From: Undaria pinnatifida
Lineage: Eukaryota; Sar; Phaeophyceae; Laminariales; Alariaceae
DNA length: 64,000 bases
Reading direction: 5' to 3'
NCBI GenBank assembly: GCA_012845835.1
Contig: JABAKD010000009.1
Span: forward strand, 8,645,413-8,709,412
Positions 1 to 64,000 of this stretch are shown here, in pieces. The position numbers were made by a program, and so were the translations under genes. Each line of letters begins with the position of its first letter. Positions within the stretch are counted from its first letter, which is position 1. The notes under the pieces are model-generated. The model was not told where the DNA came from and did not search any database. It worked only from the letters and a program-made list of their open reading frames with translations.

Positions 1-87
1 AAACGACAAAACCTGACACACACGTCCACCCCTGTTTTCGACCGTACCGAAAAAAAATCAAACATACGCGGCCGCCAAATGATGCAG

Positions 88-324
88 GACGGCGCTACAC
101 CGGGGACAATTACCGTGGAAAAAATCCAAACCGGTACTCGGGAGGACGTGGAATGCGCCGCGCAAGGCATCTGCATCGAGGAGGAGGGGGTGTGCGACTG
201 CTTCGTGGGGTACCAGAGCAGCAACGGAAGCGGCGCTGTCGGGGAGCGGGGGGACTGCGGCTGGCGGAACAAGCACCAGACGGCGCTTTTCTCTTCTGAC
301 GGGACAGCCAACGACTACAACTAG
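88..324 (+). CDS. EGF-like domain protein, terminal exon (partial gene)
   Basis: The exon opens after an AG at 86-87 and reads 78 codons to TAG at 322-324. Residues about 24-55 form a cysteine-rich EGF-like module: C-A-A-Q-G-I-C, then G-V-C-D-C-F-V-G-Y, then RGDCGWR. The pattern CxxxGxC...GxCxCFxGY...GDCG is, from memory, common in secreted or surface proteins of brown algae and other stramenopiles. The segment before it (VEKIQTGTRED) resembles the linker that often precedes this module there. Upstream exons lie outside the window, so the whole protein cannot be named. The 20 residues after GDCGWR have no recognisable features. Confidence 0.55.
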   Translation, partial: DGATPGTITVEKIQTGTREDVECAAQGICIEEEGVCDCFVGYQSSNGSGAVGERGDCGWRNKHQTALFSSDGTANDYN

Positions 325-960
325 TTCCGCCAACGACTATATACGTAGATATATCGCCGAAGACTCTAAACCAGTTCCGTCAGCTTTTTGTACAAGTACC
401 GGACGGCGTTTTTTCGTCCGAGTGGTATAGCCTAACGGCTACAGCTACGTAGTTCCGTGTCGGAGCGGGGACGGGGCGGGGTGGAAGGGGGGGGTGCGGG
501 TGGCCGAACAAGCACCCAATGGCGCTCGTCACTTTTCAGTGGCGTAGCCAAACGTTTTGACTGGTTCCTTCAATGATCGGACGCGCCGAAAAAAAATGCA
601 AAATATTCAGCGAAGAAAATTGGCTGCCGTTATTTATCGGACACTGCTGTGACTGCGCAGACAACCCGGCGACGACAACTATGGATAGCTCCGTCAAGTG
701 TCGGGGTTACCACATTGGAACTGTACCAAGCGAAAACGGGGGGAACGAGAGATTACCCAGGCCTGCAAAAGGGTCAACAACCATGCGTGCCGGCGAAGAG
801 CGAAACCGTTCGCACCGTCTGGGTTGGTCTTGAGTGGGGGGAAACCCTTCGTAGCGGATCGATACACGCGTTCAGCCCCTCGAGCGCTAAAGACAGTTGT
901 TGCTACTCAATATCATACTGAATGACTGATCCAATCGAAAAATCAGGAGGGATGTACTTC
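325..960. other. Downstream flank of the EGF-like exon, no gene seen
   Basis: No convincing coding exon. The stretch 455-545 is a diverged G-rich copy of the end of the EGF-like exon (about 240-310), sharing the 'gaacaagcacc' core, so the 3' end of this gene has been partly duplicated downstream. Confidence 0.4.
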
Positions 961-974
961 ACTTGACATTTTCA

Positions 975-1145
975 CGGGGAATTTCACGAACTTTCATGGG
1001 GTTTTATGGTAATGCCGTGGCAATTTCGTGGGGTTTTGATGGTACCGCCTGCCGTGGCATGCCATGGAAATCTTCATGGTATTGCCATGAACACGTCCCA
1101 TGACACTTCCACGAACTGCCCGTGGCATCACCATGGGGTCCCATA
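975..1145. repeat. CCATGG-rich degenerate palindromic repeat
   Basis: Short units around CATGG, CCATGG and CCGTGG recur about every 15-25 bases. They include a perfect palindrome near 1056-1071 and the mirrored phrases 'catggggtttt' and 'cgtggggtttt'. No reading frame is open across it. Confidence 0.5.
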
Positions 1146-1740
1146 GGACGCGCGCTACAAAATGAGGTGAACCATATTTTTGTGAGGTTCCTTACATTCG
1201 AAGCTTAAGACGCAAGAAGTGATTTTGAAGGAAAAAAAAAAAACTGCTTTATCGCGGATGAAAAATCCCATGGCCTAGGTGCACGACGAGAATCAGGCAA
1301 AAAAACAACTATTTCCGACAAACTGTGTTGGCCAGAAAGTGATGCTTACATCGTAGCAATCGTCACGCTTTTTTTTTTTTCTTGTTTTGTCTCCAGGGAT
1401 ACCTAGGTCTTCGGTTTGTTCATGGGGTTGCACTCACAGGGCTCCTTAACCCAATTTCGTCGGAAAAAACGCCGTTCTCGTTGTTTCGCACTCACAAAAC
1501 ACGTTTCTTTTTTCTTCAAATACTTGGGCCATGATTCTCTTCTCGTCAAATGAGGAGCCCCAGAAACGAAAAAACAAAATGTGCTCTAAACTTACTGCTG
1601 CAGCATGTGTCTTGTCAGTGTAGCGTAACAAAAATAGATGTGATAATAGATCTAGCTCAAAATTCCCCACCTAGAGTAAAATACCAACACTAACCATTAT
1701 AATGGACAAAAAATAGGACCCCTCCGGATAAAAACTCACT

Positions 1741-2035
1741 CATAAAGTATATTACAGGTACCAACAACGCAGCTTGCAAATATGAATGCTGACCTGAAAT
1801 TCGTCGAACTCACGGCTGACGTCCTTGAAATGTTTTTTTATAAAATATGTAGTCTATATAGACTACTCGTATTGTATGTGTTTGTTTTTTTAACCGAACA
1901 ATATGACCCCTCCCATTTTGAAAAAACTCACCCACATAGTATATTACAAGTACCAACAACGCAGCTTGCAAAGATGAGTATTGACCCGAAATTCGTCGAG
2001 CTCACGGCTGACGTCCTTGAAATATTTTTATAAAA
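1741..2035 (+). repeat. Direct duplication of about 105 bp, about 190 bp apart
   Basis: Two near-identical segments (about 1741-1849 and 1931-2035) each start with 'gtatattaca' and run through a short open phrase (KFVELTADVLE) to 'ataaaata'. The phrase is open in both copies. An AG before 'gtaccaac' could act as a splice acceptor, so this may be a duplicated terminal exon of an unknown gene, but no partner exon was found. Confidence 0.45.
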
Positions 2036-2329
2036 TAATCCCGCGGCCGTTCACAGTCACAAAACCTGATGGTATAGCCACCCGCGCAAAAACGGTCCTG
2101 AGAGCCGAGGGGAAAAAGTTTCCTCAAAAGCGCTCTCCCCCTACTATCGTTAGCCTTGGTGCCCTACTCGCTGTCGGAAGCCATGACAGACCTCGCGCAA
2201 ACCCTCTGTGGGCAATGATTCGTATTGCAGACATGTAGCAGGCCTTCACGCCGAGCGCTGCAGTTAGTTGTCAACAACCCCGCTACTTTGCACACGCCGG
2301 ACAGACCAGATCCCGTTCACGGTCTATGT

Positions 2330-2745
2330 CATTCAGGGCATACAGATCCCTGGACTATACGATGATCATCATGGCCTATGTAGTCTAGATGATTATGTTA
2401 CCCGGTGGGAGCCGCATAACCTGTACGATCCAGCGTACGTTTTCCTGGGTTGGGTCTGTACCGCACAAGGCCCTGCACAACATATATACCGTAATGACAG
2501 ATGTAGGATCAATATGATCTATATGGTCTAGATCATGTCTTGGTTGGATCTGCACTGCACAGATGATCTTTGCACAACATGTCATATCGACAAATAAGAT
2601 CCAGATTATCTAGACGATCTAGATCATCTCTTGGTTGGATCTGCGCCGCATAGATAGATGATCTTTCACAACATCTCATATCAAGAGATAAAAAGATCTA
2701 GATCATAGATCTCGAATATGTACGATGTATGAACTCTTTCGCATA
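2330..2745. repeat. GATC/CTAG-rich interspersed repeat (related to family D)
   Basis: Repeated 'gatctagatcat' phrases with GATCTGCACTGCACAG-like words. The same vocabulary occurs in the family D elements inside the PrimPol and ODA1 introns. Related 45-bp pieces flank it at about 2226-2280 and 2940-2995. No coding potential seen. Confidence 0.4.
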
Positions 2746-2799
2746 TAGGGTCAGCCCCCTCGCCCGACACATGCACGGTCTGACGGCACCCCTGCGGCG

Positions 2800-3690
2800 C
2801 GCTGCATTCATTCGTGCGCGCCCACGGCACGTGCGCGCTTAGGGTTACCACAGGTAGGGTTACCGATGGTCTCAGCGCAATCACTAGCTGTGAGAAGTCA
2901 ACTCAGACCTCGCCCATCCTTGCGTGTGCAATTATTTGATCTGCAGATATGAAGCAAGCCTTCACAGAGTGTTTGCAGTTACCAACAAACCCAACCGCCT
3001 GTAAAGAGCACGCGACGCATTAGGATGGACGCCCTGCGCCAATCCAACCAACAAAATATGGATGGCGCGCGTTTGTTTTCGTCTGCCGTTGTTGCTTGAC
3101 CAACACCATACAAAGCGGCCACTCGAGCGATCGATGGGGGGAAGCGGTCGAGCTAAGTCCTTCGCGGGAATTATCGAGCACAACCGCGATTTACATCGCA
3201 GCCAAAAAAAAAAAAAAAAAAGGACCCCCGTAGTGTCACGACGACACCCGTCAAGCATGCCGTAGAACACCGACGCCAAGCAACAAGCGTCATGCCCACA
3301 AAAAAAAACGCACCCATCGTACAATTTGCGCAACCCCTCATCACAGCAGTGCCGCGCGTGCATCTTATACATGCGTGCTACGTATCCAGTAGCTGTTATC
3401 TCCGCCACTACGAGCAATATTCACAAAAGGGTTATCCCTCCTCCCCAAGCAGCGCGTTCGAAAGGCGCGCTAAAGCGTAAAAAACATCAGCGGGACGCCG
3501 CCTGTGAGCGGCAACAAAAACAAGGGGCAGAGACACGCGTAGTCCGGTGGCGGGGAATCACGGTTTACCACCGTAGACCGTAGTTTGTGTACGACACACG
3601 GAAGCACCTCATCACTAGGCCAGCACAAATACAAAACGCGGGGAAAATGTCACCCCTCTCCCTCTCACCGACGCTGTCAAACATTTCATG
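2800..3690. other. Intergenic, nothing recognised
   Basis: Overlapping open frames exist on both strands at 2962-3480, but none has splice signals, composition or motifs that favour a gene. A run of 18 A lies near 3205. Confidence 0.3.
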
Positions 3691-4233
3691 TATATTGTGG
3701 TTGGCGCTGGTTGGAAATGACGCTGTAAAACATGCCATTCACTGCGTGAGCTAGACAACCACGGTACCGTTTTTTTTCTTCTTTTTGGCCGTCACCACAT
3801 GATGGTTATCGAATACATCATACTATGCAGGATGGAGAACCCTAACTCCGGTCAAGGGGAATGATCGCATCACGTAGTGTGAATACGGTGAGACACCCAC
3901 AAGGCAGTTACATAGTAATACCCTTTGCTGTCTCTGGAGTGGTCACACCAGAAAACAAAGTATAGCTCATTGGCGCTGTCATCCATAAGCAAAGAAAGTA
4001 GGCACAAGGTGCCGAAGTCCGTCTTACGAGCGGTTCTTGGAAGGATGCAGTTCACCCTCTTTGCGACTCGCCGAACACCTCACGGCGCTTCGCGCTTGGT
4101 GCAAACCAGGTCTGCCTAGTTGGTGAAAACCTGACGTGCTCCGTCCCGGCATAGTAGAGATGCGAGGGTCTATGGTCACACGACTATGGCCATGCACAAA
4201 CTGAGTACACCCTCCCTCTCCCTCCCTCTCCCC
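3690..4233 (+). repeat. Interspersed repeat family B, copy 1
   Basis: About 540 bp, starting near 'ttggcgctggttggaaatg' and ending in a C-rich tail after 'gagtacaccctccc'. Other copies: 28865-29300, 29665-30176, 52625-52895 and 51800-51920 on +, and 10605-10850 plus a scrap at 4606-4660 on -. Shared landmarks are 'cacgtagtgtgaat', 'cgaacacctcacgg' and 'gatgcgagggtct'. No protein frame is conserved between copies. It is a non-autonomous element of unknown class. Confidence 0.65.
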
Positions 4234-4693
4234 GTGCGAAGCACGTCATCGCCACTCCTATGAAACTGCCGCCCAGTCTGCCGGGGATTCTCGCATGGCC
4301 GCCGCCACACCGAGCTCCAGCTCATAAGCTTCTAGGTCTTCGACGGACGGCGCCACCTCTGGTGGGAGACGGACAGGGCGGGAGCGGTAGCCTGACCGCC
4401 GGCACTCCTTGAATGAGCCAACGTGCAGCATACGGGGGGCAAGTTGGAAGAGTTATTACACGAGGGGACGAGTTATTAGGCGGGCGGAAGAGCTATCAGA
4501 CGAAAGGCAGAGCTATCAGACTAGGGGAAGATGCAGTACACAGAGAATAATTACTAGTCGAGGGGGGGAGGGGGTGTACTCATATCATGCATGGCCGTAA
4601 TCTGTCAAGCCATAGACCCTCGCATCCCTACTATGCTGGGAAGGAGCATACATTAGACAAGGGCAATAATTTACTAGACGAGCAAGCGTACAC

Positions 4694-4942
4694 CTAGCCA
4701 TGCATTGGGTGCTCTACCGCGGCGCATTCAAACGCCAACCCGACGCGCGCCCGCTCTTGCCCGTGGGCTGGTTGCGCGTGCTCGGCTGCCGTGGGTCGTT
4801 CCAGAGGACAAGAGAGACAGTGAGTGACTGCACAGATTGCAAAAACCTTGGGTGCAAAGGACAATGTTAATTTTTTGGCAAGAAGCATGTACCACAAGAA
4901 ACAGTCGTTGGGTTTGTTTTTGCTGCTGTCAAGGGCACACTC
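4694..4942 (-). CDS. PRIMPOL: PrimPol gene exon 13, last exon
   Basis: Acceptor 'ctggtatacttcag', phase 0. It opens EC, supplying the fourth zinc ligand after CHDQ, and runs 82 residues to TAG at 4694. No C-terminal acidic RPA-binding motif like the human one is seen here. Confidence 0.75.
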   Translation of the reverse strand, partial: ECALDSSKNKPNDCFLWYMLLAKKLTLSFAPKVFAICAVTHCLSCPLERPTAAEHAQPAHGQERARVGLAFECAAVEHPMHG

Positions 4943-7900
4943 CTGAAGTATACCAGTCCAGAAGAGGAGAACGAGGTGAGGGCTCATAGAGCACACTCGG
5001 GCCCCCACCCCGCTCACTCCTTCGTTACACCAAGACTACCCAATCGAGAGGAAACAATTCCTACGAGCAAAGCAGCACAATACCAGCGCCGTAGGTCCTT
5101 TGATAGGAGACTGACATATCAATTCACAAATCCGCAAGCATACACGCAGGTCTCTCCCAAATACTTTCTTCACCTGGTCATGGCATCGTTGGCAAACCTC
5201 GCCGCTCGATAAATCCGTCACCAAATATACGTGGTTGGACTTGTGCGCCCGACCAATATTCCAGCACCAGCGATTGTTTGCGACCTTCTCTTGTCCAAGG
5301 TCGAGTGTGTGTGTCAAAAATAAGAATCAGACCAGGGAGGCCAACGACAACCACACAAAACAAAAAAAGGGGGCGGGGGGGGGGGGAGGGCGGAAGACAA
5401 CCACACCAAAAAATAAAGGAGTTGTAAAGGTGGGACAGAGGGGGTTAAGTTGAGAGGGGGGAAAAAACAAGTGGCGAGTCTACGGTGCGAAAGTAAGGCA
5501 CACCGGTGCGGCGAAGAATACGGCGATAACGCCTCCTCAGTCACGGCTGTGCCTCAATCGCGGCTGTACTCAAGGCCAAGAAAACGAAAACAAAATCCCT
5601 AAACACCTAGACAACCACTGGGCAGCTCGAGATCCAACCAGGCCCGCTGCGTCAGTCCGTTCGGAACCTCCCAACAAACTTCTTTGTCGCTGTCAACATG
5701 AGCAGGAAAACGAGAAAAAAAAACTAGTCCCCGAAAGCCGCCAACACAAAATACACTCCCCGAGTCCACACCGAAGAACGCCTCCACCGCTTCTTCCAAG
5801 AATACGCCCACGATATACGGGCCATCGCGTTTCGGCCACGAAGGGTTTCTGACTGGAAGGAACTACCCAATTCGGTGGAAAAGTATGTATTTTTGGTGTT
5901 CGACATTATTATTAATTAGACACCTACCAGAGGGTTGGCCGTAAGATTTTTTCGTCGGCGTTGCACTTTCAGACTTGTTAAAGGTCAGCGTTTGGGTCGG
6001 TGCGGGTGTAGATAACTTCTCAAGCCAGGAGCTCCATAAATTAAAGATGCCGCCCTTTCGTAAAAATCACGCGTCCAAGCATCTGCTACTCTACCTGATG
6101 TGTCAGCTTCCTGGTGACCGCCGCAGACCCGCTCTTCACGCGCCGTTCTCCCGCCACTCGAGCCGCCCCGTTCCCTTCGACCCCGTCGCGTGATACTTCT
6201 CCAGCCGCGTAGCTCCACTGACGGAGATCGCCTCTCGGTCCTCCTTGGCAGATCAGCGTTCTGTTGGTGGGGGGCGGGGGAGCGGCACATATCGGATGCA
6301 TCAGACAGCTCCTTGGTTCATGATCAAGATATTTCCGGGCACAAGACCCTTCATTTGTGTGATCTGCACGACCTAGACGTGTTTGTCAGAAATGCCCTTG
6401 AGCTGTACTGTCTGCACGATCTATGTCAGAATACCCCTTATCTGTGTTGTCTGCACGATATAGGTACGTTTGTCAGAATCCCCCCAATCTGTATTTGTAC
6501 GATTAATAATGGATCGTGTTTGCCACAATACCCCTGATCTGTACGATCTGCACGATCTAGCTCGAATTCAGGGATTTTCACGTTCCAGCTAGAGTCAGGG
6601 TAACTCGTCCCGACCCGCGATATTGAAAAACCTCCTGACCCGATCCGACCGTGATATTTCAAACACCTCCTGACCCCGACCCCACTCCACCCGCGAGATT
6701 TCGATAACCTCCCGACACGATCGGTGGGTCGGGTCACGACCGGTGAAAAGCCCCGATCTGATTTATCAGGATACCCCTGATTTGCATTGCCTGCACGATA
6801 CGATCTACAGTAGGTCGTGCTTGTCGGGTAGGATCTGCGCGACACGGCTCTTGCGCATATGCTTGCCGGGCTAAGACTAAGAAGGGGGGGGGAAGGGGGT
6901 TGTCATCGTGAGAGCGGCGCCGATAGCTGTACCAACGTCGGCGGTAAACAATTACTGTAACACGATTAAGACATACGCCTCCTGATCAAAGATGTCTGAT
7001 GACGGCCCGTCACCCCCCAAAAAAACGAACATCGTTCATGGGCGTGTGCGGCCGGCGCATTCCACACTAAAACCTAGCATTCACGTATATGATAATAGCA
7101 TGCGTCCGCAACGTCATTTCTTTTTGGCAAAAGTTTTAATTCGTCCCCGCACACCTCTGAGCTTCCGCTATGAAGCATCTTTGCTCCTAATGGACATTGC
7201 GTGCGGCTTACCCGTTTCGTTCTTCCATCTACGACTTCTCCGAAGTTAACGAGCATTGTTGTCGGTCGGTCGGTCGGTCGGTCGGTCGCAACCAACGTAA
7301 AACTGCTGAGGTCAAATGTTGTCATGAAAACCATGGAATAGTGCTACGGCAGAGGTACGCCATCCTTTTTTTTGTTTCAAGATTCCTCACTTAACGCCTT
7401 TACAACTGGAAACCCTTTTTTTATTCCGAAGTTAGCATGGGGACGGATTTGGGGGCTCTAAAAAAGGGGGTTAAGGAAGAAGTTGTACTACCCCACCCAG
7501 CAAAGAGCGAATACAAAAAGGGCTATATACCCGATGATCCGTCCCATGGCCTAGGTATACGACCGAAATTATTGCCAAACAAGAACCAAATTCCGACGAG
7601 TGTGGGTTAAGAAACTCCGTCATTCAGAAAAATAAAAAGTTTCAGCCAAATAGTGCTACCTTAAAAAAAAAAACACACGTTCCTGGAGGAACCAAGGACG
7701 GTTATTGACGGGAAAACAGTGCCCCCAACGTAGCAAACGATCGGTCTATGGCGGTACTCGTAGCGACGGGCCGCAAAAGCCGTGCCACGAGAAAAACCGC
7801 GGAGCATCGCATAGTGACACAACAAAACAAAAAAATCGTTCACCCGTTCGGAACTGCACCCACATATTGGATACACTACTTGGAATTAGAGTAGAGGGTC

Positions 7901-10900
7901 ATTTTTGTAGTATAAATAGAAAACACAGGTTAAGGCAGCGTCGAAAAAAAAAATCTAGAAACGAAAAACGTCCACGCGCCTAACCTTACGGTATCACATG
8001 AGCGGAAAAAACAAGCTTACCTCAGGAAGGAATCAACTGCCGGGAAGGGAGATGGTCCGAATCCGCTTCCCGTCACTCCCCACCGGCCGCCACCGCTACC
8101 GCCACCGCCGCCATCGACCGAACCTTGCTGGCCTTTCCTCCGTCCGCCACCATCAACACCAACACCTTCGCCGCCACCGCCGCCGCCGCCGCCCGCCATA
8201 GAATGGCTCCCGTCCTTATACGAAGAAACCGTGGAATGCTGTTGTGGAGAAAAGTGGACCCTGCCATACCGCGAGTAACGGTGTTGGCCTTCCCCCTCGA
8301 CGGTGAGCAAATCTTCTTGAGAATGACGGACAGCGGGCACGACGAAAGAGTCGTGCTGCAGGCGGCAGGGAAGAAAAGGAGGTAACCGATCGGTGCAATA
8401 AAACGGACGGACGGGGGGGCTCTAATATTTCAATCGGGCGTCAAACACTGGGTCCAAAACGAACGAGACACGCCGGCAAGTAGTGACGCCTGTCTTGTTG
8501 GGGGGGGAGGAGGCGGGCGGAGGAGGAGTTGCTTTGGACCGCGCTCGGTCCCGCTAAGCAGCCGTTATTTCCAATACCCGCAAAACAGTTTCAGTAGTAT
8601 TAAGATACGAATTCAATCGCACCGTAGACACAATGCGTCAGACAAGCGATTCTTCATCCGTCGGTAGCTGGACAACCGCAAGCGTTATGCCGGCGAGGCA
8701 GGCAGCAGTGGCAGCGCGGGCTTTCCACTGGCGTTCCAAAGGGAAAGAAAACCCCTCAAGACAGAACAAGCAGTCACGGCGAGTCACGACGAAAGCGGCG
8801 CCCAAACACCCCAGCTTTCACACCGAATCGACCGAGATTCAGAACATCGCGCGTCTGGGTGGGGGACAAGATACGTACCAGGTGTCACTCTGGATGGAAA
8901 CATAGGGATCGTTTGGGGTAAAATGCATGAAAAAAAGTCGTTACATTTTCCGTCCGTAGCGGCATCACCGTTGTTGACCTCACCAGCATAGGTGCTCGCA
9001 GACAGCAGCTTTGGGCCCCGTCAGTCAGACCGTTCGATGATTCCACACTGAATCTAGTATATCACGTCTAGACAGCCGTCCGTCACATATGTTACATCTA
9101 GACGGCGCTCGTCACTCCGTCACATGTGTTACCTCTAGACGGCCGTCCGACACAGATGTTACATCTAGACGGTCGTCCATCACATACGCTACGTATAGAC
9201 GGCCGTCCGTTACATATGGTACGTCTAAACGGCCGTCCGTCACAGGTCTAAGCTTCCGTCTCCTGAAATCCTTGCTCACCAGTACCGTTCGCGCAGCGCC
9301 GCCTGAGTCTCGTGACATTGATGGGCGCGCCCCTCTCCGCTCCATGTGCTCGAGGGTCCGCTTGTTGGTTACCGCCACCTTCAACGCCGCTGACTTACCG
9401 TACTTGCTTGACCCCACCAGACGGAAGCAGCGGTTTCTTTTCACGGGCAAAAGAAAAGCGGAGACGAAGAGGGGAACAGAGGGGGGGGGGCGGAAAAGGT
9501 TGGAAAATCGGGGGAAAACGTTTAACATTTTTACTACCGCAATAATCATCCCACACTGATTCCAACACGTTTTCAAAAAAAAAACGTAGGTGTAGTTCTA
9601 AAGGAGTTAATTCTACATTGCGCCGTGGAGAGGGGGCTCGCACTGCTGCCGCGGCACACAACCTTTCGCAACGGGACCGCGGGTCATCCCCGCTGCGGCC
9701 CCCGCGCGCGTTGGCAGTGATCGTTTCCCCCTTTTCCCCCACGGCACCTTCGAGCAATTAAATGACGGCAGGCCAGACCGAGGCGCCCGATGTTTTTAGA
9801 GAACCAGATCCCGCGACGTTCGCCAAAAAACAAGGCACGTAACGTGTCCCGCCCGAATGCCGTCCGATGCAATCTCGTAACAACTTAATCCCCCGGGGAC
9901 GTGTCCCGCGCAAAGAAAACGATGCCGAGGAAACCCCTGGGACAACATAGTCTCCAGGCAACACTAAAAACACCGCACACCTCGTGTAGACGCTGACGTC
10001 CGCGAAGAGCACCGTGCGCCCGCTCCCGTCGTTGACCCACAGACTCTCCAGCGCGCCACCCCCGCCTCCCCCTCCGGCGGTTCCTCCTGCAATTGCGCCG
10101 GCGTCCACGCCCTCCGTCGCGTGCGCCGCATCACTCGCGCGACACCGCTGCGTTGTCTTATCCTCGGCTATCTCTCTCTCGGAACCCGCTCCGCTTAAGA
10201 GGCTGCCACCTAAGAAACCCGAGCGATGCGCAGCGACCGGCGCCACGCAATGGCCAACCGCACAACCAGCGATCGTGGCACTTGCGCTTGCGCCAGTGTC
10301 ATCCGCCGTGGCCATCGGCGTGGTCGCTGAGCGCGATGCATTGTCACGGGGAAATGCATCGCCATCGGTGGAGGAAAGGGCGGGAGTGGCAGCGGCAAGG
10401 GTAGCGGTCGCGTCCCCTCCACGTTCGCCACCGTCGTTCGAGGTCGGCGTGCTGGGGGATAGCGTGGAGGAAGGTCTCCAGCACTCTAGATCGGCGGCGA
10501 GGCTGTTGACGAATCTGCCAACGTGGGAGTTGTCCCGAAAGAGCTGTACGGATGCGACAGGGACAGGTAGAGAGGTGGGGTGGGTATGTTGAGGCGTTGG
10601 GGGGGCAAGGGCGTACTCGTATTATGCATGACCGTAGCCGTAAGACCACAGACCCTCGCAATACTGCAATGCCGGGGCGAGGCACATCAGGTTTGCATCG
10701 ACCAGGCAGATATTGCTTGCAAGCCGTGAGGTGTTCAGCGAGTAGCGCTAAACGTGACCTGCATCCTATTGTTACTAAAAACCGCTTATGAGGCGGACCT
10801 CGGCACCTTTTGCGTACTTTCGTGGATATGGATGACAGCGGGGGCGGGGGGTAGTAGACATACACCAAAAACACTGAGCTATCAAGTCATCGCTGACCAC

Positions 10901-13900
10901 CAGCTCAGTGGGTATGGTGTACAAGTACCAAAAACACACTGCGGGTGCCGTCTGGCTGTTTAGCTCAGTGGTTACAGGGTTCAACCAACAAAAACATAAA
11001 CTGGGTTCCGTCTGGCAGTTTGGCCCGGACCCCACATTTTCCCCCCCAAAAGGTTGCAAATCCTTTTACTGCAGTCAGCGCCGCTACATCGCGGAAAATT
11101 CCACGGACCTGGCCTCCTGGCAAGTGGAGGATCACGTGTCGGCTGAACTTTTTCGGCGTAGACGAGTCTAGGTCGAGAAAGTTCGATCCTCCGACGCTGA
11201 TGCGAAAGTCTTGGTGGAGTTTTCCTGGATAACGCATGATTTTCGGGAGATACGGAAAACTCTTATTACATGGTCAAGCGGTGTGGGTGAGAACGGGGTG
11301 GGTCCAGTTGCTATTCTAGGCCTGTTGCAAAGGCAGCGTGATAGTAAATATGAATCGGTTTTCCACACACGGGTACGCGGGCCCGGGGGGGGGAGGGTAG
11401 GTGCTGCACGAGCTTCTTATGTGTCTGAGGATGACGAGACGCACGGACGATCGTGGGGGTGCCTAGACACGAAGAATGTCTGATGCGCGGTATCGTGTTC
11501 AGTCCCCCGTACTCAAGAAACGGATTGTCTCCCGTATCGTGCCATGTATCGCTGTGGACTCCCCTGACATGGGGCGAATGCCGCGCAATACAGCTGAGTG
11601 AAAGCATGCACGCCTATATGTCAGTAGTAAACCCGCGAGAATATCCCAGAGGGCGGCCCCCGACGCCAGAGGGGGAAGAAGTGCTCGCAAACTTACTCTA
11701 GCCTAAAGCATTGCACGGGATTATCATTTTGCGAGTTGTTGACAGTCCTTAGTCGGGTACCAGCCCAAAGCAACCCGTTTCGCGCGAGACCTTCGAGCCA
11801 CATGAAAAGTATGTAAACTTTAAGGCTACGCCGGCTTCGCAAATACCATATTCTACGCTATCACCTCCAGAGAAAGGGCGTCAAAACCTCGCACACATCG
11901 GACAGCGACCTAGACCATCTAGATCCCAGTAAATCTGTCGTTATGACATGCTGCCCAGGGTCCGAAAGATCCAGTACAGGAAACTCGTGCTCGATCATGC
12001 AGACCACACGGCTCCACACCCTGGCACCATGATCTAGGACATGCATATCATAGACCAGGAATCTATCTGCGCTGAAAGACACAGATAATATAGATCATTG
12101 ATAAGGATCTGAGCTGTCCGGTGTATGAAACCTCGTCGACCGACCTACCCGCCACGACGTTGATCCAAGCGCGCACCAGCGCCTCCCCGTCCAGACCGGG
12201 ATTGCATGCGCGGGTGAACTCCAAGTCGAAGTACATCCTACACGGCGAACCCTCTCTGATGATCTCGTAAACATGCCACAGGGGTGAGGGACGGGAAGCA
12301 GGTCGCATCACCCCTAACGGAAGCCGCGATCCTTGGTCTGCGACAGGACCGCCCTGCGACCCCAGCCCCGATCCAGCGGGCGAGCATTGCGCCCCGGGAC
12401 TGTAGCGCACGGAGGTACGCCACGCGTCCGTCTGATCCGAGCCGTGCTCAGCTCGAAGGGGGCGCGCGGCCGGAGGTTGTGGTAGTGACCGGGGGCATGG
12501 GCGCCGCGTCTGAGCTTGGGAAAAGATGCACTTGCTGGGCGCGGCTGTGTAGGGGTAGTGGTCCTCGAAACGTCGGATGTCGCACACGAGAAATTTCCTG
12601 GCGGAGAGAGAAAGCAGAAACGCCATCGTTGATTCAGGGTGGGAGACGAAGGAGGGTTAGGGGTCGGTACGGATAATTCAGAATAACAAAATCCAAGGGG
12701 ATAAAAAGGAGGTCAACAGGTATATACTTGTGTTGGTTTTCGAAGGAGGAAGTCACGGCTACGGGTGACGGTCTCTGAAAGGGTGCCGCCGATGCGCCCG
12801 GATAAATCGCAGTACCCTCGCCGTCTGTCTCCCACACAATCATGAAGTCGAAGCGGCGGCGGCGCGGCGGGGTACGGCTATCACTGCGCGAAACGGAACG
12901 TCCCGCGAGAAGGAGAGCAGAAAAGTATTCCCATCTGCCTGCCTATACCGCTCGAAGCCGTTCGTGGAATCTCCCCCATCTCCGCCGTGCTGGTCTTAAG
13001 ATAAACTCGGCGCAACTAAACACCTCACGGAGTGGGTTTTACACGCACAGAAGCCTCGGAGCGCGGAACGTCGCGAGTGGGAAACGACGCGCGATTTATC
13101 CACCCCGCGAGCGATGCAGATGCCGTTGGGGCATGGCATAGAATGTCGCGAGCTACTAACGGTCGCGGGGGGCACATCGGGGCTTACCTGCTGCCGGTGG
13201 AGCTGGTTTCGAAGGACAGAACCTTGTAGCGGGCAGCATCGTCCGGCGCAAGCCTCGCCTCCAGAGCATCCACGTACGTAAACGCCTGCTCTTGTCGCCG
13301 GAAAACCCTGGGTGCCGAGAGGGGAACATGGGATGATTCCTTGTTGTACGAAACGCAGAGCGCAAGGGCGCAAACAAACCTGATGCTGTGCGTACCGTGT
13401 AAGTCATCACCGTGAGGGGGGAGTTTGGCGTATTACTTGTTCGCAGCAGAGATGTGAGAGGGCCTGTGCGAGCGAGGCAACTCTGGGGTCGAAGGGTAAG
13501 GTTGCGTTCTCTTCTTCGAGGGTCCTCAGCCCACAAGGTTCGTCGGCCGTGCTCGTGTCGCATGCGATAGAACGTAAGGCGAGTTCACCTTATGCCCCCA
13601 GAATCAGACGAAGCACGTTGTCGTGTGCCGCGAAAACGAGAAGAACGCAAGAAAAAATCAAGCTCGGCTGGAGTCTCGACTATAGTGAAAAACAAACGAC
13701 CTCCTCTGCATACACATCGGCTGAACATACCTGCGGGGGGCAACTACAACCGACCACACCTCCGTCTCTGCCATGTGCTTACCTTAATCCAGGCAACAGC
13801 ACTTCTCCGCCCCACCCACTCCCTTTGGACCTGGAGCCTCGATCGGACTCCAACGCTGCCTGCTCTGCGGCCCCGTTTTCCTGAAAGTCCCTGTACCGCT

Positions 13901-16900
13901 CGTGCAGCGCCTTGCGAAGGTTTAGCCACGAGTTTTTCACCTTTCCGCCCGTCCTCCTTTGAGGTGGCGGCGGTGATGGCTGCTGCTGAGACTGTGGCGA
14001 AGACGAGGAAACCTTGCTGCCTTCGGGCCAACCGTTCAATCTTTCTCCCAAGCCTTCTAAAGGGCGCTTTCTCGAGCGCCATCGATTGCTTGGTCCCTCT
14101 CCAGCTGGCGACCTGTCGGCGGTGCCCCCCCCGCCTTGCTCCTTTCTCCAGTCCTCGTTGTCTCCGCGGTCGCCCGGATCGTGAAGAGAGAGCACCACAC
14201 ACTTTTTGGTAGAGCCGTCGCGGACGTTTGGTCGCCTCCGGCCAGCACTGGTGCGCCGGCGGTTCGCCGGCGAAGCTACTAGAGGCCTTTCGGAGGGTGC
14301 GTCAAAGCGGCGGAGGGGGGGGGGGGGGGGGTGGAGCGGAGCGGAACCTTCTTGGCTTCGCGCTTGACTTGCATTACAACGCGCAATTAAGCGCGTCTAT
14401 GTATGGGCTTGGGTCGGGTCGCAAACATTCTTGATTGGCTACGTTTCCACAGCTACTGCCAAGCCCGATTTCCTTAGGAGCCCTCTGCATTCCTGTCGGG
14501 TCCATTTTCGTCCGCCACTCCGTACGGGGCGCAGGGGTGTTGTGCACGAATCGAACGAATGCATAACCCGTGCTAGCGAGGCGTACACGGCTACTCCTGC
14601 TGTACTACAAGTCGGCACGAGTCGAGAAAATAACTCTCCAAAGCATTTAACAAGGGTGCACGTCGAGCCACCTACAGAGCCCATGCCATGCCATGCGCTT
14701 CCTCAGCGATACAAAATCGTGGACCGCGCAAGGCAGAACCATCTCAAAGAAGACAAATGCACGCCATTTTACTCGTCCTCCGTCGCGCACCTTCGCCACT
14801 CCCCATCGGGGACGTCCACCTCCCCTTGCACTGCGATCACTGGTTTGCAATCTGCGTTGCCGCTGCTGCCGCCGCCACCGCGGCTCCCGCTGCCGCTTTT
14901 GCCGCCGCCGCCGCCATTTCTCCCATCGCTCACCAAACCCACCTCTTCTGCCTTCACCGGTGGGCTGCCAGTAATGCTGGCAAGCGCTACCACACGCTCG
15001 GGTGGAAACAGCGCCTCTTGGTCCTTTTCGTTGCCGGCGGGTTTTGGCTGGTCATTGAGAGCTCCAAGACCAGATGCGAGGCCGCCCCGCGAGATTCCGG
15101 CAGTCCGGACAAATGCGGGTTGGCTTCCAAGATCAAGACCCTGCGTCGCTGCCGAGGGCGCTCTCGACACGTCCATGGCGGGGGTGGTGGCATTAGTGGT
15201 CGCGGTACTGCTGCTACTGCTATCGCTGATAAGCTTCGCTAGGACCAGGTCAAAATTGACCGGAGGGTGGGGTAGGGGTCCACGAGCCGGTGGAGAGAGG
15301 ACGACGGGCTCAACGCGATCCACTACTTCCTTGCCTCCACTAACGGTACGCCCACCCTCGCGTGCAATAACGGCACCCCCACTCCCGTCAATCACCTCCC
15401 CAACTTTGAGGCTACCTCCGCTGCCTTGGTTCGCGAAGACGAACGAGGGCGTCAGGAATTCCGTCGGCGCGAGCTGTCGGCGTTCTGGCGTTGCGGCCGG
15501 TAGCGGCGGTGTCGCACCCACTGCACCTTCGCCCCCCGCTTTCGCCAACGCCGCCGTCTCCACCACTGCCACCGCCGGGGCAGTATCGTGGCCAGCAGCA
15601 ACAGCATCAGTGGTCGGCAGTTTTCGGGCGCTGTTGAAGTCTGCAGACCGTTCTTGTCCCCGGCGAAGAAGCCCGCTCAGGACGAGCGTGCAGCCGATTC
15701 CCAAGTGCAGAAGAACAGCGGGCGAGTCGAGCGCCGGCGAGTTCCTGGGTGACGATTGTTCGGTTTGACCCCCCGAGAGCCGTGTGCTGAGGAGAAGTGT
15801 ACGGGATGGGTAGGCGAGGTGGGGGACGGGTGGCGGTTAAACAGTCGATTCCCTCCCCGGTGTGGCCCTGGGCGATGAGTGGCGAGCAAACACGACGGAT
15901 GTGCGAAGCAGCAGCAACCTCACACCAAGCGGTGGCGAACAGCAGTTACGTACGGGAATCGTGTAGGGCAAGCGAGCGCGTCTCATCTCACATTGCCTCT
16001 CGCGGAATGTCCATGGCACTACCACCTCCTGCTGCCATCACGACCGCGTTGAGCAGCACAAGAGCACCGTCGGGCTCTTGTCGGCACCTGACCGTAAGGG
16101 TTCCCTGAGACGGCGCATCACAACGTTGCAAAATGCGCGAAAGATAGCAGTTAATCGTTCGGAGTCTTTCGGAGAGCCCATCTGGTCCACGGACGCCCTG
16201 CCTCGGTGGTACGTGCATCTCTACATCTCGCCAGGTTAAGAGCCACAAAATTGCACGGAGAGGGCCGTCACCGAGTGCTCGTACTGACAGAGCTGAGCCA
16301 TCCATAAAAATCGTCACGAGGTATTTATTTCCAACACGTAGACCTTCCGCGCAAACATCAGTACTCTGCTGTCGTATGAGTATGTACGAGCAATACGTGT
16401 CGTCTAGATCTGTACTGCTGCCGTAGTCTACAGCGGTTGTTTAGCTACAGAGTGCATCTCGTACTTCTACTTCCGAGTACGTGCGACTGCCAGTTCTTAT
16501 AAACAGCAGCAGCTCCTTTCGCCGTCGAGAGTGTGGCAGCTGTGCCGTTTTCAAATTACGATGCCGGTACATCACGCCCTGAAATGACACATGCATTCTG
16601 TAGGAGCATTCAAACCTCTATCCTCATGCATATCTGCTCTCGTACTGTTGTGTATCCGGCCCACCTTCCCCACGTCCTCCTCGGTCGCCGTTGAGGCATC
16701 CCGCACCGAGATCGCCTTCACCTCCCATTCATACTCGATCGGTTCAACAATGCCTCTGGTTGGCCGGCTTCCGGCGGCGGTCACAGCAGCGCAACCCTGT
16801 GACGCGCGGTCGACATCCGTTGGCGTACAGCTCCCAGGCAACGATGTTCTCCGATATTGGTAGCATGCGTCCCCCGGAGGACTCTTGGGGGCTGCTGCTG

Positions 16901-17150
16901 CTGCTGGAGCCGAGGCGGAGGATGGCTTGTGAGGAGTGGGCGTTCTTGGTACATAAGGTGCAAGAACATTTTTGGCGGCTGATTTTTTATGTAGCACATC
17001 GCCTGTTCTTGGCGTGGATTTGTTGTCGCTAATCTCAGAAAGACCTCGCGCTTGTTCTCTGCAGAAACGCGCTGCGGCAGCCTCAGCCGCGTCGAGCTCT
17101 TCGAAGAAGTCGTCGTCGAGTTGTTCTTCGTCTGCATCGTCGGCGTACAT
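4694..17150 (-). CDS. PRIMPOL: PrimPol, DNA-directed primase/polymerase (13-exon gene)
   Basis: PrimPol re-primes DNA synthesis ahead of stalled forks in nucleus and organelles. Exons: 17150-16665, 16104-15992, 15786-14791, 14286-13783, 13307-13188, 12597-12149, 11224-11109, 10543-9981, 9436-9280, 8355-8021, 6260-6197, 5284-5174, 4942-4694. All introns are GT-AG, all phases join, and the sum is 1,420 codons plus stop. The AEP catalytic set is present: motif I YFDLEF (exon 6), motif II DSSTPKKFSRH (exon 7) and motif III LFADVSVYTRNRCFRL (exons 8-9). A UL52-type zinc finger follows (RWCWNIGRAHKSN, QRCHDQ and EC across exons 12-13). Human PrimPol has 560 residues. The excess is an N-terminal extension of about 700 residues (exons 1-4, less certain) plus low-complexity insertions in exons 6, 8 and 10. 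The human LLVYD segment before the zinc finger is not found; a micro-exon may be missing near 5285-6196. Family identity is secure, the start is not. Confidence 0.85.
5174..5284 (-). CDS. PRIMPOL: PrimPol gene exon 12, zinc-finger core
   Basis: 37 codons in phase 0, donor GACCAG|gtgaag. It contains NNRWCWNIGRAHKSN and CQRCHDQ, matching human KYRWCENIGRAHKSN and YQKCHD: the Cys, His and Cys ligands of the UL52-like zinc finger, which human PrimPol needs for primase but not polymerase activity. The acceptor (GAGAAG) is unusually far from its pyrimidine tract. Confidence 0.92.
6197..6260 (-). CDS. PRIMPOL: PrimPol gene exon 11
   Basis: Acceptor 'cgccccccaccaacag'. Residues TLICQGGPRGDLRQWSYAAGE align with human SLVNKDGIKGGIRRWNYFFPE. 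The donor (GAA|gtatca) is weak but its phase joins exon 12. The short LLVYD segment of other PrimPols is absent. Confidence 0.75.
6340..6560. repeat. Tandem repeat, about 58-bp unit, 'ctgcacgatcta'
   Basis: Three to four imperfect units carrying CTGTACTGTCTGCACGAT and TTTGTCAGAATACCCC, with a related piece at about 6770-6830. It lies between PrimPol exon 11 and exon 10. Confidence 0.5.
6571..6757 (+). repeat. Small inverted-repeat element, family E, copy 1
   Basis: It shares 'cctcctgaccc', 'gatatttcaa' and the end 'ggtgaaaagcc' with a second copy at 31217-31390. The ends are inverted: TTTTCACG near the start and CGGTGAAAA near the end. No coding capacity; MITE-like. Confidence 0.55.
7257..7289. 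repeat. (GGTC)n microsatellite
   Basis: Seven to eight uninterrupted GGTC units in the PrimPol intron between exons 10 and 11. Confidence 0.8.
8021..8355 (-). CDS. PRIMPOL: PrimPol gene exon 10
   Basis: Acceptor 'gccgcctgcag', donor CCTGAG|gtaagc. It reads HDSFVVPAV..., then a Gly/Val/Asp low-complexity insertion of about 45 residues, then FGPSPFPAVDSFLR, which matches human FQCSPYPEVDHFVL. Confidence 0.88.
9062..9250. repeat. Minisatellite, about 30-bp unit
   Basis: About six copies of a unit built on CTAGACGGCCGTCCGTCACATA, in the PrimPol intron between exons 10 and 9. The unit has a multiple-of-three length and stays open as a ten-residue repeat, but this looks incidental. Confidence 0.65.
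9280..9436 (-). CDS. PRIMPOL: PrimPol gene exon 9
   Basis: Acceptor 'gcccgtgaaaag', donor GTACTG|gtgagc. The split Arg codon joins exon 8 to give VYTRNRCFRLVGSSKYGKS, matching human VYTRNRNFRLYKSSKIGKR almost residue for residue. Confidence 0.92.
9981..10543 (-). CDS. PRIMPOL: PrimPol gene exon 8, AEP motif III
   Basis: Acceptor 'cgcatccgtacag', donor ACGAG|gtgtgc. It starts LFRDNSHVGRFVNSLAADLE (human FKDNIHVGNFLRKIL) and ends LWVNDGSGRTVLFADVSVYT with the third catalytic Asp. Between them lies an Ala/Gly/Thr-rich insertion of about 120 residues with a Gly run, longer than the human linker. The opposite strand is also open, as expected for GC-rich repeats. Confidence 0.88.
10605..10850 (-). 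repeat. Interspersed repeat family B, inverted copy in PrimPol intron 7
   Basis: Reverse-complement match to the 3' half of copies at 3690, 28865 and 29665 ('accctcgca', 'gcttgcaagccgtgaggtg'). Read on the PrimPol strand, its C-rich end runs into the pyrimidine tract of the exon 8 acceptor at 10543. Confidence 0.6.
10865..11000. repeat. Short repeat with 'gctcagtgg' boxes
   Basis: Three phrases with 'agctcagtgg' or 'gagctatca', followed by GGTGTACAAGTACC-like words. Related fold-back copies lie at 44655-44740 and 54700-54835. Confidence 0.4.
11109..11224 (-). CDS. PRIMPOL: PrimPol gene exon 7, AEP motif II (SxH)
   Basis: Acceptor 'cgttatccag' in phase 1, donor GGCCAG|gtccgt in phase 0. It encodes FLDLDSSTPKKFSRHVILHL, aligning with human LNLDSSTDEKFSRHLIFQL. 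S and H of FSRH are the motif II residues that help bind the incoming nucleotide. Confidence 0.92.
11890..12130. repeat. Inverted-repeat element, family D, copy 1 (MITE-like)
   Basis: Ends CACACATCGGACAG (11892) and CTGTCCGGTGTATG (12114) are inverted repeats. The inside is 'ctagatc'-rich. It sits in PrimPol intron 6 and ends 20 bp from the exon 6 donor. Other copies are at 18516-18776 and 23706-24440. Confidence 0.6.
12149..12597 (-). CDS. PRIMPOL: PrimPol gene exon 6, AEP motif I (DxE)
   Basis: Acceptor 'ttctctctccgccag', donor GGCGG|gtaggt. It opens with KFLVCDIRRFEDHY (human IYLVTTYAEFWFYY) and ends with WHVYEIIREGSPCRMYFDLEF...NPGLDGEALVRAW. The catalytic D and E lie at about 12219-12227. 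About 80 Pro/Arg/Ser/Gly-rich residues sit between the two conserved parts. The frame stays open, but a donor AA|gtgcat at about 12531 could mean a small intron. Confidence 0.85.
13188..13307 (-). CDS. PRIMPOL: PrimPol gene exon 5, start of conserved AEP core
   Basis: Acceptor 'ggcacccag', donor CAGCAG|gtaagc. It encodes VFRRQEQAFTYVDAL..., matching human RLFHRQAQAFNFV, followed by KVLSFETSSTGSR in the place of VFALECKVGDGQR. Confidence 0.85.
13783..14286 (-). CDS. PRIMPOL: PrimPol gene exon 4 (predicted)
   Basis: It enters in phase 2 after 'ccctccgaaag' and leaves at TTAAG|gtaagc in phase 2. Basic and Ser/Pro/Gln-rich sequence gives way to a helix-forming stretch (LNLRKALHERYRDFQENGAA) that leads into the conserved core in exon 5, in the place of the basic helix at the human PrimPol N-terminus. 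The donor and join to exon 5 are convincing; the acceptor is weaker. Confidence 0.6.
14791..15786 (-). CDS. PRIMPOL: PrimPol gene exon 3, long disordered segment (predicted)
   Basis: A 332-residue open stretch after the strong acceptor 'cacttctcctcag', ending CGAAG|gtgcgc. It is rich in Ala, Gly, Ser, Pro and Val with no domain seen, and looks disordered. The opposite strand is also open over most of it (14431-15768), but that frame lacks matching splice sites and reads as Pro/Leu/Arg antisense low complexity. Confidence 0.5.
15992..16104 (-). CDS. PRIMPOL: PrimPol gene exon 2 (predicted)
   Basis: Acceptor 'gccgtctcag', phase 0 in; donor AAT|gtgaga, phase 2 out. It encodes GTLTVRCRQEPDGALVLLNA and a short Ala/Gly tail. 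Both splice sites are strong and the phase fits exons 1 and 3. No known domain was recognised. Confidence 0.5.
16665..17150 (-). CDS. PRIMPOL: PrimPol gene exon 1 (predicted start exon)
   Basis: 162 codons from ATG at 17150 to a GTGGGC donor. The first 30 residues carry an acidic-aromatic helix (EEQLDDDFFEELDAAEA), then basic, Ser/Pro/Ala-rich disordered sequence, then a more ordered stretch (IEYEWEVKAISVRDAS). The upstream frame has no other ATG before this one. Its link to the PrimPol core rests only on strand, spacing and compatible phases, so it could instead begin a separate upstream gene. Confidence 0.55.
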
Positions 17151-17606
17151 GACAGCCTTCGCAGCAAGAGGCAGGGTGCGTCGTCCCTCGTGGATCAAAT
17201 TTCAAATTTGAAGGAGACGCCTCATGTAGGGTTTCGTAGAGAAAAATAAGCGTTTATCGAAACCGTCAACCAGAAACCTCGAAACCTCGAGCTGAACAAG
17301 TGTCGTTTCGACTAAACTGCGGCGATAAAGTTCCTGTTCGTTCGTTGACGACATATAAGACGAGGGTGCCCAGTGAGAACTCGTACGAACGAATGAGTAA
17401 ACCCCAATAGTCCCGTACGGCGGTATTAGTTGGTGCGTGTATTGAGTGGAAAAATAGCCAGTCGGTTGACTGGAACACTCCTGGATGGGCTCTTTTGATC
17501 GGTACAGTCGGCGGACAGACGTGCACATTGACGACAAGTTGAGGCAAGCAACCATTTGTCATCGTCGTTGCTGTCGTCGTCGTCGTCGTCGCCGCCGCCC
17601 AACGAC
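17151..17606. promoter_or_regulatory. Shared upstream region between PrimPol and ODA1 (putative bidirectional promoter)
   Basis: 456 bp separate the two predicted, divergently read ATGs. It holds a direct repeat 'cgaaacctcgaaacctcga' (about 17275-17295), a CG-rich 'gtcgtcgtcgtcgtcgtcg' tract next to the ODA1 ATG, and no TATA box in a typical place. Its promoter role is inferred from layout only. If ODA1 has further upstream exons the region is larger. Confidence 0.4.
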
Positions 17607-17714
17607 ATGAACCAGAGGGCGGTCACCGATGCCATCGCGCAGCTTCAGGCTAAAGGAGATGTATTCATTCGCCAGGTTATCATCGAGCAGAGGAGGGTGG
17701 ACGACATTACTGCT
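17607..17714 (+). CDS. ODA1: ODA1 exon 1
   Basis: ATG to GCT|gtgagt, 36 codons. IAQLQAKGDVFIRQVIIEQRR corresponds to the family segment with EGDTYxRKIxxEKRRIDEL. Because this is not the extreme N-terminus in other family members, an upstream exon could be missing. Confidence 0.65.
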
Positions 17715-20700
17715 GTGAGTGGTTATAAAAAGTATAGTCTAGTCTAGTGTGTTGGCTTGGGCGAAGAAAAAGGGTACAGTACCAGGTATGCACTTGCAAG
17801 GATCAACATTGTCGTTCATGGACTGAAACCCACGTGTGGCCTCCACGAGAGCTTGTTAAACCATATGGAGTGTGTTTGAGTACGAATATTAGTGCTACAG
17901 CAGTATTGTATTCAAATTGCACTGAACTGCAACCTCCATGGGATTTGTAATGTAAGCGCTGTTCATGTTCGCATCTGGAACAACTTGTTCGGCAAGAAAA
18001 CTCCAACGGATGTAAAAACAGAGCCACCATCATTTGCATGCCATGTAAATAAACATGCCTCATACAACAGTGAGACAACTGCAACGGATGTAAAAACAGA
18101 GCCGCCATCATTTGCATGCCATGCAAAGAAACATACCTCACAGAACAGTGAGACAACTACAACGGATGTAAAAACAGAGCCGCCATCATTTGCATACCTC
18201 GTACCATGTCAAGAAACACACCTCATACAACAGCGAGACGACTGTAGTGGTAAAAACTGTGAGTTCTTCCGAGAGGTCGATACTCGACTTTGCAAGCTGC
18301 CCATGATCGATCGGTCGCGCGTTTTCTAGACGCATTCCACGGCGAAGGACAAGACGGTGACTCCCTTGGATGCTACCAGGGTCAGCAGGACGATACTCAC
18401 TCACAGACACGATTCCCAAACGGTCTTGGCCTATACCTTTCTGTACAAACCCGGAACTAAAAAGGCCCGCATCTCGATGGGATGGGGAGAAGGCCATACT
18501 ACGTTTGGAAAGCTACCACACCTCGGACAGATCATGGTCTGGACCATCTAGATCATCTACAGCACATCCCGTATCTGCCGTCATGACATGTTATGCTGGA
18601 TCCGGACCTATGGAGTACAGATGCAACCAAGGAGACTTGTGCTGCTGTAGATTATACATGTCGTACGGCTCCCACCGGGTAGCATGAGCTAGGCCATACA
18701 GCTCTTCCATGAAACATCTAGTCTAGATTTTTCTTAAAAAAGAGTAAAAATCGAGGATCTGTCTGAGATGTGAAAGTTACCTAGCTACCTGCCACCTGGG
18801 GTATCCGATATGTTCCTAATTTTGGTATATACTCCCTGTGCATAATCGCAAGCCAGATTATAGCTAAAAAAATGAGCGAGTTGGGACGATCTTGACCCTG
18901 CCAGGTACTTCTGTACGAATACTGGTATTGCAGGTACTGCTACATGCACGTACCAGGTAGTTCTTCTGTATTATCTGTCGTTGTCTCACCGGTATACCCG
19001 GTTGCTGACCGCCTTGCTCGCGGTCGTAGAGAGGTCATCACACCTGAGAGCTGACATATAATTGCAGACAGCCAGGTTATTCCTGTGTGCGAAAGCAAAA
19101 ACGGCCGTTCATGTCGTCGTGCCCGTGTTGAATACCTCCAGCACGAGACTTACGTGCTCGTGGGTTATAAGAGCTATACAACCAGCATGGTTATGTTTTG
19201 TTTTTGTTTTGTTGTGTTGTCCGCGCGTTGCGATATCATGCTGCTGTGTGCGCACCCCCCCGACGGCACTTTCTAACAGGCGTTGCGACAAGCGAGGAGC
19301 GAGATAGACGCGCTCCGGCGAAGAACGAAGACAGGAGCAATCGATGTTTTGAACCTTCACAGGCAAGACCATATTACCACGGATGTTTTGAACCTTCACA
19401 GGCAAGACCATATTACCACGGTTGCCACACATGCGCATAAACATGTACCTGGGAACACGCAAGTCGTCCATCGGCAGAACTCCATCTCCACCTTTCCGCG
19501 CATTTCGGGGGTTCGGTGCCTGAATCTACGCACATGTGGTATTTACCAACGTCATTTAAGCGCTAAGTAGACATAGGACCCATGACGCCCCTTGCGGTAA
19601 TGTCGGGGCGGAGTAGCAACGGCAGAGCATACGAATTGCATAACGCTCGTGGTATGAAACATCCCCGATATATACTCGAGCTGGGTGTAAACCTTGGTGA
19701 TGCTATTCCCCTTTCTCGCTCCTGATTTCGCCAGGACGACGCCCAATCCTGCACACCAGCGAGCCGACGGACTCGACCCCACCAAGCAGGCGGACCAGAA
19801 CCAAAGAAAGCTCGTCGCAAATTTGGAAGCGCGACTTAACAAGGTAAACATTGTGTTGCTCCATAAAGTGGGCTGTGCAATGAAATTATCTTTCGCCGTT
19901 CGACGAAAGAAGTTGAGCGGCGACAACCGCTTGAAACATGGTGTCCATGTGACTCTACCTACAGTGCTGCTCGTCGTGATTTTTTCGGCCATCGTCTCAT
20001 TTTAGATCTTCCCCTGTCACATCGCCTATTTCCGTGCGTTTTTTTTCGCGGCGTTAAACTGAAAAAACACATGCACAAAGTTGCTTATCAGGCATAGCGA
20101 GACCGCTTGTGTTCTCTTACGGTCGCCGTTCAAGTTTTGGTTCTACTATCTTACCGCCAATTTCCGCGCGTTTTTTTTAACGATACCCAACCGCAAAACA
20201 CACACAAAACAGTTGCTTATCCGGCATAGCGAGACGGTCAACGGCAACGCCGAACTCAAACAAAAGATCAACCACCTTCGAAAGGAGCGCACGACAACGA
20301 ATGAGGTTCACGCCAGCTACGAGGCCAGCATCCTTCAGCTCCGCGGGGATATAACAAGCCTCATGGCCCAGGCATCGGCCGTCAACGACCACCGTGAAGA
20401 GCTTGTCAAGACCAGAGAGGTAACGCTCCTAGGATGTTTGCGAGATATCAAATTTGTTTCGGGTACGAAAAGTATATAATCATAGTATTGAAACCGACAA
20501 ACGGCACAACCCAAAGTCAACCCAACCCACGAAAAACTAGTTATTTACGGTCAAAATGGGCATTTTAACGCACAGTCCTAGAAGTATCCATCCAAAGTGT
20601 ATTGGTCGAGATAACTGAAATTGGTCGGGATGACTCCAACCCAACAAACTTCACAAAAATTTGAGCAACACCCAAATCGGGTTTTTAGAACGTTTTACGT

Positions 20701-23700
20701 CGTGATTTTGTGATTCCAACCCAGTAGAAGTTGGTAATTCTCAAACAGCCCAATGGCGATGCGGGATCAACCACGACATGGCTCTGTTGCATGACTAAGT
20801 TATCTTGTGGGCAGTGCTATTTTACCAATGCCATCGCGAAGAGCTTGTTAAGACCAGAAAGGTGCGGCGAGTATGGCGTCGCGGACTCAACAACGAAATG
20901 GGTCTGTAGGTTGTACACTACCCAGCAGACTATAAAATGACGTGATAAAGAGGTCTCGTGGGTAGTGCTATGTGTTCAACTGTTGAATTTATAGCGTTGG
21001 GGGGGGTAGGCGGGCACGGGCGAGGGGGGGAGGGGGAGGGGGGAAGGGGAGGGGGGGTGGCGTAGGGGACGGGGGGAAAGGGAGGCGTAAAATGTTTGTA
21101 CCACGTGGTCACGCGAATAACTAATCTACAGTAGTTGTACATCCAACAGAGCAGAGTCTTTCTATGGGTATTAGGTGATAAAAGCAGTGACCCCTGTATG
21201 AGCGGTAGGGAGCAGATCTCTAGCATTGCGGCAAAAATCGGATTGTCTTCCGATTGTGTGCACAAGTCAGTGCGCTACTGCCATAGTAGACGCAAACATC
21301 AACGCATCTTCTTCTTTTACTTCCCCCGGCTCATTATTAATAGCCGTTACTTGTACAGGGTGGGCGCGGCTTAGCGGTTGCTTAGCGGTTGCGCTCAGCG
21401 AAGAAATTGCCGAACACTAGTACATAGCTGGCACGTATCGAAGGCCTACGCCAACGTCTACTACGTAAGCGGTATACGGGTGTACGACACTGTCGGTACT
21501 GGTTTCGGTAATGTCGCCTGAGCTGAAAGAAAGCGAACACATGTTCTGCCGCGCCTTCCTCCTCCACGTCGTGCGTTGACACCTCCGCGCGCTCTGGGCA
21601 TAAAAAATCTCGCGCGCATCGAACAGATCAGATCACGGATCACAATATATACCCTGCAGGGCGGATATATCCCCGGTCTATACATGATATGCATGGTCTA
21701 CATCATCACTGCTGAATGGGATCCGTATCATCTGCATGGCCTAGCACTTATTTTCTACCATTGGTAGGTTGGAGCTGTACTATACAGATCCTTCACATAA
21801 TATCCTAACGGCAGATGATCTAGATGATCTAGATGATCTAGATCATGATCTGCCCGTTGTGTGAATTGAACTCTTGGCTTTCCTCGTGGCCCGCAGGATG
21901 CGCTTATCCAGAACAGGGAGGCGACAAAGCGCTTCGACACGCGAATGGGCGAGCTGTCCGATTTCGTCGAAATGCAGGTTCGTAAGCGCACCACACGACG
22001 CAGAGTTGTTTTTGGCCGATGCTACTCCTCGGCAAACGGCTGAAAAAAAGCAGAAGCTACCGTGTGAGTCGACGGTTTCGCCTACGGCCGATGTTAAGCT
22101 TCTTCAGCATCGAAACACCGTGCGTCGCTTGTTTGGCACGATGCCAAAAAAAAAACGGGTGCAGCCAGAAAGTACGCGGTCGCAGATCACGTTCGCCCAG
22201 TGGGTGTGGCCATCGTTTTTTCTTTTGGCGATAAATCACTGCCGAAAAATAAATCTGCTGGAGGCATCCGCTCCCACAGCACTACTTACAGCTCACCTAG
22301 GATATGGTGAGAGGGGGCGCGTTTTAGGGCGCTACAGACCCTATTTGGTTTGCAATGTTGAGCTTTCACAATATTGGGATGGGATTTCTTGTTACGCTTT
22401 TTTGGCTTTTTTTTCGTTCCATTCTTGAATAAGGTGTAGAGCCAATCTGCTGCCGTCAGGAGCGGAAAGAGGTGTATAGAACACCTGGCAATAAACGAGT
22501 ACAATAGGATATGATGCTACAATACTGTTTACCCTTGGTGTTTTTTCGCTTTTTTTCATCGTCACTTTTGGTCTCCATTTCAACCTCGTACGAGGTTTGT
22601 TCTACCCTCAGCGACGTTACGGACAAGCTTTGGTCACGGGTGCCCCCCCCCCCCCGCCCCCCCAGTACATGCCTTTATTTTTATCGCGCATAGGGTTGTG
22701 CTTTCCCGCTTTTCAGATTTTTCTATGCTCGTCGATTATCATCGAATTTTGCTATGAGGCTGGGACCGTGTCCCATCGGTAATTCAGCAGCCTCCTCAGT
22801 GTTTCGGACATTTATTCGATTTTGAGGCCATTTTTTACTGTTTTTTTCCAATGTGATAATGCACTGATCACATGAAAGCATCGTGACAATTCACACGCGA
22901 ACGAACACCCAACAAGGCTGAAGACAACCAAGTATTTCGTATGACCAGAAACACGAAAGCGTTCACGAGTGGGCACAACTGGAATGCAGTCCACAAACAC
23001 CGAGAGGCGCCGCATGTGATACACGGCGCAAGTTCGGGGGACGTGGCGGCTTGGGTTTTGGAAACCAAAAGGAGCAAAAAGCCCCATTCTTTTTTGTTGT
23101 TTCGTCAGGTTTTCTGTAAAAGCAGACAGCAAAGAAATGGTGAACAGAATAACAGCAAAAACTATCGTACCACACTTCCTGTTAATGGCTGCTGTTGCTG
23201 TTCTCACATTGAATCGTCCTCGCCATTTTCCAATTCGTGTGTTCACGGGACAGGCTCCAATCACTCTCGAGTGTAATAATATGTTGGATACAATGGCAAT
23301 ATTGGCCAGACCGCTCTCTCACTCACACAGTGACCAAGTGATCCATAGCGGATAGTTGGCTACAACCAACAAAAATACTAAATACATAGTCGCCGAGAAA
23401 AAAACAAACAAACCGAAGGGGTCCACATAGCTGCCCCCCCCACCCCCCGCCCCTCCCTCCCCGGGCGCCCGCGCGCCCCGTCCAGAACGAGCGGTTCGAA
23501 GAGAGCGTGGACAGGGCCGCGAAGGAGGGGAAGGACATGAAAAGCGCTCTCGAACTGGTGGAAATATCGGGAAACCTTAGCGTCGACGAGGAGGCTGTTA
23601 TGCGCGGCCGCTTGGAAGCGTTGGAAGAGGCCGAAGAGAAGGAGCAGGCCAACGACAGAGCCATCGAGGACAGGATAAAGGTACGTGTGCGTTTCTCTTT

Positions 23701-26700
23701 CTTTCTACACCTCGGACAGACCACGACCTATAGATCATCTGTTGTGGATAGATGCTGTAGCTGCCGCTATGAGATGCTGTGCAGGATCTGTATGTCAATA
23801 TCTATAGATCATCTACAGTGCATCTTACAGCTGCCATTAGAAGATGTTGTGCAAGATCAAAATCATCTACACTAGATCCTGTAGCTGCCGGTACGAGATG
23901 ATATGTCGTTGACAAGGTGCTCCAAGCGGGGATGCAGGGTGGTCAGTGTTGGGAAGCGCTCTCTTCATGGTTCCGGGTCTATGTTCGTCTCTCCTCATGG
24001 CTGGCTCGCTACACTCAAAGGCCTACATTATATTCTACTAAAAGGACACTCACAGACAAACAAAGCAGAGCTGTGGGCAGCGGCAGCAGAAGCAGTGAAC
24101 GACAGGGGGAGTCCTGTTGGACCACTCCGTCACCTACATTAAAGCCCATCTATGATGGCCTTGACGTGAACGTGGCATCTACTATCACCTGGTTCCACCG
24201 TAACATGGTTTCATGTCGAATCCATAAGCTATCCTCCTACGGAGGGCACTCCATTACATTGTGCAAGGATCTGCATATGTCGAGTATAGATCCAAACACC
24301 GGAATCAAGTTCTAGGATAATGCAGACCGTACGGGTCCCACCAGGAAACATGACGTTAGATCATACAGATCTTCCAGAAAGATCTAGACTACACCATCAA
24401 GTGGGTACCAATCGATGATCTGTCTGTCCGATGTGTGAAAATCGTTTTGTTTCTGCTCATCGACATCCTGCATATCGACGACAAGATAAAACGTATGTGC
24501 GTATTTTCGCAGGAAACCGGTGATTCTACCTGTCGGTATCTTGCACATCTATTAATAGTGTCGGTGCAGAGTGTTCATAGGGTACAGCTGCTCGTGACAC
24601 GTGCTGTAGGTGCCCGCGTGTATGGTTTGTTGCGGCAATGGTGAAAGGAAAAAGCAGCATTTGCGCCAGAGTGTACATTAGGTCGACATTCTTTGTTTCA
24701 AGTTGATCCAGGTATACTGCTGGAAGAGCCACTACAGTACGTAGATTTGGTCGTGCATCATGGCTGGAAGTTTCAGAGCCAGCTTGTGAGTGGCGCTGAA
24801 CAGGGCGGTCAGAAAACCTGCGCCTTTTGCACACTGCTTGGGTGGCATCTGAAATACTCCGTATTTTGCGTATAAAATTCAATCAGGACAAAAAATAATA
24901 GCTCCACCGCCTTTCTTCGCACGTTGCTTCCTTCCTTTAAAAAAAAACGAAAAACTAGTGGTACGAGGAGGCGTTCGAGGAGGTGAAAGCGGTGTCCAAC
25001 ATCGACGACCTGGACAGACTCGTTACGGTCTTCATGAAGCAGGAGGACGAGCACTTTTCGCTCTTCAACTACATTCAGACCGTCAACCAGGAGACCGACC
25101 AGCACTTGGAGAAGACGGAGGAGTTAGAGGTGATGACTACGTACAGTAGTAGTAGTCGTGGTCCCCTAACGAGGCGGTACAAAATAAGGCGGTATCGCTA
25201 AACACGGCGGTCAAAAGTCACCTGGCACGATTAAAACTCGCAATACGGCTGTGACCACCTTTTTTTCTTTTTTTTGTGCTCATCCCTTCTACTATCTCGG
25301 CACTTTTTCTTTTTCCTTCTCCCTCCCAAAACGTAACTCACATCATCCGGGGCCACCAAGCAGGCTCTTCTCCCGCCCCTCCCCCACTATGGTGCGCGTC
25401 TTCATTTTCCTTGCAGGAAGATTCCAGCAATGTCTTCCCTCGTCGACTCGCGTCGACCTTATCCACGGCTGTTCCCTCGATAGGGCGGTCCGCCGCCCTA
25501 TCGAGGGCAGTTGAGGCCTCCACATCTGCACAGACACCCTCACGCCATACCGTAATGCACTGTCCGCGCTACTAGAGCGAAGAAGAAGCTGATTGACCCT
25601 AATGAGGCGGTAACAGGGGTCTCGCACACCTCCGCCTTGTTCGGAGACCACTACTCTACTACTCTAGTATTCTAGTACTCTAGTGCAAGTGTTGTTATCC
25701 GATTTAAAAGCCCGTCTTGAAAAGCCGGTGTTGCCGCTCGTATCTCCGGTGCCGCTCTCGTATCAGATTGGGAATGGTACAGGTGTTTAGTATAGGCGTC
25801 ACAAGGTGTGACAAGTCGATTGGCCGCTCTCGGTACGGTTTTCTCGTATTAGAGGCGCGCTCGTAAATCGGATATCTCAATACTGTGTAACGCTACTAAC
25901 CGTTTAGGAACTTAACGCTACTAACCCTTTAGGAACTGTAGATGCTCGTTTGGTGTTGGATACAATGTTTTTTACGCATTTCAATGTTCCGCGGTCCGTG
26001 TTTCATGTAGTTGTTGGCACTAACGCTGCATGCTATCCGATGGCAAATAAAAAATAATAGCAGCAATGTTTGTAAGTTTTTTTTTTGTCATAGTGGTATA
26101 AGGATTTAACAGAGATTTCACAGCACAAACTATCGGCCAAAAAACCAAGGGGCCAAGGAGACTCTCTTTCCGTTGATAACCAAAACTAACACCGGTGCCA
26201 TGAATATATCCTTCCACCCCTCGTCACCGGCTCCTGTGCTACCTGCACGGGGTACGATTGACAGGCGGAGATAGCAAAGTACGAAGAGGAGCAAGGTGTA
26301 GAAGAAAGGCAGCGAGTAGCCATAATCAAAAGCTTGCACGAGAGAGCCACAGCTCAGAAAGCGGCCAGCGAGGTCTGGGCGGCGAAAGTAGAAGAATCAC
26401 AAGCCGTGGCGGATAATCTCGCCAAAAAGGTGAGAGGCACAACTCTACAGAAAGAATAGATATGTCTAGACGAAGCTAAAAAGTGCAATGTGCTTAGTCT
26501 TGTGTGGCTCGCGTACACAGTATTGTGTAGAGATTTCGATAAGACGAGGAGTAGGAGGATCAGGCAGTAAACGCAGGTCAAATAATTGCTAGCTACTCCT
26601 TGAGTGCCTTCGCTTTTCTGTGCATATACCACGCCCTAAAATTGCCACACGGTACTGCGCTTAAGCGTGGACGCTGCCCGCCTCGGTAGGTTCGTGAAGC

Positions 26701-29700
26701 GCTCTAACCGCACACTCTCGAAGATATCCCAACGTGCACTTGCCCCAGGGTATACACATCATACCCCGGCAAACATGTTCTCGCCCTCTCCCTGACCGTT
26801 CAGATTGGCTACCTACCCCCTGGTTTTGCCGCCACGACGGTGTCACAGGTACATTCCCCACTCGTTCCTACTGCGGTAAGAGTACGCGGAAATAATACCA
26901 GGCAAACAGAACTCGTACTACGATAGAGGTATACCTTTTTTTGGCATAAATGGGGTTTTTGAAATCGTCGGAAACAGGGCAATTTTTTTTTTTTGCATGA
27001 TGATTCACGTTTGTGTACCTATCCCATCGGGGGATTGTTTCATCCGCGATAAAGCAGGTTTATTTTTCTCCACAAGTAAGTTTTTTGGGAAAGTCCTTAA
27101 GATCTCAAAATGAGGGGTAGTATTAGAAAAAAAAAGTGGTGCACCTCTGTCGTAGCACGCGTCTACAGCAGCGGCATGCCGCGCCCTCGACAACTTTCGG
27201 CACGATGTGCGCACACACCCAGGTATGTAGTTGTTGAAACGTCGCGCTACCATTGTGAACTCCCTTGCCCGTAATGAAAGACGACCACAAAACCTAAACC
27301 TGACCCTAACCACAACGCAAAAACCACGTGTATATTTCGAATTCTTGGCCCAGGCTCGAATGAATTTTGTTCAAGATTCGGTGCGACCGGTACACGAAAT
27401 CAGCAGAGCAACAGCATGCCGCGCCCTCCAACTCTCGAGCAAGGTCTGCTTGCACGCGCAAGGCCTCTGTAGCCGTTACACGCTCTCCTGCCCATGTTGA
27501 ACTTCTCGTTGCCCATTATTGAAAGTTAACCCTAAACAACTTAGCCATAGGCCTACTCCTAACCCTCGCCCAAATCCTGAACCACGTTTATGCTTAATCT
27601 ATTTACGGAGGATCATAGTAAACGGGACCTACGATGCATACAAAAAGCTATATATTGCCCGCTTTTTGACCAACCATTGTTGGCCCTGGTTATTACGTTT
27701 CGCCGTTTTGAGCACAGGCTCAGTCTATCTGCTTCAAGATACAGTGCGACCAGTACCTGCAGACCGCAGCCAAGGACGCGACGGGGGAACGCGCGGCGGG
27801 GCTCCAGTCCATGGCCAGCACCCTGACCGGGCAGGGCATCACCGTGTCCAACATCGTGGACTACATGGGCCTAATCGAGCAGCGCTCCGTGCAGGTCAGC
27901 CGTGTATAGGGGAGGGGGGGGGGGGGCAGGAGGATACCATATACTACCTGGTAGCACGCAGTGCAACACACGCGCCCTCGCGTGGGTTTTCCGATCTGAC
28001 GATTCTCGACGAAAAGGGAGAGATGCCGCATGGCACGCAAAATATTACACACACGCTCTTGCGGCGAATTTCGGTGATTCTCTGCCAACAGGGAGAGATG
28101 CAGCACGCCAAAAATTACGCACACGTTCTCGCTGCCAGCTGGTGTTCTCGATAACACGGGGGAGGTACCTTACATCACGCATATAACTCAACACATGCAC
28201 ACCCTTGCACGGTTTTTCCATGTTAATTGTCTCGACCAGGGGAGGGGGAGACTGGAAAACGCAGAGCGATGTGTTCTCTATGGAGAGATATCGAACACGC
28301 AATATATATATTACCGAAAAATATAGATACACCCCTCCGGGTGCATGTATAAGCCATACACCCCTACCCAAAGCATTGTTAATTTTTTATGTGAACACAC
28401 TCTGATCGTCGCACCCCCCGTGCGATGTTCGGGCTAGGTAGGTTAGGCCTTAGGCTTCTGGTCGGGTTGGGACCTGGTGCCAGGTACATCGGTATGCTAT
28501 TACCGGTAGTACAGTGGCAGTGTATTAAAAAGAGGTGAATGGCTTATATATGCCAAAAAAAAAACATGGCCTGTCGACGACGCTCATTTGGCAAGGAGTT
28601 AGAGGGCTCTGGTCCGTTTGACCACAGGTAAAAGTTTAACCAATTGCCCACCCAAGCTAAGCCTCATAACAGCTACTCGCAGCGGCGCGCGTAACTTTCT
28701 TTTATATAACACACACCTTCGAGCATTTTTTTCGGAGCTGGTGAACAAAAAAAGAGTGAGTGCAAATGCCCGAGCAATGCTTGTGGCTGTGGAGAGGTCT
28801 CGATGAGATGTCTCCAAAGTTGATATTTTTCGTTGTTCGTGTCCCCCCCCCCATTTTATTTTATTTTCTTTTACTTTTGGCGGTCACCATGATGGTTATC
28901 GAGTTAGATCACATTGTGCGGGGTGGAGAACCCTAACTCCGCACGAGGGGAATGATCGCATCACGTAGTGTGAATATGGTAAGACACCCACAAGGCAGTT
29001 GGGCAGTAATACCCGTTGCTGTTTCTGGAGTGGTCACACCAGAAAACAAAGTTTAACTCATTGGCGCTGTCATCCATACGCAAGAAAGTAGGCACAAGGT
29101 GCCGAAGTCCGTCAGACGAGTGGTTCTTGGAAGGATGGAGTTCACCCTTCCTGCGACTCGCCGAACACCTCACGGAGCTTCGCGCTTGTTTCAAGAAATG
29201 TCTGCCTGGTTGGTGAAAACCCGACGTGCTCCGTCCCGGCATAGTAGGGATGCGAGGGTCTATGGTCATACTGCACAAACTGAGTACATCCCTTGCTTTG
29301 GATAAAAACGGCCCGGAAAACAACATCCCAGAAGGTCAGATTTGTCATTGATTGCGTGTTGTACGGGTATGTCCACGACACGGCCTCCAACAGTTTTATT
29401 GCTTTGTGTCGCGTGTTGATCATCGTGGTCGTGGTTTTTGGGTGATACTGCTTGTAAATCGCTTACTACACTCACACGACGCGTCCTTCTATCCATGCAA
29501 TGGAACGTATTTTCTAGGATTTTCTTTGTAATCCGACTATCTGCCCCGCCCCCCCCTCGCAGGGGACGTCGAATTCCTCTTATGCAGTTTAGCGTAAAAT
29601 TTAGGGTTATCAATGTAATCCGTACATTCTGCTCTACCGCCCCCCCGCCCCCTGGCCTATATTATGCATAGGTTGGGTTGGCGTCGGTTGGCAAAGGCAC

Positions 29701-31872
29701 TGTGAAACATAGCGCTCACTACATGAGCTAGACCACCAAGGTACCGTTTTTTTTTGTTGATTTTTGGCGGTCGATCACAGCTGGCGGTCGAGTTAGATCA
29801 TATTGTGAGGGGTGCAGAGCTTTTACTCCGCACAACGGGAATGATCGTATCACGTAGTGTGAAACTGGTAAGGCACCCACGAGGCAGTTACATAGTAATA
29901 CCCAGTGCTCTCTCTGGAAGTGGCCATACCGAAAATTAAATGAACTCATAGAAGCTGCCATCCATTTGCAAGCCCGCTTCACAAGCGGGTCCTAGTAGGA
30001 TGCAGCTCACCCTTCATGCGACTCGCCGAACACCTCACGGCGCTTCGCGCTTGGTGCAAGCAATGTCTTCCTGGTCGGTGAACACCCGAAGTGCTCCGTC
30101 CCGCCATTGTAGGGCTGCGAGGGTCTACGGCTATAAACGAATATTGAGTACCCCCCCCCTCCTCCCCCCTCCCAAGGTGATATCGAACTACACGAAGAAG
30201 CTCGTATCCTCAGACCCGGAGGCGAACCCGATACGCGGCCCGTTCCAGCCCCCATCCTGGGAGCTGCCGGAAGGGTCTGAGTATCCCGATGTGTCCGACG
30301 ATGAGTCTGAGGGGGAAGAAGTGAACACGGGGGACCGACCTGTATCACTGGAAGAAACGAGGAAAGAGATGGAGGAGAGGATGGAGAAGAAGGTGAACAA
30401 TTATTTTTAACGTGTATCGCACATGCAACACGCGAAAGAGATGACACATCCTCCTCTTTGCGATTTTTGTTTCTAGTTTTTTTAGTTTTTATTCGATTTT
30501 GTCAATACCGTAACAAGGGGGGGGTACACAGATACACACAACACTGTTGAAAGGTCTCTAAAGGTGTACCACGCAGCTGGCACGAGAGCGCGTGGAGATG
30601 ACTCAAGACGGTGGTACAGAATTCCTGTCTTTCACCAAGGCAACGGTGGGGGAGATGTTAATACGCCCCCCTTTTTCCACTACGGGACTTGAGCCACTCG
30701 CACGAGTGGCTCTGCACCTCACTGACGAAACGGCTTTACACGATATGCTTGTTGCAAGCGTGGATTATTGTTGCGTTGCGGATTCATGCTGCAAAATTAT
30801 TTTGAAAAAATAAAAAAAGCCTAAGACCGCAAAAGGAACAGGGGGTCACTTGCGCGGGTGACTCCGGGTCACTGAAAAAAAAAAATGCCCAAAAAGGGAG
30901 CCCCCTATCGTAGCATTGGTTTCCTGGCATTGTCCAGTCGTCGAGTCTGACTCGATCTCATGAGGAGCTGAACAACGAGTGACATCGGGATGCGCCGATG
31001 AACACCGCAAAATATCCCGACATCCCTATATACCACTACTAGAATCCCTATACAGCATGGAGCTCCTCGGCAAACACGTGCGAAAATGGTAGCGACGGGA
31101 TTATTTCCGTCGAGATATTTATTTTCCTCCAAGTAAACAAGCCGCATCGCTAGCTCGGCGTGTTTGGGTTGTGCTTTCCCTCGCTGTGGCAAAATGTCAG
31201 CCTTCGAAATTAGCTGGGCTTTTTCACGGGTCAAGGTCGAGCCAGGGTAGCCCTTCCCGTCCCGCGATATTTGAAAACCTCCTGACCCGACCCGACCAGA
31301 CCCGTCCCGTCCCGTGATATTTCAACACCACCTGACCCGACCCCACTCGACAAGATCCGCGGATCGGGTCGCGACCCGTGAAAAGCCATGGATGTTTTCG
31401 TCGGAGGGGGTGTGGTATATTTTTGCGCGTTAGCACATCCCTTGAAGTTTTACACACACCCTTTGAAGTTTTTTTTTTGTTCTTTCTTGCCTTGACTTGT
31501 ATCACGATGGATAGAGCGCCTCCCACGCCTCACGTGGGAGTTTCTTTCGAACACACAGGAAGCCCTCGCTAAACCACCCCTCTTCTTTACGGTGCCAAAA
31601 GCCGTATCATAGTGAAAATAGCCCCCACGCAAGAAAAAACCACCCATTTCATTATTGTGGCAAAAGGCTTATCGTACATGTTGTTTTTTGTAGAGTCACA
31701 CGCCCATTATCCGGTCTCTCTGCTCCTACCCTTCGATGTCCCACACGCGCGACAGGTTGCCACGATGCGACGAAAAGCGGCGTTTCTCAGAAAAATACCG
31801 GGGCGTAGCTTCAACGGCACTGCGTCAACGGGGCGGGGCACCAACAGAGGCGGAGCGGCCTCACCGAGATAG
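17607..31872 (+). CDS. ODA1: Outer dynein arm docking complex coiled-coil protein (ODA1/DC2; CCDC114/CCDC63 family)
   Basis: This family docks outer dynein arms onto doublet microtubules of motile cilia. Exons: 17607-17714, 19280-about 19345, 19790-19843 (or from 19735), 20213-20419, 21897-21977, 23486-23680, 24959-25129, 26265-26429, 27718-27894, 30177-30392, 31756-31872; nearly all are phase 0. The product is about 520 residues against roughly 550-670 for ODA1, CCDC63 and CCDC114. It is coiled coil almost throughout, with family hallmarks in the right order: NLEARLNK, KINHLRKER, WYEEAFEEV, EDEHFSLFNYI, KYEEEQGVEERQR, GITVSNIVDYMGLIEQR, then an acidic Ser/Asp region and a basic tail. Exon 2-3 joining, the true start and the last exon are the uncertain parts. 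Introns hold most of the repeats between 17.7 and 31.7 kb. Confidence 0.85.
18000..18240. repeat. Minisatellite, 76-bp unit, about three copies
   Basis: Units start 'ggatgtaaaaacagagccgc' and include 'catcatttgcatgccatg'. It lies in ODA1 intron 1. One frame stays open across all copies, which follows from the unit length and is not evidence of coding. Confidence 0.7.
18516..18776. repeat. Inverted-repeat element, family D, copy 2
   Basis: Ends 'ccacacctcggacag' and 'ctgtctgagatgtgaaag' are inverted repeats; the inside carries 'ccatctagatcatct'. In ODA1 intron 1. Confidence 0.55.
19280..19345 (+). CDS. ODA1: ODA1 exon 2 (3' end uncertain)
   Basis: Acceptor 'ctttctaacag'; reads ALRQARSEIDALRRRTK in phase 0. 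The end may be GAT|gttttg at 19345, or a GC-type donor CAG|gcaaga about 16 bp on. A 39-bp tandem duplication covers both choices. Confidence 0.55.
19343..19420. repeat. 39-bp perfect tandem duplication
   Basis: Copies 19343-19381 and 19382-19420 are identical, beginning 'gatgttttgaaccttcac'. The length is a multiple of three and it overlaps the presumed donor region of ODA1 exon 2. Confidence 0.85.
19790..19843 (+). CDS. ODA1: ODA1 exon 3
   Basis: ADQNQRKLVANLEARLNK then AAG|gtaaac; matches family KQIRxLENRLDK. A better pyrimidine tract ends at 19734 ('gctcctgatttcgccag'), so the exon may begin at 19735 in phase 2. Confidence 0.7.
20028..20236. repeat. Duplicated intron-exon boundary of ODA1 exon 4
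   Basis: The 78 bases at about 20028-20106 resemble those at 20160-20236, from 'atttccgtgcgttttttttc' through 'ttgcttatcaggcatagcg'. The second copy is the real acceptor and start of exon 4. The first is a decayed duplicate about 130 bp upstream. Confidence 0.6.
20213..20419 (+). CDS. ODA1: ODA1 exon 4
   Basis: Acceptor 'cacaaaacag', donor AGAGAG|gtaacg, 69 codons. LLIRHSETVNGNAELKQKI and NHLRKER line up with the family ALVKFNEAL...LREQIDNLRRER without a gap. Confidence 0.88.
20995..21085. repeat. G-rich tract (possible G-quadruplex)
   Basis: Many G runs of 4-8 separated by one to four bases over about 90 bp in ODA1 intron 4. Confidence 0.5.
21897..21977 (+). CDS. ODA1: ODA1 exon 5
   Basis: Acceptor 'cgtggcccgcag', donor ATGCAG|gttcgt, 27 codons of charged helix (NREATKRFDTRMGELSDFVE), in the place of the family QADKEQAxFEQEWRELGKLIEED. 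Confidence 0.85.
23486..23680 (+). CDS. ODA1: ODA1 exon 6
   Basis: Acceptor 'cgccccgtccag', donor ATAAAG|gtacgt, 65 codons of highly charged coiled coil (RLEALEEAEEKEQANDRAIE). Confidence 0.85.
23706..24440. repeat. Family D element, copy 3, with nested family A insertion
   Basis: Outer ends 'tacacctcggacag' and 'ctgtccgatgtgtgaaaa' are inverted repeats. The middle (about 23920-24270) is a family A repeat also found at 42710-43085 (+) and 63485-63910 (-). In ODA1 intron 6. Confidence 0.6.
24959..25129 (+). CDS. ODA1: ODA1 exon 7, family signature
   Basis: 57 codons, donor TTAGAG|gtgatg. WYEEAFEEVKAVSNIDDLDR and EDEHFSLFNYI are the best-conserved signatures of the CCDC114/CCDC63/ODA1 family (YEEAFxxIxxATGIxDIxEL, EEENFALFNYVNELN). 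The acceptor 'aaaaactag' lies after an A-rich stretch. Confidence 0.9.
26265..26429 (+). CDS. ODA1: ODA1 exon 8
   Basis: Acceptor 'gtacgattgacag', donor AAAAAG|gtgaga, 55 codons. AEIAKYEEEQGVEERQRVAI matches the family EIEKYRGQ...DNQRKxIL segment. Confidence 0.88.
26914..27161. repeat. MITE-like element, family C, copy 1
   Basis: Ends 'actacgatagaggtatacc' and 'ggtgcacctctgtcgtagca' are inverted repeats about 245 bp apart. The inside has A/T runs and no frame. In ODA1 intron 8. Other copies: 36655-36928, 54102-54366, 61738-61987. Confidence 0.65.
27718..27894 (+). CDS. ODA1: ODA1 exon 9
   Basis: Acceptor 'gttttgagcacag', donor GTGCAG|gtcagc, 59 codons. CFKIQCDQ and GITVSNIVDYMGLIEQR match the family FEKIGCN and GVTExNxxxYLGIIEQRTNE. 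Confidence 0.9.
28865..30176 (+). repeat. Interspersed repeat family B, copies 2 and 3 in ODA1 intron 9
   Basis: Two copies in the same orientation (about 28865-29300 and 29665-30176), separated by about 360 bp. The second ends 'gagtaccccccccctcc' directly against ODA1 exon 10. Confidence 0.65.
30177..30392 (+). CDS. ODA1: ODA1 exon 10
   Basis: Acceptor 'ctcccccctcccaag', donor AAGAAG|gtgaac, 72 codons. It begins VISNYTKKLV, then a Pro-rich and acidic stretch (DVSDDESEGEE), then RPVSLEETRKEMEERMEKK, in the place of the family DDxxxxRPLxREELKxKT. Its pyrimidine tract is the C-rich tail of a family B repeat. Confidence 0.82.
30630..30922. repeat. Inverted-repeat element, family F, copy 1
   Basis: Ends 'caaggcaacggtggggga' and 'ctatcgtagcattgg' are inverted. 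Internal hallmark 'gccactcgcacgagtggc' and 'gggtcacttgcgcgggtgac'. Related copies at 52335-52640 and 53690-54505, with a degraded one at about 57940-58110. Confidence 0.5.
31217..31390 (+). repeat. Small inverted-repeat element, family E, copy 2
   Basis: Terminal inverted repeats GGCTTTTTCACGGGTC and GACCCGTGAAAAGCC; about 170 bp with repeated GACCCGACC words. In ODA1 intron 10. Confidence 0.65.
31756..31872 (+). CDS. ODA1: ODA1 exon 11, probable last exon
   Basis: Acceptor 'ccacacgcgcgacag' after a long pyrimidine tract, phase 0, 38 codons to TAG. Strongly basic tail (MRRKAAFLRKIPGR, then Gly/Thr/Ser). It fits in phase and charge but has no family match, so another last exon, even the one at 34612, cannot be excluded. 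Confidence 0.6.
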   Translation, partial: VATMRRKAAFLRKIPGRSFNGTASTGRGTNRGGAASPR

Positions 31873-34437
31873 CTCACGCTGCTGATAGTTACATCTACCT
31901 ATAGCGTTGTGGTGGAGACGTGCGAATAATGTCAGGGGGGCGGGGGGGGGGGGGGGGGGGGGGGGAGGGGGAGTGGGGAGCTTGGTCCGTTGTTGTTTGC
32001 CGTAGTCGCTTGCTCATATTGACCACGCATCCCTTTCGAGAAGGATCACCGGAGGGTGGGGGTGGGGAGGTATAGCGTGCTGAGGAAGAGTTACTGCCGT
32101 GCCGTTTCCCCTCTCTAAACTGAGGTGCGCACAAAATTCTAGGCTGGTCAGCTTACCCTGATGATGGTTAACGTTAAGGTGGCGATATAGACGTGCAAGT
32201 GCTGCCACCACAGGGGGGAGGGAGATGTCTTCGTCTTGTTTTGCTTGCCTTTGTCATTTGGCCATTGCCCACGCATCCCTTTCGAGACGGAGTACCGGGA
32301 GGTAGGGTAAGGTGTGTGTGGGGGGGGTATCATGTCGAAGATGTGAGAAAAAATGGTTGCCTTTTCGCCCCCTCCGGAAAACTAAGACGGTCACCACGGT
32401 GTGATACTAAGTGTAGGTTTGCTTCGCTTGGTGTGGAGCTGGTTGGGGTGTGGTCGTTGCGTGGGTACAGGGTTCCCTGGACATGGTGGCTGTTGCGGCC
32501 TATTCATAACGTTTGTTGCTTAGAGTTGGAGGTGCAAATACAATCCGAGGCAGCCTTTTGCCATCAACTGCTGTGTAGCGACCACTCGTTGGTCGAGACT
32601 GACCCGCGTCGACAGTGGTGGAAGTTGTGCATTGGGACGGCTACACAGAAGCGCACACGCTGTTGCGTATCTGATCGGAATAATGGCCTTAATTTCGTTC
32701 GTTTCGCCTGTTTGTCGGCGATTTTACTCTTCACCATTCGTAAGGAACAAACAGGGAAGAATGTCTGTGGTCCTTGTCAAAACAAAAGACGCCAGATGCC
32801 GCAAATATATTACGGCAGATATTATGTCAACAAATGTGGTAGGAAGCCCCCATGGAGTGTCTTTCAATGTCGATACCGCGTGAGATTAGCGGCCACCACA
32901 CGCCAGATGCCTTGGGCGAATCTCGTGTTTACTACTGGGTAACGCTTTGGGCAACGGTGTTTCGTCCTTCTCCGACTGCCGCACTACGAATACAATACCA
33001 TGGAGTGGAGTCTTCCTTTCCTTAGCTCCACCGACGATGACAATGCGAGGCATTCTCAGCGCCCTAGGTCACGAAGGCCGGCGCTTGTAGTACACCAGTA
33101 TCACGAAAACGATGTGTGTCACCGTCCCATTCATCAGCACCACAAAAAACGGTGTGTGCCACCATTTCATTCATCGTGCCTTGCACGAAAAAAAAAAACA
33201 ACTCTCGCTGGTAGAAGAGCTGTCCAGCAGAGTGCGCACTCGGCCCAGGCCTAAAAAATAGCTGCTTGAGCTAAAAAAAATGTCGAATCAAAATGCATAC
33301 TGTACACAAAATTTTCCGAAATCTGATTACTGTTTCTTCCCTTTTGCCTAACAATACACTACGACTAAATTATCTCTATGGACTACAGAACAACTTCACG
33401 CAGGAAACAAAAAAAAACGCTTGCAGATGTCGCCCCACCTGTCGGCGTCTTCCGCGTCTCAGAGAAGCAAAGGGTGGTCAGCGGAACTGAGTTTGCGAAA
33501 GGCGCGAACTGTTCTGGTGCATGTAAGATATTTCCGGGCCTGTCCAACCAAATCACGCACATGGTAGCCCGCCCACCCTCTCTTTTTACACGCGCAATCC
33601 CAACTTTGGCACTGGAACGACCCGGCGAGGCACCAAGCGCCTTGCAGCAGGTTCGCAGGCTGCATCCCGCAAGAAACAACAACAACAACAACAAAACATA
33701 TACCCGACCGTGGCGGCCGGCAATTTAACTCCTGCCCTAGCCAGGATATATACCAGGCACGGCCCTGCTTGGCGGCGCACAGTTCGAATGCAGCCGCTTT
33801 TTTACACTCTGATGTTTACTTGCTCCGCAAAAAAAATCGCGAAACACACTAGCAGGAAATTGCCGGGTTATTGTGGTGCGTGATAATATCGCTCTGAACG
33901 GCAGCACCATCCCCAAGAGCGAGCATGACCCCGGCATTCCACTCACCACCACAACAATAGTTCAAGTAATACTCAACTTATACTGCAAGTCCGCCCGCTC
34001 TGTACGCTTACAGAGACGACAAACAAAAAGCATGGCGCTGAAAGGCCGTTTTCAACAACACGCAAACTTGACAATGTGGCAAGCTTTTTTTCGTTGTTCA
34101 GGTCTGGTGAACACGAGTAAAACAAAATATCGACTACCGGTACCTGGTCTTATACGTAGAAAAAACAAAAATCCATCAAGTTGCTGACGTTGGACTAGGG
34201 AAAATGTCGACAAAAAGAAGCTGTAGCCTGACTCGACGGAGTACCAGGTAGACATTCTGCATTTCTTACATATTTGGCTCGTCACCTGCAGGACCAGGGC
34301 GCTGTATATACTATCTGCGTGAAAATGTATTGCAGCCCACTCCTTTCGGTTTGTCGCTGGGATGTGACCGACAAACATAACCAAATTCTCGTCAAGCACG
34401 TCCGGAGAAATAGACACAAACGACAGAAATATCACGG
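31873..34437. other. Mostly unassigned; G-run, small direct repeat, weak frames
   Basis: A G homopolymer-like run lies at about 31936-31970. A direct repeat sharing 'cacgcatccctttcgaga' occurs at about 32025 and 32268. Frames at 32193-32942 (+), 33000-33254 (+) and 33378-33728 (+) have no recognised motif. One or more may hold upstream exons of the gene ending at 34737, but I cannot support any. Confidence 0.3.
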
Positions 34438-34677
34438 CTACTAACACTTGCCTCTTCTCTGGTCGCACAGCCTACACGGTACCGTCCCTTGCCCTCCGAC
34501 GTGCGGGCTTACCTAGCTGCGCGAGTCAACCGAAGAGAAATATCACGAGAGCCGACCTAATGCTGGGTCGCTGGCAGGCTACTAACACTTGCCTCTTCTC
34601 TGGTCGCACAGCCTACACGGTACCGTCCCTTGCCCTCCGACGTGCGGGCTTACCTAGCTGCGCGAGTCAACCGAAGA
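34438..34677 (+). repeat. Identical about 100-bp duplication containing an exon start
   Basis: The segment 'ctactaacacttgcctcttc' through 'cgagtcaaccgaagag' occurs at about 34438-34537 and 34578-34678 with no difference I can see, 141 bp apart. It holds a pyrimidine tract, a CACAG acceptor and the first 22 codons of the exon at 34612. Confidence 0.8.
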
Positions 34678-34737
34678 GTGATGGCCACCAACTACCGTGT
34701 GGTGGACCGTTACCAGAGCATGGAACAACAACCCTAA
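34612..34737 (+). CDS. Last exon of an unidentified gene
   Basis: After the acceptor 'ttctctggtcgcacag' a 41-codon frame runs to TAA. It reads TRYRPLPSDVRAYLAARVNR and ends YRVVDRYQSMEQQP. The composition looks protein-like and the splice site is strong. The duplicate exon start at 34471 gives the same first 22 residues, then a different tail and a stop at 34560, so there are two alternative last exons. No family recognised. Upstream exons would lie between 31.9 and 34.4 kb, or in ODA1. Confidence 0.5.
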   Translation, partial: PTRYRPLPSDVRAYLAARVNRRVMATNYRVVDRYQSMEQQP

Positions 34738-34994
34738 ATTCTTTCGCGTCCAAACAAACCACGGGTTACGCCGCTTTCGGTTCCCGAAGGTCATAACCCT
34801 CTCCGTAGCAAAAACTACCTGTGGAAACTTGGTAGCCTTGTGTTTTTGTGCCAAAAAAATCTTACTTGCACAAAAAAAAACAGAAAAAAAAATGCTATTT
34901 TCACGTGTCGCTAAACAAAATGGTGGCCCTCAGCAGCGCTTTTCCGCGCCACCGACCTCCAAATTCAGAGTTTAAGGTAGTGTTCTCGTCTGAC

Positions 34995-35073
34995 TCATGG
35001 GCGGTTCTGCAGCAGCTTTCGGATCTGCGGCCCGTGCATGCCAATGTCGCTGAGGTCCTTCTCCTCCACGTAT
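34995..35073 (-). CDS. CH-SAM gene exon 7, last exon, end of SAM domain
   Basis: YVEEKDLSDIGMHGPQIRKL and LQNRP, then TGA. It matches the SAM close LTxEDLxxIGIxxxGxRxKIL and joins exon 6 across a 4.5-kb intron. The acceptor is AAAAG after a long C-rich tract. Confidence 0.75.
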
Positions 35074-38000
35074 CTTTTGAGGGCGACATATTTGTGCAGG
35101 AGAAGGAGGACGGCGGGGGAGGGGGGGGTCGAACGCCCGGAATCAGCAACAATATTGCGTAGATGTGAAGGATGAATGCTACGATAAGAGGTATTATAGC
35201 CTTTTGACCAAAAACGTTTCTGAATGGTGGGAGCTCCTTAACTTACCTCAATCCAAAATCGTCGATCGGATTTTCGTTTTTATTTTCCTTATTTTGCGAT
35301 ACAACAGCATAATTTTTTATTGTATACCTTTTTGAAGCAATCCATGAACAGGGGGGGGGGGGGGGTTGGTTCCCTCCCGAGGAAGACAGGATTGCGCACG
35401 GCATCGCCATGAGGCAGGCGCCGGATACAAATAAATCACTAGATAGACCACGTGAAGTAAAGTAGAGACGTACAAGTACAAGTTTCGACGAACCAGAAGA
35501 AAAAACGTAAGCATGGACTACTCCAACATGCCTTTGCGCCATGGGTTTTGCTTGTTCATCGGTTTTGCATTTTTGAGTTTACTCGAGATCAGGTTTTGGA
35601 GTGAGAGGGATACAGAGCTCCACTTCAAGCGAGGACGGCCCTCAGGGAAAGAAGTTGGTGCACCTCTTACCCAACCAACATGTTTTCTGAACGGATGGGC
35701 TCCTTAACCCCTTTACAACTGGAAACCCGTTTTTGGGGACAAAATTACTTGGGTTTAGTATAGGGAGGGGTTCGGGGGCTCTAAAGGGGTTAACCTCAAA
35801 TCCGTCGGAAACGTCTTACCATTCTTGCTCTGCAAATGCGATGTTTACTTTTAATACCCGCCGGGGTCGTGGGTGTTGGTCATAGGGTTTCCACCTTCCG
35901 TTATTTTCAACGTTGTTAGAATTTTGGGTGTGTGGACAGTGGAGCACCAGAGAGTGCGTAGTGCTGGTGATAAGAGATGGTAGCTGATCTTACTCGCGGC
36001 GATTTGCAGGTGAGATAGAGAGCTTTCTTAAGTCGAGAACCTTGAAGGGACGAAAAGTGTGTGGACCTTTACCGTAGCAAGTGTAAAACGGTGTATGTGG
36101 CCACTCGCGTGAAATATATTTTGCGGTTTTTGTACGCTGTGCTCGAGGGTGTATGTCAGGACCCCTGAGGGGGTGTCCGAGGATACGCCAACGGGGGACG
36201 CAAAAGAAAATTACTTGCACGGTGTTGGCGAGATACGGTGCTAATTGTATTGGTTGGGGTCGTAGGAAAACACATATATAGGATGTGACACCGACACACG
36301 TCATGGTAAACCCAAGGCCAAACCCCAACCCTTCCAAAAAACAAACAGCTAAAAAGTGCGAAATTTTGGCGCTTCTAGCCCTGGGTGGCGGTCTCGTGTT
36401 ATCATGACGTGCGGACGCATGACACAGTGGAGGTGTGCCCTATATTTTTCCCGAGGCTCCTAACCGCTTGAGGTATGTAGCTATGCGAGTTGCGTTACGT
36501 AGCTAGCTAACCGTTCATACAGGAGTCTGAGAGTTGCAACAAACAGTTCATGCAAATGACCTGACCTAAAAGCTGTCACGGACGGTTCGTACGAGGGTCT
36601 GAGAATTGTACTTAATGGTTCATACAAGGGCCTGTGAGTTGTAACGAATAGTTCGTACACGATGGAGGTGCACCACTTTTTTTCTGACACTACCCCTCAC
36701 TTTAGGAGGTTGAGAATGTCCTTCTTAACCAGAAATACTGATTTGGAGAAAAATAAAACCGCCAAATGCCGTCAAGATGAAAAAAAATGCCGATGGCCTA
36801 GGTAAACAACAAGAATCACAAGAAGAAAAAAAAAAATGACCTATTTCCGACGACGAATTTTGAGTTAAGGAGCCCCGTCATTCAGACAACCCCATTTTCG
36901 CCAAAAAAGGGTATACCTCTGCCATACCTTATCACCACTATCACAAACAGCATACCTTATCACCACTAGATATCACAAACAGCATACCTTATCACTATTA
37001 ATATCACTAACACCATACCTTATGACTGTTAATATCACAAACAGCATATCTTATCACTATTAATATCACAAACAGCATATCATATCACCACTAGGTATCA
37101 CAAACAGCATACCTTATCACGATTAATATCACAAACAGCATACCTTATCACTCTTGATATCACAAAACAGCATAACTTATCACTACTAATATCACAAACA
37201 GCGCTCTTTTGCCGTCTGAAGCAGAAACTGGCTTGAAGAAAAGCAAAAACTGTGTGTGGTACGTCAGATGAACATGAAAAGAATCAATCCCATGACCTAC
37301 ATGTTGGTGCACACCTCTTACTCAACCAACGTGTTTTCTTGAAAGACGGGGCCCCTTAATCTCGAAAACCGTTGGAAACGTTTTGTTACCGTTCTTGTTC
37401 TGCAAATATTATTCTTGTTTTAGCACCCGCTGGGGCCACGGGGTTTTGGTCATAGGGTTTCCACTTGCCCGTTTTCTTTTAACGTTAGGTTTATGGGTGG
37501 GGTATAGAGCTCCTACTAATAAGTCAAGCACGTTGGAGTCATACCATACACGGTAGGAGGTCGCACTTTTGAGCCAAAAAAAGGTAACTGGCCGCCGGTT
37601 GAGCTCCTCGAGCTTTTTAGCCAAAAAACGGTATATCTGGCCGGTTGAGCCCCTCAAGTGAGGAACTACCGGTTTACTCGGATAATTTCACAAGTAAAAT
37701 TTGTTTGTCGGGTTGGTTTCGAACGATGTGTGCTTATTCGAAATCGCGTTTCGGGTGAACTATTGAACTCGCTCCAGTGAGGAGCTAAGGAAGGAACTTT
37801 TTGCGGCACCCCTACACCGTGGGGTGACCCAATGCAGGGGAAAAATAACTGTGCGAACCTTTTACCGCAGCAAGTGTAAAACGGTGTATGTGGCCACTCG
37901 CGTCAAATCTATTTTGCCGTTTTCGTACGCTGTGCTCGAGGGTGTGTGCCGGGACCCCCAAGGGGGTGTCATGGGATAGGTCATATCTCAGGACGCCAAT

Positions 38001-40277
38001 GGGAGACGCAAAAGAAAAATGCTTGTGCGGTGTTTGCGAGACTTCGCGGTACTATTTTTTTTGTTTGGGGTCGTGGAAAAGCATATAAATGGGGTGTGAA
38101 ACCAACGCACTTCATGGTGAACCCAAGGCCAAACCCCAACCCCTAAAGCGAAACAGCCAATAGTGCGAAATTGGCGCTTCTAGCCCTGGATTTTCTTGGA
38201 CTGGGCGGTGACCTCGGGTTATCATGACGTGCTGGCGCATGATGCGACAAAGGTGTGCGCAATTTCTTTTCGGAGGCTCCTAACCGCTTGAGGTAAGTCT
38301 TGAGCCCTCTGCGACGCAAAAACTGCCTTGGAGAAAAGAAAAAAGTTGTATATATATCAGAGGAACGCGAAGAATCAATCCCAAGGCCTCGGTATACAAT
38401 GCAACACATTCCAAGACAAAAAACGTTTTTTTTCTTGTTTTCCCCGACGGTTTTGGGTTTCGAGGAGCCCTGTCGTTTCTGAACGCGTTTCGGCCAAAGA
38501 GTGGTGTAGCTCTATCGTAGTATTGGTCTGGGTTGGTTTCGCATCATTTACGTACGCTTTCCTAACCCCAACCGAGCACGGCAAACCCGCAAACACCGTG
38601 TTATGGCTGATTGGATTGATGTGGAGACGTTGTTGTACCAGCTGATGTTTTATACAAAAACGTTTCTCCTCAAGTGCGGACTTAGCCGCTAGCCATGATA
38701 TACTATACGAGTGTAGTTGGTTTAGGGCTACCGTAGCGCTTCGAAATGAATGTTGGTCGGGTTGCGCGAACGAATGTCTTCAAAGCGATGTTTCGCGGTG
38801 AGATGTTTGAGCTTCCTCGTGTTGGTACTTCAGAAAATTCTTAGAATCTGTTGCGCCACTAGCGTGGGATGACTCGCTATAAATATTTGATTATTTAGCG
38901 TGCTTGCGATTCCAAACCTCTGTCGGGTTGGGGTTCGGTTTAAGAGCCATCTCACGATAGAGGGGTTGCAGTTTTTGTGACAAAAAAGCAGTTTTTGCGC
39001 CAAAAAAGTCCCCGGCCAGTTGAGCTCCTCATGTGAGGAACTACCGGTTAGTGAAGCAATTTCACGAGTAGTGTACACTTCGAAGTGTTGTTTTAGGACT
39101 AAGGCATAGAAGCTCGGTCAAGTTGTGCGAACGAATGCCTTCCAAGTCATGTTTCGGGCGAGATATTGAGTTCCTCATACCAGGAGGAGCTCAGAGACTT
39201 TCTGCTCCCCTACCGTCGTACGGTTCAAATGTTAACAGTTGTATTGGACTCGATGGATGCCACAGTCCGAGGCCAACCACACCCCCGAAAAAAAATAGTT
39301 TGCCTGAAAAAAAAAACTGAAAAATGGTAATAAAAAAAAAAGTGCTTCTTAACCTTTTTTTGTTCGCTGACTTTACGTGGGCTGAGTTTGGGCTGTTGGC
39401 CCTTGGATTGTGACGTTCGACGGTTTCAATACGATTTCCTATATGTTTTGCTATCCCAACTCCTACCCAACCATGGTTGGTGCATCGCGAACACCCTATG
39501 TTGGTTGCGCGCGTTTTTTTCTAAGTGCTGTGCCTGTCGTCGGTACGTTATTTATTTATTTTGCGGGCCAAAACGTGTCGTCCTTATCGTAGCTAAAATC
39601 GTTACCTTAAGTCGCCCATCACTTCTACGCCGATGTTGGCGAGTTCCTGGGCGAAGGAGCCCAGGTTCAGGTTTGCAAGCCAGGATGACAGTTTTTCCTC
39701 GGAGGTAGCGGCGGTGGGCTGCGATAGCGAGTCCTAACGCCGAGTACGGACAAGGCACACGGGCGAACATGAAACGGTGATAAGTTTCTTTAGGAACGTC
39801 TTGCCAATTTGTATTATCGCTGGGCCATATGGAACGGACGGTAGTGGTTTCTTCGAGGAACACCTTACCGATGGCATTTAATTTTGCTAAGCCAAGCACG
39901 AGAGAGATGATAATTTCTTGAGGAAAGCGCGTTACCAACGTGTATTGCTGCTATTTAAAGACCATGCTGCCCCCGTGTTTCACGCTACCTGGTTTTTATA
40001 CACGAAGGTAGACTGGGTGATACTTTCTCGAGGACATCCTTACCAATGAATGTTGTTGCGACATTAGCACCACTGTAAAACCCTACCAGGTATAGTAAAA
40101 CCCTGCTACCGCTGCCTTTCGCGCAACCTGGCGTATACTTATGTATGGCCGTAATCCGAATTCAAGTAGGCATATTTTCGGGTGCAATGACTAGAAGAAG
40201 CGCATTTGCTAACGAGCGCATGGCCTCAAAGGCCGACTTCACCGGGTCGCGAAAATAAAACGCTCATGTGGGCCCCC

Positions 40278-40308
<31 letters not shown>

Positions 40309-41607
40309 CCCCCTCCCCCTGCCGAAGACGCACCAACGTGACCTGGCCGTTATTTCGTTCCACCTGGCCTCCTTGTTCCGGGAAAGCACGTCCATAACGT
40401 TTCGTCGAAGGAGGCGCCCAGGTGGCCCGGGCATCAAACTTCCGCCCGCTGTCCGTCGCATCCCCCTTCGTCTCAAAAACGTTGTCCCATATGGTAGTGT
40501 CAGCCCAGTTATAGTTGACCGGAGGGTTGCCGTTCAGCGATGCCCCCCCAGCGGAGACGGTGCGGGAGAGCCGGGAAGGGAGGCTTAGAGGGCGTCGCTG
40601 CGGAGCCGGAGGGTGGCCCTCTCCCGAAGAGCCCTGAGGGGTTTCGAATACGCCTCTCACGGTAGGGGGGTTTAGCGGCCACAGCAGGGGCTCCTGTTCG
40701 AACGGGCTTGGCGCCGGGTGGGCGGGCGGTGCGCATCGAGCGTGGGACGTCGGGGTGGCCTGCTGCCCTTCCTCTGAAGAAAACGAACGCTGTCCGCCCC
40801 GATGGCGGTGGCCCTCCTCCCCTAGGCGGTGAGGCGGTTCGTTGATCTTGTCGGGGTTGTCGCTGCTGGCTAACGCTGAGTAGTTGTTGGAGCAGGTGCC
40901 CTGCAAAAGATTCTCTCGGTCGTATCCGTCATTGTCGTCGACGCGGCGGGTGGTGCTGCTCCCTGTGCTGGTGTCGTCGCCGGCCGATGACGACGTGCTG
41001 TTGCTATTGTTGCTTCCACCACCGCACGGAGACGGGTGGTCGCTTTCCGAGAGGAACGGTCCCGGAAAGCCAGGGACGGTGTCTCGAACTACTCGGCTCA
41101 ACACGTGCAGGCACAGCCCGATGCGCGCTGGGTCTCTGCCGCACGGAAGAAGAAGCGTTAGGCGAGGTTGCAGGAGTCGTCAATCTTTCACCGAAAAGTT
41201 GATCAATGTACGGTTGGTACGTTTTTGGGTTAAAGTGAATGCTCCTGCCGGGGTTTTGTGTGTGGACTGTTTCGATCGGCATACTGTTGTTGTTATAACA
41301 ACTGAAACTCATCGCCGCAATCTAGACCGTGGGTATAGGACAGGCTCCATATATTGTAGAATGGAAGCATATCACAGGTAAAAAAAAAAAGTTGCTTGCG
41401 CGGGGGGCTATTTATCCGACAAGCCATGTATAACTCACCGGTCGTCAACATCGAACAGCGCTCCCGCGGGCACGCCGAACTTTTGACACGCGTACAGAAA
41501 GCTGCGCATGTTGCTAACCTGCCTCGGAAACACCCGGGAGAAGAAGCAATATACAACGATCGCCGAATGCAGTACGACGATCACCAAATGCAGTACAACA
41601 TAATAAT

Positions 41608-41688
<81 letters not shown>

Positions 41689-44600
41689 AACTAGTATATT
41701 TCCCATCCGATAGTGCGCAGCGTTAGCGTCAACAACAAAAAATATGAAATAACCGAAATCCAGACGACCACAAGCAATCCCTGTCGCCACCGGCGTGGGG
41801 GAGGGGGGGGTGCCGCTTTTCCCCCAGACGACATCATCGAATGCAGCGAAAAGAAACGGTGATTGAATGCAATACCACATCATCGAATATTAAATGCACG
41901 GAGGGCACTCCATTACAACAACCATCGTCGACCGCAATACGTTCAACGATGATCGAATGAATGCAATACGTACAGCGGCCATCGAATGTAGTAACGTTTC
42001 ACCACCCCCAAAGTGCTACCTCTGTCGTAATACTCTTCTAGAGTAGGATCCTTGATGCAGCAGGAAACGCGATTACATGGTATAGAGTAGGATCCTTCAT
42101 GCAATATAATAGTAAAATCAGTCACGTGGGATAGAGTAGGATGTTTCTATTCAAAACAGTAAAGGCGACCATGTGGTACAGAGTAGGATCATTTTGTGCA
42201 ATAATAGCAAACGCGATTAGCAAACGTGGTAGAATAGCGAGTAGGATCATTTTGTGCAGCAGCAAAAGCGATTACGTGGAACTGACATTGCTTGCGTCAG
42301 ATTCCCCCTTGAGGATAACCTCCACAGCTCCCGAAGAAATGGCGTTGGCGACCTGGCAAAGCACGCGCCCATTCGCGAGCAGATCGTCCGAAAAAGCCAC
42401 GCCGCCGTTCGTGCCCTTGCCGCTGTCGCCTAGGATCTGCGCAATCCATGCCTGATGCGCACAGCAGCAGCACGAAACACACGGAAGTATTTTTTTGTAT
42501 CGCCAAGACGAAATTATCAGATGAACATGGTGAACCACAGGAGACCATCGTGAGCAGCACGAAGTGAATGCGATTAGCTACAACTAAATACAGGCAAATC
42601 AGTACAGTATCCACATGTGTTCGTCATGTAGCATTATCGGCTATACCACCAAACCCTAACCGTAAGTGATCTAGAGGATGATAGTGGCTATTGCAGTGGT
42701 ACTCCGTGTGGGGGGTGCGTCGTTGGTCGGTGTTGGGAAGTGTGCTCCTCATGGGTTCCAGTGTATTCATTGTTTTCTCCTCAAGGCTCGCTGGATAGAC
42801 TCAATAGCTTATTTGCATTGTTTCCCTAAAGAGGATACTAAAAGACAGACATAACAAGTCTAGGCACGTTAGTGCGGGGTAACGCAGGGAAACGCAGGGT
42901 AGAGCAGGTAGTGTGATGTGGGGCGTCCTGCTTGTCCCATCATCGTCACCTACATTACTGCCCATCTATGATGGCCTTGACGTGAATGTGACATCTAATG
43001 TCACGTGGTTTCACCTCAACCATGACATGGTTTCATGTCGAATCTACAAACTATCCTTCTACGGAGGGCACTCCATTACACTATACGTATAACGTTATAC
43101 TTCGAAGTATAGTATTATCCTCTAGGCCACTAGTCACGGTATTATAGCACTATCCTCTGGACCGCTTGCTTCCAGTGACTAAGTGGTCCATGTGGATAGT
43201 ACTGTACCGAAGTAAACCCAACAAGACGCCTTCACACTGCATGCCCGCAGGTCGTCACCCGGACAACACTGCAGACAGCAGGCGTTTTCCTCTCTATGTT
43301 CACGACTACCGTGCGTTTCGTACGGTGCAGGCAGCACCCCAGACAGCCAATCACCACTGTTGTAGTCAGTACCAGGTAGTCACGAGGTCGTTGGTTGTGG
43401 GAGCGGGGGGACTCTACGCTGTAGTTGAGTGGGTACCCGTGGCCATGTTGTTAGTTCAGTTTTCACATTGAATGCATTTCACTTGTGTGCCTTCTTTGTC
43501 TCGTGTGTGCTTAGGTGGGAAAGCGTAGTGTTTCCCGGCTGAATTTTAGATTTCATTTTTTTTTTTCGGATCTTCTTAGGGCTCCAGCACCTTTGTGTGA
43601 CCAGCAGACTCCAGATTTTTTGCTAGCGTTGATGTGAGAACAACAACAGGTACAAAGTATCACTATGGACAGGACCGTAAGGAGCGTTGGTGAATAATAA
43701 ATACAAAAAAACAAACGGTCCCTGCATTTCCGGCCGGAGGTGGTATACGTTAAGGCTGTCGAGAAGGTCCTGAATGACAGTGTTTTTTTGGATGAAAATT
43801 TTGCCCCACACCATTTCCAAGGCAGATGTGTCCCAAAAACCGTGGGCCCAATACTGAAAGGGCTAAACTGCGGCGTGTGCACGACGAATCCCAGCGATTC
43901 AGGTCTTGAGGGTGGAAGAGACAAGCTCGGCATTCTGGCGTGTATGTGAACTTCGGTAATGTAAACTTGTCTTTTCGTGTGTATCTACGCAGTGTGCAGT
44001 GTGTATGCACGCAAAGCACTATCTATCTGCAATTACATACGTCTATCACCGGTTGTCAGGCGATGCTTCGCAGACTCTGACGGCTCTTCGGCCATGCGTA
44101 CTCGAATTCTTGGCGTGTGCGCGAAATTTTCAAACGATTCTGGCCTTGAGGTGGAAAAGACACGCTCAACGTTCCTCCGTGTATACATTCCAGGTACGTG
44201 CACGTACTTTGTTTCGCTTGCAGCGCTACCATCGCTCTGGGTGACTGTTTACAAGCCCAGTGCAGAACACCTATCAGGAAACAGAAAAATTAACTCACGC
44301 TGGATTTCTAGTTTGAGAATGCGCTCTACGCTAACTTCAGTACAAACGGCTCCCGGAACTCTTATGTTCCTGTAGACGTCAGGCATGATTTTTTCGTTTT
44401 TTGTTTCTTGTTCCTTGTTCGGTGTCCTGTCCTGTACACGTATCAAACCTTAGAACGCCACTATTTACGGGGAAACGTAAGAATCAGGACCAAATTTGGT
44501 CAGGAAAAACCTCAAGTTAGTTAGTATAGTGCCGTTTGCTAGTAGTTGTATAGCGCCACCCACTGACCTACGGAGTCGCGAGACAGAGCCCCGGAGATCC

Positions 44601-47600
44601 CGGTTATTAAGTCGGCGACAGTAAATGAACGATCTCGAAGACATATGTCTTGTTCGTTATATATCACTACCCACTGAGCTACTCAGTCACGCGATGACTT
44701 GAGTAGCTCAGTGAGTAGTGCTATACAATAACCAACGGGGGAATATGAAGACTGCTCTGTACATGTCGTGGGTCCTGATTACAGTACGTATGGTCCTCTG
44801 TCACAACTGCCCTAACAGAATTTCCTATAGCACGCCCAGCTGCGCTAAAACGTACTCGTAGTCGACCCTTTGGGAACCTCAGAGACGAGAAATGCCGGAA
44901 CCAAAACTGGCGAACAGGATTTATGTGAGGGGGGGGTTGGTTGTAGTTACTTCATTTTGCGAAAGAGGGATGCGACACTAACTGTTTTCAGATAGATATA
45001 CCTATTATTTTGATGTTAGAGCGAAGCACAGAAACCCTGCCTGGACTTCTGCTTCCCAAAAGTGTATCCTCTACTACTACTCCTACTATACATCGCATTA
45101 ATACTGTTATTTTTTCTGACACACCGAACGTGTTCACCGCACGCGTCTGTGCCCGCGTGACTCGCGCCCGATGTATGATACATACCAGGTACATATTTAC
45201 GACTGCTAATTTTCTCTCGTTTCTACAAATAGATTGGGGGGGTGGAATCGAATGAATTCGTTTTTTTTTAAGGCATTATTTATGTTTGGTGGTACCATAG
45301 AGGGACACGATACATAGGGGGCGGGGTTGGAATTTAATCATTTCATACGTATTTCAAGACATCAATTATTTGTGTGGGTCTAGAGGGAAACGATATATTT
45401 ACGCGTAGACCTTTCGCTTGTACCTGAGCGGTGTTGACCGTCTCTTGATCACTGTCCGGGAGGGCGATTTTTCCCTGCCACGGCGACGGAAAGTCAAAGT
45501 CGGACGCGTGCTTGAACGGGGCAGCGCTGCTGGAGCTCCCGGGAAAAAACGGGCTCGGTTCATCTGCAGTCAAGCGCTCATCGCCACCTATAATACACAC
45601 ACGAAAAAAAAGTTGCAGAATGCACGGAGGGATTTCACGTGCGAGTGTATTATACATTACAGGAAGTCGTGGTCCCGCTTTAGTGCGGTACCCTTTAATG
45701 CTGGGGTCCAACTTAATGCGGTCAAAATCGGTTGTCACGGCCTCGTCGTAGAGAGTACTCCAATGCCAAATGATAGTGCGGGATCCCACTGTTCTGCAGG
45801 TTGTGGTCGTCAGGGGACATCCGGGGTACATCCCCGGGAATGAAGATTCACGTAAAAATAATGGGAAACCGGGGGATGTCCCCTTTCCACCAGAGGTCAT
45901 CTGGCTGAAGCACTGCACTACTGAGGGACCACACGACTCTAATCGTATGTGTACGAGTCGGCCGACAATAGCGTATGATCGAGACTAGCACCAACAAGCC
46001 AAAACAGAATACTACAATTTTGTGTCTACGAAACTACTGTTTGCACTTACTGTGCTTGTACTGCTGTATGTGCAAGGTGATTGCTTGGCACCACAACCTG
46101 CGCATTGTGTTGTTACCACGGACTAGAGCATGACCACGACAACAGCAACACGCGATCATTCAAGTTTTTCAACCACACTAAGCAACTTCGCGATTGTCTT
46201 ACGATAGCCACTGATGGTACATTTTACCTGGCAGCTATGATAAATATGTACCAAGCATGATTCTTCAATACAATACGAGTACAGTCCTATCAATAAAAGC
46301 ACGAAGGTATCCCACATATCGTACCCGAACTGTCCCAGAAACGGCTGCGAGTACTCCCGGCTTGAGGGGTCTGCTGCAGCGCTCCGTCGGCGCCCATTCG
46401 CAGCGCACGCGGGCGAGTGATATCGTTGTACCTGTGACACACACAAAGCGCGCAGAGAACGATCTCAACCGAGCTTGAGGAAACGCTACTTACTGAACCT
46501 ACCAGGTAGCACCAATTTGAAGTACACATTCCCTCCTATTGTTCTGCGCCGACACAGCGAGCAGAATCGTAGCTTCTCGATGTGTATATGATGGCCTGTC
46601 CAGATCGCACAATAAACAAAATGCAGGAACAATTAGTTATAAAATGCAGGAACAAGACTCCCACCTGTTTTGTGGGCATTCATTCTGAACATAAATCGCC
46701 CAGGCATGAATGAAACTTAAGGCCTACGTAGGACGCACAAACAAGCTACTCGTTCTCGTATGTACGCTCTTCTTGCATGTCATAGTATACATACCTTGGG
46801 CTGGGTGCACGCTATTACTTAGGGACCGATGTCCGTGTGGGCCAGGTCGCATAGACAATACAGGAAACAAATCCCCAAATTGTGGGCATTCCTTCCGGAC
46901 ATGACATGATTTTTGGAACATGAAAATCTCAGACCCTACGTACGAGGGTACACAAACAAGCTACTCGTATAAATACGTTTGGGCGTCGTTGTTGCTGTTG
47001 TTCTGACATTAACACGCATAATCAACTCCGTGGTCACAGAGGACAGGCTCCATTTACTCTACGTACCATGGTACCAGGTACGTTCTGGCCTGGCTCGGGC
47101 TGGGTGCATGCTTTTGGAGAACCGTTGTCGGGATGGGCTAGGTCGCATCAACAGCGCAAGAACAATTGCCAACTGATGTAGGCATGTTCATTCCTCCCAG
47201 ACCGACGTCTTCCGACACTCAAACCTCGACCCTCTGTATATAGTCTACGAAGATAGCCTACACGAAGAAGCTACGGACGCTCTGACATAGGCTATGTCGT
47301 ACCTCGGGGGCTGGGTGCAGCAGGCTTTTTGAGGCACTCCCGACGTCTCACACGCGCTTGGCCTCGTTGCGTGTACAGCACGCAGGAACGATTCCCAACT
47401 CCTGTGACACCTTTACTCCGGACATGAATTATCCGAACATGACACTCTAGGACCCTCGGATGCACAAACAAGCTACTCGCACCAACTCTCTGACATACCG
47501 TAGCTCGGGCTGGGTGCGGCCTTGTGAGGGACCGGCGTGGTAGGCACTCGCGACGTCTGGCAAGCGCGTGGCTTCACAGCACTCAGGAACAAATTCCCAA

Positions 47601-48875
47601 CTGCTGTTGGGCATTGATTCCGGGCATAAACTGTATCCGGACATGAAATCTCGAGCCCTAGGGATGCAGAAACAAGCTACGATATCGTACACTCTTATCT
47701 CGTACGTACGCTCTGGCATATCGTTTCTCGGGCGGACTGTGTGCGGCCTTTTGAGGATGCTGGTGTCGTGGCACGCCCGACGTCTCACAATCGCACGCCT
47801 TCATGACGCACAGCACGCAGGAACGATTCCAGCATTCCATTCCGGACATGAAGTATCCGGACGCAAAATCTCTCGAGCATAGGGTGCACAAACAAGCTAC
47901 TCGTAGTGCCCACGCTCTGACATATCATACCTCGGGCTGGGTGCGGCCTTCTGAGGTCTCGGTGTCGTAGGCACCCCCGACATCTCACACGCGCTCGGCT
48001 TCATGACGAACGCAGCAGCACCAGCACGAGCAGGTAGCTATGCGCTAGCTATACAGCCCTGGTCTGTACGTATCGAGAGTACGTTGCACTCGCTCGCGAT
48101 GATTTTGTGATTTGGAGATCGTTTGTTCTTGGGTTCCGCGGTCCGTCCGTTGCGCACAGCACGACGACGCGACGACACGACGAACTCGAAGCGATGTTAA
48201 TCCCGCCGCGTTTTTCTTCCGACAGAAATATCTCGCCGCGTTTTTTTTTTTTGTTATTCAGTCTATCATCAAAGCTGTCAGAGGAGACGGCACTTTCATT
48301 TTCAGTCCTTGACACAGACGGCAATTTTCGAATGATGCACCTTGACTGACGCCAACCTACTATTAACAGTTTTAGTGTGTATAACCCTTGATTTTACACC
48401 CTTCGCCGCTGTATGTTTTTCGTTGATTGGCTGTCCCCTTATGACATCTATTAATATGATAGATAGATGCTTTTTCTTTTTTTTTCCGATTTTGTCCATG
48501 GTAGACCTACATGCTGTCCAGCCGACGACGCCTGTTGTTGCAAAAACCTTATTATGAAATCGGCGGCGTTTTGTCAACGAATTTTCCTCTGTATGCTGCT
48601 GCTGCTATGGTGCTGTGGTATGTACAACAGGGGGTAAGATAGGCCCACTGGATGTGGCAGCTTCAGTATGTTGTATGTAGCTCTGAAGATGCGTGCAGAG
48701 CTGTTACGAGTTGTTGTTGTTTTGGCGATCTAGTCTACGCTCTGTTTTTTTCATTGGGAGTAGGTAGGTGAAAAAACTCGGTCGTTCGACGCTCGGAGGC
48801 TTCTCGTTGTCTAGGCTCACGAGTAAGCATGCTCCGCGATTCGGACATGCGCTCGCCATTGTAAAAATAAGCCAT
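34995..48875 (-). CDS. CH domain + SAM domain protein (7-exon gene)
   Basis: Exons: 48875-48821, 45587-45424, 42451-42287, 41518-41439, 41135-40343, 39697-39606, 35073-34995. All junctions are GT-AG, phases agree, 475 codons plus stop. Residues about 55-165 form a calponin-homology domain (actin- or microtubule-binding fold): AWIAQILGD, SDDLLANGRVLCQVANAI, NMRSFLYACQKFGVP, LFDVDD, GLCLHVLSRV. A Ser/Thr/Pro-rich disordered linker of about 230 residues follows (exon 5). The C-terminus is a SAM domain (EKLSSWLANLNLGSFAQELA, LRYVEEKDLSDIGM and IRKLLQ), a protein-interaction module. A cytoskeletal adaptor role is inferred. The start exon (MAYFYNGERMSE) is supported by phase only. Confidence 0.78.
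35655..38300. repeat. Duplicated about 0.8-1.0-kb unit in the CH-SAM last intron
   Basis: 35655-36480 and 37303-38300 share, in the same order, 'gttggtgcacctcttac', 'ggtcatagggtttccac', 'gtgtaaaacggtgtatgtgg', 'acgctgtgctcgagggtgt' and 'gaacccaaggccaaacccc'. No long frame is conserved, so it looks like a repeat rather than a gene. A family C element (36655-36928) and a minisatellite lie between the copies. Confidence 0.6.
36923..37201. repeat. 31-bp minisatellite, nine copies
   Basis: Unit 'cataccttatcactattaat' plus 'atcacaaacag', nine head-to-tail copies with few differences. It starts where the family C element ends. Confidence 0.85.
38300..39600. other. CH-SAM intron 6, remaining part
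   Basis: Contains further pieces of the 35655/37303 repeat vocabulary (about 38320-39200) and A/T-rich filler. No exon supported. Confidence 0.3.
39606..39697 (-). CDS. CH-SAM gene exon 6, first half of SAM domain
   Basis: Acceptor 'cgctacctccgag', donor TTAAG|gtaacg. KLSSWLANLNLGSFAQELAN is the SAM opening (xxxWLxxLxLxxYxxxF). Confidence 0.78.
40277..40309. repeat. (AAC)n microsatellite
   Basis: About ten AAC units, just downstream of the exon 5 donor on the CH-SAM strand (GTT repeats in the intron). Confidence 0.85.
40343..41135 (-). CDS. CH-SAM gene exon 5, end of CH domain and linker
   Basis: Acceptor 'cttcttccgtgcggcag', donor GGCCAG|gtcacg, 264 codons. DPARIGLCLHVLSRV completes the CH fold (DPxxVxxCLxxLSR). 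The rest is Ser/Asn/Gly/Pro-rich with a short ordered island near VNYNWADTTIWDNVFE. An (AAC)n run just past the donor is intronic. Confidence 0.78.
41439..41518 (-). CDS. CH-SAM gene exon 4, middle of CH domain
   Basis: Acceptor after 'tttccgaggcag', donor GACCG|gtgagt. VSNMRSFLYACQKFGVPAGA then LFDVDD matches the CH core ENIxxFLxACxxxGVPxxxLFxxxDL. Confidence 0.85.
41605..41690. repeat. (AAC)n microsatellite, about 27 units
   Basis: Uninterrupted run of ACA/CAA/AAC triplets in the CH-SAM intron between exons 3 and 4. Confidence 0.9.
42287..42451 (-). CDS. CH-SAM gene exon 3, first half of CH domain
   Basis: Acceptor 'ctgtgcgcatcag', donor AGCAAT|gtcagt, 55 codons. WIAQILGD, FSDDLLANGRVLCQVANAI and GAVEVI match the CH pattern WIxxxLG...FxDDLxDGxxLCxLxNxIxPGxVxxI. 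Confidence 0.85.
42710..43085 (+). repeat. Interspersed repeat family A, copy 2
   Basis: Shares 'ccatctatgatggccttgac', 'gtttcatgtcgaat' and 'ggagggcactccattaca' with 23920-24270 and, inverted, with 63485-63910. Non-coding; a short piece is also at about 41894-41920. Confidence 0.65.
43600..44450. other. Possible exons of unknown strand
   Basis: On +, 43740-43945 reads VYVKAVEKVLNDSVFLDENF and later NPSDSGLEGGRDK; 44070-44200 reads ILGVCAKFSNDSGLEVEK. The two ends look alike (SDSGLEGG, NDSGLEVE), suggesting a local duplication. On -, 44249-44446 reads VPGAVCTEVSVERILKLEIQ before a gtgagt. No family could be fixed. Confidence 0.25.
44655..44740. repeat. Fold-back (perfect-arm hairpin) element
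   Basis: Arms 'cactacccactgagctact' and 'agtagctcagtgagtagtg' are near-perfect inverted repeats around 'cagtcacgcgatgactt'. Related copies lie at 54700-54835 and in part at 10865-11000. Element ends read ATATA and TATAC. Confidence 0.6.
45424..45587 (-). CDS. CH-SAM gene exon 2
   Basis: Acceptor 'cgtgtgtgtattatag', donor GCTCAG|gtacaa. GDERLTADEPSPFFPGSSSS is disordered, then SDQETVNTAQ, which joins AWIAQIL in exon 3 as the first helix of the CH domain. Confidence 0.72.
46620..48010. repeat. Tandem array, about 210-220-bp unit, about six copies
   Basis: 'acaaacaagctactcg' recurs at about 46741, 46961, 47262, 47471, 47672 and 47889, each followed by 'gctctgacatatc', 'cgggctgggtgcggcc', 'cacgcaggaacgattcccaa' and 'cggacatgaa'. 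It fills much of CH-SAM intron 1. Copies differ by substitutions and small indels. Confidence 0.65.
48821..48875 (-). CDS. CH-SAM gene exon 1 (predicted start)
   Basis: ATG, 18 codons (MAYFYNGERMSESRSMLT), donor ACTC|gtgagc in phase 1, fitting exon 2. The frame is open further upstream to another ATG at about 48962, which could be the start instead. Confidence 0.5.
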
Positions 48876-48899
48876 TGTTTGTAGTGGCCAGTCAGTCTG

Positions 48900-49785
48900 T
48901 TTCCGCTCGCCCGAACCCTTCGCATGATATCTGTAACGCCGACCACGCCTAGTTTTTGACATCCTCCCTGTTGTTTGCTATAGACTAGACTAGACTATAT
49001 ACCTACCTGCTTTATCGTCGGCATAGACTAGTAGTCTAGTCTAGTCTAATCAATTCAAAATTCGAGCAAACCGGACGGCTCTTTCTTGCTTTCGCCGACG
49101 AGCACAGCTGTCATAACGGTCGTAGTGGGCACGCCGAAACGACGTATAATAATAGTTCACATCGTCAGGGCTAACATCAGGGCGACTTAACTTCTTACTA
49201 CTGTCGTCAAGGATATAATACAGTGGGTGGACGAGATAAATCTTATTTTATTGTCTTGTTTGCAGTATTCTATCGAACAAGATCGTTCAAAAACGCTGTT
49301 TGCTGTATATAAATGGGAGTGTATTTCCATTTTTTTTTGCAAGAGAAGAATGTGAAAATCAATCGTCTCCCACAAAAGAAGCCAGAGCCTCACATACATA
49401 CATGTCACCACATTTCTTGCAAGAAAAAAAAAGAACTCTGCTTGGCACACAGTCGACCACTTCTTCACTATTCCATCATCGCCGGGACGTCAATCATCCT
49501 CATAATATCTTCGCACGATCTAATGTTAAATGTGACCTCTCTCTACGAGTACTAAACATACAGGAACATACATACAGCAACAACCAAGACCAAGATTGGC
49601 TGACTATAGTAAAATAAGTGGAATGTTGTTTCTTGAATCTCACTATAGCGTCGCCAAAGCCTATCATTGGAAACTCCTACCATAATCAACCATCGTCATA
49701 CCCGTATGTATCGTATCCAAGTACACAATCAACAACTAAATATTACATGGATTTTTGCGCACATATATTATAGAAATTAAAATAC
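48900..49785. other. Intergenic between the CH-SAM start and the LINE
   Basis: AT-richer than its surroundings; contains 'ctagactagactat' repeats at about 48980-49050. Nothing coding was recognised. It should include the CH-SAM promoter. Confidence 0.3.
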
Positions 49786-49789
49786 ACTC

Positions 49790-50880
49790 CAGCTGTGAGA
49801 TCGAATATAGCAGGAGAGCAAGGTGGCAATCAATTGCAGACGTGTTGCCTGCACACGACGCCGAAACTATCAGCTCCAGCAAAGCGCAGCATAGACTGGG
49901 CAAACTGGTAAACCGAGTACGTTATGAGAGGTACGTCTCTTCGCTGGACCAGCTCCCCGAGACGAGGCCCCAGCAAGACACAATCGAATCTCAAGGCGAG
50001 AAGGAGACACGAGACTTGGCCAGGGCCCGGCAACGGAGTCAATCGGGATCAGGGGCTGCCGCCTTCCTAAGGGCGATACCTGTAGACTCAGCTAGAACCA
50101 TCCTTGCATCAGAGTTCGTGACTGCGGGGAAGAGATTTCTGGGGATAGAGGAATTCCTCGCGGTGGGATGCCCATGCTGCGGTGAAGCGGACGTTAATAC
50201 GCGGCATGCGCGATTGTGTCACCGAGCGGGCGCGCAAGTGAACCAGCACCAACCCCTCGTGCACGCGCTCTCCCGCACCCTTAAGAGCATGTCCGTCCGC
50301 CACCAGGTGGAAAGCGGAGCCCCGTTCCACGCAGGCAGGGATTTGCGAATGGACATCGTGATTGAGGCAGGTGGACTAAGAGATGCTACGGCACAGGAGT
50401 ATCGCGACAAGTCGATACTCCTCGACGTGACGTATGCGGACCCACAAGCAGGGGTCCACATGCGGGCAGGAAGCGCGGATCGAAACGGATCAGCGGCTTC
50501 CACTTCCGAGGCGTGCAAGCGCAACCACTGCGCTCGTCCGGGACAGGTGTCCTTCGACGAACGCAGCTACAAACTCGCCTCCCTCGGGGTGGAAAGCTTT
50601 GGGCGCCTCGCGACCTGATATATCAGGTGGCGGCAAGCATCGTTGGAGGAACGGACGCATCGTCCCTAGCGCGGAAAGACGTGTGCAAGGAGCGACTATT
50701 CCAAATCATTTCTGTGACCACTCAGGTCGCAATTTCGCGCAGAGTTCATCGATATAGACTATCTCTGAGGGATCGTCAGGCCGCGAGGGGAAGGGAGGAA
50801 GAATCGGGAGGACTACGGCCACTGGCCTGGGGTGGCAATTTTGATGAGGATTAAGGTAGACTCCCAGCTATAACATACCA
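49790..50880 (+). mobile_element. 5'-truncated LINE with restriction-like endonuclease (RLE) end
   Basis: A frame from about 49790 to 50618 carries a CCHC-like zinc knuckle (CPCCGEADVNTRHARLC) and an RLE-type nuclease core (RMDIVI, then ILLDVTYADP), as at the C-terminus of R2-like non-LTR retrotransposons. The conserved tail (IVGGTDASSLARKD, VAISRRVHRYRLSLRDRQAA, PLAWG) continues in another frame to 50854, so one frameshift lies near 50610. The reverse transcriptase is missing, there is no clear poly(A), and no target duplication was seen. The RLE clade is inferred from motif layout. Confidence 0.7.
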
Positions 50881-52000
50881 GGTATATATAGGGTAAGGAA
50901 ATAGTAGATAAAAGGAGAAGATGTGGGGAAAGAAAATGGGCAAATGGTTGTCGGAAGATACCACTGCATTATGGTGCGATCATTCGACTTCATATTAGGT
51001 GCTACTGCTGCTTTAAGGAAGGATGTTCGATTTATATCGGAAAGGCATCTACGCTACATTGTCGGAGGGCAAAAATAATAATAATAATATTTCGTCGAAA
51101 CTCATCTTTGCAAGCTGTGTGTGATACTCCGATCGCGCGTATTACGGGTTGTGTGTCCTCATTAAGGATATAAGTCGGCGACTCCCCTTGCAACTACAGT
51201 GTAGCTATCAGGGTCAACAGGGTGATGTTAGGCAGTCTGTTCGCGGAAACTATAAAACCCGTTTCTGAGGGGGACAAAATCTGACAGCTGTGGAAGGAAA
51301 TGCATCAGTTTATCAAGTGAGTCCTGTAAATCGAATAACCGATGAGGGGAGGGGGGAGTTTTGAAGGACGTGGGGGCCTGATTTAAATCAAAAGGGGGGC
51401 GGGAGGGGGGAAGGGGGGGGGGAGGACGGGTGGGGCAGCCCAATTTGTGCGTGGAAACTATAAATCTTTCTTATGGGGGAGGGTGGGGGATGTGGCGGGA
51501 GGGGGGGGAGGGCTTTAGGTCGCATAGATGTAGGGGTTTGCTATACGCGTGGTGCTACGTCTAGGCGATGGTGCGGGTGGTGGAGAAGGAGGGGGTGTTG
51601 GGGGCGGGGGGGGGGGGAATTGCAGCAGCGGCATGGACGCCCTCTAAAAAGATAATGAGGCGATATCCAGGGCGTGGAAGTGTTTACTACTCTGGCGGAT
51701 TTCGATATTAGGTGGGGCGTTTGAGCAAGAGAGAGCGAGGGGAAAAAAACATGTATATCGTAGTTGCTGATTGCTGTGTGTGGTCCTCCGTAATACTCAT
51801 CCTCCCCCGCCCCTGTGTGCAAGCAATGTCTGCCTGGTTGATGAAAGCCCGACGTCCTGCGTCCCCGCATAGTAGGGATGCGAGGTTCTATGGTGGTACG
51901 ACTACGGCGTATGAAAATACGTGGAAGTGTGGTGAGCTAAAGCTTTATTTCTCCCCATCCGCCGGAGGATAAAAAAAGAAAGAAAGAAAAAGACTACGGC
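50881..52000. other. G-rich and simple-sequence intergenic DNA
   Basis: G runs at 51345-51450 and 51475-51620, polypurine tracts, and a short family B piece at about 51800-51920. No gene seen. Confidence 0.35.
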
Positions 52001-52334
52001 CAGATGCACAAACCATGTAGATACCACCCCTCGTCCTCCCCGCCCCTCCTTCCTCCCTCCCTGCCCTCTCCCTCCACGAGTAATGCTTGCCCCCCTCTCC
52101 CCTCCTCCCCCGATCCATGCTGCGCTAGAGTTGCACCATTCCTTTTTGAAGCCCTCCTAAGCTTAATCGAGCAGAGCTTAAAATCCCCCCGCCGAAAACC
52201 CCGATTTTATTGAGGGAAAAGAAGAATGCTTATTATACCCGATGAACAACCCCCATGTGGCCTAGGTACACACCGAAAAAATCGTGCAAAAACGAACGAA
52301 ATTCTAACCATTTTTTCGGAGGGGGTTAAGGAGC

Positions 52335-52895
52335 GACCAAGGCTACGTTATTATTTGTGCTATACCCCTACCTTAACTACCGGGTTTGATCCACTCGCAC
52401 GAGCGACTTTGCACCTCACACGGACGATAAGAATACTTTTTCAGGAGATTTCCTTGGGCCACAGCGTGGCTTTCACCGTTACATTTTGCGGATGTCCTTC
52501 ATATATCGAAAGTTATATACCAACAGCACGAAAGCTTTTAGGCCGCAACGAAACAGGGGAGTCACTCGAGCGAGCGATCCCCGAGCCTCTCTGAAAAAAA
52601 TGCCCCCAAAAATGTATCCCCCCACCGTAGCCGGTAACTCGTTGGCGCTGTCGTCCATCAGCAAGAAAGTAGGCACAAGGTGCCGAAGTCCGTCTTACGA
52701 GCGGTTCTTGGAAGGATGCAGTTTCACCCTCCATGCGACTCGCTGAACACCTCACGGCGCTTCGCGTTTGGTGCTGCAAGTAATGTCTTGCCTGGTTGGT
52801 GAAAACCCGACGTGCTCCGTCCCGGCATAGTAGTAGGGATGCGAGGGTCTATGGTCATACGACTACGGTCATGCACAAACTGCGTACACCGCCCC
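52335..52895. repeat. Family F copy 2 followed by family B copy
   Basis: 52335-52640: 'gaccaaggctacg' to 'caccgtagccggt' with the internal 'gatccactcgcacgagcgac' hallmark of family F. 52625-52895: 3' half of family B, from 'tcgttggcgctgtcgtccat' to its C-rich tail. Confidence 0.55.
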
Positions 52896-53634
52896 CCCCC
52901 AGACAATCCACCCCACCGCAGCCTGGTCAAAGCGCCCCGTCATTCAGTAACCGTTTCAGACATTTTTTTTTTTTTTTCGTACCACGTGTCAACATCCGAC
53001 AAAACACGATCGATCATACATGAATTACATAACAAGCTGAGGTGGCCGCGGGGGAGACAGTAAGAACAAGCAACGTTCGGCACGGTCCTGCGTAAGTTTA
53101 CAATAAAAGTCAGCCGTTCACTTAATTATTTGTATACGATCACCAGTATTTTTATTCCTTTTTCAGTTAAGCGCACTGCTGTGTGAAGGACTGGCATTTT
53201 GCACGTCTTCGGCCATATCACAATGCATGGCCCCTGCTTTGACTTCGTATCGGTGTTTGGCAATCCCTTCACGATACCTCGCGGCTAGTACGACTTGTCA
53301 CCGAAATGTTAACTATGCCCAAGGTTCTGGCATAGATTCAGAGGCATTTAATGGCCGATGCGGGTTATGCCAGCGTAATACGCACCAAGACTACGGTAGA
53401 GGCAAGACCCGGACGACGGTAGAGGGTCTGTTTTCGGTTGCTTTTGTTTTTAGTGTGGCTCGGGGCCACCTCGCGCGTGTGACCCGTGCACCTGTTCCTT
53501 TTTGCGATATCTTACGCTTTTTTCGTGCCACTTGAACTAGATGCACCATGAATTCGCAAAAGGAACAATTATAAAAAGTAAGCTTACGCTGCGCCAAGAA
53601 AAAATCGCCTCTTAAGTTAAGGTGTACAGAGTCA

Positions 53635-54505
53635 CTCGTGCGAGCGGTGAAAACCCGGTATCGAGAACGGGGTATTAACATCCTCCCTACCGTAGCCTTG
53701 GCAAAGACCAAGGGTACGGTAGGGAGGATGCTATGGTACGCCCCCGTTCTCGCTACAGCAGTGCTGGGTACTAGGCAAAGACCAAGGCTACGATAGGGAG
53801 GATGCTATGGTACGCCCCCGTTCTCGCTACAGCGGTACTGGGTACTGGGCAAAGACCAAGGCTACGACAGGGAGGATGCTATGGTACGCCCCCGTTCTCG
53901 CTACAGCGGTACTGGGTACTGGGCAAAGACCAAGGCTACGATAGGGAGGATGCTATGATACGCCCCCGTTCTGGCTACAGCGGTACTGGGTTAGAGCCAC
54001 TCGCACGAGTGACTCAGCGCCTCACGGACAAAACTTCTTTTTTACTCGTAGGCGTTTTTTTCGTAGATTTTACCTTTCCGTTGAGGATTGATCGATCTCG
54101 ACGCGTGCAGCGATGGAGAGGTGCACCGCTTTTTTTTCTCAACACTACCCCTCAATTTGGGATCTTAAGAAGACCTCTCCCGAAAGCTGATTTTGGAGAA
54201 AAAAAACAATACTGCTAGAACCCGGATGAAATAAATCCCATGACCGAGGCATAGAACGAGAATCATGGAAAAAAAAATGGCATATTTCCGGCGATTTTGG
54301 GACTTATTTCCGTCATTTATAATCCATTTCAAAACGAAAAGAGGTAGCTCTAAGGTAGCACGTGCGTCTTTCGTCAAAAAAAAAACACCAGGAAGACGTA
54401 AGACCGCGAAGGAACAGAGTGGTTACTCGCGCGTGTGACCCCGAGCCACTGCTGCAAGAAAAGGCCCCAAAACAACATAACACCCCTACCGTACCCTTGG
54501 TCGGT
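53635..54505. repeat. Family F element with 75-bp tandem repeats and a nested family C MITE
   Basis: Starts as an inverted repeat around 53700 ('catcctccctaccgtagcc' and 'ggtacggtagggaggatg'). Four near-identical 75-bp units then run to about 53995 ('ggcaaagaccaaggctacg'). The F hallmark 'gagccactcgcacgagtgac' follows, then the C element at 54102-54366, then the F distal part ending 'ccctaccgtacccttgg'. Confidence 0.6.
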
Positions 54506-54699
54506 GCCTGGCGAAGGGAGGAGTAATATGTGGAGGTCCAGCAGTAAGCTGGTTTTCTAGGGCGCCTAAAAAGGTGTTACACTTTTTACCACGGAGGCCA
54601 AGTACGTGGCCATGTCTGAATGTGGTGCCAAGGAGGCTCTTCCTGTGAGGCCCGCACGTGTCGCTGTGGCGGTGTTGGCAATATGGCACAACCCGCCGA

Positions 54700-54835
54700 A
54701 CTACCGAGTCACAGCTACCGAGTCATGTGACTCGATAGCTCAGTGAGTAGTGCCATATAACCAACAAATACTGAGCTACTTAAGTCACGCGACTGAGCAG
54801 CTCAGCGGGTATAGTGTTACATAACCAGCAGCAAG
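54700..54835. repeat. Fold-back elements with 'agctcagtgagtag' arms
   Basis: Two adjacent hairpins: 'agctaccgagtcatgtgact' with 'cgatagctcag', then 'tgagctacttaagtcacgcg' with 'actgagcagctcagcggg'. Same family as 44655-44740. Confidence 0.5.
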
Positions 54836-55556
54836 CAGGCGGCTTGTTTCGTCTGTAGTATGCGCGCTGGAAACCTTTTGGGGGGACAAGTTCACTTGAA
54901 GTTAGTATAGGGAGGGGTTTAGGAGCCCTAAAGGGGTTAAGGCCATTAGATTTGCCTCAGAAGGCAAACATAGAGCTCAAGCCCAATAGGTTACGAGCCT
55001 CAGCAAAAAAAAACGGCGCACGTCTACCGTATAGCATGTATAGGCGACCAGTGTCTATATCACCTAAAAACGTGTGCAAGGTCATGCACTATATACAGAC
55101 CAATAGCTATTATTGCCACAGCAGTTGGGTGGCAGGTCTTGCGCTAGCGTGCTTGCACCGATATACTCCGGAGTATAAGAGAACACCATGCCTTCTTTTT
55201 ACATCAATCAAATGTTTTGTCCAGACCGCCGTCGAAAACCGCCCTCTCCCCCAGGTCTTGGGCACCCATGCATATCTCCTCTTGCGTCGCCAGCGTTTTC
55301 GAATCCGTTGACCGTCTCGAGGAAGGATGTTTATTTACCCGTCTTAACCCTTGTAGAGCTGCAGTATACGCTACGTACATTGTCTAAGGACAATTAACTT
55401 GGAGTCAGTACAGGAGGAGTTTCGCAGCAGTACAAGGGGTGCTCGTACATATTAACCGTTTTGCTCGTACTGCCGTATTTTTTCTCTAACCGATGAACTT
55501 CAAGCGTGTTTTTTATCCCAAAAAAACATGGGTGCAGTTTCTACGACGGATTACAA

Positions 55557-55960
55557 GAAGCCCCCCATATAGTGCCGGTATGCGCCAGCCAAATACCACA
55601 GGCGCTAAACCGGACACCGGCACCAATGTTGTGTGTAATGCCGATACTTGGTACTAAGTATAGCGAGTTCCAGTCTTGCCAAAAGCGATTGATTTCACCG
55701 GCACCATGTAGTAAATAGGCACTATTCAACTGGCACTATACAGGAAACATGCACTACTCAATCGGCACTATCGGGAGACCCCTATAGGGCCGGTATGTGC
55801 CAGCCAATACTACCGACATTAAACCGGACACGGGCCATATTGTGTACAATGTCGATACTTGGTACTAAGTATAGCGAGTTCCAGTCTTGCCAAATGCGAA
55901 TGATTTCACCGGCACTATACAGGAAAGTAGGCACTGTTCAACCGGCACTACGGGGAGATC
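55557..55960. repeat. Two-copy tandem repeat of about 200 bp
   Basis: 55557-55770 and 55778-55960 share 'atacttggtactaagtatag', 'cgagttccagtcttgcc' and 'atttcaccggcac'. Non-coding. Confidence 0.65.
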
Positions 55961-56409
55961 CTCACTAAACCGCGCCCGAGCTCGAGCTTAGCCCGCCCCA
56001 ACGTCGACGTGGGGGGGGCATAAAACGTAGCCAAGCCGCGCCATTGAAGAGCGTTGTCGTGCGGCCTTAGTATCGTATCAAGGCCGGTATCGGCCACACT
56101 CTCTCGGATTCCAGCGTCGCCGAGATGGGCGTATCGAAAACTCGCAGGTACTGTTTCGTAGAGGGAGTTGACACGATATCGGCAGGCGGACGGGACAAGG
56201 GCGAACGGACAGACGGACGGACGGACGGACATAACAGACGGACATACCGTCGGACGAGCGGGCAAGATGGACGTGCGGGCAGGTTAGAAGACAAGAACGA
56301 GAGCAACCCCGGAGATCAATTCTGAAAAAAATCCTGCGAGATTAATCGAACTCCATAGCATATCTATACAACAGATCCCACCTGGCAAAACATGTGCAGA
56401 TCGTACAGA

Positions 56410-56635
56410 TCATATAACATCGTAATCGTCGTTTTTAGGCCATGCAAATGGGTCCCCCAACATGGCCAGCGTCGGAATGAACTCTCTCACCTCCGCCAAG
56501 CTCATGGTTTTTTCTGTCTCGGCTAGCCCCATGACCCGCTCGTTCGATGGCACGAGGTGGTTGTACTTGCGCTTCAGCTCCGACACCGACGTGCCGGAAT
56601 GTTTTCGCATCTCGGACGCGAGCTCCACCAGCTTG
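56410..56635 (-). CDS. TEX47-like gene, last exon
   Basis: Acceptor 'tgtatgcgacaacag' in phase 2, 74 codons to TGA. KLVELASEMRKHSGTSVSEL, then LVPSNERVMGLAE, EVREFI and DPFAWPKND, matching the spacing of the human PELLLPEQTI, FLNMY and EVVWP landmarks. Confidence 0.72.
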
Positions 56636-59600
56636 CTGTTGTCGCATACATATTTAGGAAGGGGCGGGAAGCGTCTTCTTAGGTTTAGTGCGAAAAATCG
56701 AGCTCACCTAAGTTGGCCGCCCGGATCTTTAGAGCGGTGGACTGTTCGCGTTTGCGAGCAGATAGCACTTCCTGATCGGATAGAGGTACGGGGCGTAGAC
56801 CCAACCCACCCCCTAACCCTAGCCCTAACCCTAACCCTGACCCTGACCCGAACCCTGATCCCAACCCGGACCCAAAACGGGCCAGAAATGGGCAAGAAAC
56901 GCGACTGCGCCGCTTTTGGAAATTAATTCATTCTTCCGATCTGCCGACCACCACATAGCCCTCAGCCGATGAGAGAGCGTAAAAACTACCGTTCAATGTC
57001 CGGGCGGCCGCATTGTTAGGTTTCGCGCGAAAAATCGCCGTCGAGGCGAAACGCGTGCGCCGAGAAAGGGCTGAGGTCGTCGGCCAAAAACATGTCTTCC
57101 TGACAGGGCTTGCCAACAGGTAAGGAGCACCGCAATATATATATATATGTACTTGTTTTTTTTTGGGGGGGGGAAAGTTTTTTCTTGTGTTTCACAATAA
57201 AAAATCGTTTTAAGCTTCTAGTAGGCCATGGGTTGGTCAATCGGGTTGTTTGTGCTTGCTGCCCGTTCACTTTGTTTTCTTGAAAACCAGTTTTGGGGTG
57301 ACGTGGACGTTGACCTCCTCGACTGAGGAGGTTAATGAATAATAACATGCGTCTTTGACGCACCACGCGGTACCGAGGGGGCGGAGGTTTGGGGGGGGGA
57401 GGGGGGGGGTTCTATAGACGAAGGAAAGCATGTCCTGATGTCCTGAAGGGGCAAGGGGACCCTGTGGCTTCGGTTGAGGAACCCAGTCAGCGAGGAATGT
57501 TTTTGGGCCCTAAAGTGAATCTCCTGATCAATGACTCAACACACGGTAGGGGTGGCAGAAGCAGCAGCAGCAGTAGCAGTAGCAGTAGCAGTAGCAGTAG
57601 CAGTAGCAGTAGCAGTAGCAGTAGCAGTAGCAGTAGCAGTAGCAGTAGCAGTAGCAGTAGTAGCAGTAGTAGCAGCAGTAGTAGTAGTAGCAGCAGCAGT
57701 ATTAATAGCAGTAGTAGCAGTAGCAGTAGTAGTAGCAATAGCAGTAGCAGCAGTATTAATAGTAGCAGCAGCAGCAGTACTAGTAGCGGTAGCAGTAGCA
57801 GTAGTAGTAGCAGTAGTAGTAGCAGTATCAGTAGCAGCAGCAGCAGCGGCAGCGGGTTTCTGCTATCCTAACACGAAGAGCCCAATCAATTTCACCCGAA
57901 AACATGACTTCGGAGGCGTTTTGTTTTTTTTTGCGTATCTTGACCGAAGACCAAGCCTAAGGTAGGGGGGGGCACCTTTTTTTTTCTGCGGTGACTCGGG
58001 GTCACTCACGCCGGTGACCCCATTCCCCCCCCCCCCCACTGGTTCGCTTGCTGCCAAAGCTGTCGTGCTGACAATACTTTTGTGATGAGTTGTTCTACGG
58101 TAGCCCCCCCAAATTTTCTTCAACAAAATCACCGGTTTCAAAGCCAGCTTTCCGGTCGCATCTCCTGAAACTACGATGTCCCTCGACAACCCCGACGTCA
58201 TCGATCGACAGACCTTTGTACACAAGAAAATATACTGATGCTCCTGTTTTAAATAGTATAATTCCCCGTGTCGATCAGCCATGATGATGAAACGTTCGTC
58301 AAAGAAAACCGCTGGTTTGGGGGGGGGCTATCGTAGAACCAGTCTGATGTTAATCCGCAATGAAGAATGGTGAGCTACGAGCTGGGCCGGGCAAGAGACC
58401 CTGATCGGGACAATATCGCAATACCACACCCAATTTTTGAAGTTTGGATCTGAAATGTTGACACGTGATTTGAAACAAGCTGAGCAACATATTCAAGCTC
58501 GCATGCAAGAAAAAAAAAAAACGTCCTCCTACGGCCGGCCCAAAATTTCTGCTGAAGCTTGAGGCAGGGAAAATTGCATCGTTTTTTTTTTTTTTTTGCA
58601 TCTCACTTTCACTTCTGTTTTAGCTTGATTCAAATCACGTGTCAAGATTTCAGGTCCTAACTTCAAAAATTGAGAGGTGCATGGCCAAGTATCCACCGAA
58701 GGGCCTCTGCATACAAATATACATATATTGCAGGGGTTTATCCATAACTTTCGAACGAAAGTGACCCATGAAGTGAAATGCATATGCCCCTACTCCTCGT
58801 CCCAAGATGTACATGCCCAGAAAGATTGAGCCAATTCCATCCACGTTGTATTTCGAGCAATTTTAGAAAAAGCAGCACGAAAAAATCACGAAAAAAATGC
58901 TCAAACTAAGAGACGTGAGTGGCAAACACTTTTTTCGGCACCAAATTGGCAGAGTCTCAAGCTAGAGGGCTTAAAATGACCACCGTATCTAGCTGATTAC
59001 GAGGATATGCTCAGTTTTTGCAGTGGGTCACTGTCGTTCAAAAGATATGCCCGACTGACGGATTATGGGTTTCTTAGCCGGCCCAGCTCGTACCCTTCGC
59101 CAAAGAAATCGCGTAATACCTTTTTTCGGTCCGTGAGTTACCCTTCGCCGAAGAAATCGCGTGATATTTTTTTTTGTCCGTGAGCTACCCTTCGCCGAAG
59201 AATCGCGTAATACCGTTTTTTGTCCTTGAGAGTGGTGAAAACGGAGGTATCTGTTAAGGTATTAGTGGGGTATTAGTCCGTTTGACCAGTCGCTAATACC
59301 TTAAAATATCCCCCCTACATCAGCCTTGGTACAAAAACGTGCAAGCCCTGCCGTGGGACGACTCACTCGTGTGCGTTACGGTGGGGGGAGGGGGGGGGTA
59401 CGTACCCCCGTGTTTCACCACCGTGTTAAAGTTTCTGACGTAGACTGATGGGGACAAACGAAAAAATGGCTCCCTGGATTACAGTTTTCCTAGGCCGACT
59501 TACTCGTGAACTCCCCACGAAGCTTCGACGGGGTTCTCCTTGTCTATGTCCACGTTCGTTTCCGCATTGAGCTGCACGTTGTAGTGGAACCACTTGGCGA

Positions 59601-61426
59601 AATATGGGGTGGGGCAGTCTTCGCTTGACACCAAGATCTTGATCTTTTTCCCGAGAACACCCCGGACACGAAAACAGAGCGAAAACAAAATCACGCGGGA
59701 AAAAATGTCAAAAATCGGAAGAATGAGAAGGGGGTGATTTATCTCTTGCCGATGGTACAGTAGCAGTAGTGGTGCTCACGTCTGGGTATATACGCGTTTC
59801 TTTAATGATTCAGTTTCCACCACAACACGTAACGTTTGCCCTACACGGTTCGCAACTTGTTGACCTCAAGATGTTTGTGTGCCTGCGTCGTCGTTTTCTA
59901 GTTCTCTGGATTATGCCTATTACGATTGTACCAGGATGCGGCAAATAAACTTTGATCCAATAAACTCGCAATTTTTTTTCGCTTCACTCGAGTTTTCTCT
60001 TATACTACTCGCGTAGGGCAAAAAATCGCATTACGACCGCAATTCAACCACTTTTTCGCATAACAGGTGGCGTAAAAAGTTATTTTGAGCCTAAACCAGG
60101 TTGCCGTGCCGAGCAAGCACGCTCACAATGAGGGTGAGAACCCTTGAACAGCACCACACGCAGTAGAAAAGGCCGACTTAGAGCGATTAATGTATCCAAG
60201 ATTCAGGGCCCCCCAGTTTCAATCACATTTTTTTAAAGCAAAAATGAGATGCTCAATGAACAACGGCGTAATTGGAACTAAGACTGGCATAACTCGAGCT
60301 TAACCACGGGAAAAGGCCTGAAAACGAGGCCAAAATAGTGCGTATTTTGACTCGCATAACGGTCCGACTAATCGTGGAATAATCGCTCAACTCGTCCGAA
60401 AAATCACCTCTTTGTCGCCTATCTATGCGACCCCGAAAGAAAGTCGCAGAAAATCTCGATTTTATTGACCTATTGGGTCAAAGCCTAACGGTAACCCATG
60501 ACAACAGTTTTTATGGTATTAGGGAGTTCCAACAGTGGAGTTTCGCCTTATAGTAGTGGGAAATTCGTCGCCACGCTTCCAGGGTCAAGAAGCACCTTCC
60601 CTTGGGTTTTATCCTTTTTTATTCGGGAATGTTTTTCACGAGTGATCGATGTTGAATCCTTATTATGCCGTTTTTTTTTCGGATGGTAAACATAGTTACG
60701 AACGTGTTTCTATCGATATGTGCCCTTTGATATTCCCGGCCGTCAACCGTTGTTGTCAACACCCTCCATTAACGGCGGGTCTCGTAGATCGGACGTTGGT
60801 TAACGCGTCTTCATGGTTGGCATGCGTGATCGGAGATTGGCGGAATCTACGTACCCTGTCCTCCACAAACCCGTTTTTTTTTTAATTTATGCGCTCTCTC
60901 TTGGTTTTTTCTACTTGATGGGATATAGGGTGTCTTATACACGTTTTTTTTTATCCAACCGTGCCAACTAACCCTAGCCCATAGGAAAAACTGTACCAGT
61001 CGAAGTGTCCCCTGATGACGTCACCGGGGTAAAATCGTTAGAAATGTCAAATAATGTGTATCACTGCCTACGACGAACACACAAAAACTATATATTCCCC
61101 AATTTCCCTAATCATATAGTTGTGTACCTACTGGGTGTGTACATGATGTGTAGAAACTCTAGCAAATAACGTTTATGTGTCACCTCACGGGTATGCAGGA
61201 ACATCACACGTGTACCTACTGGGTATGTATGCATCCAGCAGCCACATACATTGTCCATCACCCTCGTCGAAGGATCGGAATCCGCCTCCATGCTCTGCAT
61301 TTGCCTCAAGAACGTGGTAGACGTGTCCATGGATGTCTCCACTAGGTGCACCACGCTTTCCTTCTGGACTATTAGCACCCCTGTGATCGGCGCAGCGTGT
61401 TGCTCCGACAAAATTTCCTCGAACAC
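56410..61426 (-). CDS. TEX47-like protein (BLUF-like fold), last three exons; 5' end not found
   Basis: Exons 61426-61250, 59643-59504 and 56635-56410 join in phases 0 and 2 and give 179 residues to TGA. The order matches the C-terminal two thirds of human TEX47 (C7orf62): PITGVLIVQKESVVHLVETS for VTGLLLVYPGSILHILESS, IKILVSSEDCPTPYFAKWFH for MKIIVVSHNIPTRLFMQWQ, and HLVPSNERV...LGDPFAWP for ELLLPEQTI...FDSEVVWP. TEX47 is a testis protein with a BLUF-like fold; its function is poorly known. No flavin-binding claim is made. One or two N-terminal exons should lie beyond 61426, where repeats dominate. Confidence 0.7.
56811..56874. repeat. Interstitial telomere-like repeats
   Basis: 'ccctaaccctagccctaacc' and further CCCTAA/CCCTGA units, about ten, increasingly diverged to the right. 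Brown-algal telomeres are TTAGGG-type as far as known. Confidence 0.65.
57558..57855. repeat. (AGTAGC)n hexamer array
   Basis: About 100 bp of near-perfect AGTAGC units, then about 190 bp of degenerate AGT/AGC triplets. It encodes poly-Ser, poly-Val/Ala or poly-Leu depending on frame. It lies in the TEX47-like intron before the last exon, so not translated in this model. Confidence 0.85.
59085..59235. repeat. Three-copy tandem repeat, about 48-bp unit
   Basis: 'tacccttcgccgaagaaatc', then 'gcgtaatacc' and 'gtccgtgag', three times, in the TEX47-like intron. Confidence 0.7.
59504..59643 (-). CDS. TEX47-like gene, middle exon
   Basis: Acceptor 'gttctcgggaaaaag', donor CACGA|gtaagt. IKILVSSEDCPTPYFAKWFH then YNVQLNAETNVDIDKENPVE; lines up with human KIIVVSHNIPTRLFMQWQVS. 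Confidence 0.75.
59700..61240. other. TEX47-like intron, nothing further seen
   Basis: AT-rich, no repeat family recognised and no supported exon between the two 5' exons. Confidence 0.3.
61250..61426 (-). CDS. TEX47-like gene, exon with BLUF-like core
   Basis: Acceptor 'ccttttgattggcag', donor GACAAT|gtatgt, 59 codons, phase 0 both sides. It reads VFEEILSEQHAAPITGVLIV and on to SVVHLVETSMDTSTTFLRQM, the beta-alpha pattern with GxLL...HLLE typical of BLUF-like folds. Confidence 0.75.
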
Positions 61427-61589
61427 CTGCCAATCAAAAGGTCGGAGCAACAGCAGTATTATATATATGTATATTTTGCTTGCCCCCGGCAGTGCTCAGT
61501 GCACACTTCATTCTGAACGTTACATCCGCGATCTAGTTGATCTGCGGGATCTAGGCCGTGCTTGACGGGTGCTTGTTTTTTTTTGCGTG

Positions 61590-62345
61590 GAAGTAAACGG
61601 AAGCTTCCAAGGACGTAGATTGAAAGCTTGCACGGAAGTACTGGAAACTTTCCACGGAATTACTGGAAGTTTCTGTAGAAGCAGTGGAAGCTTCCACGGA
61701 AGTAGATGTGAGATTCTATTGAAGATGGAAAATTTCGACGCGTGCTACGATAGAGGTAGCACTCACTTTTCGCCAGAAATGGTTTCTGAATGGCAGGGCT
61801 CCTCAACCCAAAAAAAAAAAAGGTCATTATTTCTGTATGATTCTCGTTCAAATACCGAGGCCATGGGATGTTTCGTCCGGTAGCAGTTATATTTTGTCTC
61901 CAAGTCAGTTTCTGGGAGAGGTCTTAAGCTCCCAAAGTTGAGGAAACCTCGGGGGGAAAAGTGGTGCACCCTCTATCGTAGCACGCATCCTTCCATGGAA
62001 GCAGATGGAAGTTTCCATGGCAATAGTGGAAGCTTCCATGGAAGTAGATGGGAGGTAATGAAGATGAAAGCTTCCATGGCAGTAGTGCAAGCTTCTGTGG
62101 AAGTAGATGGATGATTCCATGGAAGAAGATGGAAGCTTCCATGGAAGTTTAGTCGACCTACCATGGAAGTAGTGGAAGATTCTGTAGGAATGATGGAAGC
62201 TTCCATAAAAGTGGTGAAGCTCCCATGGAAGTGGCGGAAGCTTCCATGGAAGTAGTGGAAGATTCCATGGAAATACTGGAAGCTTCTGTGGGAATGATGG
62301 AGGCTTCCATGGAAGTGGTGGAAGATTCCATGGAATCCATCTACT
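61590..62345. repeat. 'Ccatggaag' minisatellite split by a family C MITE
   Basis: Blocks 61590-61737 and 61988-62345 consist of CTTCCATGGAAGTAGTGGAA-type units of about 30 bp with many CCATGG palindromes. The MITE at 61738-61987 interrupts them. The minus strand is open as a Ser-Met-Glu-Ala-Ser-Thr repeat, which may arise from the unit alone. Confidence 0.75.
61738..61987. repeat. MITE-like element, family C, copy 4
   Basis: Terminal inverted repeats 'cgtgctacgatagaggtagc' and 'ggtgcaccctctatcgtagc' plus adjoining bases; about 250 bp, non-coding. Confidence 0.75.
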
Positions 62346-62817
62346 TCCACGAAAAAAGCTACAACGCGTAAAACCATACGCCGGCTTGAAACGTCAACAT
62401 CCTTATCGATCTCTTTACAGCTATAAAAATATAATATCTCGAGCATCTGACGTCAACCCTGCCGCATACCAGAACAGACTGACACAACTGATGTAACCTT
62501 GAGTAAGCGATCATTAGCAGCTCGGGCACCACGGAAAAGTTGTGCAATGTTGCTGTGGTTTACTGGGATGCCTCCTCCTGAGTAAGACACGCACGAAATT
62601 ATGTTGATCTAGCGCTCCTTTGTGGGAGACAGAGTCGATGGATTTCAGAGTCACCAAGACTGAGTACACGACTAAACGGCAAACAAACGCAAACAGAGTG
62701 AACGGACATGCGAGGCAGGCACGAAATAATCATTGTAGTAAAATGTGGGATCATCGGAGATCGTGCAGCCGAGAGTTCCCCACAAACAATACGCCCCGAG
62801 ATAGGCGCGTCCCCTTC

Positions 62818-62882
62818 CCCTCCCTCCCTCCATCCCTCCCTCCCTCCCTCCCTCCCTCCCTCCCTCCCTCCCTCCCTCCCCT
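62818..62882. repeat. (CCCT)n microsatellite
   Basis: About 15 CCTC/CCCT units. It forms the pyrimidine tract of the exon at 62917. Confidence 0.9.
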
Positions 62883-62916
62883 CCTTTTCCCCCTCCCCCT
62901 CTCGCTAAATATCCAG

Positions 62917-62989
62917 GCCTGCCCCTTCACACCAGATATCAGCACCGAACAGAGGCACCCCGTATCGATCGAGAAGGCTAAAAACAATG
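62917..62989 (+). CDS. Single exon of an unidentified gene
   Basis: Acceptor 'cgctaaatatccag' after a long C/T tract; donor CAATG|gtacgt. Reads ACPFTPDISTEQRHPVSIEK and AKNN, ending in phase 1. The CPFxPDI start is like short repeats in some cytoskeletal and ciliary proteins, too little to name. A possible next exon ends at 63222 (GGAGAC|gtatgt). The gene would continue past the window edge. Confidence 0.5.
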
Positions 62990-63484
62990 GTACGTGTTTG
63001 TGTTTCTGTGCTGAAACAAGGACGCGCCGCGAATGTCGCACTGGGACATTCTTACTGCGGCAAAGCTCCATTCAGTACTTTTTAATATCGATCATAATGT
63101 GTCTTTCAATTTTGTCGTGGATGACAAGAAAAATACGACGAACGTTTGAAGCGTCATCTTACACAAAAAAAACATAGGCTTGCAAGAGGATGGGCATCGA
63201 TGAAATCCTCGATATTGGAGACGTATGTTGTGTAAAACGGCAAACACTTCGTATACTGCCTGATGGAAATTATGTGAATAAGCTGCACCCCAGGATTCCT
63301 TTAAGAAAGGGCAGCCAAAAGATATGCCCCGTACGGCGAAACTGCAGCAAACCGAGAGCAAACACGACAAACAGCAGCAAGCATAGTTGCTGCTGTGGTA
63401 TCCAGAAATTTACCGCTGAGACAGGGCCGACCTTCGTATTATGACGGTGGTGCTGATGTTCTCAGCTCTCATGTATTGTAGTCT

Positions 63485-63910
63485 AATAGTAGGTCACTTC
63501 GCTGCAATCAAGCCCGTCTGTAATGGAGTGCCCTCCGTAGAAGGATAGTTTGTAGCTTCGACGTGAAACCATTTCATGGTTGAGGTGAAACCACGTGACA
63601 TTAGATGTCACATTCACGTCAAGGCCATCATAGATGGGCGATAATGTAGGTGACGATGATGGGACAAGCAGGACGCCCCACATCTCACTACCTGCTCTAC
63701 CTGCTCTACCTGCTCTACCCAGCCCTATCGTGCCTAGACCTGTTTTGTCTGTCTTTTAGAGTTTAATGTAGAGGAAATAATGTAAAAGCTTTTGAGTCTA
63801 TCCAGCGAGCCACGAGGAGAGACCAAACAAGGGCACCGGAACCCATGAGGAGCACGCTTCCCAACACCGATCAACCACGCATCCCCCACTCGGATTACCA
63901 CCACAATTGG
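63485..63910 (-). repeat. Interspersed repeat family A, copy 3 (inverted)
   Basis: Reverse complement of 42710-43085: 'tgtaatggagtgccctccg', 'attcgacatgaaa'-like words, 'gtcaaggccatcatagatgg', then 'cttcccaacaccgatcaacc'. Confidence 0.65.
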
Positions 63911-64000
63911 CGTCGTCGGAGCAGTGAACGTGTCGACCTTGGGCTGCGTGACCTTCTCCCCGGTGCTCTTCTCTCCCCAAGGCAAGCTCTTTTCGCCTTG

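Follow-up and report, generated by a model that had tools for sequence, protein, structure and literature searches.

The window, a 64,000-nucleotide stretch of DNA from the brown alga Undaria pinnatifida, carries a PrimPol gene on its minus strand, at about 17150-4258, whose AEP core and zinc finger are of the ordinary kind; it is the only PrimPol gene detected in this alga. The core aligns to human PrimPol with E 6.3e-33 when low-complexity insertions are left out of the alignment, and phases match at the joins between its exons (13307-13188, 12597-12149, 11224-11109, 10543-9981 and 9436 onwards; all PrimPol exons given here lie on the minus strand). Exon 5 (13188..13307) begins the AEP core with VFRRQEQAFTYV and aligns with the human protein from residue 43. 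All three catalytic motifs, as defined for AEPs (PMC5295015), are present and, like the exons that hold them, were placed by human alignment and phase: motif I (DxE) as YFDLEF in exon 6 (12149..12597), motif II (SxH) as FSRHVI in exon 7 (11109..11224), and motif III (hxD) in VLFADVSVYTR in exon 8 (9981..10543). Exon 9 (9299..9436; NRCFRLVGSSKYGKSAALKV), placed in the same way, has a provisional 3' end, and is adjoined by a minisatellite with a 30-base unit in 5.7 copies (9067-9244). Low-complexity insertions lie within the core itself, ahead of motif I in exon 6 and, as a linker, ahead of motif III in exon 8.

The core is followed by a UL52-type zinc finger of three cysteines and one histidine (C-H-C-C; RWC..AH..RCHDQ|EC), divided between two exons. 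The first (5174..5290, 5' end approximate; WCWNIGRAHKSN...CQRCHDQ) was identified from its translation and its match to Pfam PF03121 (E 5.1e-6, above cut-off), the sole match in a profile search of the whole 511 Mb genome. The last exon (4258..4407), placed by eye and with a weak acceptor (-0.8), supplies the fourth zinc ligand (CHDQ|EC) and a short acidic tail, and the frame stops at 4258. The ligand spacing C-H-D-x-x-C is the same as in human PrimPol.

Upstream, positions 17151..17606 separate the candidate PrimPol start codon from that of a divergent neighbour, whose ATG (17607, plus strand) is 457 bases from the PrimPol ATG at 17150. This head-to-head neighbour (17607-21978, plus strand) encodes a coiled-coil protein with its best Pfam match to ODAD1_CC, of the outer dynein arm docking complex; with the neighbour's exons joined by eye, the match has E 5.7e-6 and, at 26.1 bits, falls short of the cut-off (27). 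A tandem repeat of period 78 (17995-18195; 2.6 copies, 92% match) lies between the neighbour's first two candidate exons, and an exact direct duplication of 39 bases (19343-19421) overlaps the end of another candidate exon.

We next consider the sequence between 17150 and the core. Exon 4 (13783..13991), the last before the core, ends in a strong donor (13783, AAG|GTAAGC) that scores 7.1 with a generic matrix; among the sites listed only the donor at 13188 scores higher, at 7.3. The 13783 donor can be joined to 13307 in the phase that the core requires, and the join yields LRVFRRQEQAF, with RLFHRQAQAF as its human counterpart. The exon 4 frame is open back to 14396, and its 205 codons include no methionine, so translation should begin further upstream, barring a non-AUG start. 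The codon score of exon 4 is itself weak, exceeding 75% of controls. By eye, the stretch SWLNLRKALHERYRDFQ of exon 4 (W..K.L.ER) resembles the DNA-contacting helix at the human N-terminus, but the likeness did not rise above shuffled sequence: 331-672 of 2,000 exon 4 shuffles did as well, as did 380-656 of 2,000 when the human segment was shuffled instead. A stretch of exon 1 scored higher still, and we make no use of the likeness.

Coding potential further upstream was assessed with whole-codon scores, with frequencies taken from this genome's own conserved exons for chaperonins and AAA proteins (2,950 codons in domains and 1,767 in long frames); these were adopted because synonymous usage, learned from 1,379 codons of chaperonins, failed to separate the PrimPol core exons from other frames. 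The 590 control ORFs come from locus flanks, some of them overlapping, and may include true neighbouring exons. Candidate exon 3 (14791..15786; acceptor at 15786 or 15744, donor at 14943 or 14791), a low-complexity frame, has the best coding signal of the extension. Read from 15786 to 14943 it scores higher than 96% of the control ORFs and than 5% of 41 conserved exons, and it scores 0.014 against -0.31 and -0.33 for its own shifted frames; its codon log-likelihood, relative to a background that is not GC-matched, is +49 bits, rising to +61 if the exon is extended to 14791. Among parses forced through the 13783 donor, those starting inside exon 3 reached at most 38.4 and those starting after it 1.7, against 83.8 for the best upstream start. 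Unconstrained, all of the 12 top parses used the exon 3 frame and a start at 16728, and 5 of the 12 used the 13783 donor. From this coding signal, and from best parses that join exon 3 to the core, PrimPol likely has a long N-terminal extension, which judging from its composition is probably disordered; a long low-complexity tail alone is unremarkable for this gene, since core exons 6 and 8 carry low-complexity insertions as well. On the plus strand opposite exon 3 there is an antisense open frame of 466 codons (14368-15765), probably the shadow of a GC-rich coding exon. A repeat origin of the extension was considered and set aside: a DNA search for other genomic copies, with a tool that passes over simple repeats and highly frequent words, found only a short GCC-type stretch (about 14847-14925), in 13 places.

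The built model places 637 residues before the core; carrying exon 3 on to 14791 would add about 50. The figure of about 700 residues given by the sequence-only reading is thus within reach, on an exon set that is provisional: the boundaries that we use are predicted ones, and in the best parses exon 4 is split and exons 2 and 3 begin at different acceptors. That reading's estimate of more than twice the human length holds under the extension model: counted over the exons down to 9299 and those from 5290 on, the residues identified (1,099 to the provisional end of exon 9, then 39 in the zinc-finger exon and 49 in the last one) already come to more than twice the 560 of human PrimPol.

Two candidate exons lie ahead of exon 3. 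Exon 1 (16665..17150) is as the sequence-only reading described it: the ATG at 17150 begins MYADDADEEQLDDDFFEELDAAEA... and opens a frame of 162 codons to a GT donor at 16665 (AAG|GTGGGC), in phase 0. Exon 2 (15992..16365) is an open frame entered in phase 0 and left in phase 2, with weak splice sites and uncertain boundaries. The codon score of each is higher than 88% of the 590 control ORFs (12% of controls score as high as exon 1); for comparison, the proven PrimPol exons 6, 9 and 8 exceed 86%, 86% and 91%. Exons 1 and 2 score below all 41 conserved training exons, as do PrimPol exons 6 and 9, and their codon log-likelihoods are neutral (-6.0 and -3.7 bits). By synonymous codon usage, the exon 1 frame has no advantage over its own shifted frames. 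Searches found no second copy of exon 1 in the genome and no relatives of it among IMG/VR viral contigs. The assignment of exons 1-4 to PrimPol is uneven: exon 4 is tied to the core by phase and the lack of methionine, and exon 3 by the parses, whereas exons 1 and 2 are codon-neutral and other starts parse about as well. On balance we favour placing exon 1 in the PrimPol mRNA, with which its open frame, donor and phase are compatible.

The extension may instead be real and the PrimPol transcript start in or near exon 2, leaving out the DDDFF peptide that exon 1 encodes; exon 1 would then be untranscribed, part of a 5' non-coding region, or a small ORF in its own right, with about 191 codons. 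Such a start is consistent with the neutral codon score of exon 1, with the continuation of its frame past the donor as far as a stop slightly below 16575, and with parse scores by start, in which 16728 (83.8), 16301 (82.0) and 16218 (77.1) come near to or exceed 17150 (79.2; its best parse takes different acceptors for exons 2 and 3 and splits exon 4). Against it, the frequency of G at codon position 1 of exon 1 is 0.44, whereas the two shifted frames give 0.25 and 0.17, and the first ATG of the 162-codon frame bears a motif that fits PrimPol biology. We regard a start that excludes exon 1 as rather unlikely.

It is improbable that the region holds two genes, with exons 1-3 ending at the TAA at 14769-14771, where the exon 3 frame does stop, and PrimPol beginning just downstream, for example at the ATG at 14742, with an N-terminus nearer the human length. 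A parse from this ATG into exon 4 exists, with a score of 1.7, and parse scores summed over two genes are compatible with such an arrangement. However, the stop of the first gene and the start of PrimPol would be only about 26 bases apart, too close to accommodate a 3' UTR and a promoter, and the product of exons 1-3 would have no Pfam match.

If translation begins at 17150, as we favour, the protein carries the motif EEQLDDDFFEELDAAEA at residues 8-24 (17079..17129), which we consider a candidate RPA-binding motif, a good fit to the RPA-binding motif RBM-A of human PrimPol (residues 514-528) in its complex with RPA70N. L11-D12-D13-D14-F15-F16 is in register with human residues 517-522, so that L11, D12, D13, F15 and F16 pair with I517, D518, D519, Y521 and F522, from the contacts described in PMC5457501, and L11, D13 and F16 supply the hydrophobic, acidic and aromatic residues of positions 517, 519 and 522. 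The pattern [ILVM][DE]D.[FYW]F, picked after the sequence had been seen, does not occur in 217,382 background residues (2,174 six-frame ORF peptides of the same genome, mostly non-coding and from loci that in part overlap). The bare 517/519/522 pattern occurs 179 times in this background; the model protein has it a single time, beginning with L11. Among 5,000 shuffles of the extension, DD.[FY]F appeared in 0.06%, a looser pattern in 7.3%, and some loose RBM-like window in 34.7%. By BLOSUM score against RBM-A, 23 of 163,698 background windows are as good, for an expectation of about 9% over the 638-residue extension, and the motif (18) is close to an unrelated stretch of the core (17). The likeness to the human motif proposed by the sequence-only reading therefore stands in register and contact pattern, and is weak by substitution score and by loose windows. 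QLDDDFF was also compared with the PIP box, and its spacing is off the consensus. According to a passage in a review, human PrimPol does not bind PCNA.

The same reading had found no such motif at the C-terminus, a claim that needs qualifying. The last exon has 47 residues beyond the fourth zinc ligand, too few for a full-length equivalent of the human RPA-binding domain (residues 480-560). Within this tail, the stretch SVEDLEAYELELGV is acidic-aromatic and passes a loose RBM test, without the 517/519/522 contact pattern; the RBM-A-type contact pattern sits in the candidate first exon and not in the C-terminal domain.

The prospective partner of the motif is present. A genome-wide search returned one match to Rep-A_N, in an exon with a provisional 3' end that aligns to human RPA70N with E 9e-8; among the matches listed for this exon, 13 of 26 chains are RPA70, and the remainder are weak armadillo-repeat matches. 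In the human complex the key contacts are of I517 with R43 and R91, of D519 with R31 and R43, and of F522 within a pocket of S55, M57 and V93 (PMC5457501). In the alignment R41, R43, R91, S55 and M57 are identical, R31 is replaced by lysine and V93 by alanine; the partner surface is largely kept. Partners of RPA70N share composition more than sequence (PMC10479964).

We suggest, as the best explanation of the whole yet one to which we give somewhat less than an even chance, that the sole PrimPol of this alga has a disordered extension of about 640 residues beginning at 17150, with an N-terminal site for RPA70N docking and tethering. The transcript would most likely include the 17150 start codon; like human RBM-A, the first helix of the protein (LDDDFFEEL) would bind in RPA70N's basic cleft, with D13 directed to the positions of R31 (lysine in the alga) and R43, F16 to the S55/M57/V93 pocket, and L11 to R91; and the long tail would be a flexible tether bringing the primase to RPA-coated DNA. 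RPA70N binding, and with it a role in repriming, is predicted by analogy to the human enzyme. That exon 1 belongs to PrimPol and its motif is an ordinary acidic low-complexity stretch, with the RPA contact either lost or situated in the short C-terminal tail, we hold to be of low probability: the motif's background windows of equal score, the loose windows in shuffles of the extension and the loose match of the tail are consistent with it, whereas the absence of the contact pattern from the background residues and from the tail argues against it.

More tentatively, the RPA contact of PrimPol may have left the C-terminal domain in this lineage and come to lie at the very N-terminus, with a disordered tether of about 600 residues replacing the short C-terminal linker. 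RPA binding guides where PrimPol reprimes; in a model based on the human enzyme, the polarity of RPA on DNA would set the zinc finger beside RPA and the catalytic core downstream (PMC5295015). If the relocation is true, RPA recruitment would no longer fix the position of the zinc finger, and repriming would be possible over a wider range from the edge of RPA. With a PrimPol held by a long linker at its opposite end, nature would have provided a test of whether this geometry matters; such a protein would also illustrate how an enzyme can stay conserved while its short acidic recruitment motifs turn over and change position.

Within a limited literature collection we found no paper on PrimPol in brown algae or Ectocarpus, and nothing useful on amino-acid repeats in brown algae. 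A search of IMG/VR viral contigs with the PrimPol core identified three loci, and a search of the same contigs found no relatives of the exon 6 frame. Two of the viral PrimPol-like proteins (L033, 4971-5867; L035, 4986-5885) carry VYTRNRCFR, identical to the algal exon 8/9 junction, and share the core fold family by sequence at 29-30% identity; at 298-299 residues, they lack the extension. Arabidopsis PrimPol also has an N-terminal extension missing from human, described as 90 residues in which transit peptides and nuclear localization sequences may lie, and RBM-A is conserved in plants (PMC8523556); the algal extension, in contrast, is of about 640 residues with an acidic start. An acidic-hydrophobic RPA70N-binding helix at the N-terminus, as the algal motif would be, is described for human ATRIP (residues 53-69) and yeast Ddc2 (PMC10479964), but the F55-L60-L63 spacing of ATRIP is absent from the algal motif, and within the extension it is a different window that scores best against ATRIP. 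Exon 1 was also considered as the first exon of an ATRIP gene, and specific similarity was absent. The algal motif is closest in kind to human RBM-A, being both acidic and aromatic and facing a partner cleft whose arginines are mostly retained; RBM-A is C-terminal in the human protein, whereas the algal motif would stand at the very start of the protein, with more than 600 residues between it and the core.
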